Positions 1 to 64,000 of a stretch of DNA of 64,000 bases are shown piece by piece; the stretch's first letter is position 1, and the number at the start of each line of letters is the position of its first letter. The notes beneath the pieces are model-generated. The model worked only from the letters and a program-made list of their open reading frames with translations. It did not search any database and was not told the DNA's origin. Source of the DNA: a candidate division WOR-3 bacterium (GTDB taxonomy: Bacteria; Hydrothermota; UBA3072). Both the position numbers and the translations under genes were made by a program. The DNA is taken from contig JBDRZZ010000009.1 in the NCBI GenBank assembly GCA_039804165.1, positions 1 through 64,000 on the forward strand, read 5' to 3'.

Positions 1-2
1 GA

Positions 3-95
3 GTATTCGGGGTTAAAAAAGCCCTTGTCTATGTCCCTCTTATTGTTGTTCTTGGAACTTTGGTAGGATGGTTCTTTGGAAACTTTATATTTTAA
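3..95 (+). CDS. C-terminal end of a permease (ArsP/YraQ-like), partial
   Basis: The window opens inside a gene. Frame 3 reads without a stop from base 3 to a TAA at 93-95, giving about 30 residues: a basic VKKAL turn followed by one hydrophobic transmembrane helix ending GWFFGNFIF. It stops 9 bp before the ArsF-like gene and that gene's Shine-Dalgarno sequence (aaggag). A short basic turn plus one last helix is typical of the end of ArsP/YraQ-type permeases, which are known to sit next to ArsF/ArsG and small thioredoxin genes. The family call is inference from this tail and from the neighbours only; any polytopic membrane protein could end this way. Confidence 0.45.
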   Translation, partial: VFGVKKALVYVPLIVVLGTLVGWFFGNFIF

Positions 96-104
96 GGAGA
101 AAAA

Positions 105-674
105 ATGAAGGTGAAAAAAGTGATTTCTGTTCTTCTTCTCGCTTTTGTCCTACTTAGCATTGCTTATCTAATCAAAGGAGAAATCATGAATAAAAAAGAG
201 GAAAAAATGCAAAAGGAAGAAATCCGAGAGGAGGTGGATACTATTACTGAAAAAGCCCCTGAAATTCCTGATGTTAATGCAACAAAGAATGAAACAAAAA
301 CGCAAAATTCGGCTCCCAAAAAAGAAGAGAAGAAGAAAAAAGTGCTTGCCTACTATTTTCATGGAACCCACCGATGCCCCACCTGCCTTACAATTGAAAG
401 ATATTCAAAAGAAGCAATCGAATCTTATTTCGCAAGGGAGTTGAAGGATGGAATATTGGAGTTCAGTTCTATAAATGTAGAGGAACCAGAAAATAGACAT
501 TTCATCCAGGATTACCAGCTATACACAAAATCTCTCATAATTTCACTCTGGGAAGATAATAAGGAGAAAAAATGGAAAAATCTCACCGAGGTCTGGTCTT
601 ATGTTCACAGTAAAGAAAATTTCTATCAATATGTTAAAAATGAAGTGGAGAAGTTTTTAGAGGACACAAGATAA
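105..674 (+). CDS. ArsF-family thioredoxin-like protein (nitroreductase subunit ArsF type)
   Basis: A 189-residue protein with an N-terminal membrane anchor (about residues 5-24), a highly charged Lys/Glu-rich linker (about 28-80) and a compact C-terminal domain carrying a CPTC pair (C91, C94) after FHGTHR. The domain layout and its place before an ArsG-like membrane protein fit the ArsF family. Known members act with ArsG/ArsE in reduction and efflux of nitro-aromatic arsenicals, or more generally supply thiol electrons. The stop codon overlaps the start of the next gene by 1 nt (TAATG), so the two are translationally coupled. An SD (aaggag) sits 4-5 nt before the ATG. The substrate cannot be read from sequence; the thioredoxin-like extracytoplasmic role is firm, the arsenic role is inference. 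Confidence 0.72.
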   Translation: MKVKKVISVLLLAFVLLSIAYLIKGEIMNKKEEKMQKEEIREEVDTITEKAPEIPDVNATKNETKTQNSAPKKEEKKKKVLAYYFHGTHRCPTCLTIERYSKEAIESYFARELKDGILEFSSINVEEPENRHFIQDYQLYTKSLIISLWEDNKEKKWKNLTEVWSYVHSKENFYQYVKNEVEKFLEDTR

Positions 675-1360
675 TGGGAATTCTACCACTCCTTACGGCA
701 TTATGGCTTGGGATATTGACTTCGATAAGTCCCTGTCCTCTTGCAACCAATATTGCTGCGATATCATTTGTGTCATACAGAATTGTGCATAAGGCTGTTG
801 TTCTTCTATCTGGGATTCTCTACACAATGGGAAGAGCGATAACCTATATTGTTATTGGTTTTCTCGTTGTTAGGGCAGCCGTTAATATTCCCCTCGTTTC
901 GAATTTCCTCCAGCTCTACATCAACAAAATCCTGGGAATACTTCTGATTCTGGTGGGAATGTTTTTACTTGATTTGTTGTTTAACATAAAAATACCGAGC
1001 ATTTTCGTTTCTGAGTCCTGGCAGAGAAAACTCGACGAGATAGGCATTTTCGGCTCTCTATTTTTGGGAATGCTTTTCGCTCTTGCGTTCTGTCCTGTTT
1101 CTGCCGCTCTATTTTTTGGGAGTCTTATACCTATCGCACTTAAGGCAAATTCAGGAGTGATTTTGCCGCTATTTTATGGAATGGGAACGGGGTTACCTGT
1201 TTTACTTTTTGCTATTTTCATTGCTCTTGGTTCTTCCCACATAGGCAGAATGTATAAAAGAGCAGTCAAACTTGAAGCGATTACAAAGAAAGTTACAGGA
1301 ATTATTTTTATTCTGGTTGGAATTTACTATGTATTGGCTTACATCTTTAAATTGTTTTAA
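674..1360 (+). CDS. ArsG/CcdA-like thiol-disulfide transmembrane transporter
   Basis: A 228-residue polytopic protein with about six membrane helices and the internal duplication of the CcdA/DsbD family. Each half carries one Cys followed by Pro in a helix (C21 in SISPCPLA, C140 in ALAFCPVS). These are the residues that pass electrons across the membrane in CcdA-type proteins. It lies between an ArsF-like protein and a small CPRC thioredoxin, which matches the ArsG-type clusters described for aromatic arsenical efflux and reduction. Likely it moves reducing power from the cytoplasmic thioredoxin to the extracytoplasmic ArsF-like domain. It starts at the ATG overlapping the previous stop. A plain CcdA role (thiol reduction only) is the main alternative. 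Confidence 0.72.
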   Translation: MGILPLLTALWLGILTSISPCPLATNIAAISFVSYRIVHKAVVLLSGILYTMGRAITYIVIGFLVVRAAVNIPLVSNFLQLYINKILGILLILVGMFLLDLLFNIKIPSIFVSESWQRKLDEIGIFGSLFLGMLFALAFCPVSAALFFGSLIPIALKANSGVILPLFYGMGTGLPVLLFAIFIALGSSHIGRMYKRAVKLEAITKKVTGIIFILVGIYYVLAYIFKLF

Positions 1361-1373
1361 AAGGAGGTAATAG

Positions 1374-1613
1374 ATGAAAATTCAAATTGCAGGACCTGGT
1401 TGTCCAAGGTGCTTGGCGACCGAGAAGGCTGTAAAAGAAGCCTGCGCCCAGTTGAAACTTTCTGCCGAGATTTCTCATCTTTACGATATAAGAGAATACG
1501 CAAGACTTGGAGTCAGAATGACACCTGCCGTGATTATCGATGGAAAAGTTGTTATTTCAGGTAAGGTTCCATCTGTAGAAGAAATAAAGAAAATCCTAAG
1601 CACCCCAAAATAA
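1374..1613 (+). CDS. Small thioredoxin-family protein (CPRC)
   Basis: A 79-residue thioredoxin/glutaredoxin-like domain of the short archaeal/bacterial type (TM0996/MTH895 class). It begins with a beta strand, then GPGCPRCLATEKAV with the redox pair C10/C13 at the start of helix 1, and has the cis-Pro region MTPAVIIDGK. There is no signal peptide, so it is cytoplasmic. A strong SD (aaggagg) precedes the ATG and the gap to the ArsG-like gene is 13 bp. It probably feeds electrons to the CcdA/ArsG-like carrier. It is the last gene of the cluster; the following 127 bp hold the promoter of a new unit. Confidence 0.85.
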   Translation: MKIQIAGPGCPRCLATEKAVKEACAQLKLSAEISHLYDIREYARLGVRMTPAVIIDGKVVISGKVPSVEEIKKILSTPK

Positions 1614-1663
1614 AAAGTAATTTAAACATAGAAAAGAGGCCGAAATAATTCCATAAAGAGGGG

Positions 1664-1691
1664 TTGACTTTTTCATAAAACTTTTTATATT
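1664..1691 (+). promoter_or_regulatory. Promoter of the tetR gene
   Basis: TTGACT at 1664-1669, a 16 bp spacer and TATATT at 1686-1691. A perfect inverted repeat (TTTTATATT-tcg-AATATAAAA, 1683-1703) covers the -10 box and the expected start point. The start codon lies 50 nt downstream after an SD (aaggag). Confidence 0.7.
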
Positions 1692-1700
1692 TCGAATATA

Positions 1701-1715
1701 AAACTAATTTGGTCG
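1701..1715. promoter_or_regulatory. Putative TetR operator, imperfect copy
   Basis: The 15-mer AAACTAATTTGGTCG matches the reverse complement of the perfect palindrome at 2354-2368 at 12 of 15 positions. It lies just downstream of the predicted transcription start of tetR, a position suited to autorepression. That the tetR product binds here is inference. Confidence 0.55.
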
Positions 1716-1740
1716 ATATATACAATTAAGGAGAAGAAAG

Positions 1741-2325
1741 ATGGAAAGAACACAAAAAGATCTTAGAGAAATTATTATAAAGTCGGCTCAAGACATATTT
1801 GCGAGATTCGGTTTTAGAAAAACAACAATGGACGAGATTGCACAATCAATCAATAAGGCAAAAAGTTCCTTATATCATTACTTTACAAGCAAGCAAGAAA
1901 TTTTCAAAGCAATAATAGAGAAAGAAGCTAGTTTGTTTAGAGAAGAAATAACAAGAACGGTTAGTCGTGAAAACACCCCTCAGGGAAAATTACACGTTTA
2001 CATTTTAACAAGAATGCGTATGATAAACCAGCTGGCAAATCTATATAGTGCATTAAAAGATGAATATCTCAAACAATATGATTATATTGAAGAGTTAAGA
2101 GAAAAATACGATAAAGAAGAAATTGAAGTAATTAAAGAAATATTGAAGGAAGGTTGTAAAAGGGGAGTTTATGAAATCGAAAATTTAGATAGGGCAGCAA
2201 GCACTATTGTTTCTATCTTAAAAGGTATGGAATACTCTTGGATTAAAGAAAAAGATGTTAAAAAAGCCGAAAGATATATTGATAATTTATTGGAGATTCT
2301 TTTTTATGGAATAGTTAAAAGATAA
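1741..2325 (+). CDS. TetR/AcrR family transcriptional regulator
   Basis: A 194-residue TetR-type repressor. The N-terminal helix-turn-helix spans about residues 10-55, with the family pattern FGFRKTTMDEIAQSI followed by KSSLYHYFTSKQEIF. The all-helical ligand-binding domain follows (about 60-194). An SD (aaggag) precedes the ATG. It is directly upstream of an RND/MMPL exporter operon, the usual target of such regulators. A perfect 15 bp palindrome lies between the two genes and a related copy lies in its own promoter. The likely role is a ligand-released repressor of itself and of the exporter genes; the ligand is unknown. Confidence 0.88.
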   Translation: MERTQKDLREIIIKSAQDIFARFGFRKTTMDEIAQSINKAKSSLYHYFTSKQEIFKAIIEKEASLFREEITRTVSRENTPQGKLHVYILTRMRMINQLANLYSALKDEYLKQYDYIEELREKYDKEEIEVIKEILKEGCKRGVYEIENLDRAASTIVSILKGMEYSWIKEKDVKKAERYIDNLLEILFYGIVKR

Positions 2326-2353
2326 AAAATTTTTTGCCTATGAGACGAACAAA

Positions 2354-2368
2354 AGACCAAATTGGTCT
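2354..2368. promoter_or_regulatory. Putative TetR operator, perfect palindrome
   Basis: AGACCAA-a-TTGGTCT: two 7 bp arms around one central base, in the 68 bp gap between tetR and the RND exporter gene. Size and symmetry fit TetR-family operators. A 12/15 copy lies upstream of tetR. Confidence 0.65.
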
Positions 2369-2393
2369 ACATTTATAAAAGAGGATTTGTAAG

Positions 2394-4655
2394 ATGGGGA
2401 AGTTTCCCAATCTAGTAATTAAATGCCGTATACCAATTATTTTTGTGGTTTCTCTTCTTACTTTTATATTTGGGTATTTTATTAAAGATCTGAAAATCAA
2501 TTCGGATTTTTCGAGTTATCTTCCCAAAAGTGATCAGATAGTAAGAACGCTGAATTATATCAGTGAAAAATATAGTGGAAAACATATAGCAATGGTTGCC
2601 TTGGAATCGAATGAAATTTTTACAAAAGAAACAATTGAAAGAATTAACTATTTAACCTCTAATTTCAGGCTCATTGATGGTGTTTCATATGTGACAAGTT
2701 TGACAAATATTCTTGATATTAAAAAGACTCCTGAAGGGATAGAAATCGCAAAGCTTATTGATGAATATAATTTACCTACAACTGAAGAGGAACTTAAGAG
2801 TTTAAAAAACTATACCCTTTCAAAGGATATGTACAAGGGACGGATAGTTTCAGAGGATTCGAGGGCAGCTTTAATTATTTGTCGGATTAGAGATGGAAGT
2901 GATGAAGTAAAGATAGCTAAGGAAATAAAGAAAATTGTTGAAGAAGCAAATATAGAAGAAAAAGTTTATTATGCAGGTTATTCTTTTAATATACTTGAAG
3001 TGAATAAAATTATTTTAAAGGACTTAAGATTTCTGCTTATTCTTTCTCTTCTTATAATTGTAATAGTTTTATTTTTAAGCTACCATTCTTTTAGAGGAGT
3101 TATTCTTCCAATCCTTTCTGTTCTTATTAGTATTATCTGGGTACTCGGAGTAATGAACATATTTAAAATTCAAATCACCTTGGTTACAAATGTGATTCCT
3201 ATAATCTTAATTGCAGTTGGCAGTGCTTATTGTATTCATGTGATCTGTAGGGTTTCTGAAGATGAGGAAAAATTTAATGATAGGATTAACCAAATCAAAT
3301 TTTCCTTAAATGAAGTTGCATTACCAATATTTTTAGCGGCAATAACAACAATGATAGGATTTATTTCTTTTATTTTTGGTTCTTATTTAACTGTAATTCG
3401 GGATTTCGGCATTCTTTCGGCTTTTGGAATTCTCTTTTCTTTTATAATTTCTGTTACTTTTGTGCCCTCTCTCCTGTCATTTTTACCAGTCAAGAATACT
3501 TCGGTGAATAAAAGTATTCATAAGAAAAAAAGCAAAGAAGAATTTAATCTGTTTGCAAATATGCTCGGTAGATGGATTTTAAAGAATAAGAAACCTATCG
3601 TTATTATAGGAATATTAATTTGTCTCTTTAGCGCTTCTAATATTATAACGATTAAAAGAAGTTCAGATATGACAAAATACTTTAAATCAGGAAGTGAAAT
3701 GAGGAAGTCTTCAGAAATGATACGGAACAAATTTTATGGAGACCTTCCTGTTTATTTTTTGATAAAGGGCGACATCCAAGAACCAAAAGTTTTAAACGAA
3801 ATGAAAAAATTACAAGAATTTATAAAATCACAAAAATACATTTATAATCCCCAGTCAATTGTGGATATTATAGAAGAAATGAATGATGTAATAGGAGAAG
3901 GCAAAAAAATTCCAGATAGCAAAGAAAAAATAGAAAATTTATGGTTTCTTATTGAGGGTCAAGAAATGATAGAACAATTAGTTTCTCAAGACAAGAAAGA
4001 AGCAATTATTCAAGCAACTATGTCAACTGTTGATAATCCAAGAGAAATGGACAAATTAGACAAGAACATTCAAGAATATATCAGCAAAAATACGGATTCT
4101 TCTATTATAACTATTGAGGTGACAGGAATACCATTTATCTATCAACACATGGATAGGGCTATTATTCGAAGTCAGTTATTGAGTTTAATTATCGCTATTA
4201 TTTTTGTATTTATATGTATGATTCTTTTGCAGCGGTCATTTGTGGAGGGATTTATCGGGATTATTCCAATCGTACTTACTCTTTTAATTCTATTTGGTTT
4301 TATGGGGTTTTTACGAATCCCCTTGAACCTGGCAACAGTGCTTGTAGGTAGTATTTCCATTGGAATTGGAATTGATTACCCAATACACTTTACAAACCGC
4401 TTTCGCAAAGAATTTTTTAAAAATAGAAATGAAGCTGAAGCATTGAATACCACCCTAAACACAGTAGGCAAGGCAATATTAATCAATGTGTTAACTGTAA
4501 CGATGGGCTTTTTAGTTTTAGTTATGAGTAATCTTGTCCCACTTCAACACCTTGGAATTCTTATAGCAATTACAATGCTAAGTTCTGGAACTGCTACTTT
4601 AACCATCTTACCAGCAATAATTCTTTTAACTAAAGAAAAATGGGTAAAATTATAA
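2394..4655 (+). CDS. RND-superfamily exporter, MMPL/HAE3 type
   Basis: A 753-residue inner-membrane protein with the duplicated RND layout: TM1 (about 13-32), a periplasmic domain, a five-helix bundle (about 210-375), a new TM (about 397-415), a second periplasmic domain and a second helix bundle (about 595-748). The end of the second half carries SIGIGIDYPIHFTNRF, typical of MMPL/HAE3 proteins. It is shorter than the roughly 1000-residue AcrB type, as expected for HAE3. The SD is gaggat. The gene is followed by a LolA-like periplasmic protein and an outer-membrane barrel, a set known in several phyla and thought to move lipids or other hydrophobic molecules to the outer membrane. It is probably under control of the upstream TetR protein. 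Confidence 0.87.
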   Translation: MGKFPNLVIKCRIPIIFVVSLLTFIFGYFIKDLKINSDFSSYLPKSDQIVRTLNYISEKYSGKHIAMVALESNEIFTKETIERINYLTSNFRLIDGVSYVTSLTNILDIKKTPEGIEIAKLIDEYNLPTTEEELKSLKNYTLSKDMYKGRIVSEDSRAALIICRIRDGSDEVKIAKEIKKIVEEANIEEKVYYAGYSFNILEVNKIILKDLRFLLILSLLIIVIVLFLSYHSFRGVILPILSVLISIIWVLGVMNIFKIQITLVTNVIPIILIAVGSAYCIHVICRVSEDEEKFNDRINQIKFSLNEVALPIFLAAITTMIGFISFIFGSYLTVIRDFGILSAFGILFSFIISVTFVPSLLSFLPVKNTSVNKSIHKKKSKEEFNLFANMLGRWILKNKKPIVIIGILICLFSASNIITIKRSSDMTKYFKSGSEMRKSSEMIRNKFYGDLPVYFLIKGDIQEPKVLNEMKKLQEFIKSQKYIYNPQSIVDIIEEMNDVIGEGKKIPDSKEKIENLWFLIEGQEMIEQLVSQDKKEAIIQATMSTVDNPREMDKLDKNIQEYISKNTDSSIITIEVTGIPFIYQHMDRAIIRSQLLSLIIAIIFVFICMILLQRSFVEGFIGIIPIVLTLLILFGFMGFLRIPLNLATVLVGSISIGIGIDYPIHFTNRFRKEFFKNRNEAEALNTTLNTVGKAILINVLTVTMGFLVLVMSNLVPLQHLGILIAITMLSSGTATLTILPAIILLTKEKWVKL

Positions 4656-4670
4656 AAAGGGAGGTCAAAA

Positions 4671-5417
4671 ATGAAAAAAATATTCTCAGTAAATCTATGT
4701 GTTTTAATTATAATAAGTAGTCTACCAATTAAAGCACAAGAAGAAAAACTAACTGCCTCTCAAATACTTGAGAAAGTCGATAATGTTGTTAACGCTCCAG
4801 AGGACCAGAGCTTAAAAGTAAAAATTATTCTTATTGACGAAAAGGGGATAGAAGAACGAGAAATAAGCATGCTTCAGAAAGGAAGTCACAAAAGATTAGT
4901 GAAATTTCTATCCCCCGCTTCTCAGAAGGGTATTGGTGTTCTTTCTCTTCCAAATGATATTATGTATTTATATCTACCAGCCTTCAAAAAAACAAGGCGA
5001 ATTGCTTCCCATATAAAAAATACAAAATTCGCAGGGACTGATTTTACCTATGAAGATATGGAGGCGATAAGATATTCAGAAAAATACATACCAGAGCTAC
5101 TTAAAAAAGAAGAAAATCATTTCATTCTTCAACTTAAACCTAAAGAAGGGGTCAAGACGGATTATTCGAAGTTGATTATGTGGGTGAGGTGCGATAACTT
5201 TTGCACAAGTAAAATTGAATATTATGATAAAGGAGAGAATCTCTATAAAGTTATGACAAATAAAAGAATTGAAACGGTAGGAAACTATTGGATATCCAGA
5301 GAATCCGAAATGGAAGATTTAAAAGCAAGGCATAAGACAATAATGATTTTAGAAGAGATAAAATTCGATTCAAAACTATCCGACGAAATTTTCACAGAAC
5401 GTTATTTAAGTAGATAA
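4671..5417 (+). CDS. Outer membrane lipoprotein-sorting (LolA-like) protein
   Basis: A 248-residue protein with a clear signal peptide (about 1-22, ending IKAQ) and then a beta-rich LolA/LolB-like domain. Recognisable pieces are the ASQILEKVDNVVNAPEDQS helix, the KRLVKFLSPASQKGIGVLSL strand region and FAGTDFTYEDME. The last is a hallmark of the outer-membrane lipoprotein-sorting family that accompanies MMPL exporters. A strong SD (gggagg) precedes it and the gap to the RND gene is 15 bp. It likely carries a hydrophobic cargo across the periplasm between the exporter and the barrel encoded next. The cargo is unknown, and an actual role in lipoprotein sorting is not implied. Confidence 0.82.
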   Translation: MKKIFSVNLCVLIIISSLPIKAQEEKLTASQILEKVDNVVNAPEDQSLKVKIILIDEKGIEEREISMLQKGSHKRLVKFLSPASQKGIGVLSLPNDIMYLYLPAFKKTRRIASHIKNTKFAGTDFTYEDMEAIRYSEKYIPELLKKEENHFILQLKPKEGVKTDYSKLIMWVRCDNFCTSKIEYYDKGENLYKVMTNKRIETVGNYWISRESEMEDLKARHKTIMILEEIKFDSKLSDEIFTERYLSR

Positions 5418-5434
5418 TAAAGGAGGTAAACAGA

Positions 5435-6796
5435 ATGGTCTTTCGTATATGTTTAATAATAGAATTACTACTCCTTTGTCTTTTTTATCCTCTTCCTGGC
5501 CAAGAGAGTACATCACATAATGCTAAATGGAATGGCTATTTCCAAACCGATAACAGGATTCGTTTAAAAGGTAATAACGAATTTTCCTGGGAAGAATATA
5601 GGCTTAGTCTAAAAGGAGAGACTAATCCAGGAGAAAAAGCTCATTTTTACAGCGAAATCTGGCTCCGAACATTAGGTTTTTCAACACTGAAAAATAGTTC
5701 TGATTTGGGTAGTAAAGATAAAATTTCTCCTTTGAATTTAGAACTCCGGGAAGTATATATTGACTTTTACGGATTTCTTTTCAATAATCTTGATGTTCGG
5801 ATTGGAAAGCAACGCATTGCATGGGGGGTAGCAGATAAGCTAAACCCAACCGATAATCTTAATCCAGATGATCTTGAAGATATCTGGGATTTCGGAAGAC
5901 ATTTGGGTTCTAATGGACTCAGATCTTCTTATTATCTTGGAGATTGGACATTTACAGGTGTTTATATTCCTCATTTTACGCCTAGTGTTTTACCACGAGG
6001 TAACTGGGCTTCTCTTTTCTCTTCTATTATACAATTACCTTCCGGGCTTGTTCTCAGAAATTCAACCGACACCATTATTATGCCAAAGAACAATCCTAAA
6101 GAAAGTTCTATAATGGGAGGTAAAATATCAAAAAATCTTTTTGATTATGATTTTTCTTTAAGTTATGTATATGGTAGAGATGATTTACCTTTAGCAAGAA
6201 AAGTGACATTTATCCCTACAGACACTCCAGGGGAAATAGATATTGCGACCGAACTAATCTATCCGAAAATCCAGATAGTAGGGATGGATTTTGCAGGAGC
6301 TTTGGGTAGTTTTGGAATTTGGGCTGAAGCGGCAGTATTTTTCCCTGAGAAAGTAAACCTAACGACAGATTTGTCCGCTCTAGGAATGGGTATACAAGAA
6401 TCAATTGTTTTAGACGACAATCCTTATGTTAAATATGTTCTTGGGACAGATTACACTTTCAAAAATGGCATTTACATTAATATTCAGTATCTCCATGGCT
6501 TTATTCACGAAAGAGGAAAGGATAATCTGGAAGATTATTTTATGTTTGGAGTAGAAAGGAAGCTTTTAGATGATAAAATAAAAATAACTCCCTTAGCTGG
6601 GGGGATAGAAATAAAAGATTTAAAAGATATAAAAAACAACTACGCTCTTATTCTATCACCAGAAGCCACCTATTATCCTCTTGAGGATGCCGAAATTACT
6701 CTTGGAATCAGATGGATAGACGGTAAGAATACGACTAATTTTGGAAGAATAAAAGAAAATGATGAGCTATTTTTAAAAATTAAATATTATTTTTAA
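5435..6796 (+). CDS. Outer-membrane beta-barrel protein, DUF1302-like
   Basis: A 453-residue protein with a signal peptide (about 1-22). The rest is alternating aromatic/hydrophobic strands ending in a C-terminal Phe (LFLKIKYYF), typical of barrels inserted by BamA. The segment RIGKQRIAWGVADKLNPTDN at about 120-140 is characteristic of DUF1302-type proteins found next to MMPL exporters and LolA-like proteins. The SD aaggagg lies 18 bp after the previous gene, so it is the third structural gene of the exporter operon. It is probably the outer-membrane exit or acceptor for the cargo. No terminator is evident before the convergent gene 15 bp away. Confidence 0.78.
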   Translation: MVFRICLIIELLLLCLFYPLPGQESTSHNAKWNGYFQTDNRIRLKGNNEFSWEEYRLSLKGETNPGEKAHFYSEIWLRTLGFSTLKNSSDLGSKDKISPLNLELREVYIDFYGFLFNNLDVRIGKQRIAWGVADKLNPTDNLNPDDLEDIWDFGRHLGSNGLRSSYYLGDWTFTGVYIPHFTPSVLPRGNWASLFSSIIQLPSGLVLRNSTDTIIMPKNNPKESSIMGGKISKNLFDYDFSLSYVYGRDDLPLARKVTFIPTDTPGEIDIATELIYPKIQIVGMDFAGALGSFGIWAEAAVFFPEKVNLTTDLSALGMGIQESIVLDDNPYVKYVLGTDYTFKNGIYINIQYLHGFIHERGKDNLEDYFMFGVERKLLDDKIKITPLAGGIEIKDLKDIKNNYALILSPEATYYPLEDAEITLGIRWIDGKNTTNFGRIKENDELFLKIKYYF

Positions 6797-6811
6797 ATAT
6801 AAGGCTAACTT

Positions 6812-7537
6812 TTAGGAAATTTTTGATTCCAAACCTAAAGAGCAATATTTTTTCACTATACACTCACCGCATTTTCTTCTTCGGCAAAAATCTTTTCCTT
6901 GGCGAACTAGAGCTGTCTCAAAATCTACAAATTCTTTATCTTTTATTTTATTTTCTCTCCAAAGAAGTTTTAGTTTTCCTAAGCCCGAGAAAACATCATC
7001 CTCCCTACTTATTAACTCTAAATTTATGGCCGACCTAAGAGCTAAAGGAGAAAGAGGAGGATCTGCTTTATCCCAAAGTCCTCGTAATTCTCTTAAGAAA
7101 ATCCTTACAGTAACTTCTCCAATTCCTTTCCCCAAAGCTTTTATTTTATCTTCTAAATCCTTTGGATCTTTAGCTTCTTTTTGTAATTTGTTAAAATCTC
7201 CTCCATACATCTCTTTAAAGTTCTTTATAACCTCTAAAAGTTTAGTAGCTGTTTTAAAATCATACCTCACATATCCACCATTATCTAAAATCCTTACTAG
7301 TCCATCCCAACCAGTTTTCAATATCATATAAGGGGAAACTATTCTTTCTTTTTCAAACTCTTTATATGTATTTATAACAATAGTTTCAGAAATCCTCGCT
7401 CCAAAAAGAATGGAAGCAATAAACCATTTAAAAATCTCTTCGTTTTTAATAGAAGAAAGATCTATTCTTAACCGGGAAGAAAACCTATCTCCTAAAAACT
7501 CAACCAATATTTTGATTAATTCCCCTTTTTCATCCAT
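6812..7537 (-). CDS. HhH-GPD-like protein with C-terminal Fe-S-type cysteine loop (endonuclease III relative)
   Basis: A 241-residue soluble, helical protein. A helix-hairpin-helix element (GKGIGEVTVRIFL, about 137-148) is followed by an acidic region (ADPPLSPLALRSA, D159), and the C-terminus has four cysteines C218-x4-C223-x2-C226-x5-C232. Endonuclease III/MutY proteins have C-x6-C-x2-C-x5-C, so this is a shortened version of the 4Fe-4S loop. The Lys that follows the hairpin in bifunctional endonuclease III (LPGVGRKTA) is missing, which argues against AP-lyase activity. The SD aaggaag is very close to the ATG. A role in DNA repair or DNA binding is likely; the substrate is unknown. It shares no clear operon with the upstream AmrS gene (57 bp gap). 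Confidence 0.55.
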   Translation of the reverse strand: MDEKGELIKILVEFLGDRFSSRLRIDLSSIKNEEIFKWFIASILFGARISETIVINTYKEFEKERIVSPYMILKTGWDGLVRILDNGGYVRYDFKTATKLLEVIKNFKEMYGGDFNKLQKEAKDPKDLEDKIKALGKGIGEVTVRIFLRELRGLWDKADPPLSPLALRSAINLELISREDDVFSGLGKLKLLWRENKIKDKEFVDFETALVRQGKDFCRRRKCGECIVKKYCSLGLESKIS

Positions 7538-7594
7538 AACTTCCTTTTTCTTATATATGTAATAAGCCTTCTTTCATTAATTAAGTCTAATCCA

Positions 7595-8629
7595 CTAATA
7601 ATTAGCATATTCTATTCCTTTTATATTTATAGAAGTTCCACAAATAGGGCATCTTGAATCTTTAAGTTTTATACTTATTAATTTCATCCATTTTCTCTCT
7701 ATTAAAAGTGTTCCGCATTCTGGACAGTAAGTATTTAACCTACTATCGTCAACATTACCAAGATAAACATATCTCATACCTTCATCCTTCGCTATTTTAT
7801 ATGCTTCATTTAGTGTTTCAATCGGGGTAAATGGAAGATCTAAGACTTTATAATCAGGATAAAATCTTAAGAAGTGTAAAGGTGTTTCGGGTGAAAGATT
7901 ATCCCTTATCCAAATTGTAAGTTTTCTAATATCTTCTTTAGAATCCCCAACTTCAGGGAGAATTAAATCAGTTATCTCAATATGAATATTATTTCTTTTA
8001 AATTCCAGTAATGCATTGTAAATAGGTTCTATAGAAGGAACTCCAACGTATCTCTTCATAAAATCTAAATTTCCAGAACCCTTAAAATTTACAACAACAG
8101 CATCAAGATAAGGAGAAATTTCCCTTATCGGCTCTGGACTTATAAATCCATTAGTCACATATGTAGTGTATAACCCTTCTTTCTTAGCGATCTTGGATGT
8201 TTCATAAGTTAATTCATAAAATATTATAGGTTCTGTAAAAGTGTAACTTATACCTTTTGAACCCGATTCTTTTGCTCTTTTCACAATTTCTTTTGGAGTA
8301 ATTCCTTCTCCATATATTTCACCTTGACTTAACGCCCAATTTTGACAATATTTACATCTCCAGTTACAACCCTGAGTGCATATTGAGAATGCCTTAGTTC
8401 CAGGTGCAAAGTGATAAAGAGGTTTTCTTTCTATTTCGTGAACTACCATTGAACTTATCTTATCATATATAAGGGAGTAAAGTGTGCCATCAATATTTTT
8501 TCTTACCCTACAAATACCTGTTTTATCTTTCTCTATTATACATCCAAAAGGAAGAATAGAATTCCAACCGCAAAGATGACACCTAACTTTTTTATTTTCA
8601 ATTTTTTCATAAAACATTGCTTCTTTCAT
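7595..8629 (-). CDS. amrS: AmmeMemoRadiSam-system radical SAM enzyme (AmrS-like)
   Basis: A 344-residue radical SAM protein. The [4Fe-4S]-SAM motif CNWRCKYC (C88, C92, C95) sits in the pattern FSICTQGCNWRCKYCQNW that marks the AmrS/pyruvate-formate-lyase-activase-like family. The N-terminal cysteines (RCHLCGW and GICRVR) and C-terminal zinc-ribbon pairs (YCPECG, RCPICG) are also as in AmrS. The other two proteins of the AmmeMemoRadiSam set (MEMO1 and AMMECR1 relatives) are not in this window. The predicted promoter TTGATT-N16-TATTTT ends 8 nt before the ATG and there is no SD, so a leaderless transcript is predicted. The substrate of the family remains unsettled. Confidence 0.88.
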   Translation of the reverse strand: MKEAMFYEKIENKKVRCHLCGWNSILPFGCIIEKDKTGICRVRKNIDGTLYSLIYDKISSMVVHEIERKPLYHFAPGTKAFSICTQGCNWRCKYCQNWALSQGEIYGEGITPKEIVKRAKESGSKGISYTFTEPIIFYELTYETSKIAKKEGLYTTYVTNGFISPEPIREISPYLDAVVVNFKGSGNLDFMKRYVGVPSIEPIYNALLEFKRNNIHIEITDLILPEVGDSKEDIRKLTIWIRDNLSPETPLHFLRFYPDYKVLDLPFTPIETLNEAYKIAKDEGMRYVYLGNVDDSRLNTYCPECGTLLIERKWMKLISIKLKDSRCPICGTSINIKGIEYANY

Positions 8630-8637
8630 ATATTAGA

Positions 8638-8697
8638 AAAATAAAAAATACATAATTTTAATCAAGCCTTGACAAAATTCAAATTCAAAATTATTTT
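8638..8697. promoter_or_regulatory. Back-to-back promoters for amrS (-) and the GH10 gene (+)
   Basis: Minus strand: -35 TTGATT (8660-8665) and -10 TATTTT (8638-8643), 16 bp apart, with the AmrS start codon 8 nt on. Plus strand: -35 TTGACA (8669-8674) and -10 TATTTT (8692-8697), 17 bp apart, with a leader and SD ggaggt before the xylanase. The two -35 boxes are only 3 bp apart, so two polymerases could hardly bind together. Confidence 0.6.
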
Positions 8698-8723
8698 TAT
8701 TTAAAGGATTTAGGGAGGTTAGA

Positions 8724-10148
8724 ATGAAACGTATATTTATATTATTTTTAATATGTATCTCAGAAATCTACGCTTATAAGATACCCTCTGGCCCCAGGCT
8801 AAGAGAGATTGTGGTAGAGAAATATCGAGATCCCGTATATGGCGATAGTATTATTATTGGTGGAACCACAGGAAGCCAACAAGCTTTGGGCGGAGAAGTG
8901 GGAAGAATTTTATGTTATGAATTTAACTATGTAACTCCTGAAAATGATTTTAAACAAGAATGGATTCATCCTGATAATTCAACTTGGAATTGGTCACAAG
9001 CTGATGCTTGGTTTACTTATATGAAAAAGTGCAAGAGTTACTATGGTCGTGAAATTGAAATACTTAGAATGCATTGCCCTATTGGTCCTCAATGTTCTCC
9101 TTGGGCACGAGACGATAGTAGAACCCCTACCGAACTTGATACAAATATGACTCAATTTCTAAGAGCTATTTGCCAGAAATATAATGATTCAACCCAAATT
9201 AAATATATGGACGTTGTAAATGAAACTGCTGTAGAAGGTTCTTGGCATAAGGATAAGCCTGGAATTCCCGATTGGGAATGCCCTTGGTATAAGATTGGTT
9301 TAGATACTTTCCAATTACCAGAAGGTAAATTAATTATACCTAAATACATAACAAAAGCCTTTCAGATTGCAAATGAATACGCTCCTGATATTAAGCTTAT
9401 TTACAATCACCACGAAGATCCAACGAACTCTTCTTGGACTTTAATAAAAAAAACAATAAGCCATCTTATAGATAATTTAGGGCTCCGTGTAGATGGAATA
9501 GGTTGGCAAGCCCATGTTGATGTAGGATGGGAAAAAAATAGTAATAATTTAACCGCCTTAAGAAATTTAATTGATTGGGCGCATAGCAAAGGTCTTGAGT
9601 TTCATATTACAGAAGCAAGTGTTTGGATTAAAACTGGTGCGACCCCAGAGAATTTTGAAAAACAAGCTGTTACCTATCGCGCTATTTTAGATATTCTACT
9701 TGAAAAACGTTTTACAGGCAAAGTTGGCTGGAATACTTGGAATATACAAGATGATTTTGGATGGCATATTGAATGGTACCCCTCTCTCTTCAACGGAGCT
9801 GATTCTAACTATTCTGCAAAACCAGCTTATTATGCAATTCAGTCAGCTCTTCTTGGGCAAGGAATTGAAGAACCTATAGAAAATATTAGCACTCTAAAAT
9901 TGTATAATAGCCCAAATCCATTTAGTGGAAAGACTACAATCTTTTTTGATCTTCCTAAAAGAGGTTTTGTAAGCTTAAAGATTTATAATTTAGCTGGAGA
10001 AGAAATAAAGACTTTACTTTCCGGGAATATGGAAATTGGGAGCTATAAGATAGAATGGATTCCACAGGAAGTGCCACAAGGGATTTACTTAGTTTATCTT
10101 ATCCAAGAAAATCTAATAGCAAAACAAAAACTGATTCTCGTGAAATAA
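8724..10148 (+). CDS. Secreted GH10 endo-1,4-beta-xylanase with C-terminal sorting domain
   Basis: A 474-residue protein with a signal peptide (about 1-17), a GH10 barrel (about 25-375) and a C-terminal FlgD-like/type IX sorting domain (about 393-474, containing SPNPF and ending KQKLILVK). GH10 hallmarks are TPENDFKQEW, the acid/base Glu in MDVVNETA (E167), GWQAHVD and the nucleophile Glu in FHITEAS (E297). It would cleave beta-1,4-xylan outside the cell. The tail predicts export and perhaps surface attachment by a type IX system, in agreement with the PorV-family protein at 29.8 kb. The SD is ggaggt. The convergent cutA gene begins 10 bp downstream. Confidence 0.92.
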   Translation: MKRIFILFLICISEIYAYKIPSGPRLREIVVEKYRDPVYGDSIIIGGTTGSQQALGGEVGRILCYEFNYVTPENDFKQEWIHPDNSTWNWSQADAWFTYMKKCKSYYGREIEILRMHCPIGPQCSPWARDDSRTPTELDTNMTQFLRAICQKYNDSTQIKYMDVVNETAVEGSWHKDKPGIPDWECPWYKIGLDTFQLPEGKLIIPKYITKAFQIANEYAPDIKLIYNHHEDPTNSSWTLIKKTISHLIDNLGLRVDGIGWQAHVDVGWEKNSNNLTALRNLIDWAHSKGLEFHITEASVWIKTGATPENFEKQAVTYRAILDILLEKRFTGKVGWNTWNIQDDFGWHIEWYPSLFNGADSNYSAKPAYYAIQSALLGQGIEEPIENISTLKLYNSPNPFSGKTTIFFDLPKRGFVSLKIYNLAGEEIKTLLSGNMEIGSYKIEWIPQEVPQGIYLVYLIQENLIAKQKLILVK

Positions 10149-10158
10149 AGAATATTTT

Positions 10159-10479
10159 TTATTTATCTCTTATGGTTTCCTTTTCAATCCAGGATAGATA
10201 AGGAATAAAGCCATTTTTAATCTCATAAGAAACAATCGCAGGAATTTCATATGGATGAATCTCTTTTAGCCTCTTTTCTAATTTCTTATATAGAGATTTT
10301 CTTGTCTTCATAATAAGAATAAATTCCTTTTCTTCTACTAATTTTTCCTTCCATCTATAAATAGACTCAATTGGGAAAAAGTTAACACAGGCAACCAATT
10401 TTTCTTCCACTAATATTCTACCTATCTTCTTTGCAATTAATTTATTGGGTAAGGTTGTATAAACAAAAACAAATTTCAA
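10159..10479 (-). CDS. cutA: CutA divalent-cation tolerance protein
   Basis: A small trimeric-fold protein of 106 residues when started at the TTG at 10479, with SD gggag 7 nt upstream. The upstream in-frame ATG (10545) would add 22 residues lying inside the preceding gene and is less likely. Hallmarks are FVFVYTTLPN at the start, EEKLVACVNFFPIESIYRWK in the middle and HPYEIPAIVSYEI, with the family's Cys, Trp and His. The family is linked to copper and divalent-cation tolerance; the molecular role is unsettled. It lies 10 bp after the stop of the beta-helix gene and is probably co-transcribed with it. Confidence 0.92.
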   Translation of the reverse strand: MKFVFVYTTLPNKLIAKKIGRILVEEKLVACVNFFPIESIYRWKEKLVEEKEFILIMKTRKSLYKKLEKRLKEIHPYEIPAIVSYEIKNGFIPYLSWIEKETIRDK

Positions 10480-10489
10480 GAAAACTCCC

Positions 10490-12328
10490 TTATTGACCTG
10501 GAGGGTAAGCCCCAACAAAAGGACTCTCCCCAACGTTATCTCCAAGAAATTTCTTTACTTCTTCTGGTAAAATTGTCCCTGCATTTGGGAAATTTTTTAA
10601 TAATTGATAATTACCAAGTTCCCAGCTTCTAAATATAGGGTCTCTGTAATTAAGAAAATAAAGACTATGGGTAGAAAAATCTTTATAAATTTTACTCAAA
10701 TCCTTTGGGGTCCTCAAAGGAATTTGACATTCTTCATTATTTTCAATTGGCCCCCACAGAATCAAAGGTTCAGATTTTTCTTCTTTTCTTATATAAACAT
10801 TATAATCCATTTTTTTCAATTGTGGTTTTTTTAGTTTTCTACATAAAGATGGTTCTTGCCAACTTATAAATAGAGGCCTATTAAAATTCTCATCTCCCAC
10901 AAGAAGATTGTTAACAAAAATATGGCCTTCCCTTTTTTCTACATCTGGACCTGTAGCTGAATGCCAACCAAAAAGCCGATCAGTAGCAGGGGTTCTTCCT
11001 GTTCTTCCAATATTAACAGTGCTATTTATAAATGTGTTTTGATAGATTTGAGCACCTGAACTATTGAGGATAAAAATTCCTTGTTCGCAATTAACAAATA
11101 CATTTCCGGCACAAATCACCCCTTTTGAAATTTCAAAGAAAAATCCATTATTGGTTGGCCAATATCTTCTTGGTAATTCTTTTTGTAAAATCCCTACATT
11201 TTGAACCCAATTGTTAACAAAAACACCATCAACATTTCCAACATCATACCAAATCCCATTAGAATATGGAAGATCTATAACAAGATTATCCCTACAGATA
11301 ACTCTGTGGCATTGATTGAAAATTTTAACCGCTGCAGGATAATATCCTGTGATTCTCTCAATATTATTTTGAGTAAATATATTTCTTTCTAAAAGAACAT
11401 CTGAAGAGGCAACGATGTAAAGACCTTCCGTGCTTGTATTACTAACTTTGCAATGACGAACCACAAGACTATCTCCTCTAAGTTTCGCACCTAACTCTCC
11501 ACAGTTAGAAATTTCACAATTTTCTAAAATAGTTCCTATTACTTCTTTTCCATATTTTGACTCATGAGAAGGGCTCTCTGGCTCTACGCCTTCAATTTCT
11601 ATTGCCCTACTGGCATATTGAGTAAAAGTTATTCCCCTTATTATTGGACCCCTTTTATCCGAACTTTTCCCATGACATTCTCCAGTTGTTCTCATAATAC
11701 CTATAGGGAAAGCAGTGATCTCTATTAAATGTTTTTTAGGATCCACCCCTATATATATCTCTTCCTTTACGTAATCAATAAAGAAAGTATTTTCGTTAAC
11801 TTCTCCTTCCCATCCAACTGATTGTAAGAACTTTCCGTCCACAAAAACTACATCATTATTGAAACGATGAAGTGGTGTTTCTTTTCCGTGGAATTGCCTT
11901 TGCCACCAATCTGCAGGCTCAGAAGGAAATAAATATTTCCACTTAGTTTTCCAAAGCCCGTTCCCCAAATTTTCCCAATCATTTGCTATATAGGTTCCTT
12001 TTAATATAGGCTGTTCATCTTTATAGGGTTGGATAATTATCCCCTGATTCAACATTAAATTTCCAGTCCGGTAAATTCCTCCTCGCATTATTATTGCATC
12101 TCCAGTTTTCACTCTCTCAATAGCTGCTTCTAAGGTCGTAGGGTCTTCAATAGATTCTCCCATAGAGCCAGATCTTCCATAAGGAGCAACATAATAAATC
12201 TTTCCTTTTACCTCTGGCAATTCATAAGTTTGTCTTATTGGTCCATATGGTCCACCAGAAGGTTCCGCTTTTAGAAAAAGAGTGCCTATAATTATAGAGG
12301 AAAAAACTAACTTATAAAAATTAATCAT
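10490..12328 (-). CDS. Secreted right-handed parallel beta-helix protein
   Basis: A 612-residue protein with a signal peptide (about 1-21). The region after residue 45 (IYYVAPYGRSGSMGESIEDP) is the usual entry to a DUF1565/pectate-lyase-like beta-helix. Many short strand-turn repeats rich in Asn, Val and Ile follow (for example ISNCGELGAKLRGDSLVVRH and RNIFTQNNIERITGYYP). Proteins of this type bind or cleave polysaccharides. No catalytic residues can be assigned with confidence and there is no C-terminal sorting domain like the neighbouring xylanase has. TTGACA-N16-TATTTT ends 7 nt before the ATG with no SD, so the transcript is predicted to be leaderless. Proximity to the xylanase suggests work on plant or microbial polysaccharide. 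Confidence 0.75.
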   Translation of the reverse strand: MINFYKLVFSSIIIGTLFLKAEPSGGPYGPIRQTYELPEVKGKIYYVAPYGRSGSMGESIEDPTTLEAAIERVKTGDAIIMRGGIYRTGNLMLNQGIIIQPYKDEQPILKGTYIANDWENLGNGLWKTKWKYLFPSEPADWWQRQFHGKETPLHRFNNDVVFVDGKFLQSVGWEGEVNENTFFIDYVKEEIYIGVDPKKHLIEITAFPIGIMRTTGECHGKSSDKRGPIIRGITFTQYASRAIEIEGVEPESPSHESKYGKEVIGTILENCEISNCGELGAKLRGDSLVVRHCKVSNTSTEGLYIVASSDVLLERNIFTQNNIERITGYYPAAVKIFNQCHRVICRDNLVIDLPYSNGIWYDVGNVDGVFVNNWVQNVGILQKELPRRYWPTNNGFFFEISKGVICAGNVFVNCEQGIFILNSSGAQIYQNTFINSTVNIGRTGRTPATDRLFGWHSATGPDVEKREGHIFVNNLLVGDENFNRPLFISWQEPSLCRKLKKPQLKKMDYNVYIRKEEKSEPLILWGPIENNEECQIPLRTPKDLSKIYKDFSTHSLYFLNYRDPIFRSWELGNYQLLKNFPNAGTILPEEVKKFLGDNVGESPFVGAYPPGQ

Positions 12329-12335
12329 TTTATAT

Positions 12336-12363
12336 AAAATAATCTAAAGAGCTTTTCTGTCAA
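12336..12363 (-). promoter_or_regulatory. Promoter of the beta-helix gene (leaderless type)
   Basis: Minus strand TTGACA (12358-12363), 16 bp, TATTTT (12336-12341), then only 7 nt to the ATG at 12328. No SD is present. A 9 bp hairpin with A/T-rich ends (12374-12400, aaaaaagag/ctctttttt) lies just upstream. Confidence 0.65.
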
Positions 12364-12731
12364 TCCCAGAAATAAAAAAGAGTTTCTCAGCCTCTTTTTT
12401 CCATCATTTGAACCTCTTTACGTTATACACAAATTTATAAAAACAGAAAGAAAAAAGGTCCCTTTATTTATTATCAATTAAAAGACAAAAGAGCTCTCGA
12501 TGCGTTTGGAATACTTAGTAATCGCTAAGCTCAGTAATTAAGATAAAAATTAAAATATGAAGCAAAGTAAGTAGATATCCGGAATTATAACACCAGAAAT
12601 AAATTCAATGTTTAAAGAATGGGTAATTAAGGTTAATAAAGAGATATTGAAATATTTAAAAATTCTGGAGGAAAGTGCTATATATTTCATTGCCAGACTC
12701 CCACAAAATAAAAAATTGATTTAGTCAAGGG
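12364..12731. other. Intergenic stretch with no supported gene
   Basis: It contains a hairpin at 12374-12400 (9 bp arms, T-run on either strand, possibly a weak terminator). A 38-codon open frame at 12608-12724, interrupted upstream by a TAG, reads EWVIKVNKEILKYLKILEES. This may be the remnant of a longer gene, but no family could be named. No tRNA or CRISPR was seen. Confidence 0.4.
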
Positions 12732-12759
12732 TTGCAAAAAAGTCAAACATAATTAAAAA
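12732..12759 (+). promoter_or_regulatory. Promoter of the D-lactate dehydrogenase gene (leaderless type)
   Basis: TTGCAA (12732-12737), 16 bp, TAAAAA (12754-12759), then 8 nt to the ATG at 12768. The geometry is the same as for the other leaderless genes here, but the -10 match is poorer. No SD precedes the ATG. Confidence 0.45.
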
Positions 12760-12767
12760 TTGTTTTA

Positions 12768-13844
12768 ATGAATAAAAAATTTTCTGTTGCTTTTTTTGAT
12801 ACAAAGAGATATGATAAAGAGTTTTTTGACTTAGTTAATAAAGATTATGGATTTCAGTTAAAATACTTCACTAGTCGCTTAAACAAGGATACTGCGAATC
12901 TTTCAAAAGGCTTTGATAGTGTTTGTGCTTTTGTTCACGACACAATTGATAGAGCCACTATAAAAATTCTAAAACAAAACGGGATAAACCTTATCGCTCT
13001 CCGTTGCGCAGGCTATAACAACGTAGATCTCCGCGCAGCTTTTGGGAACATCCACATTGTTAGAGTTCCTAGTTATTCGCCCCATAGTGTTGCCGAACAC
13101 ACAGTGGCTTTAATGCTTGCCCTCAACAGAAAAATACATCGCGCTTACTTTCGCTCAAGAGAGGGAAATTTTTCTATCGACGGTCTTTTAGGATTTGATA
13201 TGTTTGGAAAAACTGTAGGTGTAATTGGAACGGGTAAAATCGGAAGAGTGGTAATAGAAATTCTAAAAGGTTTCGGAATGAATATTCTTGCAATGGATCC
13301 AAAGCCCGATGAAGAATACGCTAAAAAAAACGGTTTTAGATATGTTGAATTAACAGAACTGTTAGAAAAATCTGATGTGATTACCCTTCACTGTCCTTTG
13401 ACACCAGAAACAAGATATATAATAAACGAAAAAAGTATAGCAAAAATGAAAGATGGTGTAATGATTATTAATACAGGTAGAGGAGAATTAATAAAAACAA
13501 AAGCTCTTATAGAAGGTCTAAAAAAAGGCAAAATTGGTTATGCTGGACTTGACGTTTATGAAGAAGAAACCGAATATTTCTTTGAAGATTTTTCTTCTTC
13601 TACGATAAGTGATGATATTCTCGCAAGACTTCTAACATTCCAAAACGTTCTTATAACATCCCACCAGGGTTTCTTCACAAAGGAAGCGCTATATAATATC
13701 GCAAAAATAACCCTTGAAAACATTAAAGAATATTTTGAAGGTGGCCACTTAAAAAATGAAATCTGTTATAAATGCGAGGAGAAAACTTGTAGAAAAAAGG
13801 AAGGGAAACGATGCTTTCTTTTAGATTCAGAAAAAGACCCTTGA
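12768..13844 (+). CDS. D-2-hydroxyacid (D-lactate) dehydrogenase with C-terminal Cys cluster
   Basis: A 358-residue NAD-dependent dehydrogenase. It has an N-terminal catalytic half-domain (HDTIDRATIKIL, LIALRCAGYNNVDL), a Rossmann core with GVIGTGKIG (151-159), and the catalytic triad Arg238 (INTGRGEL), Glu267 (LDVYEEE) and His299 (TSHQGFF). The pattern and the long FEDFSSSTISDDI insert match D-lactate dehydrogenases of the LdhA type, which reduce pyruvate to D-lactate. Unusually, the C-terminus carries four cysteines (C333-x2-C336-x4-C341-x7-C349) beyond the usual end, resembling a metal-binding knuckle. The promoter predicts a leaderless mRNA. The stop codon overlaps the -35 box of the next promoter. 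Confidence 0.88.
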   Translation: MNKKFSVAFFDTKRYDKEFFDLVNKDYGFQLKYFTSRLNKDTANLSKGFDSVCAFVHDTIDRATIKILKQNGINLIALRCAGYNNVDLRAAFGNIHIVRVPSYSPHSVAEHTVALMLALNRKIHRAYFRSREGNFSIDGLLGFDMFGKTVGVIGTGKIGRVVIEILKGFGMNILAMDPKPDEEYAKKNGFRYVELTELLEKSDVITLHCPLTPETRYIINEKSIAKMKDGVMIINTGRGELIKTKALIEGLKKGKIGYAGLDVYEEETEYFFEDFSSSTISDDILARLLTFQNVLITSHQGFFTKEALYNIAKITLENIKEYFEGGHLKNEICYKCEEKTCRKKEGKRCFLLDSEKDP

Positions 13845-13869
13845 CTTAAATATAGTATTTCTCTATTTT
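13841..13869 (+). promoter_or_regulatory. Promoter upstream of the DUF5362-like gene
   Basis: TTGACT (13841-13846) overlaps the dehydrogenase stop codon. After a 17 bp spacer comes TATTTT (13864-13869), then a short leader with SD aaggagg. Confidence 0.6.
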
Positions 13870-13887
13870 CTCTATAAAGGAGGAAGA

Positions 13888-14256
13888 ATGAGAACAAAAA
13901 AAGAATTGGAGCAAAAATTGAGCACAAGTTGTAAGGAAATGAGTGGTTGGATAAAATTTCTTGCAATTTTTTGGATTGTCTCAGGTGGAGTTTATGCAAT
14001 GACAATTGTAGGTGCAGTGATAGCCTGGATTCAAATATGGATTGGGATTATTCTCTTACGAATATCAAAGAGTTGTAAAGCTGTTACCGAGGGTGGTTTT
14101 GAATCTCTCGGAGATATGTTTTCCTCTCTCAAGACTTTTTTTGTTCTAAATGGGGTTTTTACAATAATAATCATTTTTTTGAGCATTTTATGGGCCATAA
14201 TATTTGGATTTACGATTATTGGAAGATTTCTTAGAGAAACAGGAGGGCTATATTAG
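13888..14256 (+). CDS. Small membrane protein, DUF5362-like
   Basis: A 122-residue protein with a short cytoplasmic N-terminus (LSTSCKEMSGW), two close hydrophobic helices (about 32-65), a soluble loop (about 66-88) and a third long helix (about 89-115). The pattern FWIVSGGVYAMTIVGAVIAW, then ILLRISKSCKA, resembles DUF5362. No enzyme motif is present. A strong SD (aaggagg) lies before the ATG. The last codons contain the SD and overlap of the Mut7-C gene. The function is unknown. Confidence 0.7.
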   Translation: MRTKKELEQKLSTSCKEMSGWIKFLAIFWIVSGGVYAMTIVGAVIAWIQIWIGIILLRISKSCKAVTEGGFESLGDMFSSLKTFFVLNGVFTIIIIFLSILWAIIFGFTIIGRFLRETGGLY

Positions 14257-14701
14257 AGAATCTCCAAAATTCATCTGTGATTTTATGTTGGGACGGCTCG
14301 CAAAATGGCTTAGGCTTTTAGGTTTTGATACTTCATATTATAGAAACACGAATGGCAAAACAATAATACATCAAAGTAAAAATGAAAATCGTATTATTTT
14401 AACCAGATCCAAAGCCTTAAAAGAAAAATATGAGGACGCAATATTAATAGAATCAGAAAATCTTTTTGACCAGCTAAAACAAGTAATAAAATTCTTAAAA
14501 ATAGAATCCCCTTTTTCCCGTTGTCCTGTTTGCAATGAATTAATAAAAAAAGTAAAAAAAGAAACCATTAAAGAAGAAGTCCCTCCCTACATTTTTGAAG
14601 TTCACCACGATTTTAAAAAATGTCCTAAGTGTAATAGAGTATTCTGGAAAGGAACACATTATAAAGAGATAGAAAAAATAATAAATGAAATCAAAAGCTA
14701 A
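14252..14701 (+). CDS. Mut7-C RNase-domain protein with zinc ribbon, probable ATT start
   Basis: About 149 residues. The N-terminal Mut7-C/PIN-like nuclease part has KFICDFMLGRLAKWLRLLGFD, IILTRSKAL and DQLKQVIK. The C-terminal part has two zinc-ribbon pairs (RCPVCNELI, KKCPKCNRVFWKG). The conserved Asp in FICD lies before the first in-frame ATG (14285), so the start must be upstream. In-frame options are TTG at 14204 or 14219, deep inside the previous gene with no good SD, or ATT at 14252. The ATT follows the SD aggaggg (14241-14247) and overlaps the previous stop (ATTAG). I chose the ATT. An RNase or RNA-binding role is inferred from the family. The next gene overlaps its end by 17 bp. Confidence 0.75.
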   Translation: MRESPKFICDFMLGRLAKWLRLLGFDTSYYRNTNGKTIIHQSKNENRIILTRSKALKEKYEDAILIESENLFDQLKQVIKFLKIESPFSRCPVCNELIKKVKKETIKEEVPPYIFEVHHDFKKCPKCNRVFWKGTHYKEIEKIINEIKS

Positions 14702-15857
14702 TTTTTTCTTTATCATTTTAACATTTGCAATTTCCTGTACCCCTTTTTTTGTCAGGAAATTAAAAGAAGAACCTACTGTAAGAATACTACTTCAAAAAAA
14801 TCCTGAAAAATTAGAACTTTCTTCCGATTCAAAAATAAAGCTTTCTATAGCAGAGAAAAATACGCTCATTTCAGGTAAGATTTCTATTTATTTTAATCCT
14901 TATTTAAGAATTATAACGTCCGAAGGAACCATAGAAGATCCAACTCTCCCTATTACAGTTCACCCAATGAATAAACCCATTAAAATTGATGGAAAACTTT
15001 ATCCAGGAATAATAAAAATATTGAAAAGCTATGATATTTTAATAGTAAATGAGGTAAAGATAGAAGAATATTTAAAAGGGGTTGTGCCTTATGAAATTGG
15101 CAAACTTCAAGAGGATCAAATAGAAGCATTGAAAGCTCAAGCAGTAGCTGCAAGGTCTTATGCTATGGCGAATATAAAATCCGGAGAACCTTTTGATATT
15201 AGCCCTACCATATGGCACCAAGTTTACGAAGGATTGGGTGAACCCAATCATCTAATAGAAAGGGCCATTGAGTCCACAAGAGGAATAGTTGCAACATACA
15301 AAGGAAAGGTAATAGACGCAAAATATTCTTCCACTTGTGGAGGAGTTACCGAAGACAACGAAAATGTCTGGATTGGAGAAAAAATTCCTTATCTTAGATC
15401 CGTTAAAGATTCTAAAGGATCTGGAGAACCTTTCTGTGGAAAATCTCCTCACTATAGGTGGGAGAGAATTTATGATAAGAAAGAGTTCTTTGAAAATGTG
15501 AAAAAACAGATTAAGGAACTTTTCGGAGAAGCCCCAGGTAAAATTGAGTGGATTAAAATAACAAAGAGAACAAAAACAAATAGAGTAAGAACTATAGAAA
15601 TAAATACAGATATTGGAAAATTTTATTTAGAAAAAGATGCGATAAGAAGACTTTTTAGCGATTATCGTGGTTCTTTAAAATCCCTTATGTTTCAAATAAA
15701 GGTTAAAGGTAATCAAATAATTGTCTCTGGAAAAGGTTATGGACACGGAGTTGGAATGTGTCAATATGGAGCAATGGAAATGGCAAAAGAAGGATACAAT
15801 TACAAAAGTATCTTAAATCATTATTATAAGGGAATTAAACTTGAAAAGCTATGGTAA
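14685..15857 (+). CDS. SpoIID/LytB-domain lipoprotein (probable lytic transglycosylase)
   Basis: A 390-residue protein with a lipoprotein signal (lipobox AISC, Cys18). The SpoIID domain fills about residues 100-388: IEEYLKGVVPYEIG, QAVAARSYAMANIKSGEPFD, YSSTCGGVTEDNENVW and the C-terminal GKGYGHGVGMCQYGAMEMAK. SpoIID trims glycan strands that lack stem peptides, and the Glu in VVPYE corresponds to the catalytic residue of that family. In a non-sporulating Gram-negative it would act in peptidoglycan remodelling. It overlaps the Mut7-C gene by 17 bp and the next gene by 7 bp, so it is part of one operon. Confidence 0.88.
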   Translation: MKSKANFFFIILTFAISCTPFFVRKLKEEPTVRILLQKNPEKLELSSDSKIKLSIAEKNTLISGKISIYFNPYLRIITSEGTIEDPTLPITVHPMNKPIKIDGKLYPGIIKILKSYDILIVNEVKIEEYLKGVVPYEIGKLQEDQIEALKAQAVAARSYAMANIKSGEPFDISPTIWHQVYEGLGEPNHLIERAIESTRGIVATYKGKVIDAKYSSTCGGVTEDNENVWIGEKIPYLRSVKDSKGSGEPFCGKSPHYRWERIYDKKEFFENVKKQIKELFGEAPGKIEWIKITKRTKTNRVRTIEINTDIGKFYLEKDAIRRLFSDYRGSLKSLMFQIKVKGNQIIVSGKGYGHGVGMCQYGAMEMAKEGYNYKSILNHYYKGIKLEKLW

Positions 15858-16897
15858 AAATTCTACATACATCTGATATCCACCTAAGAGAATACGAAGA
15901 TAATTCTTGGAAAGCTTTTGTGCATTTAATTGATCTTGCAAACAAAGAAAAAGTAAAATTTTTTGTTATCTCAGGGGATCTTTTTGATGAGAAAGTAAGC
16001 TTCAATAAACTATATCCTGAACTTCGACCTCTTTTGAATAATGTAGAATACGACTTTATAATCATTCCAGGGAATCACGATGAGAAAGTGTTTAATTCAG
16101 ATTTTTTCCTCGGAGAAAAAATAAAAATAATAAGAAAATTAAATGAACCTCTTGAATATGAAAATGTAAGATTCTTTGGATACCCCTTTGAAAAAATTGG
16201 CGCAGAAGAGATACGAAATAATCTGAGAAAAATAAAAGAACTTGCAACCAAAGATAATAAGGTAAACATTCTTCTTTTCCATGGAGAACTTCTTAACCAC
16301 TCATTCTCTGGCTCTGATTTTGGAGAAGAAGAAACCAATTATATGGGTGTTTGGCTCTCGGCCTTTGAAAATATTAACTTAAAATACGTTCTTGCGGGAC
16401 ACTTCCACACTAATTTTCAGGTATACTCGCTTTCTCCGGACGGCTTTTTTGTATATCCTGGTTCCCCTATCTCAATCACAAGAAAAGAAATAGGGAAAAG
16501 ATCGGTAAATCTCTTTGAATTGGGTAAGCCGCCAAAGCAACATTTTATAAATACATTTTACTACCAAAAAATAAACCTCTCCATAAATCCAGAAGATAAA
16601 ATTAAGATAAAAGAAGAAATAGAAAAAATATTAAAAGAAATTCCAAAAGAGGCAAAAGTTTTGTTAACCATTACAGGTTATATAGAAGAAAAAGAAGAAG
16701 AGTTCCAAAGAGAAATAAAAGAAATTGAATACAGGTTTGAGAATTTGGAAATTGAAAATAAAACAAGAGGAATAAAGCACTTAACCGAAGATGATCTCTT
16801 TAAAATTTTCGTAGAAAAATTGGAAAAATTTCCAACGAAAAGAAAAAGAGAAATTAAAACTTTATTTATAAGAAGTATTCTTGAAAGCGAAAAATGA
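15851..16897 (+). CDS. SbcD/YhaO-like metallophosphoesterase (DNA repair exonuclease)
   Basis: A 348-residue calcineurin-like phosphoesterase. The motifs come in order: HTSDIHLR (D9, H11), SGDLFDE, PGNHDE, FHGEL and AGHFHTNF. These are the metal ligands of Mre11/SbcD/YhaO nucleases. A C-terminal capping region of about 120 residues rich in Lys and Glu follows. Its end overlaps the start of an SbcC/Rad50-like ATPase by 4 bp (ATGA), so the two form an SbcCD-type complex for processing DNA ends. The first ATG overlaps the end of the SpoIID gene. The smaller size suggests the YhaO branch. Confidence 0.88.
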   Translation: MVKILHTSDIHLREYEDNSWKAFVHLIDLANKEKVKFFVISGDLFDEKVSFNKLYPELRPLLNNVEYDFIIIPGNHDEKVFNSDFFLGEKIKIIRKLNEPLEYENVRFFGYPFEKIGAEEIRNNLRKIKELATKDNKVNILLFHGELLNHSFSGSDFGEEETNYMGVWLSAFENINLKYVLAGHFHTNFQVYSLSPDGFFVYPGSPISITRKEIGKRSVNLFELGKPPKQHFINTFYYQKINLSINPEDKIKIKEEIEKILKEIPKEAKVLLTITGYIEEKEEEFQREIKEIEYRFENLEIENKTRGIKHLTEDDLFKIFVEKLEKFPTKRKREIKTLFIRSILESEK

Positions 16898-19152
16898 GAA
16901 TAAAAGAATTCAGGATAATTAATTATGGTCCTCTTTCCGATAAAGGGAAAATAACCCTTGATCTTTTTAACTTAATTTACGGAGTAAATGAAACAGGGAA
17001 AACCCTCACTCTTGAAGCTCTAATAAAACTACTGCTTGGTAGAAACTCAAGATATTTTAAGAATATTGATAGAGTAGAAGAAGAACCTGAGGGATATGTT
17101 GTAATAGCAACTGAAGAAGGAGAAAGGAAACTTAGCAAAAAGATTCATCTCGATGATCTTTTACCCATTTCTAAAGAAGAATGGAGAAATATCTTTATTA
17201 TAAGAAACAGCGACTTATCAATTGATTCGGAACCCTCTCTCTATTCAGAAATTACAAATCGTTTAACAGGTCTTAAGACAAAAAGAATAAAACTCCTTAA
17301 GGAAAAAATCTTGGAAATTACCCAATTGACACCGAGTTGTGAATTCTCTAACAAAAAAGAAGATGGGTTTTTAAAATCAAAAATAAAAAAATCTTTGGAG
17401 CTCTTAGAAGAAATAAAAGAGCTTAAAAATCAACTTAAAGAAGAAGGTCTTGAAGAGCTTGAAAAAAAGCTAATAGAAATTTCAGATACACTTATAGAAA
17501 AAGAAATATTAAAAGAAAAGTTTGAAGAAGCAAGGAAAAGATTAACATATGAAAAAGCCTCTTCTGCATCTCGTATAATAAAAGAAAGCGAAGAAAAACT
17601 TAAAGATTTAGAGATATTTACAGAAGAGGATTACAATATCTGGAGAGAAGTAGAAAAAGAACTTAAAAGAATGGAAAGAGAAATAAAAGAGTCAAAAGAA
17701 GAATTAAGCAAAACCGAAGAAAAAATAGAAGTTAAAGGAAACGAACTAAATGAGATAAGAGGAGAGTTTAAAATAATAGAAAAGAAAAAAACAAATATAG
17801 ATAAAGCAAATTATGAGCTAACAAATTTAAAAGAAAAATTTATAGAAGTTTCTTCAAAAGCCTCTTCTTTAATTACAAATGTTCCTTTATTTGTTTTTTC
17901 TATGGTTATGTTATTTATCTCTTTTTTAGGGTTTTTAAAAAAAGATCTATTTATATTTAAATTATTTACTTTATTTTTCACAATGCTTTCTCTTATCCTT
18001 CTATTTTTACAAATCAAAATTAAACGAGTTAAGCTCTTATGGGAAAAAAACTTTTTAAAGTTAAAACTTTCTTTAGCAGAAAATGGAATAAAGGGTGAAG
18101 AATTTGAAGAAATTTTAGAAGAGATTGCAAGATTTACTTCCGATTTCGAAAAAAGAAAAGAAGAGATTAAAGAGATGGAAATCGAAATAGAAACTTTAAA
18201 AAATAAGAGAAGAGAAATCCTAAATAAAATTTCGAAACTTGAAAGAGAAATAGAAAAAGGGAAAGAAATAATCGAAAAGATAAAATCTAAAATTTTACTC
18301 AATAAAATAGAAGATTTTAAAGAAAAGCTCGAAAAGAAAAAAGAACTTCAAATGCGAATAAGAGAGGGGAAAAAGGTTTTAGAAAGCCTATTAGGAATAG
18401 AACCGAAAGAAAAACTTAAAGAGCTAGAACCATTTAAAGACAAAGCTCTTGATATCAATTTTGAAGAAAAAGAATACGAAAAATTAAATAGAGAAATTTC
18501 CAATCTAAAAGAAGAAAAAAGCAAATACGAGCAAAATTTTCTTAATTTAAGCAAAAGGTTTGAAGAAATAGAAAGGAAAGCAAATGAAATCCTACCTGAA
18601 GAAACCTTCCTTTGTAATGGATTAAGGGATCTGGAAAATATTTATATAAAAATAAAAAACTTTGTAAAAGAAAAAGAGGATATAAAAGAAGACGCTAAAA
18701 TAGCCCTTAATATTTTAAGGGAAATAGAAGAGGAAGAAAAAAACAAAATTGAGGAGCTTTTTGGAGAAGAAAGTTCTGTTTCTTTTCTTTTTTCTGAGAT
18801 GACAAAGGGAGTTTATATAAACGTAGAGTTTGAAATAGAAACGGAAGAAATAAAAGTTACAAAAAAAGACGGAACAAGGCTTTCTCCCTGGCAACTTTCT
18901 GGAGGAGCTTACGATCAACTTTATTTTGCAATAAGACTTGCCCTTGGAGAAAAATTACTTTCAGACAAGAAAGGTTTTTTCATTCTTGATGATCCATTTA
19001 TAAAAGCAAGCTCTGACCGACTCTTAGTTTTAGTAAATATGCTTAGAAATATTTGTTTAAAAGGATGGCAAATAATTTATTTCTCAGCAAAAGAAGAAAT
19101 CCTAAAAATTTTCTCTCAAGATAAAAAAGTGAAAATTATAAAGATGGAATAA
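16894..19152 (+). CDS. SbcC/YhaN-like ATPase with central membrane hairpin
   Basis: A 752-residue Rad50/SbcC-type protein. Walker A is GVNETGKT (30-37). There are long Glu/Lys-rich coiled coils (about 130-320 and 380-610). Two hydrophobic helices in the middle (about 327-372) replace the zinc hook, with no CxxC. The ABC signature LSGGAYDQLYFA is near 667 and Walker B FFILDDPF near 694. The central membrane hairpin is a trait of the YhaN type, which would anchor the complex at the membrane rather than dimerise through zinc. It is the partner of the upstream phosphoesterase (4 bp overlap) and the last gene of the operon. Confidence 0.86.
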   Translation: MRIKEFRIINYGPLSDKGKITLDLFNLIYGVNETGKTLTLEALIKLLLGRNSRYFKNIDRVEEEPEGYVVIATEEGERKLSKKIHLDDLLPISKEEWRNIFIIRNSDLSIDSEPSLYSEITNRLTGLKTKRIKLLKEKILEITQLTPSCEFSNKKEDGFLKSKIKKSLELLEEIKELKNQLKEEGLEELEKKLIEISDTLIEKEILKEKFEEARKRLTYEKASSASRIIKESEEKLKDLEIFTEEDYNIWREVEKELKRMEREIKESKEELSKTEEKIEVKGNELNEIRGEFKIIEKKKTNIDKANYELTNLKEKFIEVSSKASSLITNVPLFVFSMVMLFISFLGFLKKDLFIFKLFTLFFTMLSLILLFLQIKIKRVKLLWEKNFLKLKLSLAENGIKGEEFEEILEEIARFTSDFEKRKEEIKEMEIEIETLKNKRREILNKISKLEREIEKGKEIIEKIKSKILLNKIEDFKEKLEKKKELQMRIREGKKVLESLLGIEPKEKLKELEPFKDKALDINFEEKEYEKLNREISNLKEEKSKYEQNFLNLSKRFEEIERKANEILPEETFLCNGLRDLENIYIKIKNFVKEKEDIKEDAKIALNILREIEEEEKNKIEELFGEESSVSFLFSEMTKGVYINVEFEIETEEIKVTKKDGTRLSPWQLSGGAYDQLYFAIRLALGEKLLSDKKGFFILDDPFIKASSDRLLVLVNMLRNICLKGWQIIYFSAKEEILKIFSQDKKVKIIKME

Positions 19153-19159
19153 AAAAGAG

Positions 19160-19187
19160 TTGACTTTTTGAGGAAATTGCATAAAAT
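19160..19187 (+). promoter_or_regulatory. Promoter of the aldose 1-epimerase gene
   Basis: TTGACT (19160-19165), 16 bp, TAAAAT (19182-19187), then a leader with SD aaggagg before the ATG at 19217. Confidence 0.7.
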
Positions 19188-19216
19188 ATTTTTGTTTAAA
19201 TAAGAAAGGAGGAAAA

Positions 19217-20353
19217 ATGAATTTTACTCTATGCAAAAGATTAATTCCATTTACTTCTTTTATCTTTTGTTTAAGTTGCACTGAAGGAACATTATCACCA
19301 GGAGTCCAAAAAGAAAATTTTGGAACTACACCAAAAGGGGATTCTATTACATTATATACACTAAGAAATACCAAAGGAATGGAAGTAAAGGTAATGGAAT
19401 TTGGAGCTACTTTAGTTTCTATTAAAGTTCCTGATAAAAAAGGAAAATTTGAAGACATTATTTTAGGTTTCGATAGTCTTATAGATTACATAAATGACCC
19501 AACTTATATGGGGGTAACAGCTGGACGTTACGCAAATCGAATTGGAAAAGGCAAATTCACCCTTGAGGGAAAAGAATATATTCTTGCAAAAAACGACGGG
19601 GAAAACCATCTTCATGGAGGAATAGAAGGGTTTGGGAAGAAAGTATGGGATGGAGAAGAGTTAAAAAAAGAAGAAGGAATCGGAGTAAAATTCACATATT
19701 TGAGTAAAGATGGAGAAGAAGGCTACCCTGGAAATTTAAAAAGTGTAGTAAAGTACATTATTGATAAGGAAAAAAACGAACTAAAAATAGTCTTCGAAAC
19801 GGAAACCGATAAACCTACACCTGTAAATTTAACAAATCACGCTTATTTCAATCTTAAAGGAGAGGGAAAAGGTGACATTTTAGGACACAAGTTATTGTTA
19901 AACGCGAAAGAATTCACTCCTGTAGATGAAGGCTTAATTCCAACAGGAGAAATTAAAAGTGTTGTTGGAACCCCATTAGATTTTACCAAACCTGAATTAA
20001 TAGGATCAAGAATAGACCAGTTAGAGGAAAAATTTCATGGAGGGTATGACCACAACTTCGTTATAACAAAGAGTGAAGATTCTCTTTCCCTTGTATGTAA
20101 AGTTATAGAACCTGAAAGTGGTAGAGTAATGGAAATCTATACTACAAAGCCAGGGTTTCAGTTCTACACAGGAAACTTTCTCAATGGGCTTAAGGGAAAA
20201 GGAGGGAAAATATATAACAAGCATTACGGATTCTGCATTGAACCTCAATACTACCCAGATTCTCCCAATAAACCTAATTTCCCTTCCTGTATTCTAAATC
20301 CTAACCAGACGAGAAGAGAGATAATATTATATAAATTCTCTACCGAAGAATAA
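19217..20353 (+). CDS. galM: Aldose 1-epimerase (mutarotase), probable lipoprotein
   Basis: A 378-residue protein. The N-terminus (about 1-21) is a hydrophobic signal ending FCLSC, a lipobox-like site with Cys21, so it is probably exported. The galactose-mutarotase fold follows. Key positions are YMGVTAGRYANRIGKGKF, NDGENHLHGG (first His), the catalytic His in NLTNHAYFNLKG, and the catalytic Glu in CIEPQYYPDSPN. It interconverts alpha and beta anomers of aldoses. A periplasmic mutarotase would make sense next to extracellular polysaccharide breakdown (GH10 at 8.7 kb). The -3 residue of the lipobox is not the usual Leu, so simple secretion is possible. Confidence 0.9.
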   Translation: MNFTLCKRLIPFTSFIFCLSCTEGTLSPGVQKENFGTTPKGDSITLYTLRNTKGMEVKVMEFGATLVSIKVPDKKGKFEDIILGFDSLIDYINDPTYMGVTAGRYANRIGKGKFTLEGKEYILAKNDGENHLHGGIEGFGKKVWDGEELKKEEGIGVKFTYLSKDGEEGYPGNLKSVVKYIIDKEKNELKIVFETETDKPTPVNLTNHAYFNLKGEGKGDILGHKLLLNAKEFTPVDEGLIPTGEIKSVVGTPLDFTKPELIGSRIDQLEEKFHGGYDHNFVITKSEDSLSLVCKVIEPESGRVMEIYTTKPGFQFYTGNFLNGLKGKGGKIYNKHYGFCIEPQYYPDSPNKPNFPSCILNPNQTRREIILYKFSTEE

Positions 20354-20359
20354 AAACCC

Positions 20360-20387
20360 TTGACAGATAAGAAAAAAAACCTAAAAT
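20360..20387 (+). promoter_or_regulatory. Promoter of the HU gene
   Basis: TTGACA (20360-20365), 16 bp, TAAAAT (20382-20387), followed by a leader with SD aaggagg 7 nt before the ATG at 20421. It matches the consensus of the window closely, as expected for an abundant protein. Confidence 0.75.
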
Positions 20388-20420
20388 CTTTTATTAAAAT
20401 TATTAAAAGGAGGCTATTAA

Positions 20421-20696
20421 ATGAACAAGAAAGAATTAATTGATGCTATTGCAAAAGATGTAGGTTGTAAGAAAACAGAAGCTAAGGCAATGTTAGAAAG
20501 TCTCATAAACAATATTGTAAAAGGACTCAAACAAGGAAAACGTATTGCAATTGTGGATTTCGGAACTTTTTATGTAAAAAAGAGAGAAGCAAGAGTTGCA
20601 AGGAACCCTCAGAAACCCGACCAAATTATTAAAGTTCCTGCTAGGAAAGTTCCTGTGTTTCGCCCTGGAAAAAGTTTAAAAGAGGCTGTGAAGTAA
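20421..20696 (+). CDS. hup: HU-family DNA-binding protein
   Basis: A 91-residue histone-like protein. It has the helical dimer part (MNKKELIDAIAKDVGCKKTE), the signature DFGTFYVKKREARVARNPQ in the beta arm, the Pro at the arm tip (ARNPQKP) and the C-terminal FRPGKSLKEAVK. Length and motifs fit HU/IHF exactly. It has its own strong promoter and SD. Its stop is 10 bp before the presumed start of thiL. It probably serves as a general nucleoid protein. Confidence 0.95.
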   Translation: MNKKELIDAIAKDVGCKKTEAKAMLESLINNIVKGLKQGKRIAIVDFGTFYVKKREARVARNPQKPDQIIKVPARKVPVFRPGKSLKEAVK

Positions 20697-20706
20697 GGGA
20701 AAAACC

Positions 20707-21594
20707 ATAAAAGGTAAAGACTTAGAAAAAGAAATAATCCAAACTCTTCGGAAAAGGAGAAAGTGGATTGGAGATGATGTAGTTCAAATAAGTAAAACTG
20801 AGATTATTAGTGTAGATTCGTTTGTTGAGGGAGTGCATTTCACTCCCTCATATTTTTCTTATTACGATATAGGTTACAAAGCATTGGCTTCCGCTCTTTC
20901 TGATATAGCTGCCAGTGGGGGGGTTCCCAAATGGTTTCTATTAAATATTGGAATTAAGAAAAATCAAAGATTTGAAGAGTTTATGGAAATCCTTCGTGGA
21001 ATTGAATTTTGGGAGAGAGAATATTCTATCCATCTATTAGGAGGAGACACTGTTAGATCTCCATTTTTGTTTTTATCTATAACAGTAGGAGGAACAACAA
21101 AAAATCCCGTTTCTCGGAGTGGAGCAAAAGAAGGAGACAAAATTTATCTTACAGGAAATATTGGAGGATCTGGAATGGGCCTTTTCGCTCTACAAAAAGG
21201 AATAAAATCTCCTCTTACAAAATATCACCTAAGACCAGAAATTAGATGTAAAGAGTCAATTAAACTTAAAAAGAAATACAAAATCACTTCTATGATTGAC
21301 CTTTCAGATGGATTCCTTATAGATTCTAATCATATTGCAGAAGAAAGTAAGGTCCAATTAAATATATATTTTGAAAAGATACCTGTGCCTTCCGAATGTA
21401 AAAAATTTGCCAAAGAACATTCTCTTGACTTTAAAGAAATGGTTCTAACTTCAGGAGAAGAGTTTGAATTGTTATTTACCTCTCCCTCTATAATAAAAGA
21501 AAATTTTGTAAGTTTAATTGGTTTTGTTTCAAAAGGAAAAGGAGTTTATATAGACGGAAAACTAACACCCCCAAGGGGATTTAGACATTTTTAA
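20707..21594 (+). CDS. thiL: Thiamine-monophosphate kinase, probable ATA start
   Basis: ThiL phosphorylates thiamine monophosphate to the diphosphate. The family motifs IGDD (about residues 21-24), VDSFVEGVHFTP, ASGGVPKWFLLNI, LLGGDTVRSP, GDKIYLTGNIGGSGMG and MIDLSDGFLIDSNHI are all present. The first standard start (GTG 20833) would cut off the essential IGDD region. Upstream the frame is open back to a TGA at 20689-20691, yet contains no ATG, GTG, TTG or CTG. The best place by alignment is ATA at 20707, weakly preceded by aaggga, giving 295 residues, the usual length. A sequencing error (ATA for ATG) is possible. The stop is 1 bp from the convergent tsaD stop. Confidence 0.85.
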   Translation: MKGKDLEKEIIQTLRKRRKWIGDDVVQISKTEIISVDSFVEGVHFTPSYFSYYDIGYKALASALSDIAASGGVPKWFLLNIGIKKNQRFEEFMEILRGIEFWEREYSIHLLGGDTVRSPFLFLSITVGGTTKNPVSRSGAKEGDKIYLTGNIGGSGMGLFALQKGIKSPLTKYHLRPEIRCKESIKLKKKYKITSMIDLSDGFLIDSNHIAEESKVQLNIYFEKIPVPSECKKFAKEHSLDFKEMVLTSGEEFELLFTSPSIIKENFVSLIGFVSKGKGVYIDGKLTPPRGFRHF

Positions 21595-21595
21595 T

Positions 21596-22573
21596 TTAAA
21601 GGAACAGATTTGGACTTACTTTCAAATCTAATTTTGAAGTTATTCCTCTTTTTAAAAGTTTATATCCAAGAAATCCTACCATAGCGCCGTTATCTATTGT
21701 AAACTCTTTCTTAGGAGCAATCCATTCTACATTTAATTCTCCTAATCTCTCTCTTAACAATTTGTTGGCCGAAACCCCTCCTGAGATTGCAAGTTTTTTA
21801 ATACCTGTGAGCTTAACAGCTCTTTTTATCTTAATTATTAAAGATTCAATAGCCACTTTCTGAAAAGAAGCAGCAATATCAGGAATCCTATAAATTTTTT
21901 CCTCTTGAGGAAGACCAAGATAGGTATATAAAACACTCGTTTTTAGACCCGAATAAGAAAAGTCCAAACCAGGGGGATCTGGCAAAGGAAAAATAAATGC
22001 ATCATCTTTCCCTTCCTTAGCCCACTTTTCAATTGCAGGCCCACCAGGATAACCAAGCCCTATCAACTTAGAAACTTTGTCAAAACTTTCACCACAAGCA
22101 TCATCAAGAGTAGAACCAAGAATTTCGTAATTCCTAAAACCATTAACTTTTACTAGTAAAGTATGACCTCCTGAAACCAAAAGAGAAAGAAACGGATAGG
22201 GCCATTCCTTCTCATAAATAAAAGAAGAATAAATGTGAGCTTCAAGATGATTAACTCCAACAAGAGTAATTTTAGCCGAGTAGGATAAAGCTTTCGCAAA
22301 ATTTACTCCAACCAAAAGAGAGCATACTAAACCAGGGCCATAAGTAACTGCAATCCCATCAATATCTTTTATAGTAACCCCATTTTTCTCTAAGACTTCC
22401 TTAGTCATTGGTAATAGCCTTTTAACGTGTTCTCGTGAAGCTATCTCAGGGACCACCCCTCCAAATTTACCGTGAATCTCTTGAGAATAAACCTTATTAC
22501 AAAGAACTCTCTCGTCTTCTAAAAGAGCAACACCAGTCTCATCACAAGAAGTTTCTATTCCTAAAATTATCAC
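21596..22573 (-). CDS. tsaD: tRNA N6-threonylcarbamoyladenosine transferase TsaD
   Basis: A 325-residue ASKHA-fold protein of the universal Kae1/Gcp family, which makes t6A37 in tRNAs reading ANN codons together with TsaB, TsaC and TsaE. Motifs are LGIETSCDETGVA at the start, VPEIASREHVKRLLP, GVNHLEAHIYS (the two metal-binding His), FLSLLVSGGHTLLV, LDDACGESFDKVSKLIGLGY, and the C-terminal AISGGVSANKLLR with DNGAMVGFLG. It starts 4 bp inside the end of the YbbR-like gene (ATGA), so it is translationally coupled. It is the last gene of a four-gene unit. Confidence 0.96.
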   Translation of the reverse strand: MIILGIETSCDETGVALLEDERVLCNKVYSQEIHGKFGGVVPEIASREHVKRLLPMTKEVLEKNGVTIKDIDGIAVTYGPGLVCSLLVGVNFAKALSYSAKITLVGVNHLEAHIYSSFIYEKEWPYPFLSLLVSGGHTLLVKVNGFRNYEILGSTLDDACGESFDKVSKLIGLGYPGGPAIEKWAKEGKDDAFIFPLPDPPGLDFSYSGLKTSVLYTYLGLPQEEKIYRIPDIAASFQKVAIESLIIKIKRAVKLTGIKKLAISGGVSANKLLRERLGELNVEWIAPKKEFTIDNGAMVGFLGYKLLKRGITSKLDLKVSPNLFL

Positions 22574-23166
22574 TTCTTAACCTTTTTTATCTTATTCGGA
22601 TAAACCTTAATTAGAGGATTTTCTATAGTGATTGTAGTAATAAAACCTTTAGGGATAGAATCTGGAGAAAGATATTCTATATTAGAAATTAAACTCTTAG
22701 GACCAATTATAGTAACCTTTTGTGGTAAAAAAACCATTTCTCTTACAGGAGTTAAATTAACTTTTTTCTCAATTAAAGAATCTATCTCAATTTTTATAGA
22801 ATCTGGGGCTTTAACAATAAAATCCTCAATTCCTAACCAGGATGGAAAAGTCATATTTCTTTCTTCTAACTTAATTTTGAATATACCTGGTTTGTCAAAA
22901 GGTAAAATCAATATAGGAGAAATCTTCTTTGTCCTGATAAGATCAAATTGTCTTTTCTTTGCTCTAATCTTTATTTCTACAGAGTCCACTGAAGAATTTT
23001 TTACAATTAAATATTGCTTCACTTTCATTTGTAATTTTAGTTTTTTTTCAATTGAAATTATTTCATTAGTTTTTGCAAAATACCAGCTAATTGTTGCAAT
23101 AAATAAAGAAATTAAAAAAGTAAATATATTACTAATTTTTTTATTACTTAAAAACTCAAATGCCAT
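22570..23166 (-). CDS. YbbR/CdaR-like membrane-anchored protein
   Basis: A 198-residue protein. An N-terminal membrane helix (about 14-31, FTFLISLFIATISWYFAKT) is followed by beta-rich extracytoplasmic repeats. The repeat features are VDSVEIKIRAKKRQFDLIRT, then a linker with LPFDKPGIFKIKL, and a second copy with LTPVREMVFLPQKVTIIGPK. This is the layout of YbbR-domain proteins, which in Firmicutes regulate diadenylate cyclase. No cyclase gene is in this window, so that role is not supported here. It overlaps purM by 11 bp and tsaD by 4 bp. Confidence 0.65.
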   Translation of the reverse strand: MAFEFLSNKKISNIFTFLISLFIATISWYFAKTNEIISIEKKLKLQMKVKQYLIVKNSSVDSVEIKIRAKKRQFDLIRTKKISPILILPFDKPGIFKIKLEERNMTFPSWLGIEDFIVKAPDSIKIEIDSLIEKKVNLTPVREMVFLPQKVTIIGPKSLISNIEYLSPDSIPKGFITTITIENPLIKVYPNKIKKVKK

Positions 23167-24136
23167 AAATCTCTACAGGATTCTTACCTCTCCTAATTTC
23201 CCCAATCTCTATTCCAAGACCAATATCTTCCTCAGAAATCACTATCATTCCAATACCCATATTGAAAACATTAAACATTTCTTTATTCGGAATATTTCCT
23301 TTTTCCTGAATAAATCTGAAAATTGGAGGAATTTCAAAATCAGATAAATCTATATAGCAGCTAAGATTTTTAGGCAAAATTCTTGGAATATTACCATAGA
23401 ATCCTCCTCCAGTAATATGAGAAAGTCCTTTTATCTTCTTAAGTAATGGAGAAATTTCTTTATAATAAGACTTATGAGGAATAAGCAATAAATCTCCAAG
23501 AATACCTCCTAATTCTTTTATATAATCTCGCAAAGAAATTCCTGCTTTCTTCAATACTTTTCTTATAAGAGAATAACCATTAGTATGAAAACCAGATGAA
23601 GGAAGGCCAAAAACCTTATCTCCCTCTTTGATCTTACTCCCATCTATTATCTCATCTTCCTCAACAATACCAGTAATCTGAGCCGCAAGGTCAAATATAT
23701 TTTCTCCATACATACCTGGCATCTCGGCGGTTTCTCCTCCAATAAGAGAACAATCATTCTCTTTACAAGCAGAAGCTATCCCTTTTATCACTTCAAAAAA
23801 AATTTCCTCTTTGAGTTTTCCTGTAGCGAAATAATCCAAAATATATAAGGGTTTTGCTCCCAGAACAAGAATATCATTTACACAATGATTTACGATATCA
23901 TAACCTAAACCTTCATAATAACCATATTCAATCGCAATAAGAACCTTTGTCCCTACACCATCAATTGAAGAAACAAGCACAGGTTTTTTATACCCATCTG
24001 GTATTCTATATGTTGCGCCAAAATGACCAGGAGAAATTAAAACCTTATCTGTTAACGTCTTTTTAATAAATGGCTTAACCTTTAAGAAAGCATTTTCTGC
24101 TTTGTGGATGTCAACCCCTGCTTCTTTATAAAGCAT
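23156..24136 (-). CDS. purM: Phosphoribosylformylglycinamidine cyclo-ligase (AIR synthase)
   Basis: A 326-residue enzyme of de novo purine synthesis that closes the imidazole ring with ATP. Family motifs are YKEAGVDIHKAENAF at the start, VSSIDGVGTKVLIA, VNHCVNDILVLGAKPLYILDYFATG, SLIGGETAEMPGMY, GLPSSGFHTNGYSLIRKVL and HITGGGFYGNIPRILP. The C-terminus is slightly shorter than in E. coli. The start overlaps the stop of the upstream TPR gene by 1 nt. No other purine genes are near, so it belongs to a mixed housekeeping unit. Confidence 0.96.
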   Translation of the reverse strand: MLYKEAGVDIHKAENAFLKVKPFIKKTLTDKVLISPGHFGATYRIPDGYKKPVLVSSIDGVGTKVLIAIEYGYYEGLGYDIVNHCVNDILVLGAKPLYILDYFATGKLKEEIFFEVIKGIASACKENDCSLIGGETAEMPGMYGENIFDLAAQITGIVEEDEIIDGSKIKEGDKVFGLPSSGFHTNGYSLIRKVLKKAGISLRDYIKELGGILGDLLLIPHKSYYKEISPLLKKIKGLSHITGGGFYGNIPRILPKNLSCYIDLSDFEIPPIFRFIQEKGNIPNKEMFNVFNMGIGMIVISEEDIGLGIEIGEIRRGKNPVEIYGI

Positions 24137-25746
24137 TAATGTTTTTTCGCTTCTGCGAGATACCGTTTAGCCTGCGCGTGATTTGGATCTGCGCGTAGAA
24201 CCTGTTCAAAATATTTTATAGCTTCTTTATAATTTCCATCAAAATATGCACTCAGACCTTTAGCATAAAGATCTGCAATTTCTTGCTTAGAAAGAGAAGG
24301 GCCGGAAGGAGCAGTTGCTTTCGGAGGTGGTGGAGGTGTAGAAGGTTTAGAAGGAGAAGTCACAGGGGTTGCTTTTTTCTCTAACCTACTTCTTAGAGAA
24401 TTAATATGAGCTCTGATCTGATAAGATTCCTCCTCACCTTTTAGGGAAAGAATTTCTTCCCACAGGGCAATTGCATCCCTTATATTTCCAGAATTCTCTA
24501 AAGACTTAGCACTAACTTCTAAGGATGCAATCTTATCTGCAATTGCTTTATTTACAAGAGATAAACCTTCTTTTGCCTTCTCATTATTCGGATATAAAAC
24601 AATTGCTTGTTCAAGTTTTTCTTTAGCTTCTTTAAGTTTTCCATTTTTATAATCCAAAGAAGCCTCTTTGGTCAAATTCATTGATTTTTCAACAGCAGGA
24701 CTTACAACTTTAGATAAAGAAATCTCGAAATTAAGTTCTTTCCCAGACTTAACTGGAACTTGCGCTGTTTTTGTTTTATAACCCGGAGAGAAAACAGAAA
24801 CCGTATAAACCCCAGGCTCTAATTCAAGGGTAGCCTTCTGACTCGCTGAAACATTAAAAGTCTTTTCTTCTCCCCCTTTTGAAACCACAACTTTTCCTCC
24901 AATTAAACTTCCACTACTCTCATCTTTAAGAGTAATCTTGAGAATCCCTATCCTTGGACCCAAAACCTCTCCTTGCCCTCCAGGATTAAAAGATAAAGTT
25001 AAATTTAATCTTGGACTATTATTTGAATTTTCCTCTTCCACTAGAAAATGTTCTATTTTATTTAAACTCAAAGTGCCTTTAAATAATTTCCTCTCAAACT
25101 GTAATCCTGCATTAGCATCTCTACCATTAACTTCGGCAATTAAGGAAAGACCAAAAGGCGTCTTATATCTCACTCCACCAAAAAGTCCTACAACAAACTT
25201 CTCATGCTTCTCTTCAGAAAAAACATCAAAGTTTATATACTTACTCCTGGGTCCATAACCCACAAACCTACCTCTTCCTAAACCTAAAGAAAATTCAAAC
25301 CCTCCTCCAACCTCAGTGGTTCCAACCAGATACGCTGAAGCAACTTCAGGAGGACGTGGAGTATAAGAATAATCAAAAGAACTCTCTTCTTTTAAGGGAG
25401 ATACATATTTCTCAGTCGTAATATTCTCAACACCTATTGAAAAGCTAGGTAAAAAACCTCTTTGTTTATTAATCTGATAGGCCAAATCAAGGCAAAATGT
25501 TTTTTCTGAAAGAATCTTTAATCCCAAAGCAAATCCGGCATATCCATATTCTATTGAACCATTTATATCGAATTTCTCTTCTACTTCCCTAATAGCATAA
25601 TTCCCATTTAAATTAACAAAAACTCCATTAGAATAAATAGAAACAGGAATATCTATATAACTTCTCCAACTACAATTTTGAGCATTTAAACTCAGAGAAA
25701 ACACATATATTACGATTACAAATAAGAATTTTATAATTTTCTTCAT
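24136..25746 (-). CDS. Secreted PEGA/carboxypeptidase-regulatory and TPR repeat protein
   Basis: A 536-residue protein with a signal peptide (about 1-22). Residues about 25-245 are a beta-rich, barrel-like region with outer-membrane-type strands. About 255-345 is a PEGA-like Ig domain (GKVVVSKGGEEKTFNVSA, LEPGVYTVSVFSPGYKTK). A first TPR block (about 352-450) follows, then a Pro-rich linker with PPPPPKA, and a last TPR (about 490-530). Such proteins scaffold envelope complexes. The exact partner is unknown. TTGACA-N16-TATTAT ends 8 nt before the ATG with no SD, so it heads a leaderless mRNA with purM, ybbR-like and tsaD. Confidence 0.72.
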   Translation of the reverse strand: MKKIIKFLFVIVIYVFSLSLNAQNCSWRSYIDIPVSIYSNGVFVNLNGNYAIREVEEKFDINGSIEYGYAGFALGLKILSEKTFCLDLAYQINKQRGFLPSFSIGVENITTEKYVSPLKEESSFDYSYTPRPPEVASAYLVGTTEVGGGFEFSLGLGRGRFVGYGPRSKYINFDVFSEEKHEKFVVGLFGGVRYKTPFGLSLIAEVNGRDANAGLQFERKLFKGTLSLNKIEHFLVEEENSNNSPRLNLTLSFNPGGQGEVLGPRIGILKITLKDESSGSLIGGKVVVSKGGEEKTFNVSASQKATLELEPGVYTVSVFSPGYKTKTAQVPVKSGKELNFEISLSKVVSPAVEKSMNLTKEASLDYKNGKLKEAKEKLEQAIVLYPNNEKAKEGLSLVNKAIADKIASLEVSAKSLENSGNIRDAIALWEEILSLKGEEESYQIRAHINSLRSRLEKKATPVTSPSKPSTPPPPPKATAPSGPSLSKQEIADLYAKGLSAYFDGNYKEAIKYFEQVLRADPNHAQAKRYLAEAKKH

Positions 25747-25754
25747 TTATTATA

Positions 25755-25782
25755 ATAATACTCTTTTTTTTAAAACTGTCAA
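25755..25782 (-). promoter_or_regulatory. Promoter of the PEGA/TPR-purM unit (leaderless type)
   Basis: Minus strand TTGACA (25777-25782), 16 bp, TATTAT (25755-25760), then 8 nt to the ATG at 25746. There is no SD. Confidence 0.7.
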
Positions 25783-25893
25783 GGGGTTTTTAAAAAAGAA
25801 ACCAAAATAAATCTTGCTTCAAAAAGAATCATTTTAACCCTAAAATTTTCATTAACCTTTTATAAACAATTAGAAATCATAGACTTAAATCTC

Positions 25894-25921
25894 TTGACTA
25901 TTTAGAATTTCTTTATATATT
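25894..25921 (+). promoter_or_regulatory. Promoter of recF (leaderless type)
   Basis: TTGACT (25894-25899), 16 bp, TATATT (25916-25921), then 7 nt to the ATG at 25929. No SD can fit in this space. Confidence 0.7.
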
Positions 25922-26961
25922 TTATAAAATGTTCCTTGAAATTTTACGTTGTAAGAACTTTCGGAATTTTAGAGAGATAGAGTTAGTTCTTCCGCCAGGA
26001 AGGATTTTAATTGTAGGAAATAACGGAGTAGGAAAGACCAATCTAATAGAGATGGTTTATTTCCTCTCTGTGTTTAGTTCTTTTAGAACTTCAAATATAG
26101 AAAATCTTCTTTGTTTTGGAAAACCCTATTTTGTTGTATCCGGTATCTATGGAGATACCGAGATAAAAATTAGCTATTCTAAGAAAAGGGAGATTTTTAT
26201 AAATGACCTACCTCAAAAGAGTTTAAAAGAATCCTTTGGTAAAATACCTGTAGTTGCCTTAACAAATAAGGATTTAGTCATAATAGATGAAGAACCATCC
26301 AAAAGACGCCATTTAATAGATTTAAGCATATCTTTATATAATAGAAATTATCTTAATTACTTATATGAGTATAGAAGAGTAAAGAAACAAAGGAATTCTC
26401 TCCTCTTAGAAGCAAAAAATGGGAAAGAAATGAAAACTCTTGAAATATGGAATAAACAGTTAATAAAATTTATTTATCCAATAATTGAGGAAAGAAAAAT
26501 TTTTTTGGAAAAACTTTCTGATTATACAGAGAAATTCTTTGAATACCTTTGTGGAGAGAAAGTAAAAATTAAATACATCCCAGGAGGAGATTATAGCGAT
26601 ATTGAAAATCAACTCAAAAAAAATATAAAAAAAGAAATAGAGATGGGTTACACCTTATTTGGGCCTCATAGAGATGATATTGAAATCAAAATTAATAATA
26701 AAGATGCAAAAGGAGTCCTTTCCTTTGGAATGAAAAAATTACTTATAAGCTCTCTAAAATTTGCTATTTCTTATATCCTAAAGGAAACTAGGAAACAAGA
26801 ACCTATCTTGGTTATAGATGAAATGTTAGACGGATTAGACAGAAAAAATGCTGATTCCTTATGGGAAATTTTAAGTGAATTCAACCAAGTTTTTATTACA
26901 ACCACAGAAAACACTTTTAAAAAAGAAGGAAATTATAATTTATATAAAATAGAGGAAAAAG

Positions 26962-29779
<2,818 letters not shown>

Positions 29780-29789
29780 TTATCTAAAT

Positions 29790-29832
29790 AAAAAGAGAAG
29801 ACGATAAGTCTTTCTTATCGCCTTCTCTTTTT
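29790..29832. terminator. Bidirectional Rho-independent terminator
   Basis: Near-perfect hairpin. Outer arms aaaaagagaag (29790-29800) and cttctcttttt (29822-29832), an a/c mismatch, inner arms cgataag (29802-29808) and cttatcg (29814-29820), loop tcttt. A-run and T-run flanks make it usable on both strands. It ends the minus-strand receptor-porV unit. Confidence 0.9.
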
Positions 29833-29846
29833 AACTTCCCTATTTT

Positions 29847-30839
29847 TCAGAATGAAAATCCTAATGTTACCCTATTTACAAAATCCTCGTTAAACTGTCC
29901 AAACTCACTATAAGCAAAATCTAACTTAATGTTACCCGTATTAATTCCAATTCCACCCGACCAACTTTCTTCATCATATCCAAACTTATAACCTGCTCTT
30001 AACTTAAAAATTCTCGTTACACTAAGTTCTCCTCCAAGATGAAAACGCCTTCCATGATCACGAGCATGAATAAGGTCAAACTCTACCAATAAAGAATAAT
30101 CTGGATGCTCTCCAAGAAAATCAAGGACATCCATTACAACTCCCAAATTGAACTTTAAAGGCAACCAGAATCCAGTAGTTCTCAAATCTTTAAATTCATA
30201 TTTAACAGCAGGAGAAAAATTCAGAATGCTCATTCCAAAACCAAAACTTTTAAATCCAGGATAAAAAATAGTTCCAATATCATAAACAAGCGTACTGGCT
30301 TCGTTGTCTTTCCACACAGTATCACCTTCAGTTCCTTCAAAAGGACTTGCCCCTAAATGATTATAAGCGTATCTAAGGTTTCCACCAATCATAAACTTTT
30401 CCGTCAACCTTCTTGCGTATGAAATCCCAGTTGCATAAGCTCCAAGCTCTAATTCTCCTATTTCTTTATATCCTAAGGAATCTGTAGAAACAATTGTTCC
30501 AATCACTTTCCCATAGTCAGGAGTAAAGAAACTGAAACCTACACAACCAAAATTCCCCAGATTCGCAACAAATCCAACAGCATTTAACTCACTCTCAGCG
30601 ATCCAGCTAACCTTAGAAAACATAAAATCAATCTTTTTCTCAAGCTTCGCAATTCCAGCAGGATTTTGAAAAATGGCATTTGCATCATCTCCAACCAACG
30701 TAGAAGCTCCTCCCATACCAGCTGATCTTGCACTGAGCTGAACATCCATAAATTTAAACCCTGCTTGCCCTAATTTCTTCATCTCTCCCGCAGATAAACC
30801 CAGAGAAGCCAAGAGGATCAGAATTAAAAACTTTCTCAT
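29847..30839 (-). CDS. PorV/PorQ-family outer-membrane protein
   Basis: A 330-residue protein with a signal peptide (about 1-18) and a beta-barrel of the FadL-like PorV type. The N-terminal signature FMDVQLSARSAGMGGAST, then LVGDDANAIFQNPAGIA, is diagnostic. It ends in a Phe after alternating strands (RVTLGFSF). PorV proteins shuttle or anchor type IX secretion cargo at the outer membrane. Here it is the third gene after a TonB-dependent receptor and a large secreted protein (11 bp gap, SD gaggagg) and is followed by a terminator. It may be a dedicated partner of that secreted protein rather than the general PorV. Confidence 0.86.
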   Translation of the reverse strand: MRKFLILILLASLGLSAGEMKKLGQAGFKFMDVQLSARSAGMGGASTLVGDDANAIFQNPAGIAKLEKKIDFMFSKVSWIAESELNAVGFVANLGNFGCVGFSFFTPDYGKVIGTIVSTDSLGYKEIGELELGAYATGISYARRLTEKFMIGGNLRYAYNHLGASPFEGTEGDTVWKDNEASTLVYDIGTIFYPGFKSFGFGMSILNFSPAVKYEFKDLRTTGFWLPLKFNLGVVMDVLDFLGEHPDYSLLVEFDLIHARDHGRRFHLGGELSVTRIFKLRAGYKFGYDEESWSGGIGINTGNIKLDFAYSEFGQFNEDFVNRVTLGFSF

Positions 30840-30850
30840 TTTTTCCTCCT

Positions 30851-33289
30851 CTACCTTATTATGACAAACTTAACGTTTACGGTCTCGCCAGTCTTATTAT
30901 CAACAATATTGGCAATATAGATATCACTCGCTAAATGCTGTCCTTCTTCGGTAACTTGATATATTTCTTTAGTTGGATTAACCCAAGCCTCATCTCCAGA
31001 ACCCTTATGATTGATTGTCTTTATTAGGTCTCCCGTAAAGGTATAAATCCTAATTGTGCAGTCCTCTGTTAATCCAAAGAAATTAATCTTATCACTTCCC
31101 TCTCCATATCTACCAAGAACTGTGGCTGCATTAAATGGATTTGGAACCACCCTAACATTGGATAAGTCAGATGCAGCTTCTCTTTGTAATGAAGCAGCTC
31201 CAATTACACCAAAAGTATAGTTCTGCCATCTTCCACTTTCAAGAGGTTCAGGAGATCCTTTAACATCTCCAGGATAAGGAGTTTCTGGATGAGTCCCATC
31301 ATCAAATGCAGCAACATAGTAATAGTAATTTTCTCCCCTAATAACATTTTGATCTTTATACTCATAAACAATATCTGAAGTCCAATCAACACCGCCACCA
31401 GGATTTGAACCGCCGCATTGGAAAACTAACTCCCACTTACCAGCCACACCTTCATTTGTGAGAAGAGGACCTGCTCTTCCACGAGAACGATAAACTTTAA
31501 AACCAGCAAGATCAGAGGGTTTATCAGCTTCTTCCTCATACCACCATTTAATATAAATATAATTAGGCATTGAGGTCACTTCAATTGAAGGAGGTGGAGG
31601 TGGAACCGGAGCTAAATAATCGTGGTCAAAGTTCCATTGAGCATTTATGGCGTGTCTTATTGCTGAATCCACTGTTGTATATACCCACATATCCTTAATT
31701 AAATTGGCACGATCGCATTGATGCCCAGGATCTTGCCAGACAGGAAAATGCCTATAAACAGGAGGGATATGAATCGTATCTTTTGGATTAGGAACATGAG
31801 GAAATGTATAACTTATATCATTTATATCAATAGTATCTCCACTCTTAGTAACAAACGTAATAGAACTATCTTTCCAAGCTTTTCCAACTCTCCAAGCAGT
31901 CTCCTCAGAAAGACGACCTCCACAATTAGCCCAGACAATGCGGAGAGAATCTCCATATTCCAAATGGAAAGGTCCCATACTTGACCAACCAACAATATGC
32001 CAGAAAACTTGAGCATCCGGCTCTAAATCATTCCATCTCCATACCCCTCTTTTATCAGTGGGCTTTGGATGGTAAGTACTTGGATAGGTCCCTTCCATAT
32101 ATTCTACATATGGATCATATGTAGGATCTCCTTTCTCTCCATAAATCATTGCATTATAAACGACTTCCCACTCATCTGGGGGTCTTTCAATAGAATGATG
32201 TTTATATTTAAGATCATCAGGACCATGGAATCCATGAGCTCTTGGCTGTGTTACATCATCATTCTCAGGGTAATTTTCTGGTTTTCCACTACTAGCATTT
32301 GGTCCTGGACCTATTGGTTTTATTGGTTTATGATTTGCATCTGTTTTTGGAGCAAATAGTGTAACTTCGCAACCCGAAGCACAATCATCTAAATAATCAT
32401 ATTCCATAAAAGATCCATAAGCATCACCCCAAGTAGAATAACCATATCTATCATATTCAAGAGCCGCATAAGAAATAAGACACCGCACAGAATCCCACCA
32501 AGTCCAATTTGGAGATTCTGGAGGATAAACTCCACTCCAAGTATACCACTCAGACTTTCTCTCATCTTCAGAATTTACAGTCATTTCAAGCTCTCTCATA
32601 AAGTATAAACTATCCAAAGCTTCCCCTTCTCGTTCAATCTCTGGATCTAAGTCAACATTACCTGTGTTTACAACAGTCCAATCATATATAACATATTGAT
32701 TGTGGTTTTTAGAAACCCAAACAAGAACTCTCTGATAAATATCAAGGCCAAGCCAGGTTCTTGAATGAGTCTCTACCATAACATCAGCAGTCCCCCAAAC
32801 TTTATTAGGAGCATAAAAATCACCAATTCCAAAGGCTCTCTGAATAGGGATCCCATTTACAATAATCTTTGGAGGACGATATCTGTAATATCTACAAATA
32901 GATAAACCACCCTCCAAATCCGGGACGGGAAATTGAATTTTAGTCGGCTCTGATTTACCATAATTTGCTCCCCCTAACTTAACAGGATATATAGTCCCAG
33001 TCTCAGGATCTTTCCAATTTCTACACCCCCAAACCGAACCAGAATTTCTTAGCCAGCTTCGCACCCATCCATCATCAGGTTGACCACTCCTTGGATCTTT
33101 TGCTCCATCGAAGTACCATGTTGACTGGAAATTCCCAAAAACCGCTTCACTTTGATCCGCAGCAGCACTAATTCTTGGATGAATCTCAGATTCTTGGATC
33201 CACTTCTCAGAGATACCTAAAATAGGAAGTGGAATTAGTGAAGTAGTTAGAATAAAAACCAAAGCAAAACAATAGAATTTCTCTCTCAT
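30851..33289 (-). CDS. Large secreted protein with Fn3-like and FlgD-like C-terminal domains
   Basis: 812 residues from the ATG at 33289, which has SD aaggagg. An in-frame upstream start at 33328 would add 13 residues and overlap the previous gene. Signal peptide about 1-26. The first 560 residues are Trp/Tyr-rich and beta-rich without a recognised domain (for example RTWLGLDIYQRVLVWVSKNH). A PPPPPP linker leads to an Fn3-like domain (about 566-675, YIYIKWWYEEEADKP, GFKVYRSRG). The C-terminal FlgD-like sorting domain (about 708-812) contains VVPNPFNAATV and ends VKFVIIR. Its place between a TonB-dependent receptor and PorV suggests a surface partner of the receptor, a SusD-like role by analogy only. 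Confidence 0.7.
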   Translation of the reverse strand: MREKFYCFALVFILTTSLIPLPILGISEKWIQESEIHPRISAAADQSEAVFGNFQSTWYFDGAKDPRSGQPDDGWVRSWLRNSGSVWGCRNWKDPETGTIYPVKLGGANYGKSEPTKIQFPVPDLEGGLSICRYYRYRPPKIIVNGIPIQRAFGIGDFYAPNKVWGTADVMVETHSRTWLGLDIYQRVLVWVSKNHNQYVIYDWTVVNTGNVDLDPEIEREGEALDSLYFMRELEMTVNSEDERKSEWYTWSGVYPPESPNWTWWDSVRCLISYAALEYDRYGYSTWGDAYGSFMEYDYLDDCASGCEVTLFAPKTDANHKPIKPIGPGPNASSGKPENYPENDDVTQPRAHGFHGPDDLKYKHHSIERPPDEWEVVYNAMIYGEKGDPTYDPYVEYMEGTYPSTYHPKPTDKRGVWRWNDLEPDAQVFWHIVGWSSMGPFHLEYGDSLRIVWANCGGRLSEETAWRVGKAWKDSSITFVTKSGDTIDINDISYTFPHVPNPKDTIHIPPVYRHFPVWQDPGHQCDRANLIKDMWVYTTVDSAIRHAINAQWNFDHDYLAPVPPPPPSIEVTSMPNYIYIKWWYEEEADKPSDLAGFKVYRSRGRAGPLLTNEGVAGKWELVFQCGGSNPGGGVDWTSDIVYEYKDQNVIRGENYYYYVAAFDDGTHPETPYPGDVKGSPEPLESGRWQNYTFGVIGAASLQREAASDLSNVRVVPNPFNAATVLGRYGEGSDKINFFGLTEDCTIRIYTFTGDLIKTINHKGSGDEAWVNPTKEIYQVTEEGQHLASDIYIANIVDNKTGETVNVKFVIIR

Positions 33290-33317
33290 TTCTTCCTCCT
33301 TAGCTCTTTGTTTAGCA

Positions 33318-36300
33318 TTAAAAATCAACCCTCACACCAAAAACGAAATAGCGAGGATTGTGGAAGGCAAGATGTGGTAGATTTGGGTCATTAATATAAG
33401 GTTTCTCATCACTGCTAAAGTCTCCTGGTCGATCATTCCCTTTTTCTCCAAAGACCTCATAACCTTCTTCTCCATAAAGAGGCAATTTCAAGGATTTAAA
33501 ATAATCATCTCTATCTTTCATATTAACAAAACAACCTGACCCTGCATCCAGATACTTCCAATTAAATAAATTATCAACCTCTCCAAATAGAGAGAGATTT
33601 ACACCGGCAAAACTCAAATCTTTCGTAAGTCTTGCTTGAACATTCTGATAAGGCTTCCATTGCAAATTTAAAATCTTGCACTTTGGATCCCATGCTTCGT
33701 GGAGTGGATCAAAAGTTTCCCAAGCTCCCGCTTCCCAGGTATAGCTAAAGCTTAAAGAAATTCCTCCTAAAATTACTCCCAAATTCTTAGGTGTAAGGAA
33801 TTGAATATTCGCATTCAGGATTGGCTGAGGACGAGTTATAACCTCTAATGTGTCCCAAGCTCCAAGTTGTGCATTATCAACTGGCTCATAGTAATGAGCC
33901 TTTCTACCAACTCTACCATAACTTCTAACCCTATAATCATAGTTCAACCAACCTCTAACCCAATCTCCAAATTCTCTACTAATCCTAAAGTCTATCCCAC
34001 GAATGTCCTCAAAATTCAGATTTTCAGGAACCCTATAAGCAGGATTTGTCCTACCTTCTCCAAGATACCAAACTCCTTCAAGTTGATTCCTAATGTCTTT
34101 ATAATAACCTGCAAGGTGAATCATAAATAAATTCCCAATACCCCAGTCTGTTCCAAGCTCATAAGCCCTTGTTAATGGCCATTCAAGCTCAGGATCTCCA
34201 ACATACAAAACACTCAATCTATCAGGCCCCCAAGAGATCTGGTACATATCTTGAGAAGATGGTAGAGAATAAAAATCTCCATAACTAAAATACAACTTAA
34301 CATTTTCTGCTATTGGATGGGAAACACTCACACGAGGTGATAAGTAAAAATGCCCTTTTGCAGGATGCATCTCTGCAGAAACTGTTTTATCCATCAAACC
34401 CTTCTTATAATCACTCGTGAATAAAGGCTCATAATTACGCAAGTTACTAAACCACTCGCAATTTGGATCATTCCAATCGGCCCTAACACCCACTGTTGCG
34501 ATAAAACCTTCAAATTCAATCTTATCTTGAATGTATGCGCCTCCTCTAATCGGGCTAGCATCCCACTTCGTTACCCAGTTCTCATGATCAGCTTCCCATC
34601 TGTTTTTCTCGTAATAAGTGTGCATATCGTCATATTCATACTCAAAACCAACCTTTATTTCATTATTTGAATTAATCTGGGTCGTGAGATCAGCCTTAAA
34701 GGTCCAGGTCACAGAATGCGAAGAATCAACAGCTCCAGCACAAGATGCACCCATATCAATTCCATCCGGTTGAACAAGGGTGGAACCTATGAAATACCCA
34801 TATGGAATCTCTGTGACTTTTATTCCGCTTGGTAAAGTATACTTTGTAACAGTATCTCTTGGCTCAAATGACTCATATGCGCTACACTCTCTTCTATTAC
34901 CCAACCGAGTAATCCTCAAAGAATAAAAAGTCTTTTCACTTAACACATGGTCAAAAGAAATCCCTTGCATATCATAATAAACATTGTAAGGAGGTATAAA
35001 AGCAGGATAATAAGCCGCCATATTGGTTACTAAAAGACTTCTAAAAGCATCATCTGCACTTGTTAGATAAATTCCCCCAACTCCACTAGGTCTATTTCCA
35101 GCAGGACCTTCCTTATAACCTCTACCTTGAACGAATTCAATAACTTGATCTCCAAGAGTTCCTCTACTTAAATCCAAATAAGGTGGAGTTCCTTCTCCAC
35201 CAAACTCTCCATTTGAATTATGAGATAAAGAGTTCCTTTCTCCATACATTAAATCAAGGGATACTTTCATTGATTTTGTAAGACGAGAAACCAACTTAAG
35301 ACAACCATTATGCTCTGTAAAATACTCCCTGCTTGAAGGAAGAGGAAAAGCCTCTTTATTTAGCCTATAGGCTCCATAAAAACTCAAATCCCCCAAAAAT
35401 TTACCAACTACAGGAACAGGACCTCCAAACCCAGCATCCACACTCCAGTCTGGTTTATCTCCGTATTTCCCTACCCTTGGAGGACCATCATAATCAGGAG
35501 GAACTAATTCTTCCGCACCCTGGAGTCTATGAGACCAAATAAAAGACTCCCTCAACTTCCTTGCACTATCAGGATTATTCTTAGCTAAAACAAGCCATCC
35601 ATTTGTAAATTCTTTATACTTTTCCATTAAAGCTTTATAATATTCAGATGCAACAGTGTCACCTGCTTTCAAAGCGTTGTTGGACTTCTTTAAAAGACCT
35701 CTCTTCCCTAACCAACAAAGACTGTCTACATAATCTACCACAGTATCTTTCCCTTTTACCATTATTCTCATTGCAGGTGCCTCTGTTAAAACATAAGCTC
35801 CAACCCAATAATTTGTTGTATCAAATAGTGAAGGGCCAAGATGCTTCATATGGGGAGGGCTATACCTAAATGTAGCTGTCCCTTCATAACTAACAGAAGG
35901 TTCTCTTGTTACAATATTTATTAAACCAGCGCGAAGATTCCCATACTCTGGAGCAAAACCACCTTTTACCACACTCACTTCCTTTACCATACTTAAAGGT
36001 GGTCTTAAAGCAGGAGAATTCGTCCTACCATCTACTAAATTCAAACCATCTCTTGTAAAACTAACCTGATCCAAAGTTCCGCCTCGCACTAATAAATCTC
36101 GAACCCCAGCCTGCTTATTAATATAATCTCCAATATCATTAACAAAAGGAACCGCTTCTATATTTTCCCTTTTTGCAGAAATAGCTGAAGAGGCGAGGTC
36201 TAATTTTATAAGGTCTATTTTCGCCTTTACCGTAACTCCTTCTCCAGGAACCACAGTTCGCTTTAGTTCAAATTTAAGACGAGTAGTAAGATCTGAAACA

Positions 36301-36611
36301 ACCTCTACACCTCTAAGAGTCATACTCTCATAACCTATTAACCTCGCTTGAACATTGTAAATATCGGGGGGAACATTCAAAATAAAGAAAAACCCATTCT
36401 CATCTGTAGCTGCTCCCATAGCGGTTCCTTCAATAATCACATTTGCACCAATTAGAGGTTCACCAGTTTGCGCATCTACAACAGTTCCAGCAATTTTTCC
36501 TGTAATACCCGCCTCAACATTCGGGCTATAGAAGAAGAAAGAAAAAACAAGAAGTGCTACAATTATAATCCTCCTGGGTGACAAAAAATTCTCCTTTCCC
36601 ATCCTTTTCAT
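33318..36611 (-). CDS. TonB-dependent receptor with carboxypeptidase-regulatory N-domain
   Basis: A 1097-residue outer-membrane receptor. Signal peptide (about 1-34); carboxypeptidase-regulatory-like beta-sandwich (about 35-125: KIAGTVVDAQTGEPLIGANV, ATDENGFFFILNVPP); plug domain (about 130-245: VRDLLVRGGTLDQVSFTRDG, LINIVTREPSV); then a long 22-strand barrel ending FVFGVRVDF with C-terminal Phe. The SD aaggagg precedes the ATG. A strong promoter 190 nt upstream gives a long leader with a 12 bp direct repeat. No STN domain is present, so it does not look like a sigma/anti-sigma-coupled receptor. The substrate is unknown; the nearby NikR and SBP-TonB genes hint at nickel or a chelate. Confidence 0.88.
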   Translation of the reverse strand: MKRMGKENFLSPRRIIIVALLVFSFFFYSPNVEAGITGKIAGTVVDAQTGEPLIGANVIIEGTAMGAATDENGFFFILNVPPDIYNVQARLIGYESMTLRGVEVVSDLTTRLKFELKRTVVPGEGVTVKAKIDLIKLDLASSAISAKRENIEAVPFVNDIGDYINKQAGVRDLLVRGGTLDQVSFTRDGLNLVDGRTNSPALRPPLSMVKEVSVVKGGFAPEYGNLRAGLINIVTREPSVSYEGTATFRYSPPHMKHLGPSLFDTTNYWVGAYVLTEAPAMRIMVKGKDTVVDYVDSLCWLGKRGLLKKSNNALKAGDTVASEYYKALMEKYKEFTNGWLVLAKNNPDSARKLRESFIWSHRLQGAEELVPPDYDGPPRVGKYGDKPDWSVDAGFGGPVPVVGKFLGDLSFYGAYRLNKEAFPLPSSREYFTEHNGCLKLVSRLTKSMKVSLDLMYGERNSLSHNSNGEFGGEGTPPYLDLSRGTLGDQVIEFVQGRGYKEGPAGNRPSGVGGIYLTSADDAFRSLLVTNMAAYYPAFIPPYNVYYDMQGISFDHVLSEKTFYSLRITRLGNRRECSAYESFEPRDTVTKYTLPSGIKVTEIPYGYFIGSTLVQPDGIDMGASCAGAVDSSHSVTWTFKADLTTQINSNNEIKVGFEYEYDDMHTYYEKNRWEADHENWVTKWDASPIRGGAYIQDKIEFEGFIATVGVRADWNDPNCEWFSNLRNYEPLFTSDYKKGLMDKTVSAEMHPAKGHFYLSPRVSVSHPIAENVKLYFSYGDFYSLPSSQDMYQISWGPDRLSVLYVGDPELEWPLTRAYELGTDWGIGNLFMIHLAGYYKDIRNQLEGVWYLGEGRTNPAYRVPENLNFEDIRGIDFRISREFGDWVRGWLNYDYRVRSYGRVGRKAHYYEPVDNAQLGAWDTLEVITRPQPILNANIQFLTPKNLGVILGGISLSFSYTWEAGAWETFDPLHEAWDPKCKILNLQWKPYQNVQARLTKDLSFAGVNLSLFGEVDNLFNWKYLDAGSGCFVNMKDRDDYFKSLKLPLYGEEGYEVFGEKGNDRPGDFSSDEKPYINDPNLPHLAFHNPRYFVFGVRVDF

Positions 36612-36761
36612 CAGGACCTCCTTTCCTTAAGATTTAAAAAATGGGATAAGAACAAAAACCTTCGAAGAAAAGATTCAAGATAATAATTCCTTCTTTTTTG
36701 AATTTCTCTTTTATAAGTACTCAATTCTTATTGCACCTCTATAATTTAAAGTTATAAATCC

Positions 36762-36796
36762 TCCTTATCCTTATTAAATACTAATCCTTATCCTTA
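36762..36796. repeat. 12 bp direct repeat in the leader of the TonB-receptor unit
   Basis: tccttatcctta occurs at 36762-36773 and again at 36785-36796, start to start 23 bp, about two helical turns. It lies just downstream of the predicted transcription start (around 36802, minus strand), where a bound repressor would block transcription. NikR is the nearest regulator, but the repeat does not look like the known GTATGA-N16-TCATAC NikR site. Confidence 0.6.
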
Positions 36797-36808
36797 GTTT
36801 TGTGGTAA

Positions 36809-36836
36809 ATTATAACAAAAAAAATTATCTTGTCAA
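36809..36836 (-). promoter_or_regulatory. Promoter of the TonB-receptor unit
   Basis: Minus strand TTGACA (36831-36836), 16 bp, TATAAT (36809-36814): both boxes match the bacterial consensus perfectly. A leader of about 190 nt follows before the ATG at 36611. Confidence 0.8.
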
Positions 36837-36847
36837 GGGGAAAAATT

Positions 36848-37261
36848 TTAAAATTTCTTTCCTATACTTGCTTTTATAATGTCGCACTGTTTTACTCCTG
36901 TAGTAGATCTTAACTTATTATAAAACTTATAAATTTCCTTTACTTTTCCCCTAACACTAATTATTTCCATACAATTATCATAATCCATATGAATATGCTG
37001 GGTAGAAACAATAACCTTATGGAAATCGTGCTGTATATCTGTTATTTTCTCTGGAAGGCCACCTTTATGATGATTATAAACGACCAAAATACCACCACAA
37101 ACTTCTCCTTCCTCTTCCCACTCTTTTTTCACTAATCTTTCCCTAATTAAATCTCTAATAGCTTCTGAGCGATTTTTATAACCCTCTTTTTTTATCAAAT
37201 TATCAAACCTTTTAAGGAGATCCTCTCCCATAGAAATTCCAAATCTTATAACCTTCTCCAT
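36848..37261 (-). CDS. nikR: NikR-type nickel-responsive regulator
   Basis: A 137-residue ribbon-helix-helix/ACT protein. The RHH part is at 1-45 (VIRFGISMGEDLLKRFDNLI, NRSEAIRDLIRERL). The metal-binding part contains QHDFHKVIVSTQHIHMD and YDNCMEIISVRG. All four high-affinity nickel ligands known from E. coli NikR (H76, H87, H89, C95) are present with an offset of two: H78, H89, H91, C97. It is encoded 13 bp after the SBP-TonB gene and probably co-transcribed with it. Its stop is only 12 bp before the strong promoter of the TonB-receptor unit. It is expected to repress uptake genes when nickel is sufficient; the operators here are not identified. Confidence 0.93.
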   Translation of the reverse strand: MEKVIRFGISMGEDLLKRFDNLIKKEGYKNRSEAIRDLIRERLVKKEWEEEGEVCGGILVVYNHHKGGLPEKITDIQHDFHKVIVSTQHIHMDYDNCMEIISVRGKVKEIYKFYNKLRSTTGVKQCDIIKASIGKKF

Positions 37262-37273
37262 AAGGAAGCTATT

Positions 37274-39319
37274 TTACTCTACAAATCGCACAGGGAAAGA
37301 ATACCAAATTGCTACAGGTCTATTACCCTGCATTGCTGGAGAAAACTTTAAATTCTTAGCGTTCTCTATCGCAACTTTATCCAAAATGGGATGGGCAGAT
37401 TTTGCAAGAACCACTTTCGTAACATTCCCCTCCTCGGTTATCCACAAATTTAAGTAGACAGTGCCAGTAATTCCTAACCTTCTCGCAGCCTCAGGATACG
37501 GAAAGGAAACCTTATCAAGATTAAGAGGCTTTGGAGGAACTTCGTAAGGGATGAACTTTGGAGCTTCTTCTTCTTCCTCTAAAGCAGTATCAGCTGGTTT
37601 TTCGGGCTCCACTTTAGTAGGAGTTGTTAAAGTGGGTCTCCTCTCAGGAACTTGAGTGGGTGCAGAAGCTTGAAGAACTTCTTCTGCTACCGGGTTAGCT
37701 CTTGGTGGCCTCACAAGTTCTGGCCTAGATACCTCTTCTTCTTTCTTATAACTTTCCCCTAAAGAAGCAAGATCTACACTCACTTCAGGAATCCTCTCAA
37801 ACCATAATTCATCAACATAAGATAAAATTGGTCTTCTGTCCTCCTCTGTTATACCTTGGATTCCTTTTTTAAGAAGGGTTATTTTACGGGGAGTATATAG
37901 AAAAGTATATGGAAGATCATCCCTAATTATTCTTTGGAACTCATATAAAGCTTCCTTTGCTTTTTCTCTATCAAGAGACAAAAGAGCTTCCCCAATTAGG
38001 CTATCTACTTTCCTGTTTTTATACCCAACAAAATTATAAACTCCATCAGAGCTCCAAATTGGGAATGGATTAAATTCCTTCTCAACATTCCATCCAAGGA
38101 TATAAGCATCAAAATCTCCTTCAAATAATCTCTTAATCAACTCTACTCCAGAAACAGGCACAACATTTGCTTGAACCCCAATACCTCTAAGATTAGAAGC
38201 CACTATCTCTCCAACTCTTTTTCTGATCTCATTTTCTTGCTCAACCAAAATATTTACACTAAGTCCTTTATAATATGCCTCCTTTTTAGATTTCGAATAA
38301 CCAAGACCTTCTATTATTTTTCTTGCAGTTTCCTTATCCTCATTCAATGTCCTTAACTCTGGATTATAAGCCCAATGTTCTGGAGTGATAGGTCCATCCA
38401 CAACTTGACCATAGTTCTTTAAAACCTCAGAAATTATCCTTTTCCTATCTATAGCCATACTAAGAGCTTTCCTCAGTTCCTTATTTGGGAAACGTTTGAG
38501 ATTCCATCCTATATATGTATACGATCTCCCTGGAGAAAGAACTTTCACATAAGAAGTAAGAGTATCATAATCTCCTGGAGGTAAATCATATGCAAGATCA
38601 ACACTCCCTCTACCAAGCTCACTCATAAGTTCCTCTATAGAAGATGGGGTATAAAAAACTATCCTATTTAAAGGAGGAATCCCTTTAAAATATCCCTCAT
38701 TTGCGACAAGCTCAATCCATTTCCCCTTATTCCATTCTTTCAGTTTAAAAGGTCCTGAACCAATTGGGTTTAAATTAAAATCAGCATTAATCAGATTTTC
38801 TTCCTTTTCCAAAATATGTTTTGGGATAGGGCGAATATTCGTAACCTGAAGTTCCCCTGCAAAAACTCTATTCAAATTGAAACGAACCTCTCTTGGAGAA
38901 AGCGCCTCAACACTCTCTACATAATTCAGTTTTTGAGCAAGTGGGGATTTATTTTCTTTTTTTAATATTTGATTAACTGTAAAAACTACATCTTCCGCTG
39001 TTATTGGTTTTCCATCATGCCAAGTTGCCCCTTTCGCAATGGTATAGGTAATGGACTTTAAATCTTCAGAATAAACCCAAGATTCGGCAAGAGCGGGTCT
39101 AACTTTACCATCTGGTCTTTCGGAAATTAAAGGAGCAAATATTTGTTCAGTTACAGGTGAAAGCCCTGAAATAGAAGGATAGATTGGATTTAAACTTGAT
39201 GGCTCTTCAAATAATGCTATTATTAGCATACCTCCTCTTTTATCAGAATAATGAAACTCTTCCATCCTCTGGCAACTTAATAAAATAATAAATAAAAGAG
39301 TTACAATAAACTTTTTCAT
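37274..39319 (-). CDS. Substrate-binding lipoprotein (SBP_bac_5) fused to a TonB C-terminal domain
   Basis: A 681-residue protein with two parts that normally belong to different proteins. It has a lipoprotein signal (lipobox LLSC, Cys16) and a peptide/nickel-type substrate-binding domain (about 30-515: EEPSSLNPIYPSISGLSPVT, ATWHDGKPITAEDVVFTVNQ, NPIGSGPFKLKEW, FPNKELRKALSMAIDRKRII). A Pro/Glu-rich linker (about 520-605) follows. The last 75 residues are a TonB C-terminal domain (YPEAARRLGITGTVYLNLWI, VVLAKSAHPILDKVAIENAK, LKFSPAMQGNRPVAIWYSFP). It lacks the N-terminal helix and the His with which TonB contacts ExbB/ExbD. No permease or ATPase gene lies beside it; nikR does. A role in taking cargo from a TonB-dependent receptor is inference. 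Confidence 0.88.
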   Translation of the reverse strand: MKKFIVTLLFIILLSCQRMEEFHYSDKRGGMLIIALFEEPSSLNPIYPSISGLSPVTEQIFAPLISERPDGKVRPALAESWVYSEDLKSITYTIAKGATWHDGKPITAEDVVFTVNQILKKENKSPLAQKLNYVESVEALSPREVRFNLNRVFAGELQVTNIRPIPKHILEKEENLINADFNLNPIGSGPFKLKEWNKGKWIELVANEGYFKGIPPLNRIVFYTPSSIEELMSELGRGSVDLAYDLPPGDYDTLTSYVKVLSPGRSYTYIGWNLKRFPNKELRKALSMAIDRKRIISEVLKNYGQVVDGPITPEHWAYNPELRTLNEDKETARKIIEGLGYSKSKKEAYYKGLSVNILVEQENEIRKRVGEIVASNLRGIGVQANVVPVSGVELIKRLFEGDFDAYILGWNVEKEFNPFPIWSSDGVYNFVGYKNRKVDSLIGEALLSLDREKAKEALYEFQRIIRDDLPYTFLYTPRKITLLKKGIQGITEEDRRPILSYVDELWFERIPEVSVDLASLGESYKKEEEVSRPELVRPPRANPVAEEVLQASAPTQVPERRPTLTTPTKVEPEKPADTALEEEEEAPKFIPYEVPPKPLNLDKVSFPYPEAARRLGITGTVYLNLWITEEGNVTKVVLAKSAHPILDKVAIENAKNLKFSPAMQGNRPVAIWYSFPVRFVE

Positions 39320-39339
39320 TCTCTCCTCCTTTTAATATA

Positions 39340-39367
39340 ATCTTAAGGAAAATATTTAATTAGTCAA
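39340..39367 (-). promoter_or_regulatory. Promoter of the SBP-TonB/nikR unit
   Basis: Minus strand TTGACT (39362-39367), 16 bp, TAAGAT (39340-39345), then a short leader with SD aaggagg before the ATG at 39319. Confidence 0.65.
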
Positions 39368-39499
39368 GGGGATAGAATAGCATAATAGTTAACCCCAAAG
39401 CAGATGATTTACGCTTCAGAGAGGTCTCTCACAAAAAGAGATGAGATTTACAAAATTACGAGGTTATAAAAATATGCAACCCTTTGATAACTCAAAAAA

Positions 39500-40300
39500 C
39501 GATTTGATATGGTAAGATATGCTAAAAAGAATCCATAGCCAAGGCAACTCGGATATTCAAAACAGAAAGATCCACTTTTTGCAAATAGCTTAAGAGACAT
39601 GGCACACAGAAGATTTATAATCGTCCGAGAGCTTCAAAGAAAGTTTACAAAACTTCGGGATGTATAGAGGTTTTAATAGTGAAGAAACGCATTAGGTAAA
39701 ATATCCACCAAAACATTAACGAGAGATTTTGGTATTCCAGTATATCATAAAACCGGAGGGAGAATTCTTCTCCAGAGAAAAGAGAATTTAGACGAAAATA
39801 TACCAGAAAAGAAATAGCTTTTATAAAACAGAAATGGAACTCTTTTACTCAGATAGATATAAGATACCAATCATCTAGACAAGATTTTCATTTTATTTTT
39901 CTTTTATGAAAGCCCTGGGATTACCGAAATAAAGCATAGTACAAGATGTATAATCAAATGGGTTATATTTTACTCCTTACTCACAAAATATAAGTTTAGT
40001 TCATTCCTGTATATTTGGAAGGCTTTTATGTGAGTTCTTAAGCAGAGATAGGATAGGAGAATGATCTCGGAATGAGATGTAGAAACTCTTCATGCTATAA
40101 TAGAAATAGAATTCTTTGATATAGAAGTTTTTAATTCGAAAGGACATTTTTCATAAAATCAATAATTATCTGTTCTTTTCAATACAATAGAAAGAGCCTA
40201 AAACAAGAAAGTAAAAACTCCATCGGATATACTGATTGAAAAATCTTGAAATTCTCCACTAGTTTTATTTTAGATCTTGATAACCTCTTGGAAAAGAAGA
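39500..40300 (+). pseudogene. Decayed IS481-like (HTH + DDE) transposase
   Basis: This 1.1 kb stretch has no long open frame, but conceptual reading across frameshifts and stops gives an ordered transposase. RFDMVRYAKKN then IAKATRIFKTERSTFCK, a stop in place of Trp, then LKRH (HTH, about 39501-39600). Then RRKYTRKEIAFIKQKWNSF and TQIDIRY with the first catalytic Asp (about 39790-39870); ALGLPK, then QDV and SNGLYFTPYSQNISLVHSCI (about 39910-40050). Last, VETLHAIIEIEFFDIEVFNS with the catalytic Glu (40079-40140). The DNGSEF region expected before the last block is deleted. At least three stops and several frameshifts show long inactivity. Terminal repeats could not be found. The following 200 bp hold nothing recognisable. 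Confidence 0.75.
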
Positions 40301-40505
40301 TGGGGTTATCTTTAGATAGAAAGAGGACGTTGTGAATTACATCTTAAAATGTAAAACACTTGTCTTGGAATGTGTAAAATTAAACTTGGGGAAAGCATAA
40401 AATGAGTGATAAGAGAGTGCATAATAAAATTTAAAAGAATTTGGTAAAATAATCCCTTCATTAGAATTTATGTATACTCTGAGAGAAAACCATTCCCTGT
40501 TTCCT

Positions 40506-41621
40506 TCAACTAAGATATTCTAAAGTTATATTAAGCATTCTCCTTATTGGTTCTGCTGCTCCCCAAAGAAGTTGATCCCCTACTGTAAATCCTGCTAAAT
40601 ATTTAGGTCCTATATTCATTTTCCTAAGACGTCCAACAGGAACGGTTAACTTCCCTGAAACAGCTGCGGGAGTTAATTCTTTAATTGTATCCTCATAAGT
40701 ATTTGGGACAAGTTTAACCCACTGGTGTGCTTCTCTAATCATATCCTCTATCTCAGATAGAGGAATATCTTTCTTTAACTTAATAGTGAATCCTTGAGAA
40801 TGACATCTCATAGCTCCAATCCTAACACAAATTCCATCTACGGGAATAGGCTCTTTAGTTTTCAATATTTTGTTTGTCTCAGCCATTCCCTTCCACTCTT
40901 CCCTTGTCTGCCCATTTGCCATTGGAGAATCTATCCATGGGATTAGACTTGTAGCAAGCGGAACCTTGAATTCCTCTAAAGGAAGAGTGCCGTCTCTCAA
41001 CTTTTGGGTTATAATGAAGTCCAACTCAAGGGCTGCAACTTGTGGTTTATCCAATAATTCCTTCACAGACTCACTAAGAGTAACCATCTGCTTTACAAGT
41101 TCTATCATATTCTTAGCTCCAGCCCCAGAAGCTGCTTGATAAGTCATAGAAGAAATCCATTCTACACAGTTATTCTTAAAAAGACCGCAAAGAGCCATAA
41201 GCATTAAACTTACAGTGCAATTCCCTCCAATATAGGAACGAATCCCGGTAGCAATGGACTCTTCTATTACTTCTTTATTAACAGGATCAAGAACAATAAC
41301 AGAATCCTCCTCCATTCTTAGCTTAGAGGAAGAATCTATCCAAAAGCCTTTCCAACCATTTTTTCTTAATTCTGGATAAACCCTTCCGGTATAATCACTA
41401 CCCTGACAACTAACAATAACATCCATCTTAGATAGAAGCTCAGTATTAAAAGCATCTTGAAGTTCTGGAACATCTATTCCAATTGAAGGGCCTTTTGCTC
41501 CAACCTGAGAGGTTGAAAAAAATAAAGGCTCAAAACCTTTAAAATCCCCTTCAGCCTTCATTCTCTCTAATAAAACTGAGCCTACCATTCCCCTCCAACC
41601 AACAAAACCTACCTTCACCAT
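40506..41621 (-). CDS. asd: Aspartate-semialdehyde dehydrogenase
   Basis: 371 residues from the ATG at 41621, which has SD ggag at good spacing; an ATG two codons upstream is too close to that SD. It converts aspartyl phosphate to aspartate semialdehyde for Lys, Thr, Met and diaminopimelate. The NADP loop is [18 protein letters not shown] and the catalytic Cys is in [14 protein letters not shown], with [15 protein letters not shown] after it. [17 protein letters not shown] contributes the substrate-binding Arg and the catalytic His. The length and GWRGMVG start mark the Gram-negative (E. coli-like) branch. The promoter is TTGACA-N16-TACTTT. It is a single gene, back to back with the rib operon. 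Confidence 0.95.
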
Positions 41622-41642
41622 ATTCATCTCCTATTCCAAAGA

Positions 41643-41670
41643 AAAGTATTAAATTTGTCCATTTTGTCAA
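41643..41670 (-). promoter_or_regulatory. Promoter of asd
   Basis: Minus strand TTGACA (41665-41670), 16 bp, TACTTT (41643-41648), then a short leader with SD ggag. Confidence 0.65.
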
Positions 41671-41699
41671 GAACTCTGCCAATTCTTGTAAAAATCTCC

Positions 41700-41727
41700 T
41701 TGACAAACTTTTAAAATAAATTAATTA
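41700..41727 (+). promoter_or_regulatory. Promoter of the riboflavin operon
   Basis: TTGACA (41700-41705), 16 bp, TAATTA (41722-41727), placed so that transcription starts just before the 5' strand of the riboswitch P1 helix at 41735. Confidence 0.6.
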
Positions 41728-41734
41728 TAAATCT

Positions 41735-41847
41735 ATCTCTTCGGGGTTGGGTGAAATTCCCGACCGGCGGTAAAAGCCCGCGAGGAGAAAATCCCGATTC
41801 GGTGAAATTCCGAAGCCGACGGTTAAAGTCCGGATGGGAGAAGAGAT
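41735..41847 (+). promoter_or_regulatory. FMN riboswitch (RFN element)
   Basis: The conserved RFN blocks are all present: GGGTGAAATTCCCGACCGGC with GGTAAAAGCCCGCGA behind it, then GATTCGGTGAAATTCCGAAG, then CCGACGGTTAAAGTCCGGAT. P1 is atctctt (41735-41741) with aagagat (41841-41847). It precedes ribD. A 10-base segment covering part of the 5' P1 strand (CTCTTCGGGG, 41737-41746) is perfectly complementary to CCCCGAAGAG (41857-41866) inside the expression-platform hairpin. That gives a classic either/or switch: without FMN this pairing forms and the operon is on; with FMN, P1 forms and the downstream hairpin shuts it off. Confidence 0.96.
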
Positions 41848-41855
41848 TGGTTAAG

Positions 41856-41876
41856 CCCCCGAAGAGGGGGTTTTTT
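41856..41876 (+). terminator. Riboswitch terminator that also hides the ribD Shine-Dalgarno sequence
   Basis: Stem CCCCC (41856-41860) with GGGGG (41866-41870), loop gaaga, then six T. The ATG of ribD is only 2 nt beyond the T-run. The 3' arm (gaggggg) is the only possible SD, 8 nt before the ATG. The same hairpin could therefore stop transcription and block translation. Confidence 0.85.
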
Positions 41877-41878
41877 AT

Positions 41879-42925
41879 ATGAATAAATTGGATGAGTATT
41901 TTTTAAGAAAAACTTTTGAAATTGCAAAAAAGGGGGAAGGATTGGTCTCACCAAACCCTCTTGTAGGAGCTTGCGTTGTAAAAGAAGGAATTCTTGTTGG
42001 AGAAGGTTATCATCGTGGTCCAGGAACCCCTCATGCAGAAGTAGAAGCAATAAAAAAAGCAGGGGATAAAGCAAAAGGCGCAACTCTTTATGTTTCTCTT
42101 GAACCTTGCTCTCATTACGGAAATACCCCTCCTTGTGTTGAATTAATTGAAAAAAGCGGAATAAAAAGAGTTGTGGCTCCCATAAAAGATCCAAACCCTA
42201 TTGTAAATGGAAAAGGCTTTAAGTTCTTGAAGAGAAAGGGGATCCAAATCACAACGGGACTTCTTGAAGAAGAAGCGAAAAAATTAAACCCTTTTTATTT
42301 GAAATATATAAAAACAGGAATACCCTATGTTATTCTTAAAGCTGCTCTTTCTCTTGATGGAAAGATTGGGAATCCTGAAAAAGGAATTTTCAAAATAACC
42401 TCTAAAGATTCTCTGAAAGAGGTGCATTACTATAGAAAAAAAGTAGATGCATTATTAATTGGTGTTAACACTGTCCTAATAGACAATCCCGAACTAACAG
42501 TTAGGTTTACAAAAGCAAAAAAACAACCCTTAAAAATAATAATAGATCCATATCTAAAATGCCCCAAAAATGCAAAAATTTTTAAAATTGGAGGAAAAGT
42601 AATAATTGTCACAACAATTAAAGAAGCAAAACAAAAATATCCTGAAGCTAAAGTATGGGTCTTTAAAGAAAAAAGGGGAGTAATAGATATAAGAGAAATT
42701 CTTAAGAAAGCTGGAGAAGAAAAAATAACTTCTATTATGGTGGAAGGAGGAAGCGAAACCTTCACTCACTTCATTAATTCTGGAGTGGTGGACAAATACC
42801 TTCTTTTCTACTCTCCTTCTCTTATAGGGGAAGGAATCCCTTTCGTCAAAAGCGTAAAAAAGAGAATCTTCTTGGATTTAAATACAAAAAAAATTGGAAG
42901 AGATATTCTTTTGGAGTCAGAATAA
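41879..42925 (+). CDS. ribD: Riboflavin biosynthesis deaminase/reductase RibD
   Basis: A 348-residue two-domain enzyme. The N-terminal zinc deaminase has TPHAEVEAIKKAGDKA with the ligand His and catalytic Glu, and EPCSHYGNTPPCVELI with the two Cys ligands. The C-terminal reductase has RKKVDALLIGVNTVLIDNPE, then MVEGGSETFTHFINSGVVD. It carries out two successive steps after GTP cyclohydrolase II in flavin synthesis. The start codon lies directly behind the riboswitch terminator. Its stop overlaps the ribE ATG by 1 nt (TAATG). Confidence 0.96.
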   Translation: MNKLDEYFLRKTFEIAKKGEGLVSPNPLVGACVVKEGILVGEGYHRGPGTPHAEVEAIKKAGDKAKGATLYVSLEPCSHYGNTPPCVELIEKSGIKRVVAPIKDPNPIVNGKGFKFLKRKGIQITTGLLEEEAKKLNPFYLKYIKTGIPYVILKAALSLDGKIGNPEKGIFKITSKDSLKEVHYYRKKVDALLIGVNTVLIDNPELTVRFTKAKKQPLKIIIDPYLKCPKNAKIFKIGGKVIIVTTIKEAKQKYPEAKVWVFKEKRGVIDIREILKKAGEEKITSIMVEGGSETFTHFINSGVVDKYLLFYSPSLIGEGIPFVKSVKKRIFLDLNTKKIGRDILLESE

Positions 42926-43506
42926 TGTTTACGGGTCTAATCAAAAATCTAATAAAGCTTGATAGAATAGAAAAAGAAAACGGATTTATATCTCTTTATT
43001 TAAAATTACCATTTCCAGCTGCAATTGGAGATAGTGTCGCAATTAACGGAGTTTGCCTTAGTATTTCAAAAATAATAGGGAAAACATCAATCTTTCAGGC
43101 TACAGAAGAAACGATCTCCCGAAGTAATATCTCAAGACTTTCTTCGGGAGAATGGGTAAACATAGAACCTTCTATGAAAATGGAAGATTTATTCCATGGA
43201 CATCTTGTTTATGGACATATTGATGGTGTTGGAAAAATTATTAATATAAGGAAAAAACCTTCATCCTATATCTTCACAATTGAATATCCCAAAGAACTCT
43301 CCCCTTTTATAGCAGAAAAGGGAAGTATTGCACTTGATGGAGTATCCCTTACGGTTTCAAAAGTTGAAAAAGAAACTTTTGAAGTTGTTATTATCCCCCA
43401 TACTTTACAAAAAACAAACTTCCAGTATAAAAGAATTGGAGATTATCTCAATATTGAAATTGACCCAATAGCGCGTTATTTAAGTAAAATAATGGAGAAA
43501 AAATGA
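42925..43506 (+). CDS. ribE: Riboflavin synthase alpha subunit
   Basis: A 193-residue protein with the duplicated lumazine-binding barrel. It starts [11 protein letters not shown]. The first half has [11 protein letters not shown] and [14 protein letters not shown]. The second half repeats the pattern with [20 protein letters not shown] and [14 protein letters not shown]. It dismutates two lumazine molecules to riboflavin and an amino-pyrimidine. Gene boundaries overlap ribD by 1 nt and ribBA by 4 nt, so the genes are translationally coupled. Length is typical (about 200). Confidence 0.95.
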
Positions 43507-44708
43507 AAAAGTTAAGTTCAATAGAAGAAATACTTGACGATGTAAAAAAAGGTAAGCCCATAATTCTTGTTGACGACGAAGATAGAGAAAATGAAGGAGA
43601 TTTTGTTGTAGCTTCCGAAAAAGTAACGCCAGAGATAATAAACTTTATGGCAAAAGAAGGAAGGGGGCTAATTTGTGTTTCTTTACCTGAGAAAAGATTA
43701 TTAGAACTTGAACTTCCTTTAATGACAACTAATATAACAGCTCGTCATGGAACTGCTTTTGCAATATCCGTGGATGCTAAAGAAGGAACAACCACTGGAA
43801 TAAGTGCCTTTGATAGAGCCCTTACAATTAAGAAACTAATAGATCCTAAAACAAAACCTTCGGATCTATCAAGACCAGGGCATGTCTTTCCAATAATGGC
43901 GAGGGAAGGAGGCTCTTTAAGAAGAGCAGGACATACTGAAGCAGGAGCTGATATTGCAAAAATTGCGGGATTTTATCCTTCCGCTGTAATATGTGAAATA
44001 ATGGACGAAAATGGAGAAATGGCAAGACTTCCAAGGCTTTTAGAAATTGCAAAAAAACACGATCTTAAAATAACAACGGTAAAGAGTGTTATAGAGTATA
44101 GACAAAAGAGAGAAAAACTTGTTATAAGAGAGTTAGAAGTTGATTTCCCAACTCTTTATGGAAGATTTAAATTAATACCCTATACAACCAAAATAGATGA
44201 CAAGGTTCATCTAGCCCTCGTAAAAGGTGATGTTGCAGGGAAAAAGAATGTTGTTGTTCGTGTTCACTCAGAATGTTTAACTGGTGATACTTTGCGTTCT
44301 TTACGTTGTGACTGTGGAGGACAACTAGTAAATGCCCTCAAAATAATCGGAAAAGAAGAAAGAGGTGTTTTTTTGTATATGAGACAGGAAGGAAGAGGCA
44401 TCGGATTACTTAATAAATTAAAAGCTTATAAACTTCAAGATGAAGGCTACGACACAGTAGAAGCAAACATAGAGTTAGGATTTAAAACAGACCTCCGGGA
44501 TTATGGGATAGGAGCTCAAATTCTTAAAGATCTTGGGCTTTCATCTATTAGACTCTTGACAAACAACCCAAGAAAAATAGTAGGTCTTGAAGGATATGGG
44601 CTTAAAGTGGTAGAAAGAATCCCGTTAGAAGTCGAACCAACCGAAGAAAACATTAAATATCTAAAAACAAAGAAACAAAAACTTGGTCACACTCTTAAGA
44701 ATGTATAA
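43503..44708 (+). CDS. ribBA: Bifunctional DHBP synthase/GTP cyclohydrolase II RibBA
   Basis: 401 residues. The N-terminal RibB part (about 1-200) has [37 protein letters not shown] and [14 protein letters not shown], then [13 protein letters not shown]. It makes 3,4-dihydroxy-2-butanone-4-phosphate from ribulose-5-phosphate. The C-terminal RibA part (about 205-395) has [20 protein letters not shown] with the zinc cysteines and [18 protein letters not shown]. It opens GTP. The two parts thus supply both precursors of the pathway. It lies within the rib operon with a 4 bp overlap to ribE. Confidence 0.96.
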
Positions 44709-44718
44709 AGGAGGAGAA

Positions 44719-45183
44719 ATGGAGTATAAAGGATTAATAAAAGGAAAAGGAGTAAAAATAGCAATTGTGATCTCAAGGTTCAATTCAAGAGTGACAAATC
44801 TTTTAAAAGAAGGAGCTCTTGATTGCCTTATTAGACATGAGGTTAAAGAAGAAGATATTGACATTTACTGGGTCCCAGGTTCTTTTGAGCTCCCAATGTT
44901 TCTTTCTAAACTTACAAAGATAGAAAAATATGATGGTTTTATTGTTCTTGGAGCTTTAATTAGAGGAGAAACCCCACACTTTGATTTCTTGGCAAATGAA
45001 ACAACAAAAGGGATTGCAAAATTGGCTCTGGAAATACAAAAGCCTATTGGGTATGGTGTTATAACTGCCGATACTGAAGAACAAGCTTTAAGTAGAGCTG
45101 GGCTAAAAAGTGGAAATAAAGGATGGGATGCAGCTCTTTCAACTCTTGAAATGATAGATCTTTATAAAAACATTAAAAAATGA
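44719..45183 (+). CDS. ribH: 6,7-dimethyl-8-ribityllumazine synthase
   Basis: 154 residues from the ATG at 44719, which has SD aaggagg. An upstream in-frame start at 44683 would add 12 residues inside ribBA and is unlikely. Motifs are IAIVISRFNSRVT at the start, YWVPGSFELPMFLSKL, GALIRGETPHFDFLANETTK with the catalytic His, PIGYGVITADTEEQAL and NKGWDAALSTLEM. It condenses the products of RibB and RibD to lumazine in an icosahedral or pentameric shell. It overlaps nusB by 4 bp. Confidence 0.96.
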   Translation: MEYKGLIKGKGVKIAIVISRFNSRVTNLLKEGALDCLIRHEVKEEDIDIYWVPGSFELPMFLSKLTKIEKYDGFIVLGALIRGETPHFDFLANETTKGIAKLALEIQKPIGYGVITADTEEQALSRAGLKSGNKGWDAALSTLEMIDLYKNIKK

Positions 45184-45602
45184 AACCGGGAAGTAGAAGA
45201 CTTGGAAGAATCCTTGCTGTCCAAGCTCTTTATCCTGCAAGAATAGATCTTAAATTCTCATCTGATAATCTCGAGAAAGTTCTCAGCTTAAACAACGAAA
45301 AATACAGTGAAGAAGCTGTAAATTTTGCAAAGACATTACTAAAACTTGCAGAGGAACATTTAGATGAAGCAGATACATTAATAAAATCTGTGCTTGAAAA
45401 CTGGGAATGGGATCGTCTATGTGCAATTGATAGAACAATTCTTGGAATTGCAGTTTTGGAACTTCTCTATTTACCTGATGTTCCACCCAAGGTCGTTATA
45501 AATGAAGCAATTGAAATTGCGAAAGAATACTCAACAGAGAAATCCGGAATATTTGTAAATGGAATTTTGGATTCTATAGCAAGAAAGAAAAATCTTTTAT
45601 AA
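45180..45602 (+). CDS. nusB: Transcription antitermination factor NusB
   Basis: A 140-residue all-helical protein. It starts with GSRRLGRILAVQALYPARI. The middle has TLIKSVLENWEWDRLCAIDR and TILGIAVLELLYLPDVPPKV, followed by VINEAIEIAKEYSTEKSGIF and VNGILDSIARK. These are the standard NusB signatures. It binds boxA RNA with NusE for antitermination of rRNA operons. The ribH-nusB order is conserved widely. The ATG overlaps the ribH stop (ATGA). It is under the FMN riboswitch unless an internal promoter exists; none was seen. Confidence 0.93.
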   Translation: MKPGSRRLGRILAVQALYPARIDLKFSSDNLEKVLSLNNEKYSEEAVNFAKTLLKLAEEHLDEADTLIKSVLENWEWDRLCAIDRTILGIAVLELLYLPDVPPKVVINEAIEIAKEYSTEKSGIFVNGILDSIARKKNLL

Positions 45603-45604
45603 AA

Positions 45605-46330
45605 ATGATATATGGCATAATTTCTGATATCCACGGAAACTTAGAAGCTCTTCTCTCTGTCCAAAAATACCTTGAATCTCATAGAGTTGAAAAGGTAATT
45701 TGCCTTGGAGACATCGTGGGTTATGGAGCAAATCCGAGAGAATGCATAAAAGTTGTAAAAAAGATTTCCCAAATTATCCTCGCTGGCAATCATGATTTTG
45801 CAGTTTGTGGGAAAACTCTAATAGAAGATTTTAATCCCTATGCAAAGGAAGCAGTTCTATGGAGTAGGGAAGTTTTAAACGAAGAAGAATTAATTTTTCT
45901 TGGAAATCTTCCATTTAAATATGAAGAAGATGATACAATTTTTGTGCATTCTTCCCTCCACCGTCCAGAAGCATGGAGATATCTTTTTGATCCAGTTGAT
46001 ACATATAAAGACTTTCAAATTATGGAAAAAAACACTCTTTTTGTAGGACATACTCATGTTCCAATAATTTTCGAGGATGATGGGATAAAAGTAAAAATGC
46101 TGAATTCTCCAGATTTATACTTATCACCAAACAATAAATATATTATAAATCCTGGAAGTGTAGGGCAACCAAGAGACAGAGATCCAAGAGCTTCCTTTAT
46201 AATTTACAATTCAAAAGAAAGAAATATCAAAAGGATTAGAGTCGAATATAACATAAAAGAAGCTCAAAGAAAAATTAGAGAAGCTGGACTGCCAGAAATT
46301 CTTGCGACTCGTTTAGAATATGGAGGATAA
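45605..46330 (+). CDS. Metallophosphoesterase, YfcE/calcineurin-like
   Basis: A 241-residue protein with all five phosphoesterase motifs: IISDIHGNLEAL, CLGDIVGYGANPRECI, AGNHDFAV, FVHSSLHRPEAW and VGHTHVPIIF, then NPGSVGQPRDRDPRASFIIY. This pattern is that of the bacterial bis-5'-nucleosyl-tetraphosphatase-like/MJ0936 branch, often annotated as a phosphodiesterase of unknown substrate. It sits 2 bp after the nusB stop, so it is the last gene of the rib operon. The gap after it has an imperfect hairpin (46323-46350) and then a new promoter. Confidence 0.88.
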   Translation: MIYGIISDIHGNLEALLSVQKYLESHRVEKVICLGDIVGYGANPRECIKVVKKISQIILAGNHDFAVCGKTLIEDFNPYAKEAVLWSREVLNEEELIFLGNLPFKYEEDDTIFVHSSLHRPEAWRYLFDPVDTYKDFQIMEKNTLFVGHTHVPIIFEDDGIKVKMLNSPDLYLSPNNKYIINPGSVGQPRDRDPRASFIIYNSKERNIKRIRVEYNIKEAQRKIREAGLPEILATRLEYGG

Positions 46331-46350
46331 CTTAAATTATCTTATCCCTC

Positions 46351-46378
46351 TTGACATAATTAATTTATTAATTATTCT
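46351..46378 (+). promoter_or_regulatory. Promoter of the pilin-like/DUF58/BatA unit
   Basis: TTGACA (46351-46356), 16 bp, TATTCT (46373-46378), then a leader with SD aaggagg before the ATG at 46403. Confidence 0.65.
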
Positions 46379-46402
46379 TAAGGGAAAAGGAGGCTGGATT
46401 AA

Positions 46403-46912
46403 ATGAATAGAACTATACTAAGAATTCTGGATATTTTAATTATTGTCTCTTTTTTTGTTTTACTATATATCTTAATTGAACCGCAGTATCAAAACGCAAA
46501 AATAACAACAAAAAAGAGGAAACTACAGTCAAATATGTTCGTAGTAAAGGCAGCCATTGAAAGATATAGAGCTTTCCATAGCGGGGTTATACCTTCAAGA
46601 ATAGAAGATATTTATGAAAATATGAAAACATTTGGGATCCCAACAAATCCCTATACGAATCAAAATTTGAGTTTATCTGATTTTAATAAATTTACTTATA
46701 TTTCCATATCTCAAATAGAAGAAGTAGATACAAATAGCTTTCATGCAGAACAAAGAGGTAAACCTGGTGGCATAGGAATTGGCTTCTATTTCCCTCCGGT
46801 TCAAACCGATTCTCTTCCTCTAGGATACGGAATAATAGGTTTTGATTCGGAAGGAAAACCTCTTACTATAAAGGAAGGAGAAAAAGTCAGAGTCTTTGTC
46901 CTTACCGAATAA
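46403..46912 (+). CDS. Membrane-anchored pilin-like protein of unknown function
   Basis: 169 residues. An N-terminal hydrophobic helix (about 8-26, RILDILIIVSFFVLLYILIE) is followed by a helix with KRKLQSNMFVVKAAIERYRA. Then come IPSRIEDIYENMKTFGIPTN and a beta-rich end (GGIGIGFYFPPVQ, LGYGIIGFDSEGKPLTIK). This is the layout of type II/IV pseudopilins, but no prepilin peptidase site (Gly-Phe-Thr-x-x-Glu) is visible before the helix, so it is probably a fixed membrane protein. It is the first gene of a unit with DUF58 and BatA-like proteins. No family is assigned with confidence. Confidence 0.6.
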   Translation: MNRTILRILDILIIVSFFVLLYILIEPQYQNAKITTKKRKLQSNMFVVKAAIERYRAFHSGVIPSRIEDIYENMKTFGIPTNPYTNQNLSLSDFNKFTYISISQIEEVDTNSFHAEQRGKPGGIGIGFYFPPVQTDSLPLGYGIIGFDSEGKPLTIKEGEKVRVFVLTE

Positions 46913-46925
46913 TTCTTAAAAATCT

Positions 46926-47804
46926 TTGGAACTTTTAAGACCTGAAATCTTAGAAAAAATAAAAGCTCTTGACTTAAGAGCAAAAATAATTGTAAAAGGA
47001 TTTCTTTCTGGTTTACATGAAAGCCCATACCACGGTTTTTCCTTAGAATTTAAAGAACATAGACCCTATTACAAGGGAGATCCTATAAACAAAATTGATT
47101 GGAAATTATATGGAAGAACAGAAAGATTTTTTCTGAAGAAATATGAAGCAGAAACAAACCTATCTGCCTTTCTCTTAGTAGATAAGAGCAACTCAATGAA
47201 TTTCGGGGAAGAGATTTCCAAATTTCAATATACAAGAACTCTTGCCGCTTCTCTTGCTTATCTTTTGCTTCGACAAAACGACTCCGTTGGTCTTGTCTTA
47301 TTTAGTGCAAAAATAGAATCTTTTATTCCTCCAAGAAGCCAGATGAATCATCTTACACATTTACTCTCTTCTTTAAGTAGAAACGAACCTTCTGGGAAAA
47401 CTTCTCTTTGTGATGTAATTTTTGAGCTTTTATCTTTGGTAAAAAAAAGAGCTCTCTTCATTATATTTTCTGACCTTTTAGAAACTCCTTCAAACGTAAC
47501 AAAAACTATCAATATAATGAGAGCGAAAAAACACGAAATTATTATTTTCCATATTCTTGACAGAAAAGAATTGGAGTTCCCATTTAGAAAAGAAGCCATC
47601 TTTAGGGATATGGAGGATCTTAAAACTTTATCCACTGATCCCAAAAGCATAAACTTGATGTATAAAGACAGATTTAAAAAATTCCTTGAAGCTTACAAAT
47701 CAGGCTTTGCGCCCAAAAAAATTGATTATTCTCAGATTACAACTGACACTCCTTATGATTATGCTCTTGTTACATATCTCAAGAAAAGGAAGAGATTACT
47801 ATGA
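46926..47804 (+). CDS. DUF58/VWA-like domain protein
   Basis: 292 residues from a TTG. An in-frame TAA at 46917-46919 rules out anything longer and no other start precedes the conserved part. Family features are DLRAKIIVKGFLSGLHESPY, LEFKEHRPYYKGDPINKIDW then KLYGRTERFFLKKYE, and the VWA-like metal site LLVDKSNSMNFG. DUF58 proteins accompany BatA-type proteins and MoxR AAA ATPases in chaperone-like complexes of the Bacteroidetes aerotolerance type. No MoxR gene is here. No clear SD is seen, so translation may be coupled to the gene 13 bp upstream. It overlaps the next gene by 4 bp. Confidence 0.86.
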   Translation: MELLRPEILEKIKALDLRAKIIVKGFLSGLHESPYHGFSLEFKEHRPYYKGDPINKIDWKLYGRTERFFLKKYEAETNLSAFLLVDKSNSMNFGEEISKFQYTRTLAASLAYLLLRQNDSVGLVLFSAKIESFIPPRSQMNHLTHLLSSLSRNEPSGKTSLCDVIFELLSLVKKRALFIIFSDLLETPSNVTKTINIMRAKKHEIIIFHILDRKELEFPFRKEAIFRDMEDLKTLSTDPKSINLMYKDRFKKFLEAYKSGFAPKKIDYSQITTDTPYDYALVTYLKKRKRLL

Positions 47805-49408
47805 TTTTCCCTAATTTTCTTATTCTACTCCCTATAATAGCAATCCCAATAATAATTCACCTTTTAGGGAGAAAAAAATTAAAGAGAATAGATTTTCCAA
47901 CTTTACTCTTTATTATAAAAAGTGAGGTAAAACTTATTAGGTGGATTCAATTAAAAAATCTTCTTTTACTTTTTCTACGGATAATTATCCTCGTATTTAT
48001 TATCTTATCTGCAGGAGGAGTTAAGATACCTTTTTCTATTTTTGGTCCAGGAGAAATATTTCTCATAGATAAATCACCTTCTATGGAAAGGTTCACTTCA
48101 CCGAAGAAAAATTCAATAATTATTCCTACAAATTTAGGGATTCCTCTTTTTCAAGAATACTTTAAAAAATACCCATTTGGTGTTTTAATAACTGATGCTC
48201 AGAGAAATGGATTTACAAAAATATTACAAGAAAGAACTAAATATCCAGGAATAAAAATAAAAAAGATTCCTTTACCAGAAGGAAATCTTGGAATAATAGA
48301 AGCCAAGACTGGGGCAAGTTTTGAAGAGGAAGAAACCCCTATATTCTTTAAAATACTTAACGAATATAAAGATGAAAGGAAAACAAAAGTTTTATTAAAA
48401 TTGGATGGAAAGTTAATAAAAGAAGAACATAAATTTTTAAAAAGGGGAGAAAACGAATTCCTATTAACTTTCTCCACAAAAAGAGGTCTCCACGAATTAG
48501 TTCTTGAAATAGAAGACGAAGAAGGACTGAAATTTGACAATAAGTATTATCTTGCTCTAAGAACACAAAGTAAAAAGAAAATTTCTATTGTTTCTCTTAA
48601 CTATCCTGAAAGACTAATAGCAGCTCTTTCTTTCCCCTATTTTGAAACGAAATGGATAAAAAAAACTTCGGAAATAAAAGAAGACTTTTTTATTGCTTCT
48701 TCTTATTCAGAAGAAGATTTATCTTCTTTACTTCTTAATCCAACTCCTGGAATTATTTCCTTAAGTGGAGAAAAAAACACTGTAATCTCTAATAAAATTC
48801 CCTGGAGAATCTCAACTATCGCAGAAACTCCTTTTGGAGAAATTCCAAAAATAAAATTTTTAGATGAAATTCCAATTAAATATAATTGTTTCATTAAAGC
48901 TGGGGAACCTTTATTTTATTTCAAAAACGGAGATCCCTTCATAACCAAGTTAAAAAATCATTTAATTCTTCCTTTTTCTTTAGAGGAAAATGACCTATCG
49001 TTACATCCAGTATTTATTCCTTTTCTTTTTAACCTAATTGGTTCACTTTCTGATGAAGTTTTTTATAAAAATATCTTTTTGGATGAACCAATTTTAATAA
49101 AAAGCTCCTTCCCCCTGGAAATTGTAACTCCTGACGGGAAAAGATATAGAATGCTTCAAAAAAGTGAGAACATTTACATTTTTAAAGAAACAAAAATATG
49201 TGGAATTTATAAGTTGAGCGATGGTTTCATGACAAAAGGATTAATAGCGGTAAACACCCATCCTTCTGAATCCAAAATTGAAACTCTCAAAGACGAAGAA
49301 ATCAAATCCATCTTTGGAATAAGCAATCTTACAAATGGCTCTTTTTTATTTCTGGTTTTTGCTCTACTCTGTTTTATTCTCACTCTTTTTGTCGAAAAAA
49401 GAGATTAA
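47801..49408 (+). CDS. BatA-domain membrane protein
   Basis: 535 residues. The N-terminal BatA domain is clear: FPNFLILLPIIAIPIIIHLL, GRKKLKRIDFPTLLFI and RWIQLKNLLLLFLRIIIL, giving two membrane helices (about 4-22 and 50-70). A VWA-like segment follows (FLIDKSPSMERF). Then comes a beta-rich CARDB-like region (KVLLKLDGKLIKEEHKFLKR) and a last membrane helix near the C-terminus (about 510-530). It is typical of the second protein of DUF58-BatA pairs, here with cytoplasmic N- and C-terminal ends. It is probably part of a membrane-stress or surface-assembly complex; the function is not established. A convergent gene follows after 17 bp. Confidence 0.83.
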   Translation: MIFPNFLILLPIIAIPIIIHLLGRKKLKRIDFPTLLFIIKSEVKLIRWIQLKNLLLLFLRIIILVFIILSAGGVKIPFSIFGPGEIFLIDKSPSMERFTSPKKNSIIIPTNLGIPLFQEYFKKYPFGVLITDAQRNGFTKILQERTKYPGIKIKKIPLPEGNLGIIEAKTGASFEEEETPIFFKILNEYKDERKTKVLLKLDGKLIKEEHKFLKRGENEFLLTFSTKRGLHELVLEIEDEEGLKFDNKYYLALRTQSKKKISIVSLNYPERLIAALSFPYFETKWIKKTSEIKEDFFIASSYSEEDLSSLLLNPTPGIISLSGEKNTVISNKIPWRISTIAETPFGEIPKIKFLDEIPIKYNCFIKAGEPLFYFKNGDPFITKLKNHLILPFSLEENDLSLHPVFIPFLFNLIGSLSDEVFYKNIFLDEPILIKSSFPLEIVTPDGKRYRMLQKSENIYIFKETKICGIYKLSDGFMTKGLIAVNTHPSESKIETLKDEEIKSIFGISNLTNGSFLFLVFALLCFILTLFVEKRD

Positions 49409-49425
49409 TTAAGAAAATTTTGTTT

Positions 49426-50004
49426 TTAAAAAATTGGCTTCTCTTTACCTTTAATAAGCCTTAAAATGTTCTCCCTGTGTGTAAAAAAAACCAAGATGGT
49501 AATAAAAATAGAGACAAAAAAAAGAGAAAGATGGAAAGGGCTTGCAAAAAAGAAATAAAAAAATGGAAAGCAAAATGCAGAACCAAGAGAACCAACAGAA
49601 ACTCTCCTTGAGAAAACAAGAAGCAAAATCCAAACTCCAAAAGCCAAAAGAGCAGGAATAGGCATAAGAGCAACAACACCGCCAAATCCTGTAGCAACTC
49701 CTTTTCCTCCTTTAAAACGAAGAAAAGGTGTGGTCATATGGCCAAGAATTGAACCGAGAAGGGCAAGAAGACCTAAAAAAATAGAAATATTTGAAAAATA
49801 AACCACAGGTATAAAACCTTTTAAAAAATCAAGAACAAAAACAAAAATCCCTTCTTTTTTTCCTACAACTCTAAAAACATTGGTAGAACCTATGTTTCCA
49901 CTACCAACTTTCCTTAAATCATACCCCTTAACCCTTCCCACAATATAACCAAAAGGAATACTTCCAAGAAAATAAGAAGAAAAAAAAGCAAAAATTTTCC
50001 ACAT
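49426..50004 (-). CDS. plsY: Glycerol-3-phosphate acyltransferase PlsY
   Basis: A 192-residue inner-membrane enzyme using acyl-phosphate to acylate glycerol-3-phosphate, the first step of phospholipid synthesis. Motifs are LGSIPFGYIVGRVKGYDLRK, VGSGNIGSTNVFRVVG and LRFKGGKGVATGFGGV, the three conserved loops of PlsY. About five helices are seen. It starts 2 bp after the der stop with SD aggagg, and is the last gene of the long minus-strand run. PlsX is not in this window. Confidence 0.95.
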   Translation of the reverse strand: MWKIFAFFSSYFLGSIPFGYIVGRVKGYDLRKVGSGNIGSTNVFRVVGKKEGIFVFVLDFLKGFIPVVYFSNISIFLGLLALLGSILGHMTTPFLRFKGGKGVATGFGGVVALMPIPALLAFGVWILLLVFSRRVSVGSLGSAFCFPFFYFFFASPFHLSLFFVSIFITILVFFTHRENILRLIKGKEKPIF

Positions 50005-50005
50005 A

Positions 50006-51268
50006 TTACCTCCTTTTAAGTTTTATTGAAATTGGTATTCCTTCAAAGTCAATTTCTTTTCTTATTCTATTTATAAGATACTTTTTGTATTGATCATCAA
50101 AATCACCCTTATAATTCGTTTCCAAAACAATATTCCCACCCTTCTCTTTCACAGAATATAACTTAATTTTCTTAAAAATATTTGGTGGAGGATAATAACT
50201 AATGGCTTCTTCGATAACCCTCTTTAGTTCCGGATGTTTCTTTTTTAGCTTATCAGTAATAGAAAGGGCCAATGATAAAGACTTATCCACTCCTTCCATT
50301 GTTATAGAAGAAATACAAACTTTTGGAATCCAATTAAATACTGAAAGCTCCTTTTCATAATAAAGAATAACTTCTTTTCTTTTCTCCATTGGGACAAGAT
50401 CAAATTTGGAAAGAAGGATCACAATGGGTCTCTCTCTCTCAATAGCCCACTTTATTATATTTTTATCCTGTTTTGAAACTTTAGAAGTAGAATCTATCAG
50501 AATAAGGACAACATCAGATTCTTCTATTGCCCTAATAGCTCTAAGAAAAGAATAATATTCTATCCCTTTCAACTTTGACTTTTTCTTTAATCCAGCGGTA
50601 TCTACAAGAACTATGGGTCTACCTTTATATTCCAAGTAAGAATTTATACTATCTCTCGTTGTTCCTGGCTCTTCAGCTGTAATCACCTTCTGGTATCCCA
50701 TTATCGCGTTTACATAAGTTGACTTTCCCGTGTTCGGTTTTCCTATAATACCTATTGTTGTCCCCCGAATTACCTCTCCTTCCTCACAATTCAAAAGAAC
50801 CCATCTTAAAAGCTCATCAACTCCTTTACCATTTAAAGCAGAAATCCTAAAAGTTTCATCAAGAACCAACTCTCCAAATTCGGGAATCACATTAAGCCCT
50901 TCCCCTTTATCTATTTTGTTAACAACAAGAGCCTTCTTACCAGGAAATTTTCTCACATAACCTGCAATTTCTCTATCAAGGAATGAAATTCCTTCTTTTG
51001 CATCCACTAATAAAAGAATGATATCTGCCTCTTCCAAAGCAAAATTCACTTGCTCTCTCACTTGAGCCTCAAGAGGATCAGAAGAAAACTGAAGACCTCC
51101 TGTATCAATTAAAATTAAAGGTTTCCCCTCTTTTTCTACCACTCCATAAACTCTATCTCTAGTAACACCAGGCTGTTCATCCACTATTGAACGTTTCTCA
51201 TTTAAAAGACGATTAAAAAGGGTAGACTTGCCAACATTTGGTTTTCCAATAATAGCGATAGTATTCAT
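50006..51268 (-). CDS. der: Ribosome-associated GTPase Der (EngA)
   Basis: 420 residues with two tandem GTPase domains and a C-terminal KH-like domain. The first has GKPNVGKSTLFN, DTGGLQ and NKID; the second has GKPNTGKSTYVN, DTAGLKKKSK and SKFD. The tail (about 345-420) has YYPPPNIFKKIKLYSVKEKG. Der is needed for 50S subunit assembly. The second P-loop has Thr where most have Val (PNVGKSS), a mild deviation. It overlaps the DUF512 gene by 4 bp, and plsY follows. Confidence 0.96.
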   Translation of the reverse strand: MNTIAIIGKPNVGKSTLFNRLLNEKRSIVDEQPGVTRDRVYGVVEKEGKPLILIDTGGLQFSSDPLEAQVREQVNFALEEADIILLLVDAKEGISFLDREIAGYVRKFPGKKALVVNKIDKGEGLNVIPEFGELVLDETFRISALNGKGVDELLRWVLLNCEEGEVIRGTTIGIIGKPNTGKSTYVNAIMGYQKVITAEEPGTTRDSINSYLEYKGRPIVLVDTAGLKKKSKLKGIEYYSFLRAIRAIEESDVVLILIDSTSKVSKQDKNIIKWAIERERPIVILLSKFDLVPMEKRKEVILYYEKELSVFNWIPKVCISSITMEGVDKSLSLALSITDKLKKKHPELKRVIEEAISYYPPPNIFKKIKLYSVKEKGGNIVLETNYKGDFDDQYKKYLINRIRKEIDFEGIPISIKLKRR

Positions 51269-52518
51269 CTCAAATTTCCAAGTTGCACAACATCATAAGG
51301 AGCTACAATTATTTTCTTTTTGAGATTATTCTCTAAAATTGAAAGAGAACACCCATCTATAAATAATCCTTCATCATTCACTATATCTGGTGGTAAAATT
51401 ACAAATTCAGCTTGATAGTTATAAAGAAGTCCAAGGAGGTCCCATCCTCCAAGTAAAGGAGCTACCTCCACAGTCTCTCCAAAATATCTATTTTTAAAAG
51501 AAACTACCTCTGCCTTCACCCCAGCTTCCTTAAATCTAAACTCAAGTTTTTGAACACTCTCATAAGCAAGAATCCCTGTAACAAGTAAAACTTCCCCATC
51601 AAAAAGAGGAACATCTAATAACTCTAAACCATCCAAAAATTTTCTTGTTAACCCGATTCCATTTTCCAATTGAGGAAAATCATCATAAAAGGAAAGAGGA
51701 GGTATAGGATTATTCGTTTTTATATAAAACTCATCTGCTAAATATATAATCCTTTTTTTCTTTTTCCTTACTAATTCTTCTTGATAAGGCTCCACTAATC
51801 TTATAACTCCCTCCATCCATTTCGGAGTAGGATTTTTAATCTCCGGAAGATTACTGCGAAAGCTTGTCAACCCTACAGGAACAATACCTATAGATTCTAA
51901 CAAATCTAAAGATAAAAGATCCTCTAAGGTTTCATTCAAGATTTCTCCATCATTTACCCCAGGGAGAAGAACAATCTGAGTATGAAGTTTTATTCCACCA
52001 TCACAAAGCCTTTTTAGCTGTGCCATTATCTCCCCTGCTTTTTTATTTCTCATCATTTCAATCCTTTTTCTTGGATTGGTTGTATGAACTGAGATATAAA
52101 GAGGGCTAAGCTTCATTTCTATTATTCTTTTGAAATCCTCTTCTTTGAAATTTGTAAGAGAGAGGTAATTACCATAAAGGAAAGACATCCTATAATCATC
52201 GTCTTTTATGAGCAAAGATTCTCTTGCAAGAGGGGGATTTTGGTCAACAAAACAAAAAATACAATTATTTTCACATAACCTTATCTCAAATTCCTTAGAT
52301 TCAATACCTATGGGTTCCTCCTCCCCCTTTTTAATATCATAAATATGAGTTTCCTTTTTGTCTAAGATTTTAATTCTTATTGATTCCCCAATTTCAAAAA
52401 ATTTTAAATCAAGAGGGTCATTTATTTCTTTATCATCTATAGAAATTAGATGCATCCCTTTTTTCAATCCTATTTTATCTGCAATTGAACGTTTTTTTAC
52501 TTTATCTATTCTAATCAT
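51265..52518 (-). CDS. DUF512 radical-SAM-like protein with N-terminal PDZ-like domain
   Basis: 417 residues from the ATG at 52518, the usual family start; a TTG nine codons upstream (52545) is possible. A PDZ-like part (about 1-60: RSIADKIGLKKGMHLISIDD) is followed by a CxxxCxxC cluster in LCENNCIFCFVDQNP. Then comes SFLYGNYLSLTNFKEEDFKR and the radical-SAM-like barrel (LHTQIVLLPGVNDGEILNET). The DUF512 domain forms the C-terminal part (GLTRKFLDGLELLDVPLFDG). Such proteins are common next to der and plsY in Firmicutes and others, and their substrate is unknown. It overlaps der by 4 bp. Confidence 0.87.
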   Translation of the reverse strand: MIRIDKVKKRSIADKIGLKKGMHLISIDDKEINDPLDLKFFEIGESIRIKILDKKETHIYDIKKGEEEPIGIESKEFEIRLCENNCIFCFVDQNPPLARESLLIKDDDYRMSFLYGNYLSLTNFKEEDFKRIIEMKLSPLYISVHTTNPRKRIEMMRNKKAGEIMAQLKRLCDGGIKLHTQIVLLPGVNDGEILNETLEDLLSLDLLESIGIVPVGLTSFRSNLPEIKNPTPKWMEGVIRLVEPYQEELVRKKKKRIIYLADEFYIKTNNPIPPLSFYDDFPQLENGIGLTRKFLDGLELLDVPLFDGEVLLVTGILAYESVQKLEFRFKEAGVKAEVVSFKNRYFGETVEVAPLLGGWDLLGLLYNYQAEFVILPPDIVNDEGLFIDGCSLSILENNLKKKIIVAPYDVVQLGNLR

Positions 52519-52554
52519 ATTGGAAAATAGACTCCTCTTCAACAAAATTGTTAA

Positions 52555-53163
52555 TTAAAACTCAATTTTTATTTCACCTTTATTTAAGGAAGCTATTTTA
52601 GAAAGTGCTTTTTCTCCCTCCAAATCAGCAATCTTACTCTTTTTTATCTTTCCTCCTTTAATCTCAACAATACCATCACCAAAAGGCGAACTAATTAAAA
52701 GTCTGCAATCAACTTTCTGTTCTTTTAAGGTATTAATGAACTCCACAATAAAAATTTTATCAATTTCAACCTCACTCCTTTTCCTATCAACAATCTCCTT
52801 CATCAATCTACTCGCCTCAAGTCTCTTTTTTACTTTCTTTACCAAAAGAGCACCATTAAAAGGCTTGGTTATATAATCTGTTGCTCCAAGTTCATATCCC
52901 TTTGAATATTCATCAATCTCTGACTTTACTGTTAAGAAGATAAACGGGATAATTGGAAATTTTTCTCTCACTTTTTTTATAAACTCAAATCCATCCATCT
53001 CAGGCATCACCACATCTGAAATTATCAATTCGGGAGTCTCTTCATTCAACACTTTTAATCCCTCCTCTCCATTCTCAGCAACTCTGACCTCATAACCAGC
53101 CCTCTGGAGTGCCTTTTTCAAAATCATTCGTAATGCTTTATTATCCTCCACAACTAAAATCAT
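52555..53163 (-). CDS. Response regulator with C-terminal DUF4388-like domain
   Basis: 202 residues. The receiver domain (1-118) has the acidic pair E6/D7, the phospho-acceptor D50 in LIISDVVMPEMDGF, the Thr of FIFLTVKSE and the Lys of DYITKPFN. No DNA-binding domain follows. Instead about 80 residues, with DCRLLISSPFGDGIVEIKGG and GEKALSKIASLNKGEIKIEF, look like DUF4388 (PatA-type), which is linked to gliding motility and protein interaction. It overlaps the histidine kinase gene by 4 bp, so the two are a cognate pair. The output is likely protein-protein signalling. Confidence 0.85.
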   Translation of the reverse strand: MILVVEDNKALRMILKKALQRAGYEVRVAENGEEGLKVLNEETPELIISDVVMPEMDGFEFIKKVREKFPIIPFIFLTVKSEIDEYSKGYELGATDYITKPFNGALLVKKVKKRLEASRLMKEIVDRKRSEVEIDKIFIVEFINTLKEQKVDCRLLISSPFGDGIVEIKGGKIKKSKIADLEGEKALSKIASLNKGEIKIEF

Positions 53164-53870
53164 CCATCCTCCTTCCTTCTACCTTTAATTTGACGCCTCT
53201 CTTTACCTGAACGTCTATCAACAAAGTGAAAATCTCTGGGCATTTCTATAATGAACTTCGTCCCTTTTCCATAAATACTTTCCACGTTAATCTTTCCAAA
53301 ATGCTCATAAACTATCTTTCTCACCAAATACAAACCTATCCCAATTCCTCCCTTTTTCCTTGATTTAAACTTCTTAAAAATTGAGTTTACATCTCCTTTA
53401 ATTCCCTTCCCATTATCTTTTACCCAAAACTCAACCATATTCCCTTCCTTCTTCCTTCCTCCTACTTCAATTTTTCCTTCTTCTCCTACTTCTTCATAGG
53501 CATTATTTATAAGATTTATCAAAACAGATTTAATAAGATTCTTATCACAAAGAACCTGAGGAAAATCCTCACTAAAATTAAAAAAAACATGATTATTATT
53601 TCCTATTACTATTCTTGCGCTTTCTCTTGCTAACTTCTCAATATCAACCTCTTCAAGTTTTAGGTCAAATTGTCCACTTAAGCTAAGAAAATCTAATGTA
53701 ATATCTCGAAGATATTCTAATTCTTCTAAAAGTGCCTCGCTAATTTCTTTAACCTCTTTATCCTTTGATTCGGAAAGCATCCCAAGCCCCATTTTAAGTC
53801 CAGAAAGAGAATTCTTTATCTCGTGAACTATTAAAGTTAATCCCTCTCTTTCGCTTAATTCACCTTTCAT
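53160..53870 (-). CDS. Soluble sensor histidine kinase without sensor domain
   Basis: 236 residues made only of HisKA and HATPase parts. The phospho-His lies in LIVHEIKNSLSGLKMGLGML (about residues 14-33). The N box is LIKSVLINLINNAYEEVG, the G1 box VKDNGKGI and the G2 box GGIGIGLYLVRKIV. There is no membrane helix, PAS or GAF domain, so the signal must come through a partner or through protein binding. The C-terminus ends with a basic, Arg-rich motif (DRRSGKERRQIKGRRKEDG), the same short motif found in many signalling proteins. It is encoded with a 4 bp overlap to its response regulator. Confidence 0.87.
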   Translation of the reverse strand: MKGELSEREGLTLIVHEIKNSLSGLKMGLGMLSESKDKEVKEISEALLEELEYLRDITLDFLSLSGQFDLKLEEVDIEKLARESARIVIGNNNHVFFNFSEDFPQVLCDKNLIKSVLINLINNAYEEVGEEGKIEVGGRKKEGNMVEFWVKDNGKGIKGDVNSIFKKFKSRKKGGIGIGLYLVRKIVYEHFGKINVESIYGKGTKFIIEMPRDFHFVDRRSGKERRQIKGRRKEDG

Positions 53871-53882
53871 TTGATTTAAATT

Positions 53883-54446
53883 TTAATTTTTTATTTCTCC
53901 CTTGTCAACCCTCCCAGTAGAACACATAAAAACATCACCACCAAGATGATAAATAAGTTCCGCTTTCAAAGGATCCCATATCTCATTCTTGAATAGAACC
54001 TTCACAGCTTCTACATATAGAACTTCGCCAAAAAATACAATATGATCTCCAAGCTCCTTATAATCTATTAAGGTGCACTCAATAGCACCAATACATTCTC
54101 CAATTTTCGGTGTATTTGATAATCTTAAAGGTTTCTGTTGTGTAAGCTTCGCCTTCTCAAATTTGTCAACATCTCTACCAGAATGGGTTCCACAATATAA
54201 GACTTTATCTAATAGATTCCAAGTGGGAATATTTACTATAAATTCTTTTCCTTTTTTTATTAATTCTGCAGAATACCTAGACGTTCCAATAGAAACACCA
54301 ATTATAGGTGGTTTAATAGAAACTGGCATATGCCAAGCAACTGTAATAATATTGGATTTACCTTTATAACTGGATGTAACAAGTATTAAATTCCCCGAAT
54401 TTATTAATCTATTTGCCTTAGAAATAGGAACTTTAATCTTTTCCAT
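53883..54446 (-). CDS. Flavin reductase-like/FMN-binding split-barrel protein
   Basis: 187 residues with the flavin-binding split-barrel of the flavin reductase/HpaC-like family: LILVTSSYKGKSNIITVAWH, PPIIGVSIGTSRYSAELIKK, KEFIVNIPTWNLLDKV, then ECIGAIECTLIDYKELGDHI and VFFGEVLYVEAV. In strict anaerobes such proteins often serve as NAD(P)H:FMN reductases or flavoredoxins that donate electrons to rubredoxin-type carriers. No partner is adjacent. The start overlaps the end of tatD by 14 bp. Confidence 0.85.
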   Translation of the reverse strand: MEKIKVPISKANRLINSGNLILVTSSYKGKSNIITVAWHMPVSIKPPIIGVSIGTSRYSAELIKKGKEFIVNIPTWNLLDKVLYCGTHSGRDVDKFEKAKLTQQKPLRLSNTPKIGECIGAIECTLIDYKELGDHIVFFGEVLYVEAVKVLFKNEIWDPLKAELIYHLGGDVFMCSTGRVDKGEIKN

Positions 54447-55221
54447 TAGAGCCCCCTTTAGTGGAATTATTTATTCCAAACAAATTTACTGTATTATCAT
54501 ATATTCTATTTGAAACTTCCTCAAAACTTTTATTCTTTATCTCTGTGATTTTTTTTACCACATAAATTGTGTAAGCAGGTTCATTTCTTTTCCCTCTTTT
54601 TGGATGCGGAGTAAGATAAGGAGCATCTGTTTCTACCAGAACATTATCAAGAGAAATTTCTTTCAAGACCTTAGCAATTTTAGCATTCGGATATGTAATA
54701 ACACCTCCCACACCGAGATAAAAACTCATCTCAATAACCCTCTCAGCTACATCCTCTGAACCGTTAAAAGCATGAAATACTCCTTTACAAGAAAATTCTT
54801 TAACTATTTTAATCACATCTTCAATTGAATCTCTTGTATGAATAATTACAGGAAGGTTATTCTCCTCTGCAATTTTAAGTTGCCTTTTAAAAACATCTAT
54901 TTGAATCTCTTTTGGTGAAATGTTCCTGTAATAATCAAGCCCAATCTCTCCAATTGCAACAACTTTCTTGTTTTTTACAAGTTTCCTTATTTCTTCTTCA
55001 ACAACATCGTCATAAAATTTTGCATCGTGAGGATGCACTCCACAAGCTGCATAAACATTTTCAAATTTCCAAGCAAGTTCAACTGCCTCTTTACTTGAAA
55101 GTAAATCCCAACCAGGAATGATTATTTTCTCTACTCCTACTTTTTTTGCCTCCTGGATGAGTTTTTCTATTTCACCTCTAAATCTCTTATCCTGGAGATG
55201 GCAATGAGAATCACATATCAT
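54433..55221 (-). CDS. tatD: TatD-family metal-dependent hydrolase
   Basis: 262 residues with a TIM barrel: MICDSHCHLQDKRF gives the first metal ligands, AIGEIGLDYYRN the Glu ligand, PVIIHTRDSIEDV the next His, GVFHAFNGSEDVA another, and NVLVETDAPYLTPHPKRGKR the Asp. This is the standard TatD/YcfH set. Family members are 3'-5' DNA or RNA exonucleases. It is next to tatA, but TatD is not needed for Tat transport in known systems. It overlaps the flavin reductase gene by 14 bp. Confidence 0.93.
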   Translation of the reverse strand: MICDSHCHLQDKRFRGEIEKLIQEAKKVGVEKIIIPGWDLLSSKEAVELAWKFENVYAACGVHPHDAKFYDDVVEEEIRKLVKNKKVVAIGEIGLDYYRNISPKEIQIDVFKRQLKIAEENNLPVIIHTRDSIEDVIKIVKEFSCKGVFHAFNGSEDVAERVIEMSFYLGVGGVITYPNAKIAKVLKEISLDNVLVETDAPYLTPHPKRGKRNEPAYTIYVVKKITEIKNKSFEEVSNRIYDNTVNLFGINNSTKGGSNGKD

Positions 55222-55232
55222 TAAGCGAAAAC

Positions 55233-55430
55233 CTACTTATCTTTTTCTTCGGAAGCTTCGTTCCCTTCCTCTTCGTCCAGTTCATTAGAAGTTTCTCTTA
55301 AAGATTTTTTAAATTCTCTTATTGCTTTGCCCATAGACTTACCTATTTCTGGTAGTCTCTTTGCTCCAAATAAAAGAAGCGCTATGAGTAAAATGAGAAT
55401 TATTTCAGGCCATCCAATTGGTCCAAACAT
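55233..55430 (-). CDS. tatA: Twin-arginine translocase subunit TatA/E
   Basis: 65 residues from the ATG at 55430, which has SD aaggagg. A longer frame to 55469 covers the promoter and is not used. It has the short N-terminal membrane helix FGPIGWPEIILILLIALLLF, the hinge GAKRLPEIGKSMGKAIREFK forming the amphipathic helix, and an acidic tail (DEEEGNEASEEKDK). It builds the pore ring for folded protein export. tatC and tatB are not in this window. It has its own predicted promoter (TTGACT-N15-TATACT). Confidence 0.92.
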   Translation of the reverse strand: MFGPIGWPEIILILLIALLLFGAKRLPEIGKSMGKAIREFKKSLRETSNELDEEEGNEASEEKDK

Positions 55431-55450
55431 CTTCTTCCTCCTTTTTAAAT

Positions 55451-55477
55451 AGTATAAAGAAAAATACAAAAAGTCAA
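55451..55477 (-). promoter_or_regulatory. Internal promoter upstream of tatA
   Basis: Minus strand TTGACT (55472-55477), 15 bp, TATACT (55451-55456), within the 55 bp gap between the flavodoxin-like gene and tatA. Spacer one shorter than the others here, but both boxes are good. Confidence 0.5.
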
Positions 55478-55485
55478 GATAAAAC

Positions 55486-55998
55486 TTATTTGTTCAAAAG
55501 AGAATTAATCCGATCCATAATTTTATTTGAAATTTCTGGAATATCAAAAGTTTTCGAGGCAGAAGTGATCATTTCTACATTAAATCCTTCCGGCTTCCAT
55601 GAACCAACTCCAGATGTAATCACAAGAATTACCTCATTAGGATTTTTCACTCTACCAAGAAATTCTCTAACTGGTTCAGGAACTCTCCAAGCCTCTGTCG
55701 TATGAATCAAAATCTCAAAATCCCATTCCTCTTGATGTATCTCTTTTAAAGAAGAAATATCTATCACTTTAACATAAAAATTCTTATTTCTAAGCCTTGT
55801 AGTAAGAGTATCCACCAAGAGATTCTTATATTCACTTCCTTGAGAAGCAATAAGAATCTTTGTTTCTGCTTCTTGGCTTCCTAACTCAAAAGGTTTGGCA
55901 ACATCTTGAATATTGCATAATAAATAAATCCCAAAAACCACACCAGCCAATAAAACAATAGAGCCAAACAAAATTAAAACTATCTTCATTATCTTCAT
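55486..55998 (-). CDS. Membrane-anchored flavodoxin-like protein
   Basis: 170 residues: a membrane helix (about 4-27, IVLILFGSIVLLAGVVFGIYL), then a flavodoxin-like alpha/beta domain. The first strand and loop are KILIASQGSEYKNLLVDTLT, resembling a phosphate-binding loop. Then FYVKVIDISSLKEIHQEEWD, FEILIHTTEAWRVPEPVREF and EVILVITSGVGSWKPEGFNV follow. No clear FMN-binding Thr triplet is present, so flavin binding is not certain. It lies between an M48 protease and tatA. An electron-transfer or stress role is only a guess. SD gggagg. Confidence 0.65.
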   Translation of the reverse strand: MKIMKIVLILFGSIVLLAGVVFGIYLLCNIQDVAKPFELGSQEAETKILIASQGSEYKNLLVDTLTTRLRNKNFYVKVIDISSLKEIHQEEWDFEILIHTTEAWRVPEPVREFLGRVKNPNEVILVITSGVGSWKPEGFNVEMITSASKTFDIPEISNKIMDRINSLLNK

Positions 55999-55999
55999 T

Positions 56000-57136
56000 T
56001 TACCTCCCTTTTTGGAATTCCTCAGCCATTTCCAATCTTTCTCCTATTGGAGGATGAGTGTAATAAATTAACTTAACCAAAAAACCTGGGTACGCGTTGG
56101 AAAGATTCCTGTTAGCAAGTCCGGCCATTGCTCTTTTAAATGCTTCTGGATCCTCAGTAAGATTAAGAGCTTCCTTATCTGCTTGGATCTCAAAAAGACG
56201 CAAAAGAAAATTTTGAAGGATTTTTAAGAAAACAAGATCTATAAGACTAAGAAACAACAAAAACATAGGAAGTAATGCAATATTATCTCTAAAGCCTTTT
56301 AAGAAAGTAGGAAAAAAATAACTAAAAGTTAAATGTAAAATATAAAAAGAGAATAGATTAAAGAAAAGACCTGTAAAGATTATCTTTGGAATATGGGCTC
56401 TTTTATAATGACCCACCTCATGGGCAAGAACCGCTTTTATTTCATCTATCTTCATATTATTAATTAAATTGTCTGTTAAAATAACCCTCTTTGTCTTCCC
56501 TAATCCTGCGAGCATTGCATTCTCTTTTGTCGTTTTTCTACTCGTATCTTCTTTAAAAAAACCTCTAAATTTTAACCCACCTTTTTCAAGAATTTCTTTT
56601 AGAGATTTTTTTAATTCTTCATCTTCTATAAGCTCATATTTATGGAAAATAGGCATAATCCAAATAGGAAAGACGATCGAAACAGCAATAGAAAAAAGGA
56701 GCATAAAGCTGGAAGCCACTAACCACCAAAGTGACTCAAACTTTTCAAAGATAATAAGAAGTGCACCAAAGATAAGAATACTAAAAATTAGAGAAATCAA
56801 AAAACTTTTCAGGTGATCCTTTAACCATTCCTTTTTACTCTGTTTCAAAAAACCAAATTTCTTTTCAATAATAAATCCTGAAATATAGGAAAGAGGAAAT
56901 GTTATTAAATCTTGAGTTATTCCATAAATAAGAAGGTAAATAACAAATAAGATGAAAACAGAAGAAAATACCTTTGAATGAGCAATTTTCCCAGATAAAC
57001 CTGAGAAATAAAAAAACAAATTAAAGAAAGAAGAAATTATACTCCCCCATAAAGAGATTTTTCTCCTCTCTTTTTCGTATGCCTTTGCTTTCTCCTGAAG
57101 CCTTTCATCAAGAAGTGGATGAATCCTTTTTTCCAT
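56000..57136 (-). CDS. M48-family membrane metallopeptidase (Ste24/CAAX protease-like)
   Basis: 378 residues from the ATG at 57136; the TTG at 57175 falls inside the predicted -35 box, so the longer form is unlikely. It has about five to seven membrane helices, a soluble catalytic part with the zinc motif AVLAHEVGHYKRAH (HEVGH), and the third ligand Glu in LFEIQADKEALNL. The long N-terminal membrane region and TSRKTTKENAMLAGLGKTKR are of the M48A (Ste24) type rather than HtpX. It would cleave hydrophobic or misfolded membrane proteins. It is the first gene of the ten-gene minus-strand run and probably leaderless. Confidence 0.9.
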   Translation of the reverse strand: MEKRIHPLLDERLQEKAKAYEKERRKISLWGSIISSFFNLFFYFSGLSGKIAHSKVFSSVFILFVIYLLIYGITQDLITFPLSYISGFIIEKKFGFLKQSKKEWLKDHLKSFLISLIFSILIFGALLIIFEKFESLWWLVASSFMLLFSIAVSIVFPIWIMPIFHKYELIEDEELKKSLKEILEKGGLKFRGFFKEDTSRKTTKENAMLAGLGKTKRVILTDNLINNMKIDEIKAVLAHEVGHYKRAHIPKIIFTGLFFNLFSFYILHLTFSYFFPTFLKGFRDNIALLPMFLLFLSLIDLVFLKILQNFLLRLFEIQADKEALNLTEDPEAFKRAMAGLANRNLSNAYPGFLVKLIYYTHPPIGERLEMAEEFQKGR

Positions 57137-57147
57137 TTTCAATAAAG

Positions 57148-57175
57148 AAGATGTGCTTTTCTCAAAAATTTGCAA
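57148..57175 (-). promoter_or_regulatory. Promoter of the M48 protease run
   Basis: Minus strand TTGCAA (57170-57175), 16 bp, CATCTT (57148-57153), then 11 nt to the ATG at 57136, with no SD. The -10 box is weak. Confidence 0.4.
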
Positions 57176-57183
57176 GGGGTATT

Positions 57184-57212
57184 TTGAACTTGTATTTAAA
57201 AAATTTTATCTT
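57184..57212 (+). promoter_or_regulatory. Promoter of the GH63-like gene
   Basis: TTGAAC (57184-57189), 17 bp, TATCTT (57207-57212), then 12 nt to the ATG at 57225, with no SD. Near-leaderless. Confidence 0.45.
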
Positions 57213-57224
57213 ATTTTTATAAAA

Positions 57225-58469
57225 ATGGAAAAATTAAAGGGAAAAGCCCTTTTTCTTCTCAAAAATAACATAAATAAAGGTTACAGCAAGAATCTAAATA
57301 GAGAGTACTTTTACATCTCTCCAGACAAAATCCACTTCCACCAATGGTTTTGGGACTCCTGTTTTCATACAATAGTCACTTCAAAGTTAGAACCAGAATT
57401 GGCAAAGAAAGAATTTGAAACCTTACTCTCTGTTCAAAAAGAAGATGGTTTCTTGCCTCATATTATTTTCTGGAAATTAAGATTTAAAGACCATTTAAAA
57501 AGATGGTGGCTAGAAGAAGTAAACAGGAAAGAAACCATCTTCTTTTCTGCCGAAATTCAACCTCCTGTGATTGGAATTTCTCTTCTTGAGATCTATAAAA
57601 ATACAAAAGACATTTCTTTTGTTAAAAGAAATATAGAGAAAGTCGAAAAATATTACTCCTATCTAAGGGATAAAAGAGATCCTGATAAAGATGCTCTTGT
57701 CTCAATAATAACTCCTATGGAATCAGGGATGGACCTTTCCCCTCAGTATGATGTTGTCTTCGGAAATTATATTCATAATCCTATAATAACAAGAAAAAAA
57801 ATTAAAGAATTACTAAAAAACTACAAAAAATGGAATTGGGATCTTGAAAAAATCTTCAAAATTTCACTTTTTGATGTTGAGGATGTCTCTTTCAACACAA
57901 TTTATTGCCTTGGTTTATTCGCTCTTTGCGAATTGTATAGTCTTTTCAATAAAAGTAAAGAAAAAGAACTAAAAGAATGGAGCTCTCTCGTAAAGAAATC
58001 CATTATAGAAAAATTTTGGGATAAAAAAGAAAAGCTCTATTTTAGCTTATTTCATAAAGAAGGGAAAGAATTCCCAATGAAAGTTAAAACCATTTCTTCT
58101 CTCTTTCCTCTAACACTCCCAATTCCCAAAAATCACATCAATCATTTAATACAACATTTAAAAAGCGAAAAAGAATTCTGGAGTAAATACCCAATCCCCT
58201 CCGTTGCAAGAGACGAACCATCTTTTGGCCCTTTAACTGATACTCGGTTCCTATGGAGAGGGACAACATGGATTAACACAAACTGGTTTATTATAAAAGG
58301 ACTACAGAAACACGGATATAAAAAGCTATCCCTAGAGATCTCAAAAAAAACAATTGAACTTATAAAAAAATTTGATTTTTGCGAATTTTACGACCCTTTA
58401 GATGGACATCCTGGAAAAGCAATGAAGAATTTTAGCTGGTCTACTCTTGTAATAGAACTATTAAATTAA
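57225..58469 (+). CDS. GH63-like (alpha/alpha)6 glycoside hydrolase
   Basis: 414 residues from the ATG at 57225; an upstream in-frame TTG or ATG would include the promoter. It has no signal peptide, so it is cytoplasmic. The repeated alpha-hairpins with HFHQWFWDSCFHTIVTSKLE, DEPSFGPLTDTRFLWRGTTW and INTNWFIIKGLQKHGYKKLS, then FYDPLDGHPGKAMKNFSWST near the C-terminus, are typical of GH63/mannosylglycerate hydrolase-type enzymes. Probable acids are Asp in WFWDSC and Glu in CEFYDPLDG. The substrate may be a compatible solute such as mannosyl- or glucosylglycerate; this is inference. Confidence 0.78.
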   Translation: MEKLKGKALFLLKNNINKGYSKNLNREYFYISPDKIHFHQWFWDSCFHTIVTSKLEPELAKKEFETLLSVQKEDGFLPHIIFWKLRFKDHLKRWWLEEVNRKETIFFSAEIQPPVIGISLLEIYKNTKDISFVKRNIEKVEKYYSYLRDKRDPDKDALVSIITPMESGMDLSPQYDVVFGNYIHNPIITRKKIKELLKNYKKWNWDLEKIFKISLFDVEDVSFNTIYCLGLFALCELYSLFNKSKEKELKEWSSLVKKSIIEKFWDKKEKLYFSLFHKEGKEFPMKVKTISSLFPLTLPIPKNHINHLIQHLKSEKEFWSKYPIPSVARDEPSFGPLTDTRFLWRGTTWINTNWFIIKGLQKHGYKKLSLEISKKTIELIKKFDFCEFYDPLDGHPGKAMKNFSWSTLVIELLN

Positions 58470-59548
58470 AACTCTCCAGGGAAAAAACACTTTACAAAAT
58501 GCCCTTTTTTCACCTCAAAGAAAGGAGGCTCCTCATCTCCTTCACAAATCTTTCTTGCAATAGGGCATCTCGGATTAAAATAGCATCCAGAGGGTTTCTC
58601 AAGAAGAGAAGGGACCTCTCCCTTTAAATCAATCTTCTCTTTCTTCTTTTTAGGATTAGGTTCGGGAACTGCTGAAAGTAAAACTTTCGAGTAAGGGTGA
58701 AGGGGATTTTTATAAATCTCTTCTGAAGAACCAACTTCCATCAATTTACCAAGATACATTATTCCTATCTCATGAGCTATATGCTTAACTAAAGATAGAT
58801 CATGAGAGATAAAAATATATGTTATCCGAAACTCTTTCTGCAAATCTTGCATTAAATTTATTACCTGTGCCCGAATAGAAACATCAAGAGAAGAAACAGG
58901 CTCATCAGCAATAATTAACTCAGGATTTGTAGAAAGAGCTCTTGCAATTCCTATCCTTTGTCTTTGCCCTCCTGAAAATTCATGAGGATATCTATAAAGA
59001 CAATCTTCGCTTAATCCCACTTTTCTTATTAATTTCTTTACAATCTCTTTGTTCTCTTTTCTTTTCCCAAACATCACAATAAGAGGTTCTTCTATTATTT
59101 CTTCCACAGTAAACCTTGGATTGAGAGAAGAAAATGGGTCTTGAAAAATCATTTGAATTTTTTGGCGATAATATCTTAATTCTTTTCTGTTTAACTTCGG
59201 AAGATCAATTTTTACTCTTTGTTTTCTCCCATCTTCTAACTCCTCCTCATCATAGTAAAAAATATCTCCTTCTTTTGGATGCACGAGTCTAACTATTGTT
59301 TTTCCAATTGTAGACTTTCCGCAACCTGTTTCTCCGACAAGACCAAAAACTTTCCCTCTTTTCAATGTAAAACTAACTCCATCTACAGCTTTAACAAAAC
59401 CCACAACCCTTCTAAAAACTCCTCCAAAAATAGGAAAATATGTTTTCAAATCTCTTACCTCAAGCAAAATCTCTTTTTTATTATCATTAATCCTAATCAA
59501 TTTTCCTTTTCTTTCCATATTATTTAACCACTTTTTCTTAAAGTCCAT
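58466..59548 (-). CDS. Oligopeptide ABC transporter ATP-binding protein (OppF/DppF-like)
   Basis: 360 residues from the ATG at 59548 (TGATG overlap with the upstream stop, SD aaggag). Walker A is GLVGETGCGKSTIGK, the signature is FSGGQRQRIGIARAL, Walker B is LIIADEPVSSLD and the H-loop is in YIFISHDLSLV. The C-terminal extension with NPRCPIARKIC is the four-Cys segment usual in Opp/Dpp ATPases. Its N-terminal part has the extra VGFVKAVDGVSFTLKRGKV typical of OppF. It pairs with the OppD-like protein, next to two permease genes. Its stop shares TTAA with the stop of the GH63 gene. Confidence 0.94.
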   Translation of the reverse strand: MDFKKKWLNNMERKGKLIRINDNKKEILLEVRDLKTYFPIFGGVFRRVVGFVKAVDGVSFTLKRGKVFGLVGETGCGKSTIGKTIVRLVHPKEGDIFYYDEEELEDGRKQRVKIDLPKLNRKELRYYRQKIQMIFQDPFSSLNPRFTVEEIIEEPLIVMFGKRKENKEIVKKLIRKVGLSEDCLYRYPHEFSGGQRQRIGIARALSTNPELIIADEPVSSLDVSIRAQVINLMQDLQKEFRITYIFISHDLSLVKHIAHEIGIMYLGKLMEVGSSEEIYKNPLHPYSKVLLSAVPEPNPKKKKEKIDLKGEVPSLLEKPSGCYFNPRCPIARKICEGDEEPPFFEVKKGHFVKCFFPGEF

Positions 59549-60531
59549 CAATCAATTCTCCTTCTTTCATACAAATGGCAACGAACAGAGTGCTCTTTCT
59601 CCACTTTAATTAATTCTGGAACAACTCTCTCACAAATAGGCATCTTGTATTTACAGCGAGGATGAAAAGGACAACCAGGGGGTATCTCTATAATATTTGG
59701 AACATTTCCAGGTATTACTTTTAATCTATTTTTCCTTTCTTCCAATCTTGGAAGAGATTCCAATAAACCCTTTGTATAAGGATGCAAAGGGTTTTCAAAA
59801 AGAGTAATTGTCCTTGCTATTTCTTGAATCTTCCCGCAATAAATAACTGCTACCCTAACGCAGGTCTCTGCAACAACGCCCAAATCATGGGTTATTAGGA
59901 GAATTGCAGATTCTTTCTTCTTATTTTTTATCTCGGAAATAAGCCTAAGAATTTGAGCTTGAACTGTTACATCAAGGGCTGTGGTAGGTTCATCAGCTAT
60001 CAAGAACTCAGGCTCACAACTAAGAGCAATCGCTATCATAACTCTCTGTCTCATCCCTCCAGAAAGTCTATGAGGATATTCATTTATTCTAAGTTCCGGA
60101 GAAGGAATTCCAACCTTCCTTAGTAAAGAAATAGCAACCTCCTTAGCTTCTTTCTTATTCATATTCTTATGGACAATCAAAGGCTCCATTATCTGATAAC
60201 CTACTGTAAAAAGAGGATTTAGAGAGGTCATAGGCTCCTGAAAAATCATAGAAATCTTGTTCCCTCGGATTTTTCTCATCTCTTCCCAACTAAGTTCTAA
60301 CAAATTCCTCTCCTTAAAAATTATCCTCCCACAAATTTTTCCTGGAGGATCCGGAATTAACCTCAAGATAGATAACGCTGTGACAGATTTACCAGAACCA
60401 GATTCTCCAACCAATCCTAAAAACTCCCCTTCATAAATACTAATATCTAAGCCGTCCACAGCTTTAGCTTTCGCACCGTTTATTTCAAAATGAACATTTA
60501 GATTTTCAATTCTTAATAACTCTTTACTCAT
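59548..60531 (-). CDS. Oligopeptide ABC transporter ATP-binding protein (OppD/DppD-like)
   Basis: 327 residues. Walker A is GLVGESGSGKSVTALS, the Q-loop IFQEPMTSLNPLFTVGYQIM, the signature LSGGMRQRVMIAIALS, and Walker B FLIADEPTTALD. The C-terminal Cys-rich tail has PPGCPFHPRCKYKMPICERV. It starts 6 bp after the permease stop. In YejABEF systems the ATPase is one fused protein; here the two halves are separate genes. Confidence 0.94.
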   Translation of the reverse strand: MSKELLRIENLNVHFEINGAKAKAVDGLDISIYEGEFLGLVGESGSGKSVTALSILRLIPDPPGKICGRIIFKERNLLELSWEEMRKIRGNKISMIFQEPMTSLNPLFTVGYQIMEPLIVHKNMNKKEAKEVAISLLRKVGIPSPELRINEYPHRLSGGMRQRVMIAIALSCEPEFLIADEPTTALDVTVQAQILRLISEIKNKKKESAILLITHDLGVVAETCVRVAVIYCGKIQEIARTITLFENPLHPYTKGLLESLPRLEERKNRLKVIPGNVPNIIEIPPGCPFHPRCKYKMPICERVVPELIKVEKEHSVRCHLYERRRID

Positions 60532-60537
60532 AGCTTT

Positions 60538-61707
60538 TTATCTCATTCTTGTATAAACTCTTGGATCAAGAGCTTCCCTAATAGCCTCGCCGATAAACGC
60601 AATAAGCAAGAGAGTCAAAAACATCGCAACCATTGGAGAAAGAGTAAGCCACCAGGAATTTAAATTCGCCACACCTTGAGATAAAAGTTGTCCCCAACTT
60701 GGAGTTGGCTCTGGCAAACCAAATCCTAAAAAATCCAGAGAAGCAAGCACAGAAATTCCAGAAATTATACTAAAAGGCAAAAAAGAAATTACTGGCGTTA
60801 AAGAATTTGGTAAAATGTGAGAAAAAATTATTTTCCAATCACTCACTCCAATTGCTATAGCAGCCTGAACATAATCCTTCGCCTTTTCCCTTAGGAATTC
60901 AGCCCTTATATATCTTGCTGTTGAGATCCAAGCGAAAAGAGAAATAACTATAATCAAAATTGCAAAATTTGGTATCATTATTGAAGAAATAACCATTACA
61001 GTGAATAGAAAGGGAATTGATGCCCATATTTCAATAAAACGCAATCCAAGAAAATCGACTTTTCCTCCAAAGTAGCCCAAGAGAGCTCCAAAAAGAATCC
61101 CAATTCCATATTCTGCTAAGGTTAGAAGTAGAGAAAAACTCATATAAATTCTAAAACCATAGACAAGCCTTGCAAGAACATCCCTACCCCTATCATCTGT
61201 CCCAAGAAAATGTTTTCTATCTGGGGGGGTTGGTGGATTTCTATTGCCAAGTTCTCCCAAAAGGCTCTCATTAGGGCCATAAGGATAAGGAGCAAGAACA
61301 ACAAAATCTCCTCTTTTTTCTTCTTCAAATATTCTTTTAAGTTCTCGATGATTGTCAAAGCTTCTTTTTATCTTCTCATATCTTTTATATTTTTCTCTTG
61401 AATAAATAAACTCTTTTCTGTTTTCCGGAGAAAGAGTATCTTCTTTATTCATCCAAAGTAGATATTCTTCTTTCGCCTCAATCTCTTTTTTAAAAATATC
61501 CTTTTTAAAAGAAACATCACTATAAGGGGTAAAATATATTTTATTATCAAACTTAATAAGAATTGCATTCTCGTTTATCAAAAATTCGGAGAAGAAAGAT
61601 AAAAAGTAAAGAATTCCTATAATCAAAAGAGAATAATAACCTCTCTTAAAACTCTTAAATTTTTTTATTTTCTTCACTAAGATGGGTGAAATAAAAGCCT
61701 TTTGCAT
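60538..61707 (-). CDS. ABC transporter permease (YejE/OppC-like) with long extracytoplasmic insert
   Basis: 389 residues from the ATG at 61707 (SD ggagag close by); a longer form to 61752 overlaps the upstream gene. TM1 is at about 23-41. An unusual Lys/Glu-rich insert of about 130 residues follows (KEEYLLWMNKEDTLSPENRK, then PYPYGPNESLLGELGNRNPP and HFLGTDDRGRDVLARLVYGF). The five-helix core carries the EAA loop IAIGVSDWKIIFSHILPNSL. The insert and core resemble YejE of the microcin C/peptide transporter. It forms the channel with the next permease. Confidence 0.92.
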   Translation of the reverse strand: MQKAFISPILVKKIKKFKSFKRGYYSLLIIGILYFLSFFSEFLINENAILIKFDNKIYFTPYSDVSFKKDIFKKEIEAKEEYLLWMNKEDTLSPENRKEFIYSREKYKRYEKIKRSFDNHRELKRIFEEEKRGDFVVLAPYPYGPNESLLGELGNRNPPTPPDRKHFLGTDDRGRDVLARLVYGFRIYMSFSLLLTLAEYGIGILFGALLGYFGGKVDFLGLRFIEIWASIPFLFTVMVISSIMIPNFAILIIVISLFAWISTARYIRAEFLREKAKDYVQAAIAIGVSDWKIIFSHILPNSLTPVISFLPFSIISGISVLASLDFLGFGLPEPTPSWGQLLSQGVANLNSWWLTLSPMVAMFLTLLLIAFIGEAIREALDPRVYTRMR

Positions 61708-61718
61708 CTCTCCTAAAT

Positions 61719-62747
61719 TTAGTCCAGCCTTATCCTTGGATCTATTATACAATAAAGAAAGTCAGAAAAGATATTCCCAATCATATAAAGAACTGAAGAA
61801 AAGACCAAAATTCCAAGCATCACAGGGTAATCTCTATCTAAGATTGAATTATACCCTAACATCCCAAAACCATGAATATTAAAAACTTTCTCTATTAAGA
61901 AAGAACCTGATAAAATTATAGAGAATACTCCTCCAAGACCTGTTGCAATTGGAATTAAAGAATTTCTTAAAACATGTTTCAAAATAACAGTTCTTTCAGA
62001 TAAACCCTTTGCAAAAGCTGTTCGCACATAATCTTGAGCAAGATTTTCTATTAAAGAATTTTTCATCAAAATTGTAAGAGTTGCAAAAGACCCAAGAGTA
62101 TAACAAAAAACAGGTAAAATCATATGGTGAATGTTATCCCAAATTTTCCCTATTAAAGTTAAATTTTCATAATCTAAAGAATGTATTCCACCTAAAGGGA
62201 ATATGTTTAAAAAAGAACCTCCCCCAAATAGAACAAGAAGCACAATCCCTGCGACCCATCCTGGAATTGCATATCCTATAAAAACTATTGCGGAACTTAT
62301 AAAATCAAAGAAAGACTTATGCTTAATTGCTTTTAATATCCCAAGCGGAATGCAAACAAGATATGAAAGCAAAAAACCTGTAATCCCAAACCTTAAAGAA
62401 ATTGGGAATCTTTCTCTAATTACATCCCAAACAGGTCTTGAATAGGTATAAGATTCTCCCAGGTCAAAACGAACCACTTTCCAAAGCCATAATAAATATG
62501 AAATATAAAAAGGTTTATCAAATCCATAAATTCTTTTCAGTTTTTCTACCATCTCCTCAGATATAGCTGTCCCTCCACTACCAATAGTGCTACCCCCCTC
62601 ACTTTGAAATTGCATTTGCCTATATTTCAAAATCGCCATTTCAACAGGTCCTCCAGGAGCAAATCTTGTAATTGTAAAGACAATAAAAGTAACTCCTATA
62701 AAAGTTGGTATCACCATTAAAAGACGCCTAATAAAATAGTTTATCAT
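61719..62747 (-). CDS. ABC transporter permease (YejB/OppB-like)
   Basis: 342 residues. The start YFIRRLLMVIPTFIGVTFIV, then FAPGGPVEMAI, is characteristic of YejB, as is the long soluble loop with GGTAISEEMVEKLKRIYGFD before the second helix. Six helices in all. The EAA loop is TAFAKGLSERTVILKHVLRN. It overlaps the SBP gene by 4 bp (ATGA), so binding protein and permeases are made together. The end has SDFLYCIIDPRIRLD. Confidence 0.94.
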   Translation of the reverse strand: MINYFIRRLLMVIPTFIGVTFIVFTITRFAPGGPVEMAILKYRQMQFQSEGGSTIGSGGTAISEEMVEKLKRIYGFDKPFYISYLLWLWKVVRFDLGESYTYSRPVWDVIRERFPISLRFGITGFLLSYLVCIPLGILKAIKHKSFFDFISSAIVFIGYAIPGWVAGIVLLVLFGGGSFLNIFPLGGIHSLDYENLTLIGKIWDNIHHMILPVFCYTLGSFATLTILMKNSLIENLAQDYVRTAFAKGLSERTVILKHVLRNSLIPIATGLGGVFSIILSGSFLIEKVFNIHGFGMLGYNSILDRDYPVMLGILVFSSVLYMIGNIFSDFLYCIIDPRIRLD

Positions 62748-64000
62748 TTCTTATATTCCTCCTTAAACTCCTCCCAACTTTTAAGTTTTACCTTACTTCG
62801 AAGCATAATTTCTTTATCTTTTGCTCTCTCTAATTCTTGAGAAAGTTCCTCATCTATCCACCAAAATGCAATTATTGGCCAATATGGTTTATAATTTATA
62901 AGTCCATTATAATCAGTTTGAGAAACTCCAAACTCAGGCATTCCAAATTTATTCCAGTATAATAACTTCATATTATCCTCATACCAAAGAAGGGCTGTCA
63001 TATATTTATTTACTAAAATAGAATCAAGCTCTTTTAACAAATTTATCCTTTTTTCTAAATTATATTCCTTATAATATAAATCAAGTAATTTATCAACATT
63101 TTTATCTTTAATCCCCCAAATATTAAATGAGCCTTTTTTATCGGCAAATTTTGAGTGATAGCAAAGCTCAGGGTTCGGGAAAATTTCAATTGTAAATCGC
63201 AAACCTATCATTTTAAAATTAAATTCCTCAAGATCCTTCATATTCTTAGCCCAAGTCACTCTCTTCAGGTTCAGCTTGATTCCAACTTTTTTGAGTTCTT
63301 CTTGAAGAAGTGTTTCCACCCTTGTATCATCTACCCTATAGACATTAAGCGTAATCTCAAAAACCTTACCATCTTTCATTATATAACCATCTTTATTTAA
63401 ATTTTTTTGAGAAAAGCCAACTTCTTCTAAAAGTCTTATTGCTTCTTCCTTGTTGTATTCAATTTCTGGATTTTTTTCATTTTCATAAGGGAGCCCAGCA
63501 AAATAAGAATTCATAATTTTAAATTCGTTATAATAAAATTTCTCAAGAATTAAACTCCTATTTATAAGAAGAATTATCGCCTTTCTTACCCTCTCATCAT
63601 TAAAAGGTTCTTCTCTCAAGTTAAAATAAAAACCATTCACATAAGGCATATTAATATAAAATCTTTGTTTTATAATGTGATTGTTTCTTATTTCTTTATT
63701 TTTTGAAGGAATATATTCTTCTGCCCAATCCTTAAGAAGCGGTCTTTCTATTTGCAAAATGTCTATCTCTCCTTTTTTAAATTTTTCCCCTATTATTGTC
63801 TCCTCAGGATAAAAAATAAAGCGAATATAATCAAAATTAAAAAGGTTTTTGTTCATCTTATAAAAATAACCCCACCAAGAAGGATTTCTCTTTAAAATTA
63901 TGCATTCATTTGGAATTGCCCTTTCAAAAAGATAGGGTCCTGAACCTAATATCATCTCATTATTATATTTCTTCATATAAAGAGAAGGAGTCATTCTCCC
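62744..64000 (-). CDS. Peptide ABC transporter substrate-binding protein, 5' end outside the window
   Basis: The frame is open to the window edge, so the first ATG seen (63994) is internal; at least 418 residues are visible and the signal peptide and N-terminal lobe are missing. Family features are ILGSGPYLFERAIPNECIIL, FYFNLREEPFNDERVRKAII, and LINRSLILEKFYYNEFKIMN with FAGLPY. These are the SBP_bac_5 (YejA-like) pattern. No TonB domain is attached, unlike the binding protein at 37.3-39.3 kb. It ends EEFKEEYKK. It would supply peptides to the YejBE/OppDF genes downstream. Confidence 0.9.
   Translation of the reverse strand, partial: GRMTPSLYMKKYNNEMILGSGPYLFERAIPNECIILKRNPSWWGYFYKMNKNLFNFDYIRFIFYPEETIIGEKFKKGEIDILQIERPLLKDWAEEYIPSKNKEIRNNHIIKQRFYINMPYVNGFYFNLREEPFNDERVRKAIILLINRSLILEKFYYNEFKIMNSYFAGLPYENEKNPEIEYNKEEAIRLLEEVGFSQKNLNKDGYIMKDGKVFEITLNVYRVDDTRVETLLQEELKKVGIKLNLKRVTWAKNMKDLEEFNFKMIGLRFTIEIFPNPELCYHSKFADKKGSFNIWGIKDKNVDKLLDLYYKEYNLEKRINLLKELDSILVNKYMTALLWYEDNMKLLYWNKFGMPEFGVSQTDYNGLINYKPYWPIIAFWWIDEELSQELERAKDKEIMLRSKVKLKSWEEFKEEYKK

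Follow-up and report, generated by a model that had tools for sequence, protein, structure and literature searches.

The window analysed here is a 64,000-nucleotide stretch of contig JBDRZZ010000009.1 from a candidate division WOR-3 bacterium of the phylum Hydrothermota. On its minus strand, a single open reading frame runs from an ATG at 39319 to a TAA at 37274 uninterrupted by stops and encodes 681 residues that join a family 5 substrate-binding protein (SBP) to a TonB C-terminal domain (CTD). In the order of transcription, the fusion is followed by a NikR-type regulator and then by a TonB-dependent receptor. The features of the locus are as follows, with the evidence in brackets.

39325..39330, minus strand: ribosome-binding site AGGAGG preceding the ATG (sequence)
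37274..39319, minus strand: complete fusion gene, 681 aa, with lipoprotein signal, SBP_bac_5, linker and TonB_C (Pfam, homologues)
39272..39319, minus strand: signal peptide and lipobox, Cys16 being the predicted lipidated residue (C16 invariant in the alignment)
37805..39241, minus strand: SBP family 5 fold, residues 27-505, AppA-like (Pfam, AlphaFold, fold comparison)
37502..37804, minus strand: Pro/Glu-rich linker, residues 506-606, of which 556-594 are disordered (alignment, AlphaFold)
37283..37501, minus strand: TonB C-terminal domain, residues 607-679 (Pfam, AlphaFold model, Foldseek)
37277..37561, minus strand: segment spanning residues about 587-681, very probably exchanged in the window's genus for a CTD of canonical TonB type, with a breakpoint within 556-586 (trees, alignment)
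36848..37261, minus strand: NikR-type regulator (RHH_1 and NikR_C), 12 bp downstream of the fusion, a neighbour conserved in the window's genus only (neighbourhood comparison)
33318..36611, minus strand: TonB-dependent receptor (CarboxypepD_reg, Plug, beta-barrel), a possible partner, not conserved (domain search, neighbourhood comparison)

Both halves of the protein match their Pfam families far above the cut-offs, SBP_bac_5 at residues 72-413 (262 bits, E 1e-77) and TonB_C at residues 607-679 (66 bits, E 3e-18), and the NCBIfam profile tonB_Cterm likewise exceeds its own cut-off on the CTD. The protein begins with a short lipoprotein signal, MKKFIVTLLFIILLSC, whose lipobox Cys is invariant among 26 aligned fusion sequences. 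This signal stands where TonB has the N-terminal transmembrane helix that contacts ExbB/ExbD; the fusion has no such helix and we therefore do not class it as a TonB energy transducer. AlphaFold models the SBP with confidence, leaves residues 556-594 disordered and folds the CTD (pLDDT 89.6), and the top Foldseek matches of the CTD model are themselves TonB CTDs, that of Pseudomonas TonB bound to FoxA first, followed by TonB with TbpA. The SBP domain keeps the SBP_5 hallmarks; among solved structures its sequence comes closest to Bacillus subtilis AppA (E 3e-58), and its fold to AppA, CtaP and NikZ. These results confirm that the fusion is a real architecture, in which a lipobox signal, SBP_bac_5 and a disordered linker precede a genuine TonB CTD. 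The first-pass annotation had described two domains in one frame without a frameshift, a lipobox and a missing motor helix, and all of this stands, as do its two domain assignments; structure prediction also gives the last residues the TonB-like fold whose absence would have refuted it. The Pro/Glu-rich linker that it reported is also there; its length needs correction from about 85 to about 100 residues between the end of the SBP fold and the CTD.

When 147 genomes of the phylum were searched with a profile built from 26 fusions, 46 of them, spread over 12 families, showed the full-length fusion as a single open reading frame, with 30-67 % identity to the window protein; four further genomes have it split across contigs or frames. 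The same architecture is therefore present in related genomes, and the idea that the frame is a chimeric assembly or a chance read-through has practically no probability left. A chimera is untenable given 46 full-length homologues in separate assemblies, single-contig genomes included, and both explanations are contradicted by selection on the tail. In the four genome pairs with unsaturated dS, dN/dS of the CTD is 0.10, 0.03, 0.08 and 0.03 (dS is saturated in two further pairs), while dN of the linker is usually two to five times that of the CTD. Judged from these substitution ratios, the CTD is under purifying selection. Separately, one genome (G117, L134:471-2496) has the fusion as two overlapping frames, one for the SBP part and one for the tail part, which may be a frameshift error or a natural fission.

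A search reaching close relatives alone gave partial SBP matches, and the best matches listed from plasmid copies end by residue 575, short of the TonB domain. Literature searches, whose reach excluded most subscription papers, gave no description of an SBP_5 domain with a TonB CTD, in agreement with the earlier remark that no such system was known. The parts are known already; their combination, an SBP_5 with a motor-less TonB CTD, is real and conserved and is new among the searchable papers. In E. coli lipoproteins, Asp at position +2 causes retention in the inner membrane. It occurs at that position in only one of 30 fusions (in the raw open reading frame of L012), and this near absence would place the protein in the outer membrane by the E. 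coli +2 rule, a rule that may not apply here.

The genes flanking the fusion differ by family, and the gene travels alone. The adjacent nikR is shared by the sister species G001 only, where larB/larC-like genes (named by eye) lie beyond it, and a nickel role, if any, would be local to the window's genus. Elsewhere in the phylum the fusion lies, depending on the family, next to genes for pyrimidine biosynthesis, next to those for an Hpt protein and EF-G, next to sugar-nucleotide/glycosyltransferase and MscS genes, or next to genes for PPDK, peptidases and RibD. These differences rule out a conserved operon that joins the fusion to nikR, to a receptor or to an ABC transporter. Among the families compared, the fusion lies in no operon with cognate Opp/Dpp/Nik permeases and ATPases, and the receptor gene found at 33.3-36.6 kb in the window does not recur as its neighbour. 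Nor is any conserved transporter, receptor or signalling gene found beside the fusion across these families, a result that counts against the receptor-docking function that we favour below. No histidine kinase is adjacent to the fusion; such kinases are found beside standalone SBP_5 genes of the phylum. Neither NikR operator pattern exceeds chance, with 23 matches against 24.6 expected for the E. coli type and 2 against 0.65 for the Geobacter type, a count reached in 11 of 100 shuffles.

SBP_5 proteins normally feed importers of the Opp/Dpp/Nik type, for which three markers were searched; the two family searches (OppD/F and OppC_N) were positive in 11 of 14 control genomes. OppB homologues and OppD/F C-terminal domains (oligo_HPY) each occur in 9 of the 147 genomes; OppC_N occurs in 13, in roughly half of them with a score under the family cut-off. 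OppB, oligo_HPY and OppC_N are all missing in 43 of the 46 full-length carriers. Five of these carriers are single-contig genomes (G072, G090, G098, G121 and G122), so assembly gaps do not account for the missing importer. Opp systems are rare in non-carriers too, which makes their absence a trait of the phylum and not a consequence of the fusion. In contrast, TonB-dependent receptor plugs occur in 147 of 147 genomes, and ExbD and TonB_C each in 100 of the 100 searched.

These counts bear directly on the function first proposed, in which the CTD docks on a receptor and the SBP catches the substrate on entry, passing it on to a transporter of the inner membrane. Part of that proposal holds: the motor helix is missing, the CTD is a real TonB CTD, TonB partners exist, and the exchange of the CTD in the window's genus, described below, is what would be expected if the tail bound TonB's receptors. 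It also gains from the contact of BtuF-type binding proteins with TonB and from substrate release by TonB lacking the transmembrane helix (PMC9853854), and from the position of the fusion 12 bp from nikR in the window's genus, with larB/larC-like genes nearby in G001. What does not hold is capture for ordinary import, given 43 carriers without Opp markers and no conserved transporter or receptor gene alongside. Only the window's genome (G000), G001 and G004 combine the fusion with an importer. The Opp system of the window's genome lies at 58.4-64 kb; it makes such a delivery conceivable in this organism and counts against receptor docking for sensing. The fusion does not generally serve to supply an Opp/Dpp/Nik ABC importer, and we regard delivery for import as unlikely overall.

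The history of the tail is informative about what it may bind. In a tree of the SBP part, all fusions form one clade (SH-aLRT 99), with the window and G001 sequences inside their own family (100). In a tree of the CTD, most fusion CTDs group together (99/97), whereas the CTDs of the window protein and its G001 counterpart nest among the canonical TonBs of their own family (96/95), as sister to a tonB that G001 carries in tandem, immediately ahead of its fusion gene (99/91). A single clade of all fusion CTDs is rejected (p-AU 0.020; 0.021 without family f18, whose CTDs also stand apart, less clearly). In the alignment, proteins of the window's genus retain the family-specific linker motif AEEVLQAS and are of canonical type from PKF(I/V)PYEVPPKPLNLDKV onward. 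It is thus highly probable, from trees and alignment, that the tail was replaced by a canonical TonB-type CTD in this genus; we stop short of certainty because the CTD is short, with 89 columns in the tree and the AU test. The uptake of such a domain suggests that the tail still has to recognise the same targets as TonB. The 1.2-kb gap that precedes the fusion showed no remnant of a tonB. This gap (39320-40505) has no open reading frame of 100 aa, which is unusual in a dense window; it separates the fusion from an aspartate-semialdehyde-dehydrogenase-like gene, at the place where G001 has its tonB.

Two other roles mentioned by the first-pass annotation can be weighed against this history. As an envelope tether, the CTD would bind peptidoglycan or another structure and merely position the SBP lipoprotein. 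TonB_C also ends TPR, CarboxypepD_reg and plain lipoprotein chains of the phylum and may be a general positioning domain; the swap to a canonical TonB-type CTD and the best fold matches, which are receptor-binding TonBs, point instead to TonB-like recognition and leave a tether rather improbable. As a decoy or brake, the motor-less CTD would occupy TonB boxes and limit TonB engagement, the SBP setting the timing. The missing helix, the canonical CTD acquired in the window's genus and the separate TonB_C and ExbD kept in every genome searched all speak for this role, and yet a pure decoy could dispense with an SBP that is in fact conserved as one clade with its SBP_5 hallmarks, which leaves this role improbable too.

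The phylum offers a parallel. Proteins composed of Peripla_BP_6, a linker and TonB_C occur in four genomes (G052, G015, G040 and G048) of two families, f10 and f25 (L055:10692-12257, L130, L131 and L132); they have ordinary signal peptides without a lipobox, and their genomes have no SBP_5 fusion. A TonB tail has thus been joined to binding proteins of unrelated folds, and this speaks for a function. Its additional use as the tail of TPR, CarboxypepD_reg and plain lipoprotein fronts makes TonB_C look like a mobile docking module in this phylum. At L055, the Peripla_BP_6 gene has as neighbours a gene for another periplasmic-binding lipoprotein and genes that by eye resemble those for roadblock proteins and small GTPases. 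Proteins of about 245-290 aa at L103, L105, L108, L109 and L110, most with a lipobox, have TonB_C almost directly after the N-terminal signal and form one clade in the CTD tree. L114 (minus strand, reverse-strand offsets 283-4762) holds a 1490-aa open reading frame with a Ser/Thr protein kinase-like start (by eye) and a TonB_C end.

Other SBP_5 genes of the phylum are associated with histidine kinases or chemoreceptors. In G018, G024, G042 and G074, a standalone SBP_5 lipoprotein gene is the first of an operon that also encodes a HAMP-HisKA-HATPase kinase, a receiver protein and an EAL protein (in G024 recognised from gene order by eye). As far as gene context indicates, the recurrent setting of these other SBP_5 domains is sensing, not import. 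The kinase-operon loci belong to three families (L137:4734-9340, L138:2603-8723, L139:2731-7346 and L140:4971-9586, the last by gene order only). On contig C2 of the window's own genome, L047:4854-8024 encodes a 1056-aa protein with an MCP signalling domain and a C-terminal SBP_bac_5, with no obvious signal peptide and beside cheA- and cheC-like genes; many genomes of the phylum have SBP_5 open reading frames of comparable size (about 1040-1140 aa).

Our tentative reading, to which we give a probability of roughly 40 %, is that the fusion is a lipid-anchored ligand-binding protein that docks on TonB-dependent receptors through a non-energised CTD and serves in sensing or tuning. The periplasmic protein would dock on outer-membrane receptors by a CTD that ExbB/ExbD do not energise, and the lipid anchor and flexible linker would hold the SBP_5 domain beside the periplasmic exit of the receptor. 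There it would capture a ligand on emergence, the candidates being peptide-like or a metal chelate, and its occupancy would report on, or tune, receptor engagement. The docking to TonB boxes, the binding of a ligand, the location in the outer membrane and the role in sensing or tuning are what we infer. We favour such a role at the receptor over delivery for import because most carriers have no importer to receive the ligand; the fusion itself contains no signalling output domain, which counts against sensing.

How a tail with no motor might act is suggested by work on cobalamin. PMC9853854, citing James et al. 2009, states that in native membranes TonB without its membrane helix suffices for cobalamin release from BtuB, and that BtuF binds TonB in solution and interacts with helix-less TonB. 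By analogy, a motor-less CTD with an SBP could dock, promote or await release, and load without ExbB/ExbD. The more specific proposal that the helix-less tail is a passive dock that releases or receives a ligand and passes it to the attached SBP with neither ExbB/ExbD nor an ABC importer, an arrangement that would have arisen at least twice, is possible but doubtful. If true, it would be an undescribed device of the Ton pathway for sensing or capture, independent of ExbB/ExbD and of an ABC importer. How substrates pass from a TonB-dependent receptor into the periplasm, and whether the TonB CTD does more than pull, are under debate; a natural one-chain fusion is a ready reagent for separating docking, release and capture from energy input. 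The fact that most carriers have no cognate importer also suggests a change of function in what is classically an import domain.

Compared with known systems, the fusion is a new combination of familiar parts. The Peripla_BP_6 proteins of f10 and f25 share its order of binding protein, Pro-rich linker and TonB CTD, but have an unrelated SBP fold and no lipobox; we know of no published description of them. Family 5 SBPs (AppA 1xoc, CtaP 5isu, NikZ 4oet) share the fold and sequence over about 480 residues and the lipobox, whereas the fusion adds a linker and TonB CTD, has no ABC operon and mostly no cognate importer. With TonB of the ExbB-ExbD-TonB complex it has in common the sequence and fold of the CTD, whose canonical form is established to bind the TonB box by strand addition (PMC12204202), and the preceding Pro-rich linker, and over its last 92 residues the window protein is 51 % identical to the TonB of its own genome; unlike TonB, it has no motor-binding transmembrane helix, is predicted to be lipidated, carries an SBP domain and lies outside an exbBD operon. 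In MxcH-type receptors (NCBIfam NF038079) a TonB CTD has likewise been transplanted onto another Ton-pathway protein, and the first 82 positions of that profile match the fusion CTD, but by the family description the remainder of the chain is the receptor itself and not an SBP. The BtuF-TonB contact (PMC9853854) also unites a binding protein and a TonB CTD at the receptor exit; there, two proteins, another SBP class and an ABC partner are involved, while the fusion brings both together in one motor-less chain.
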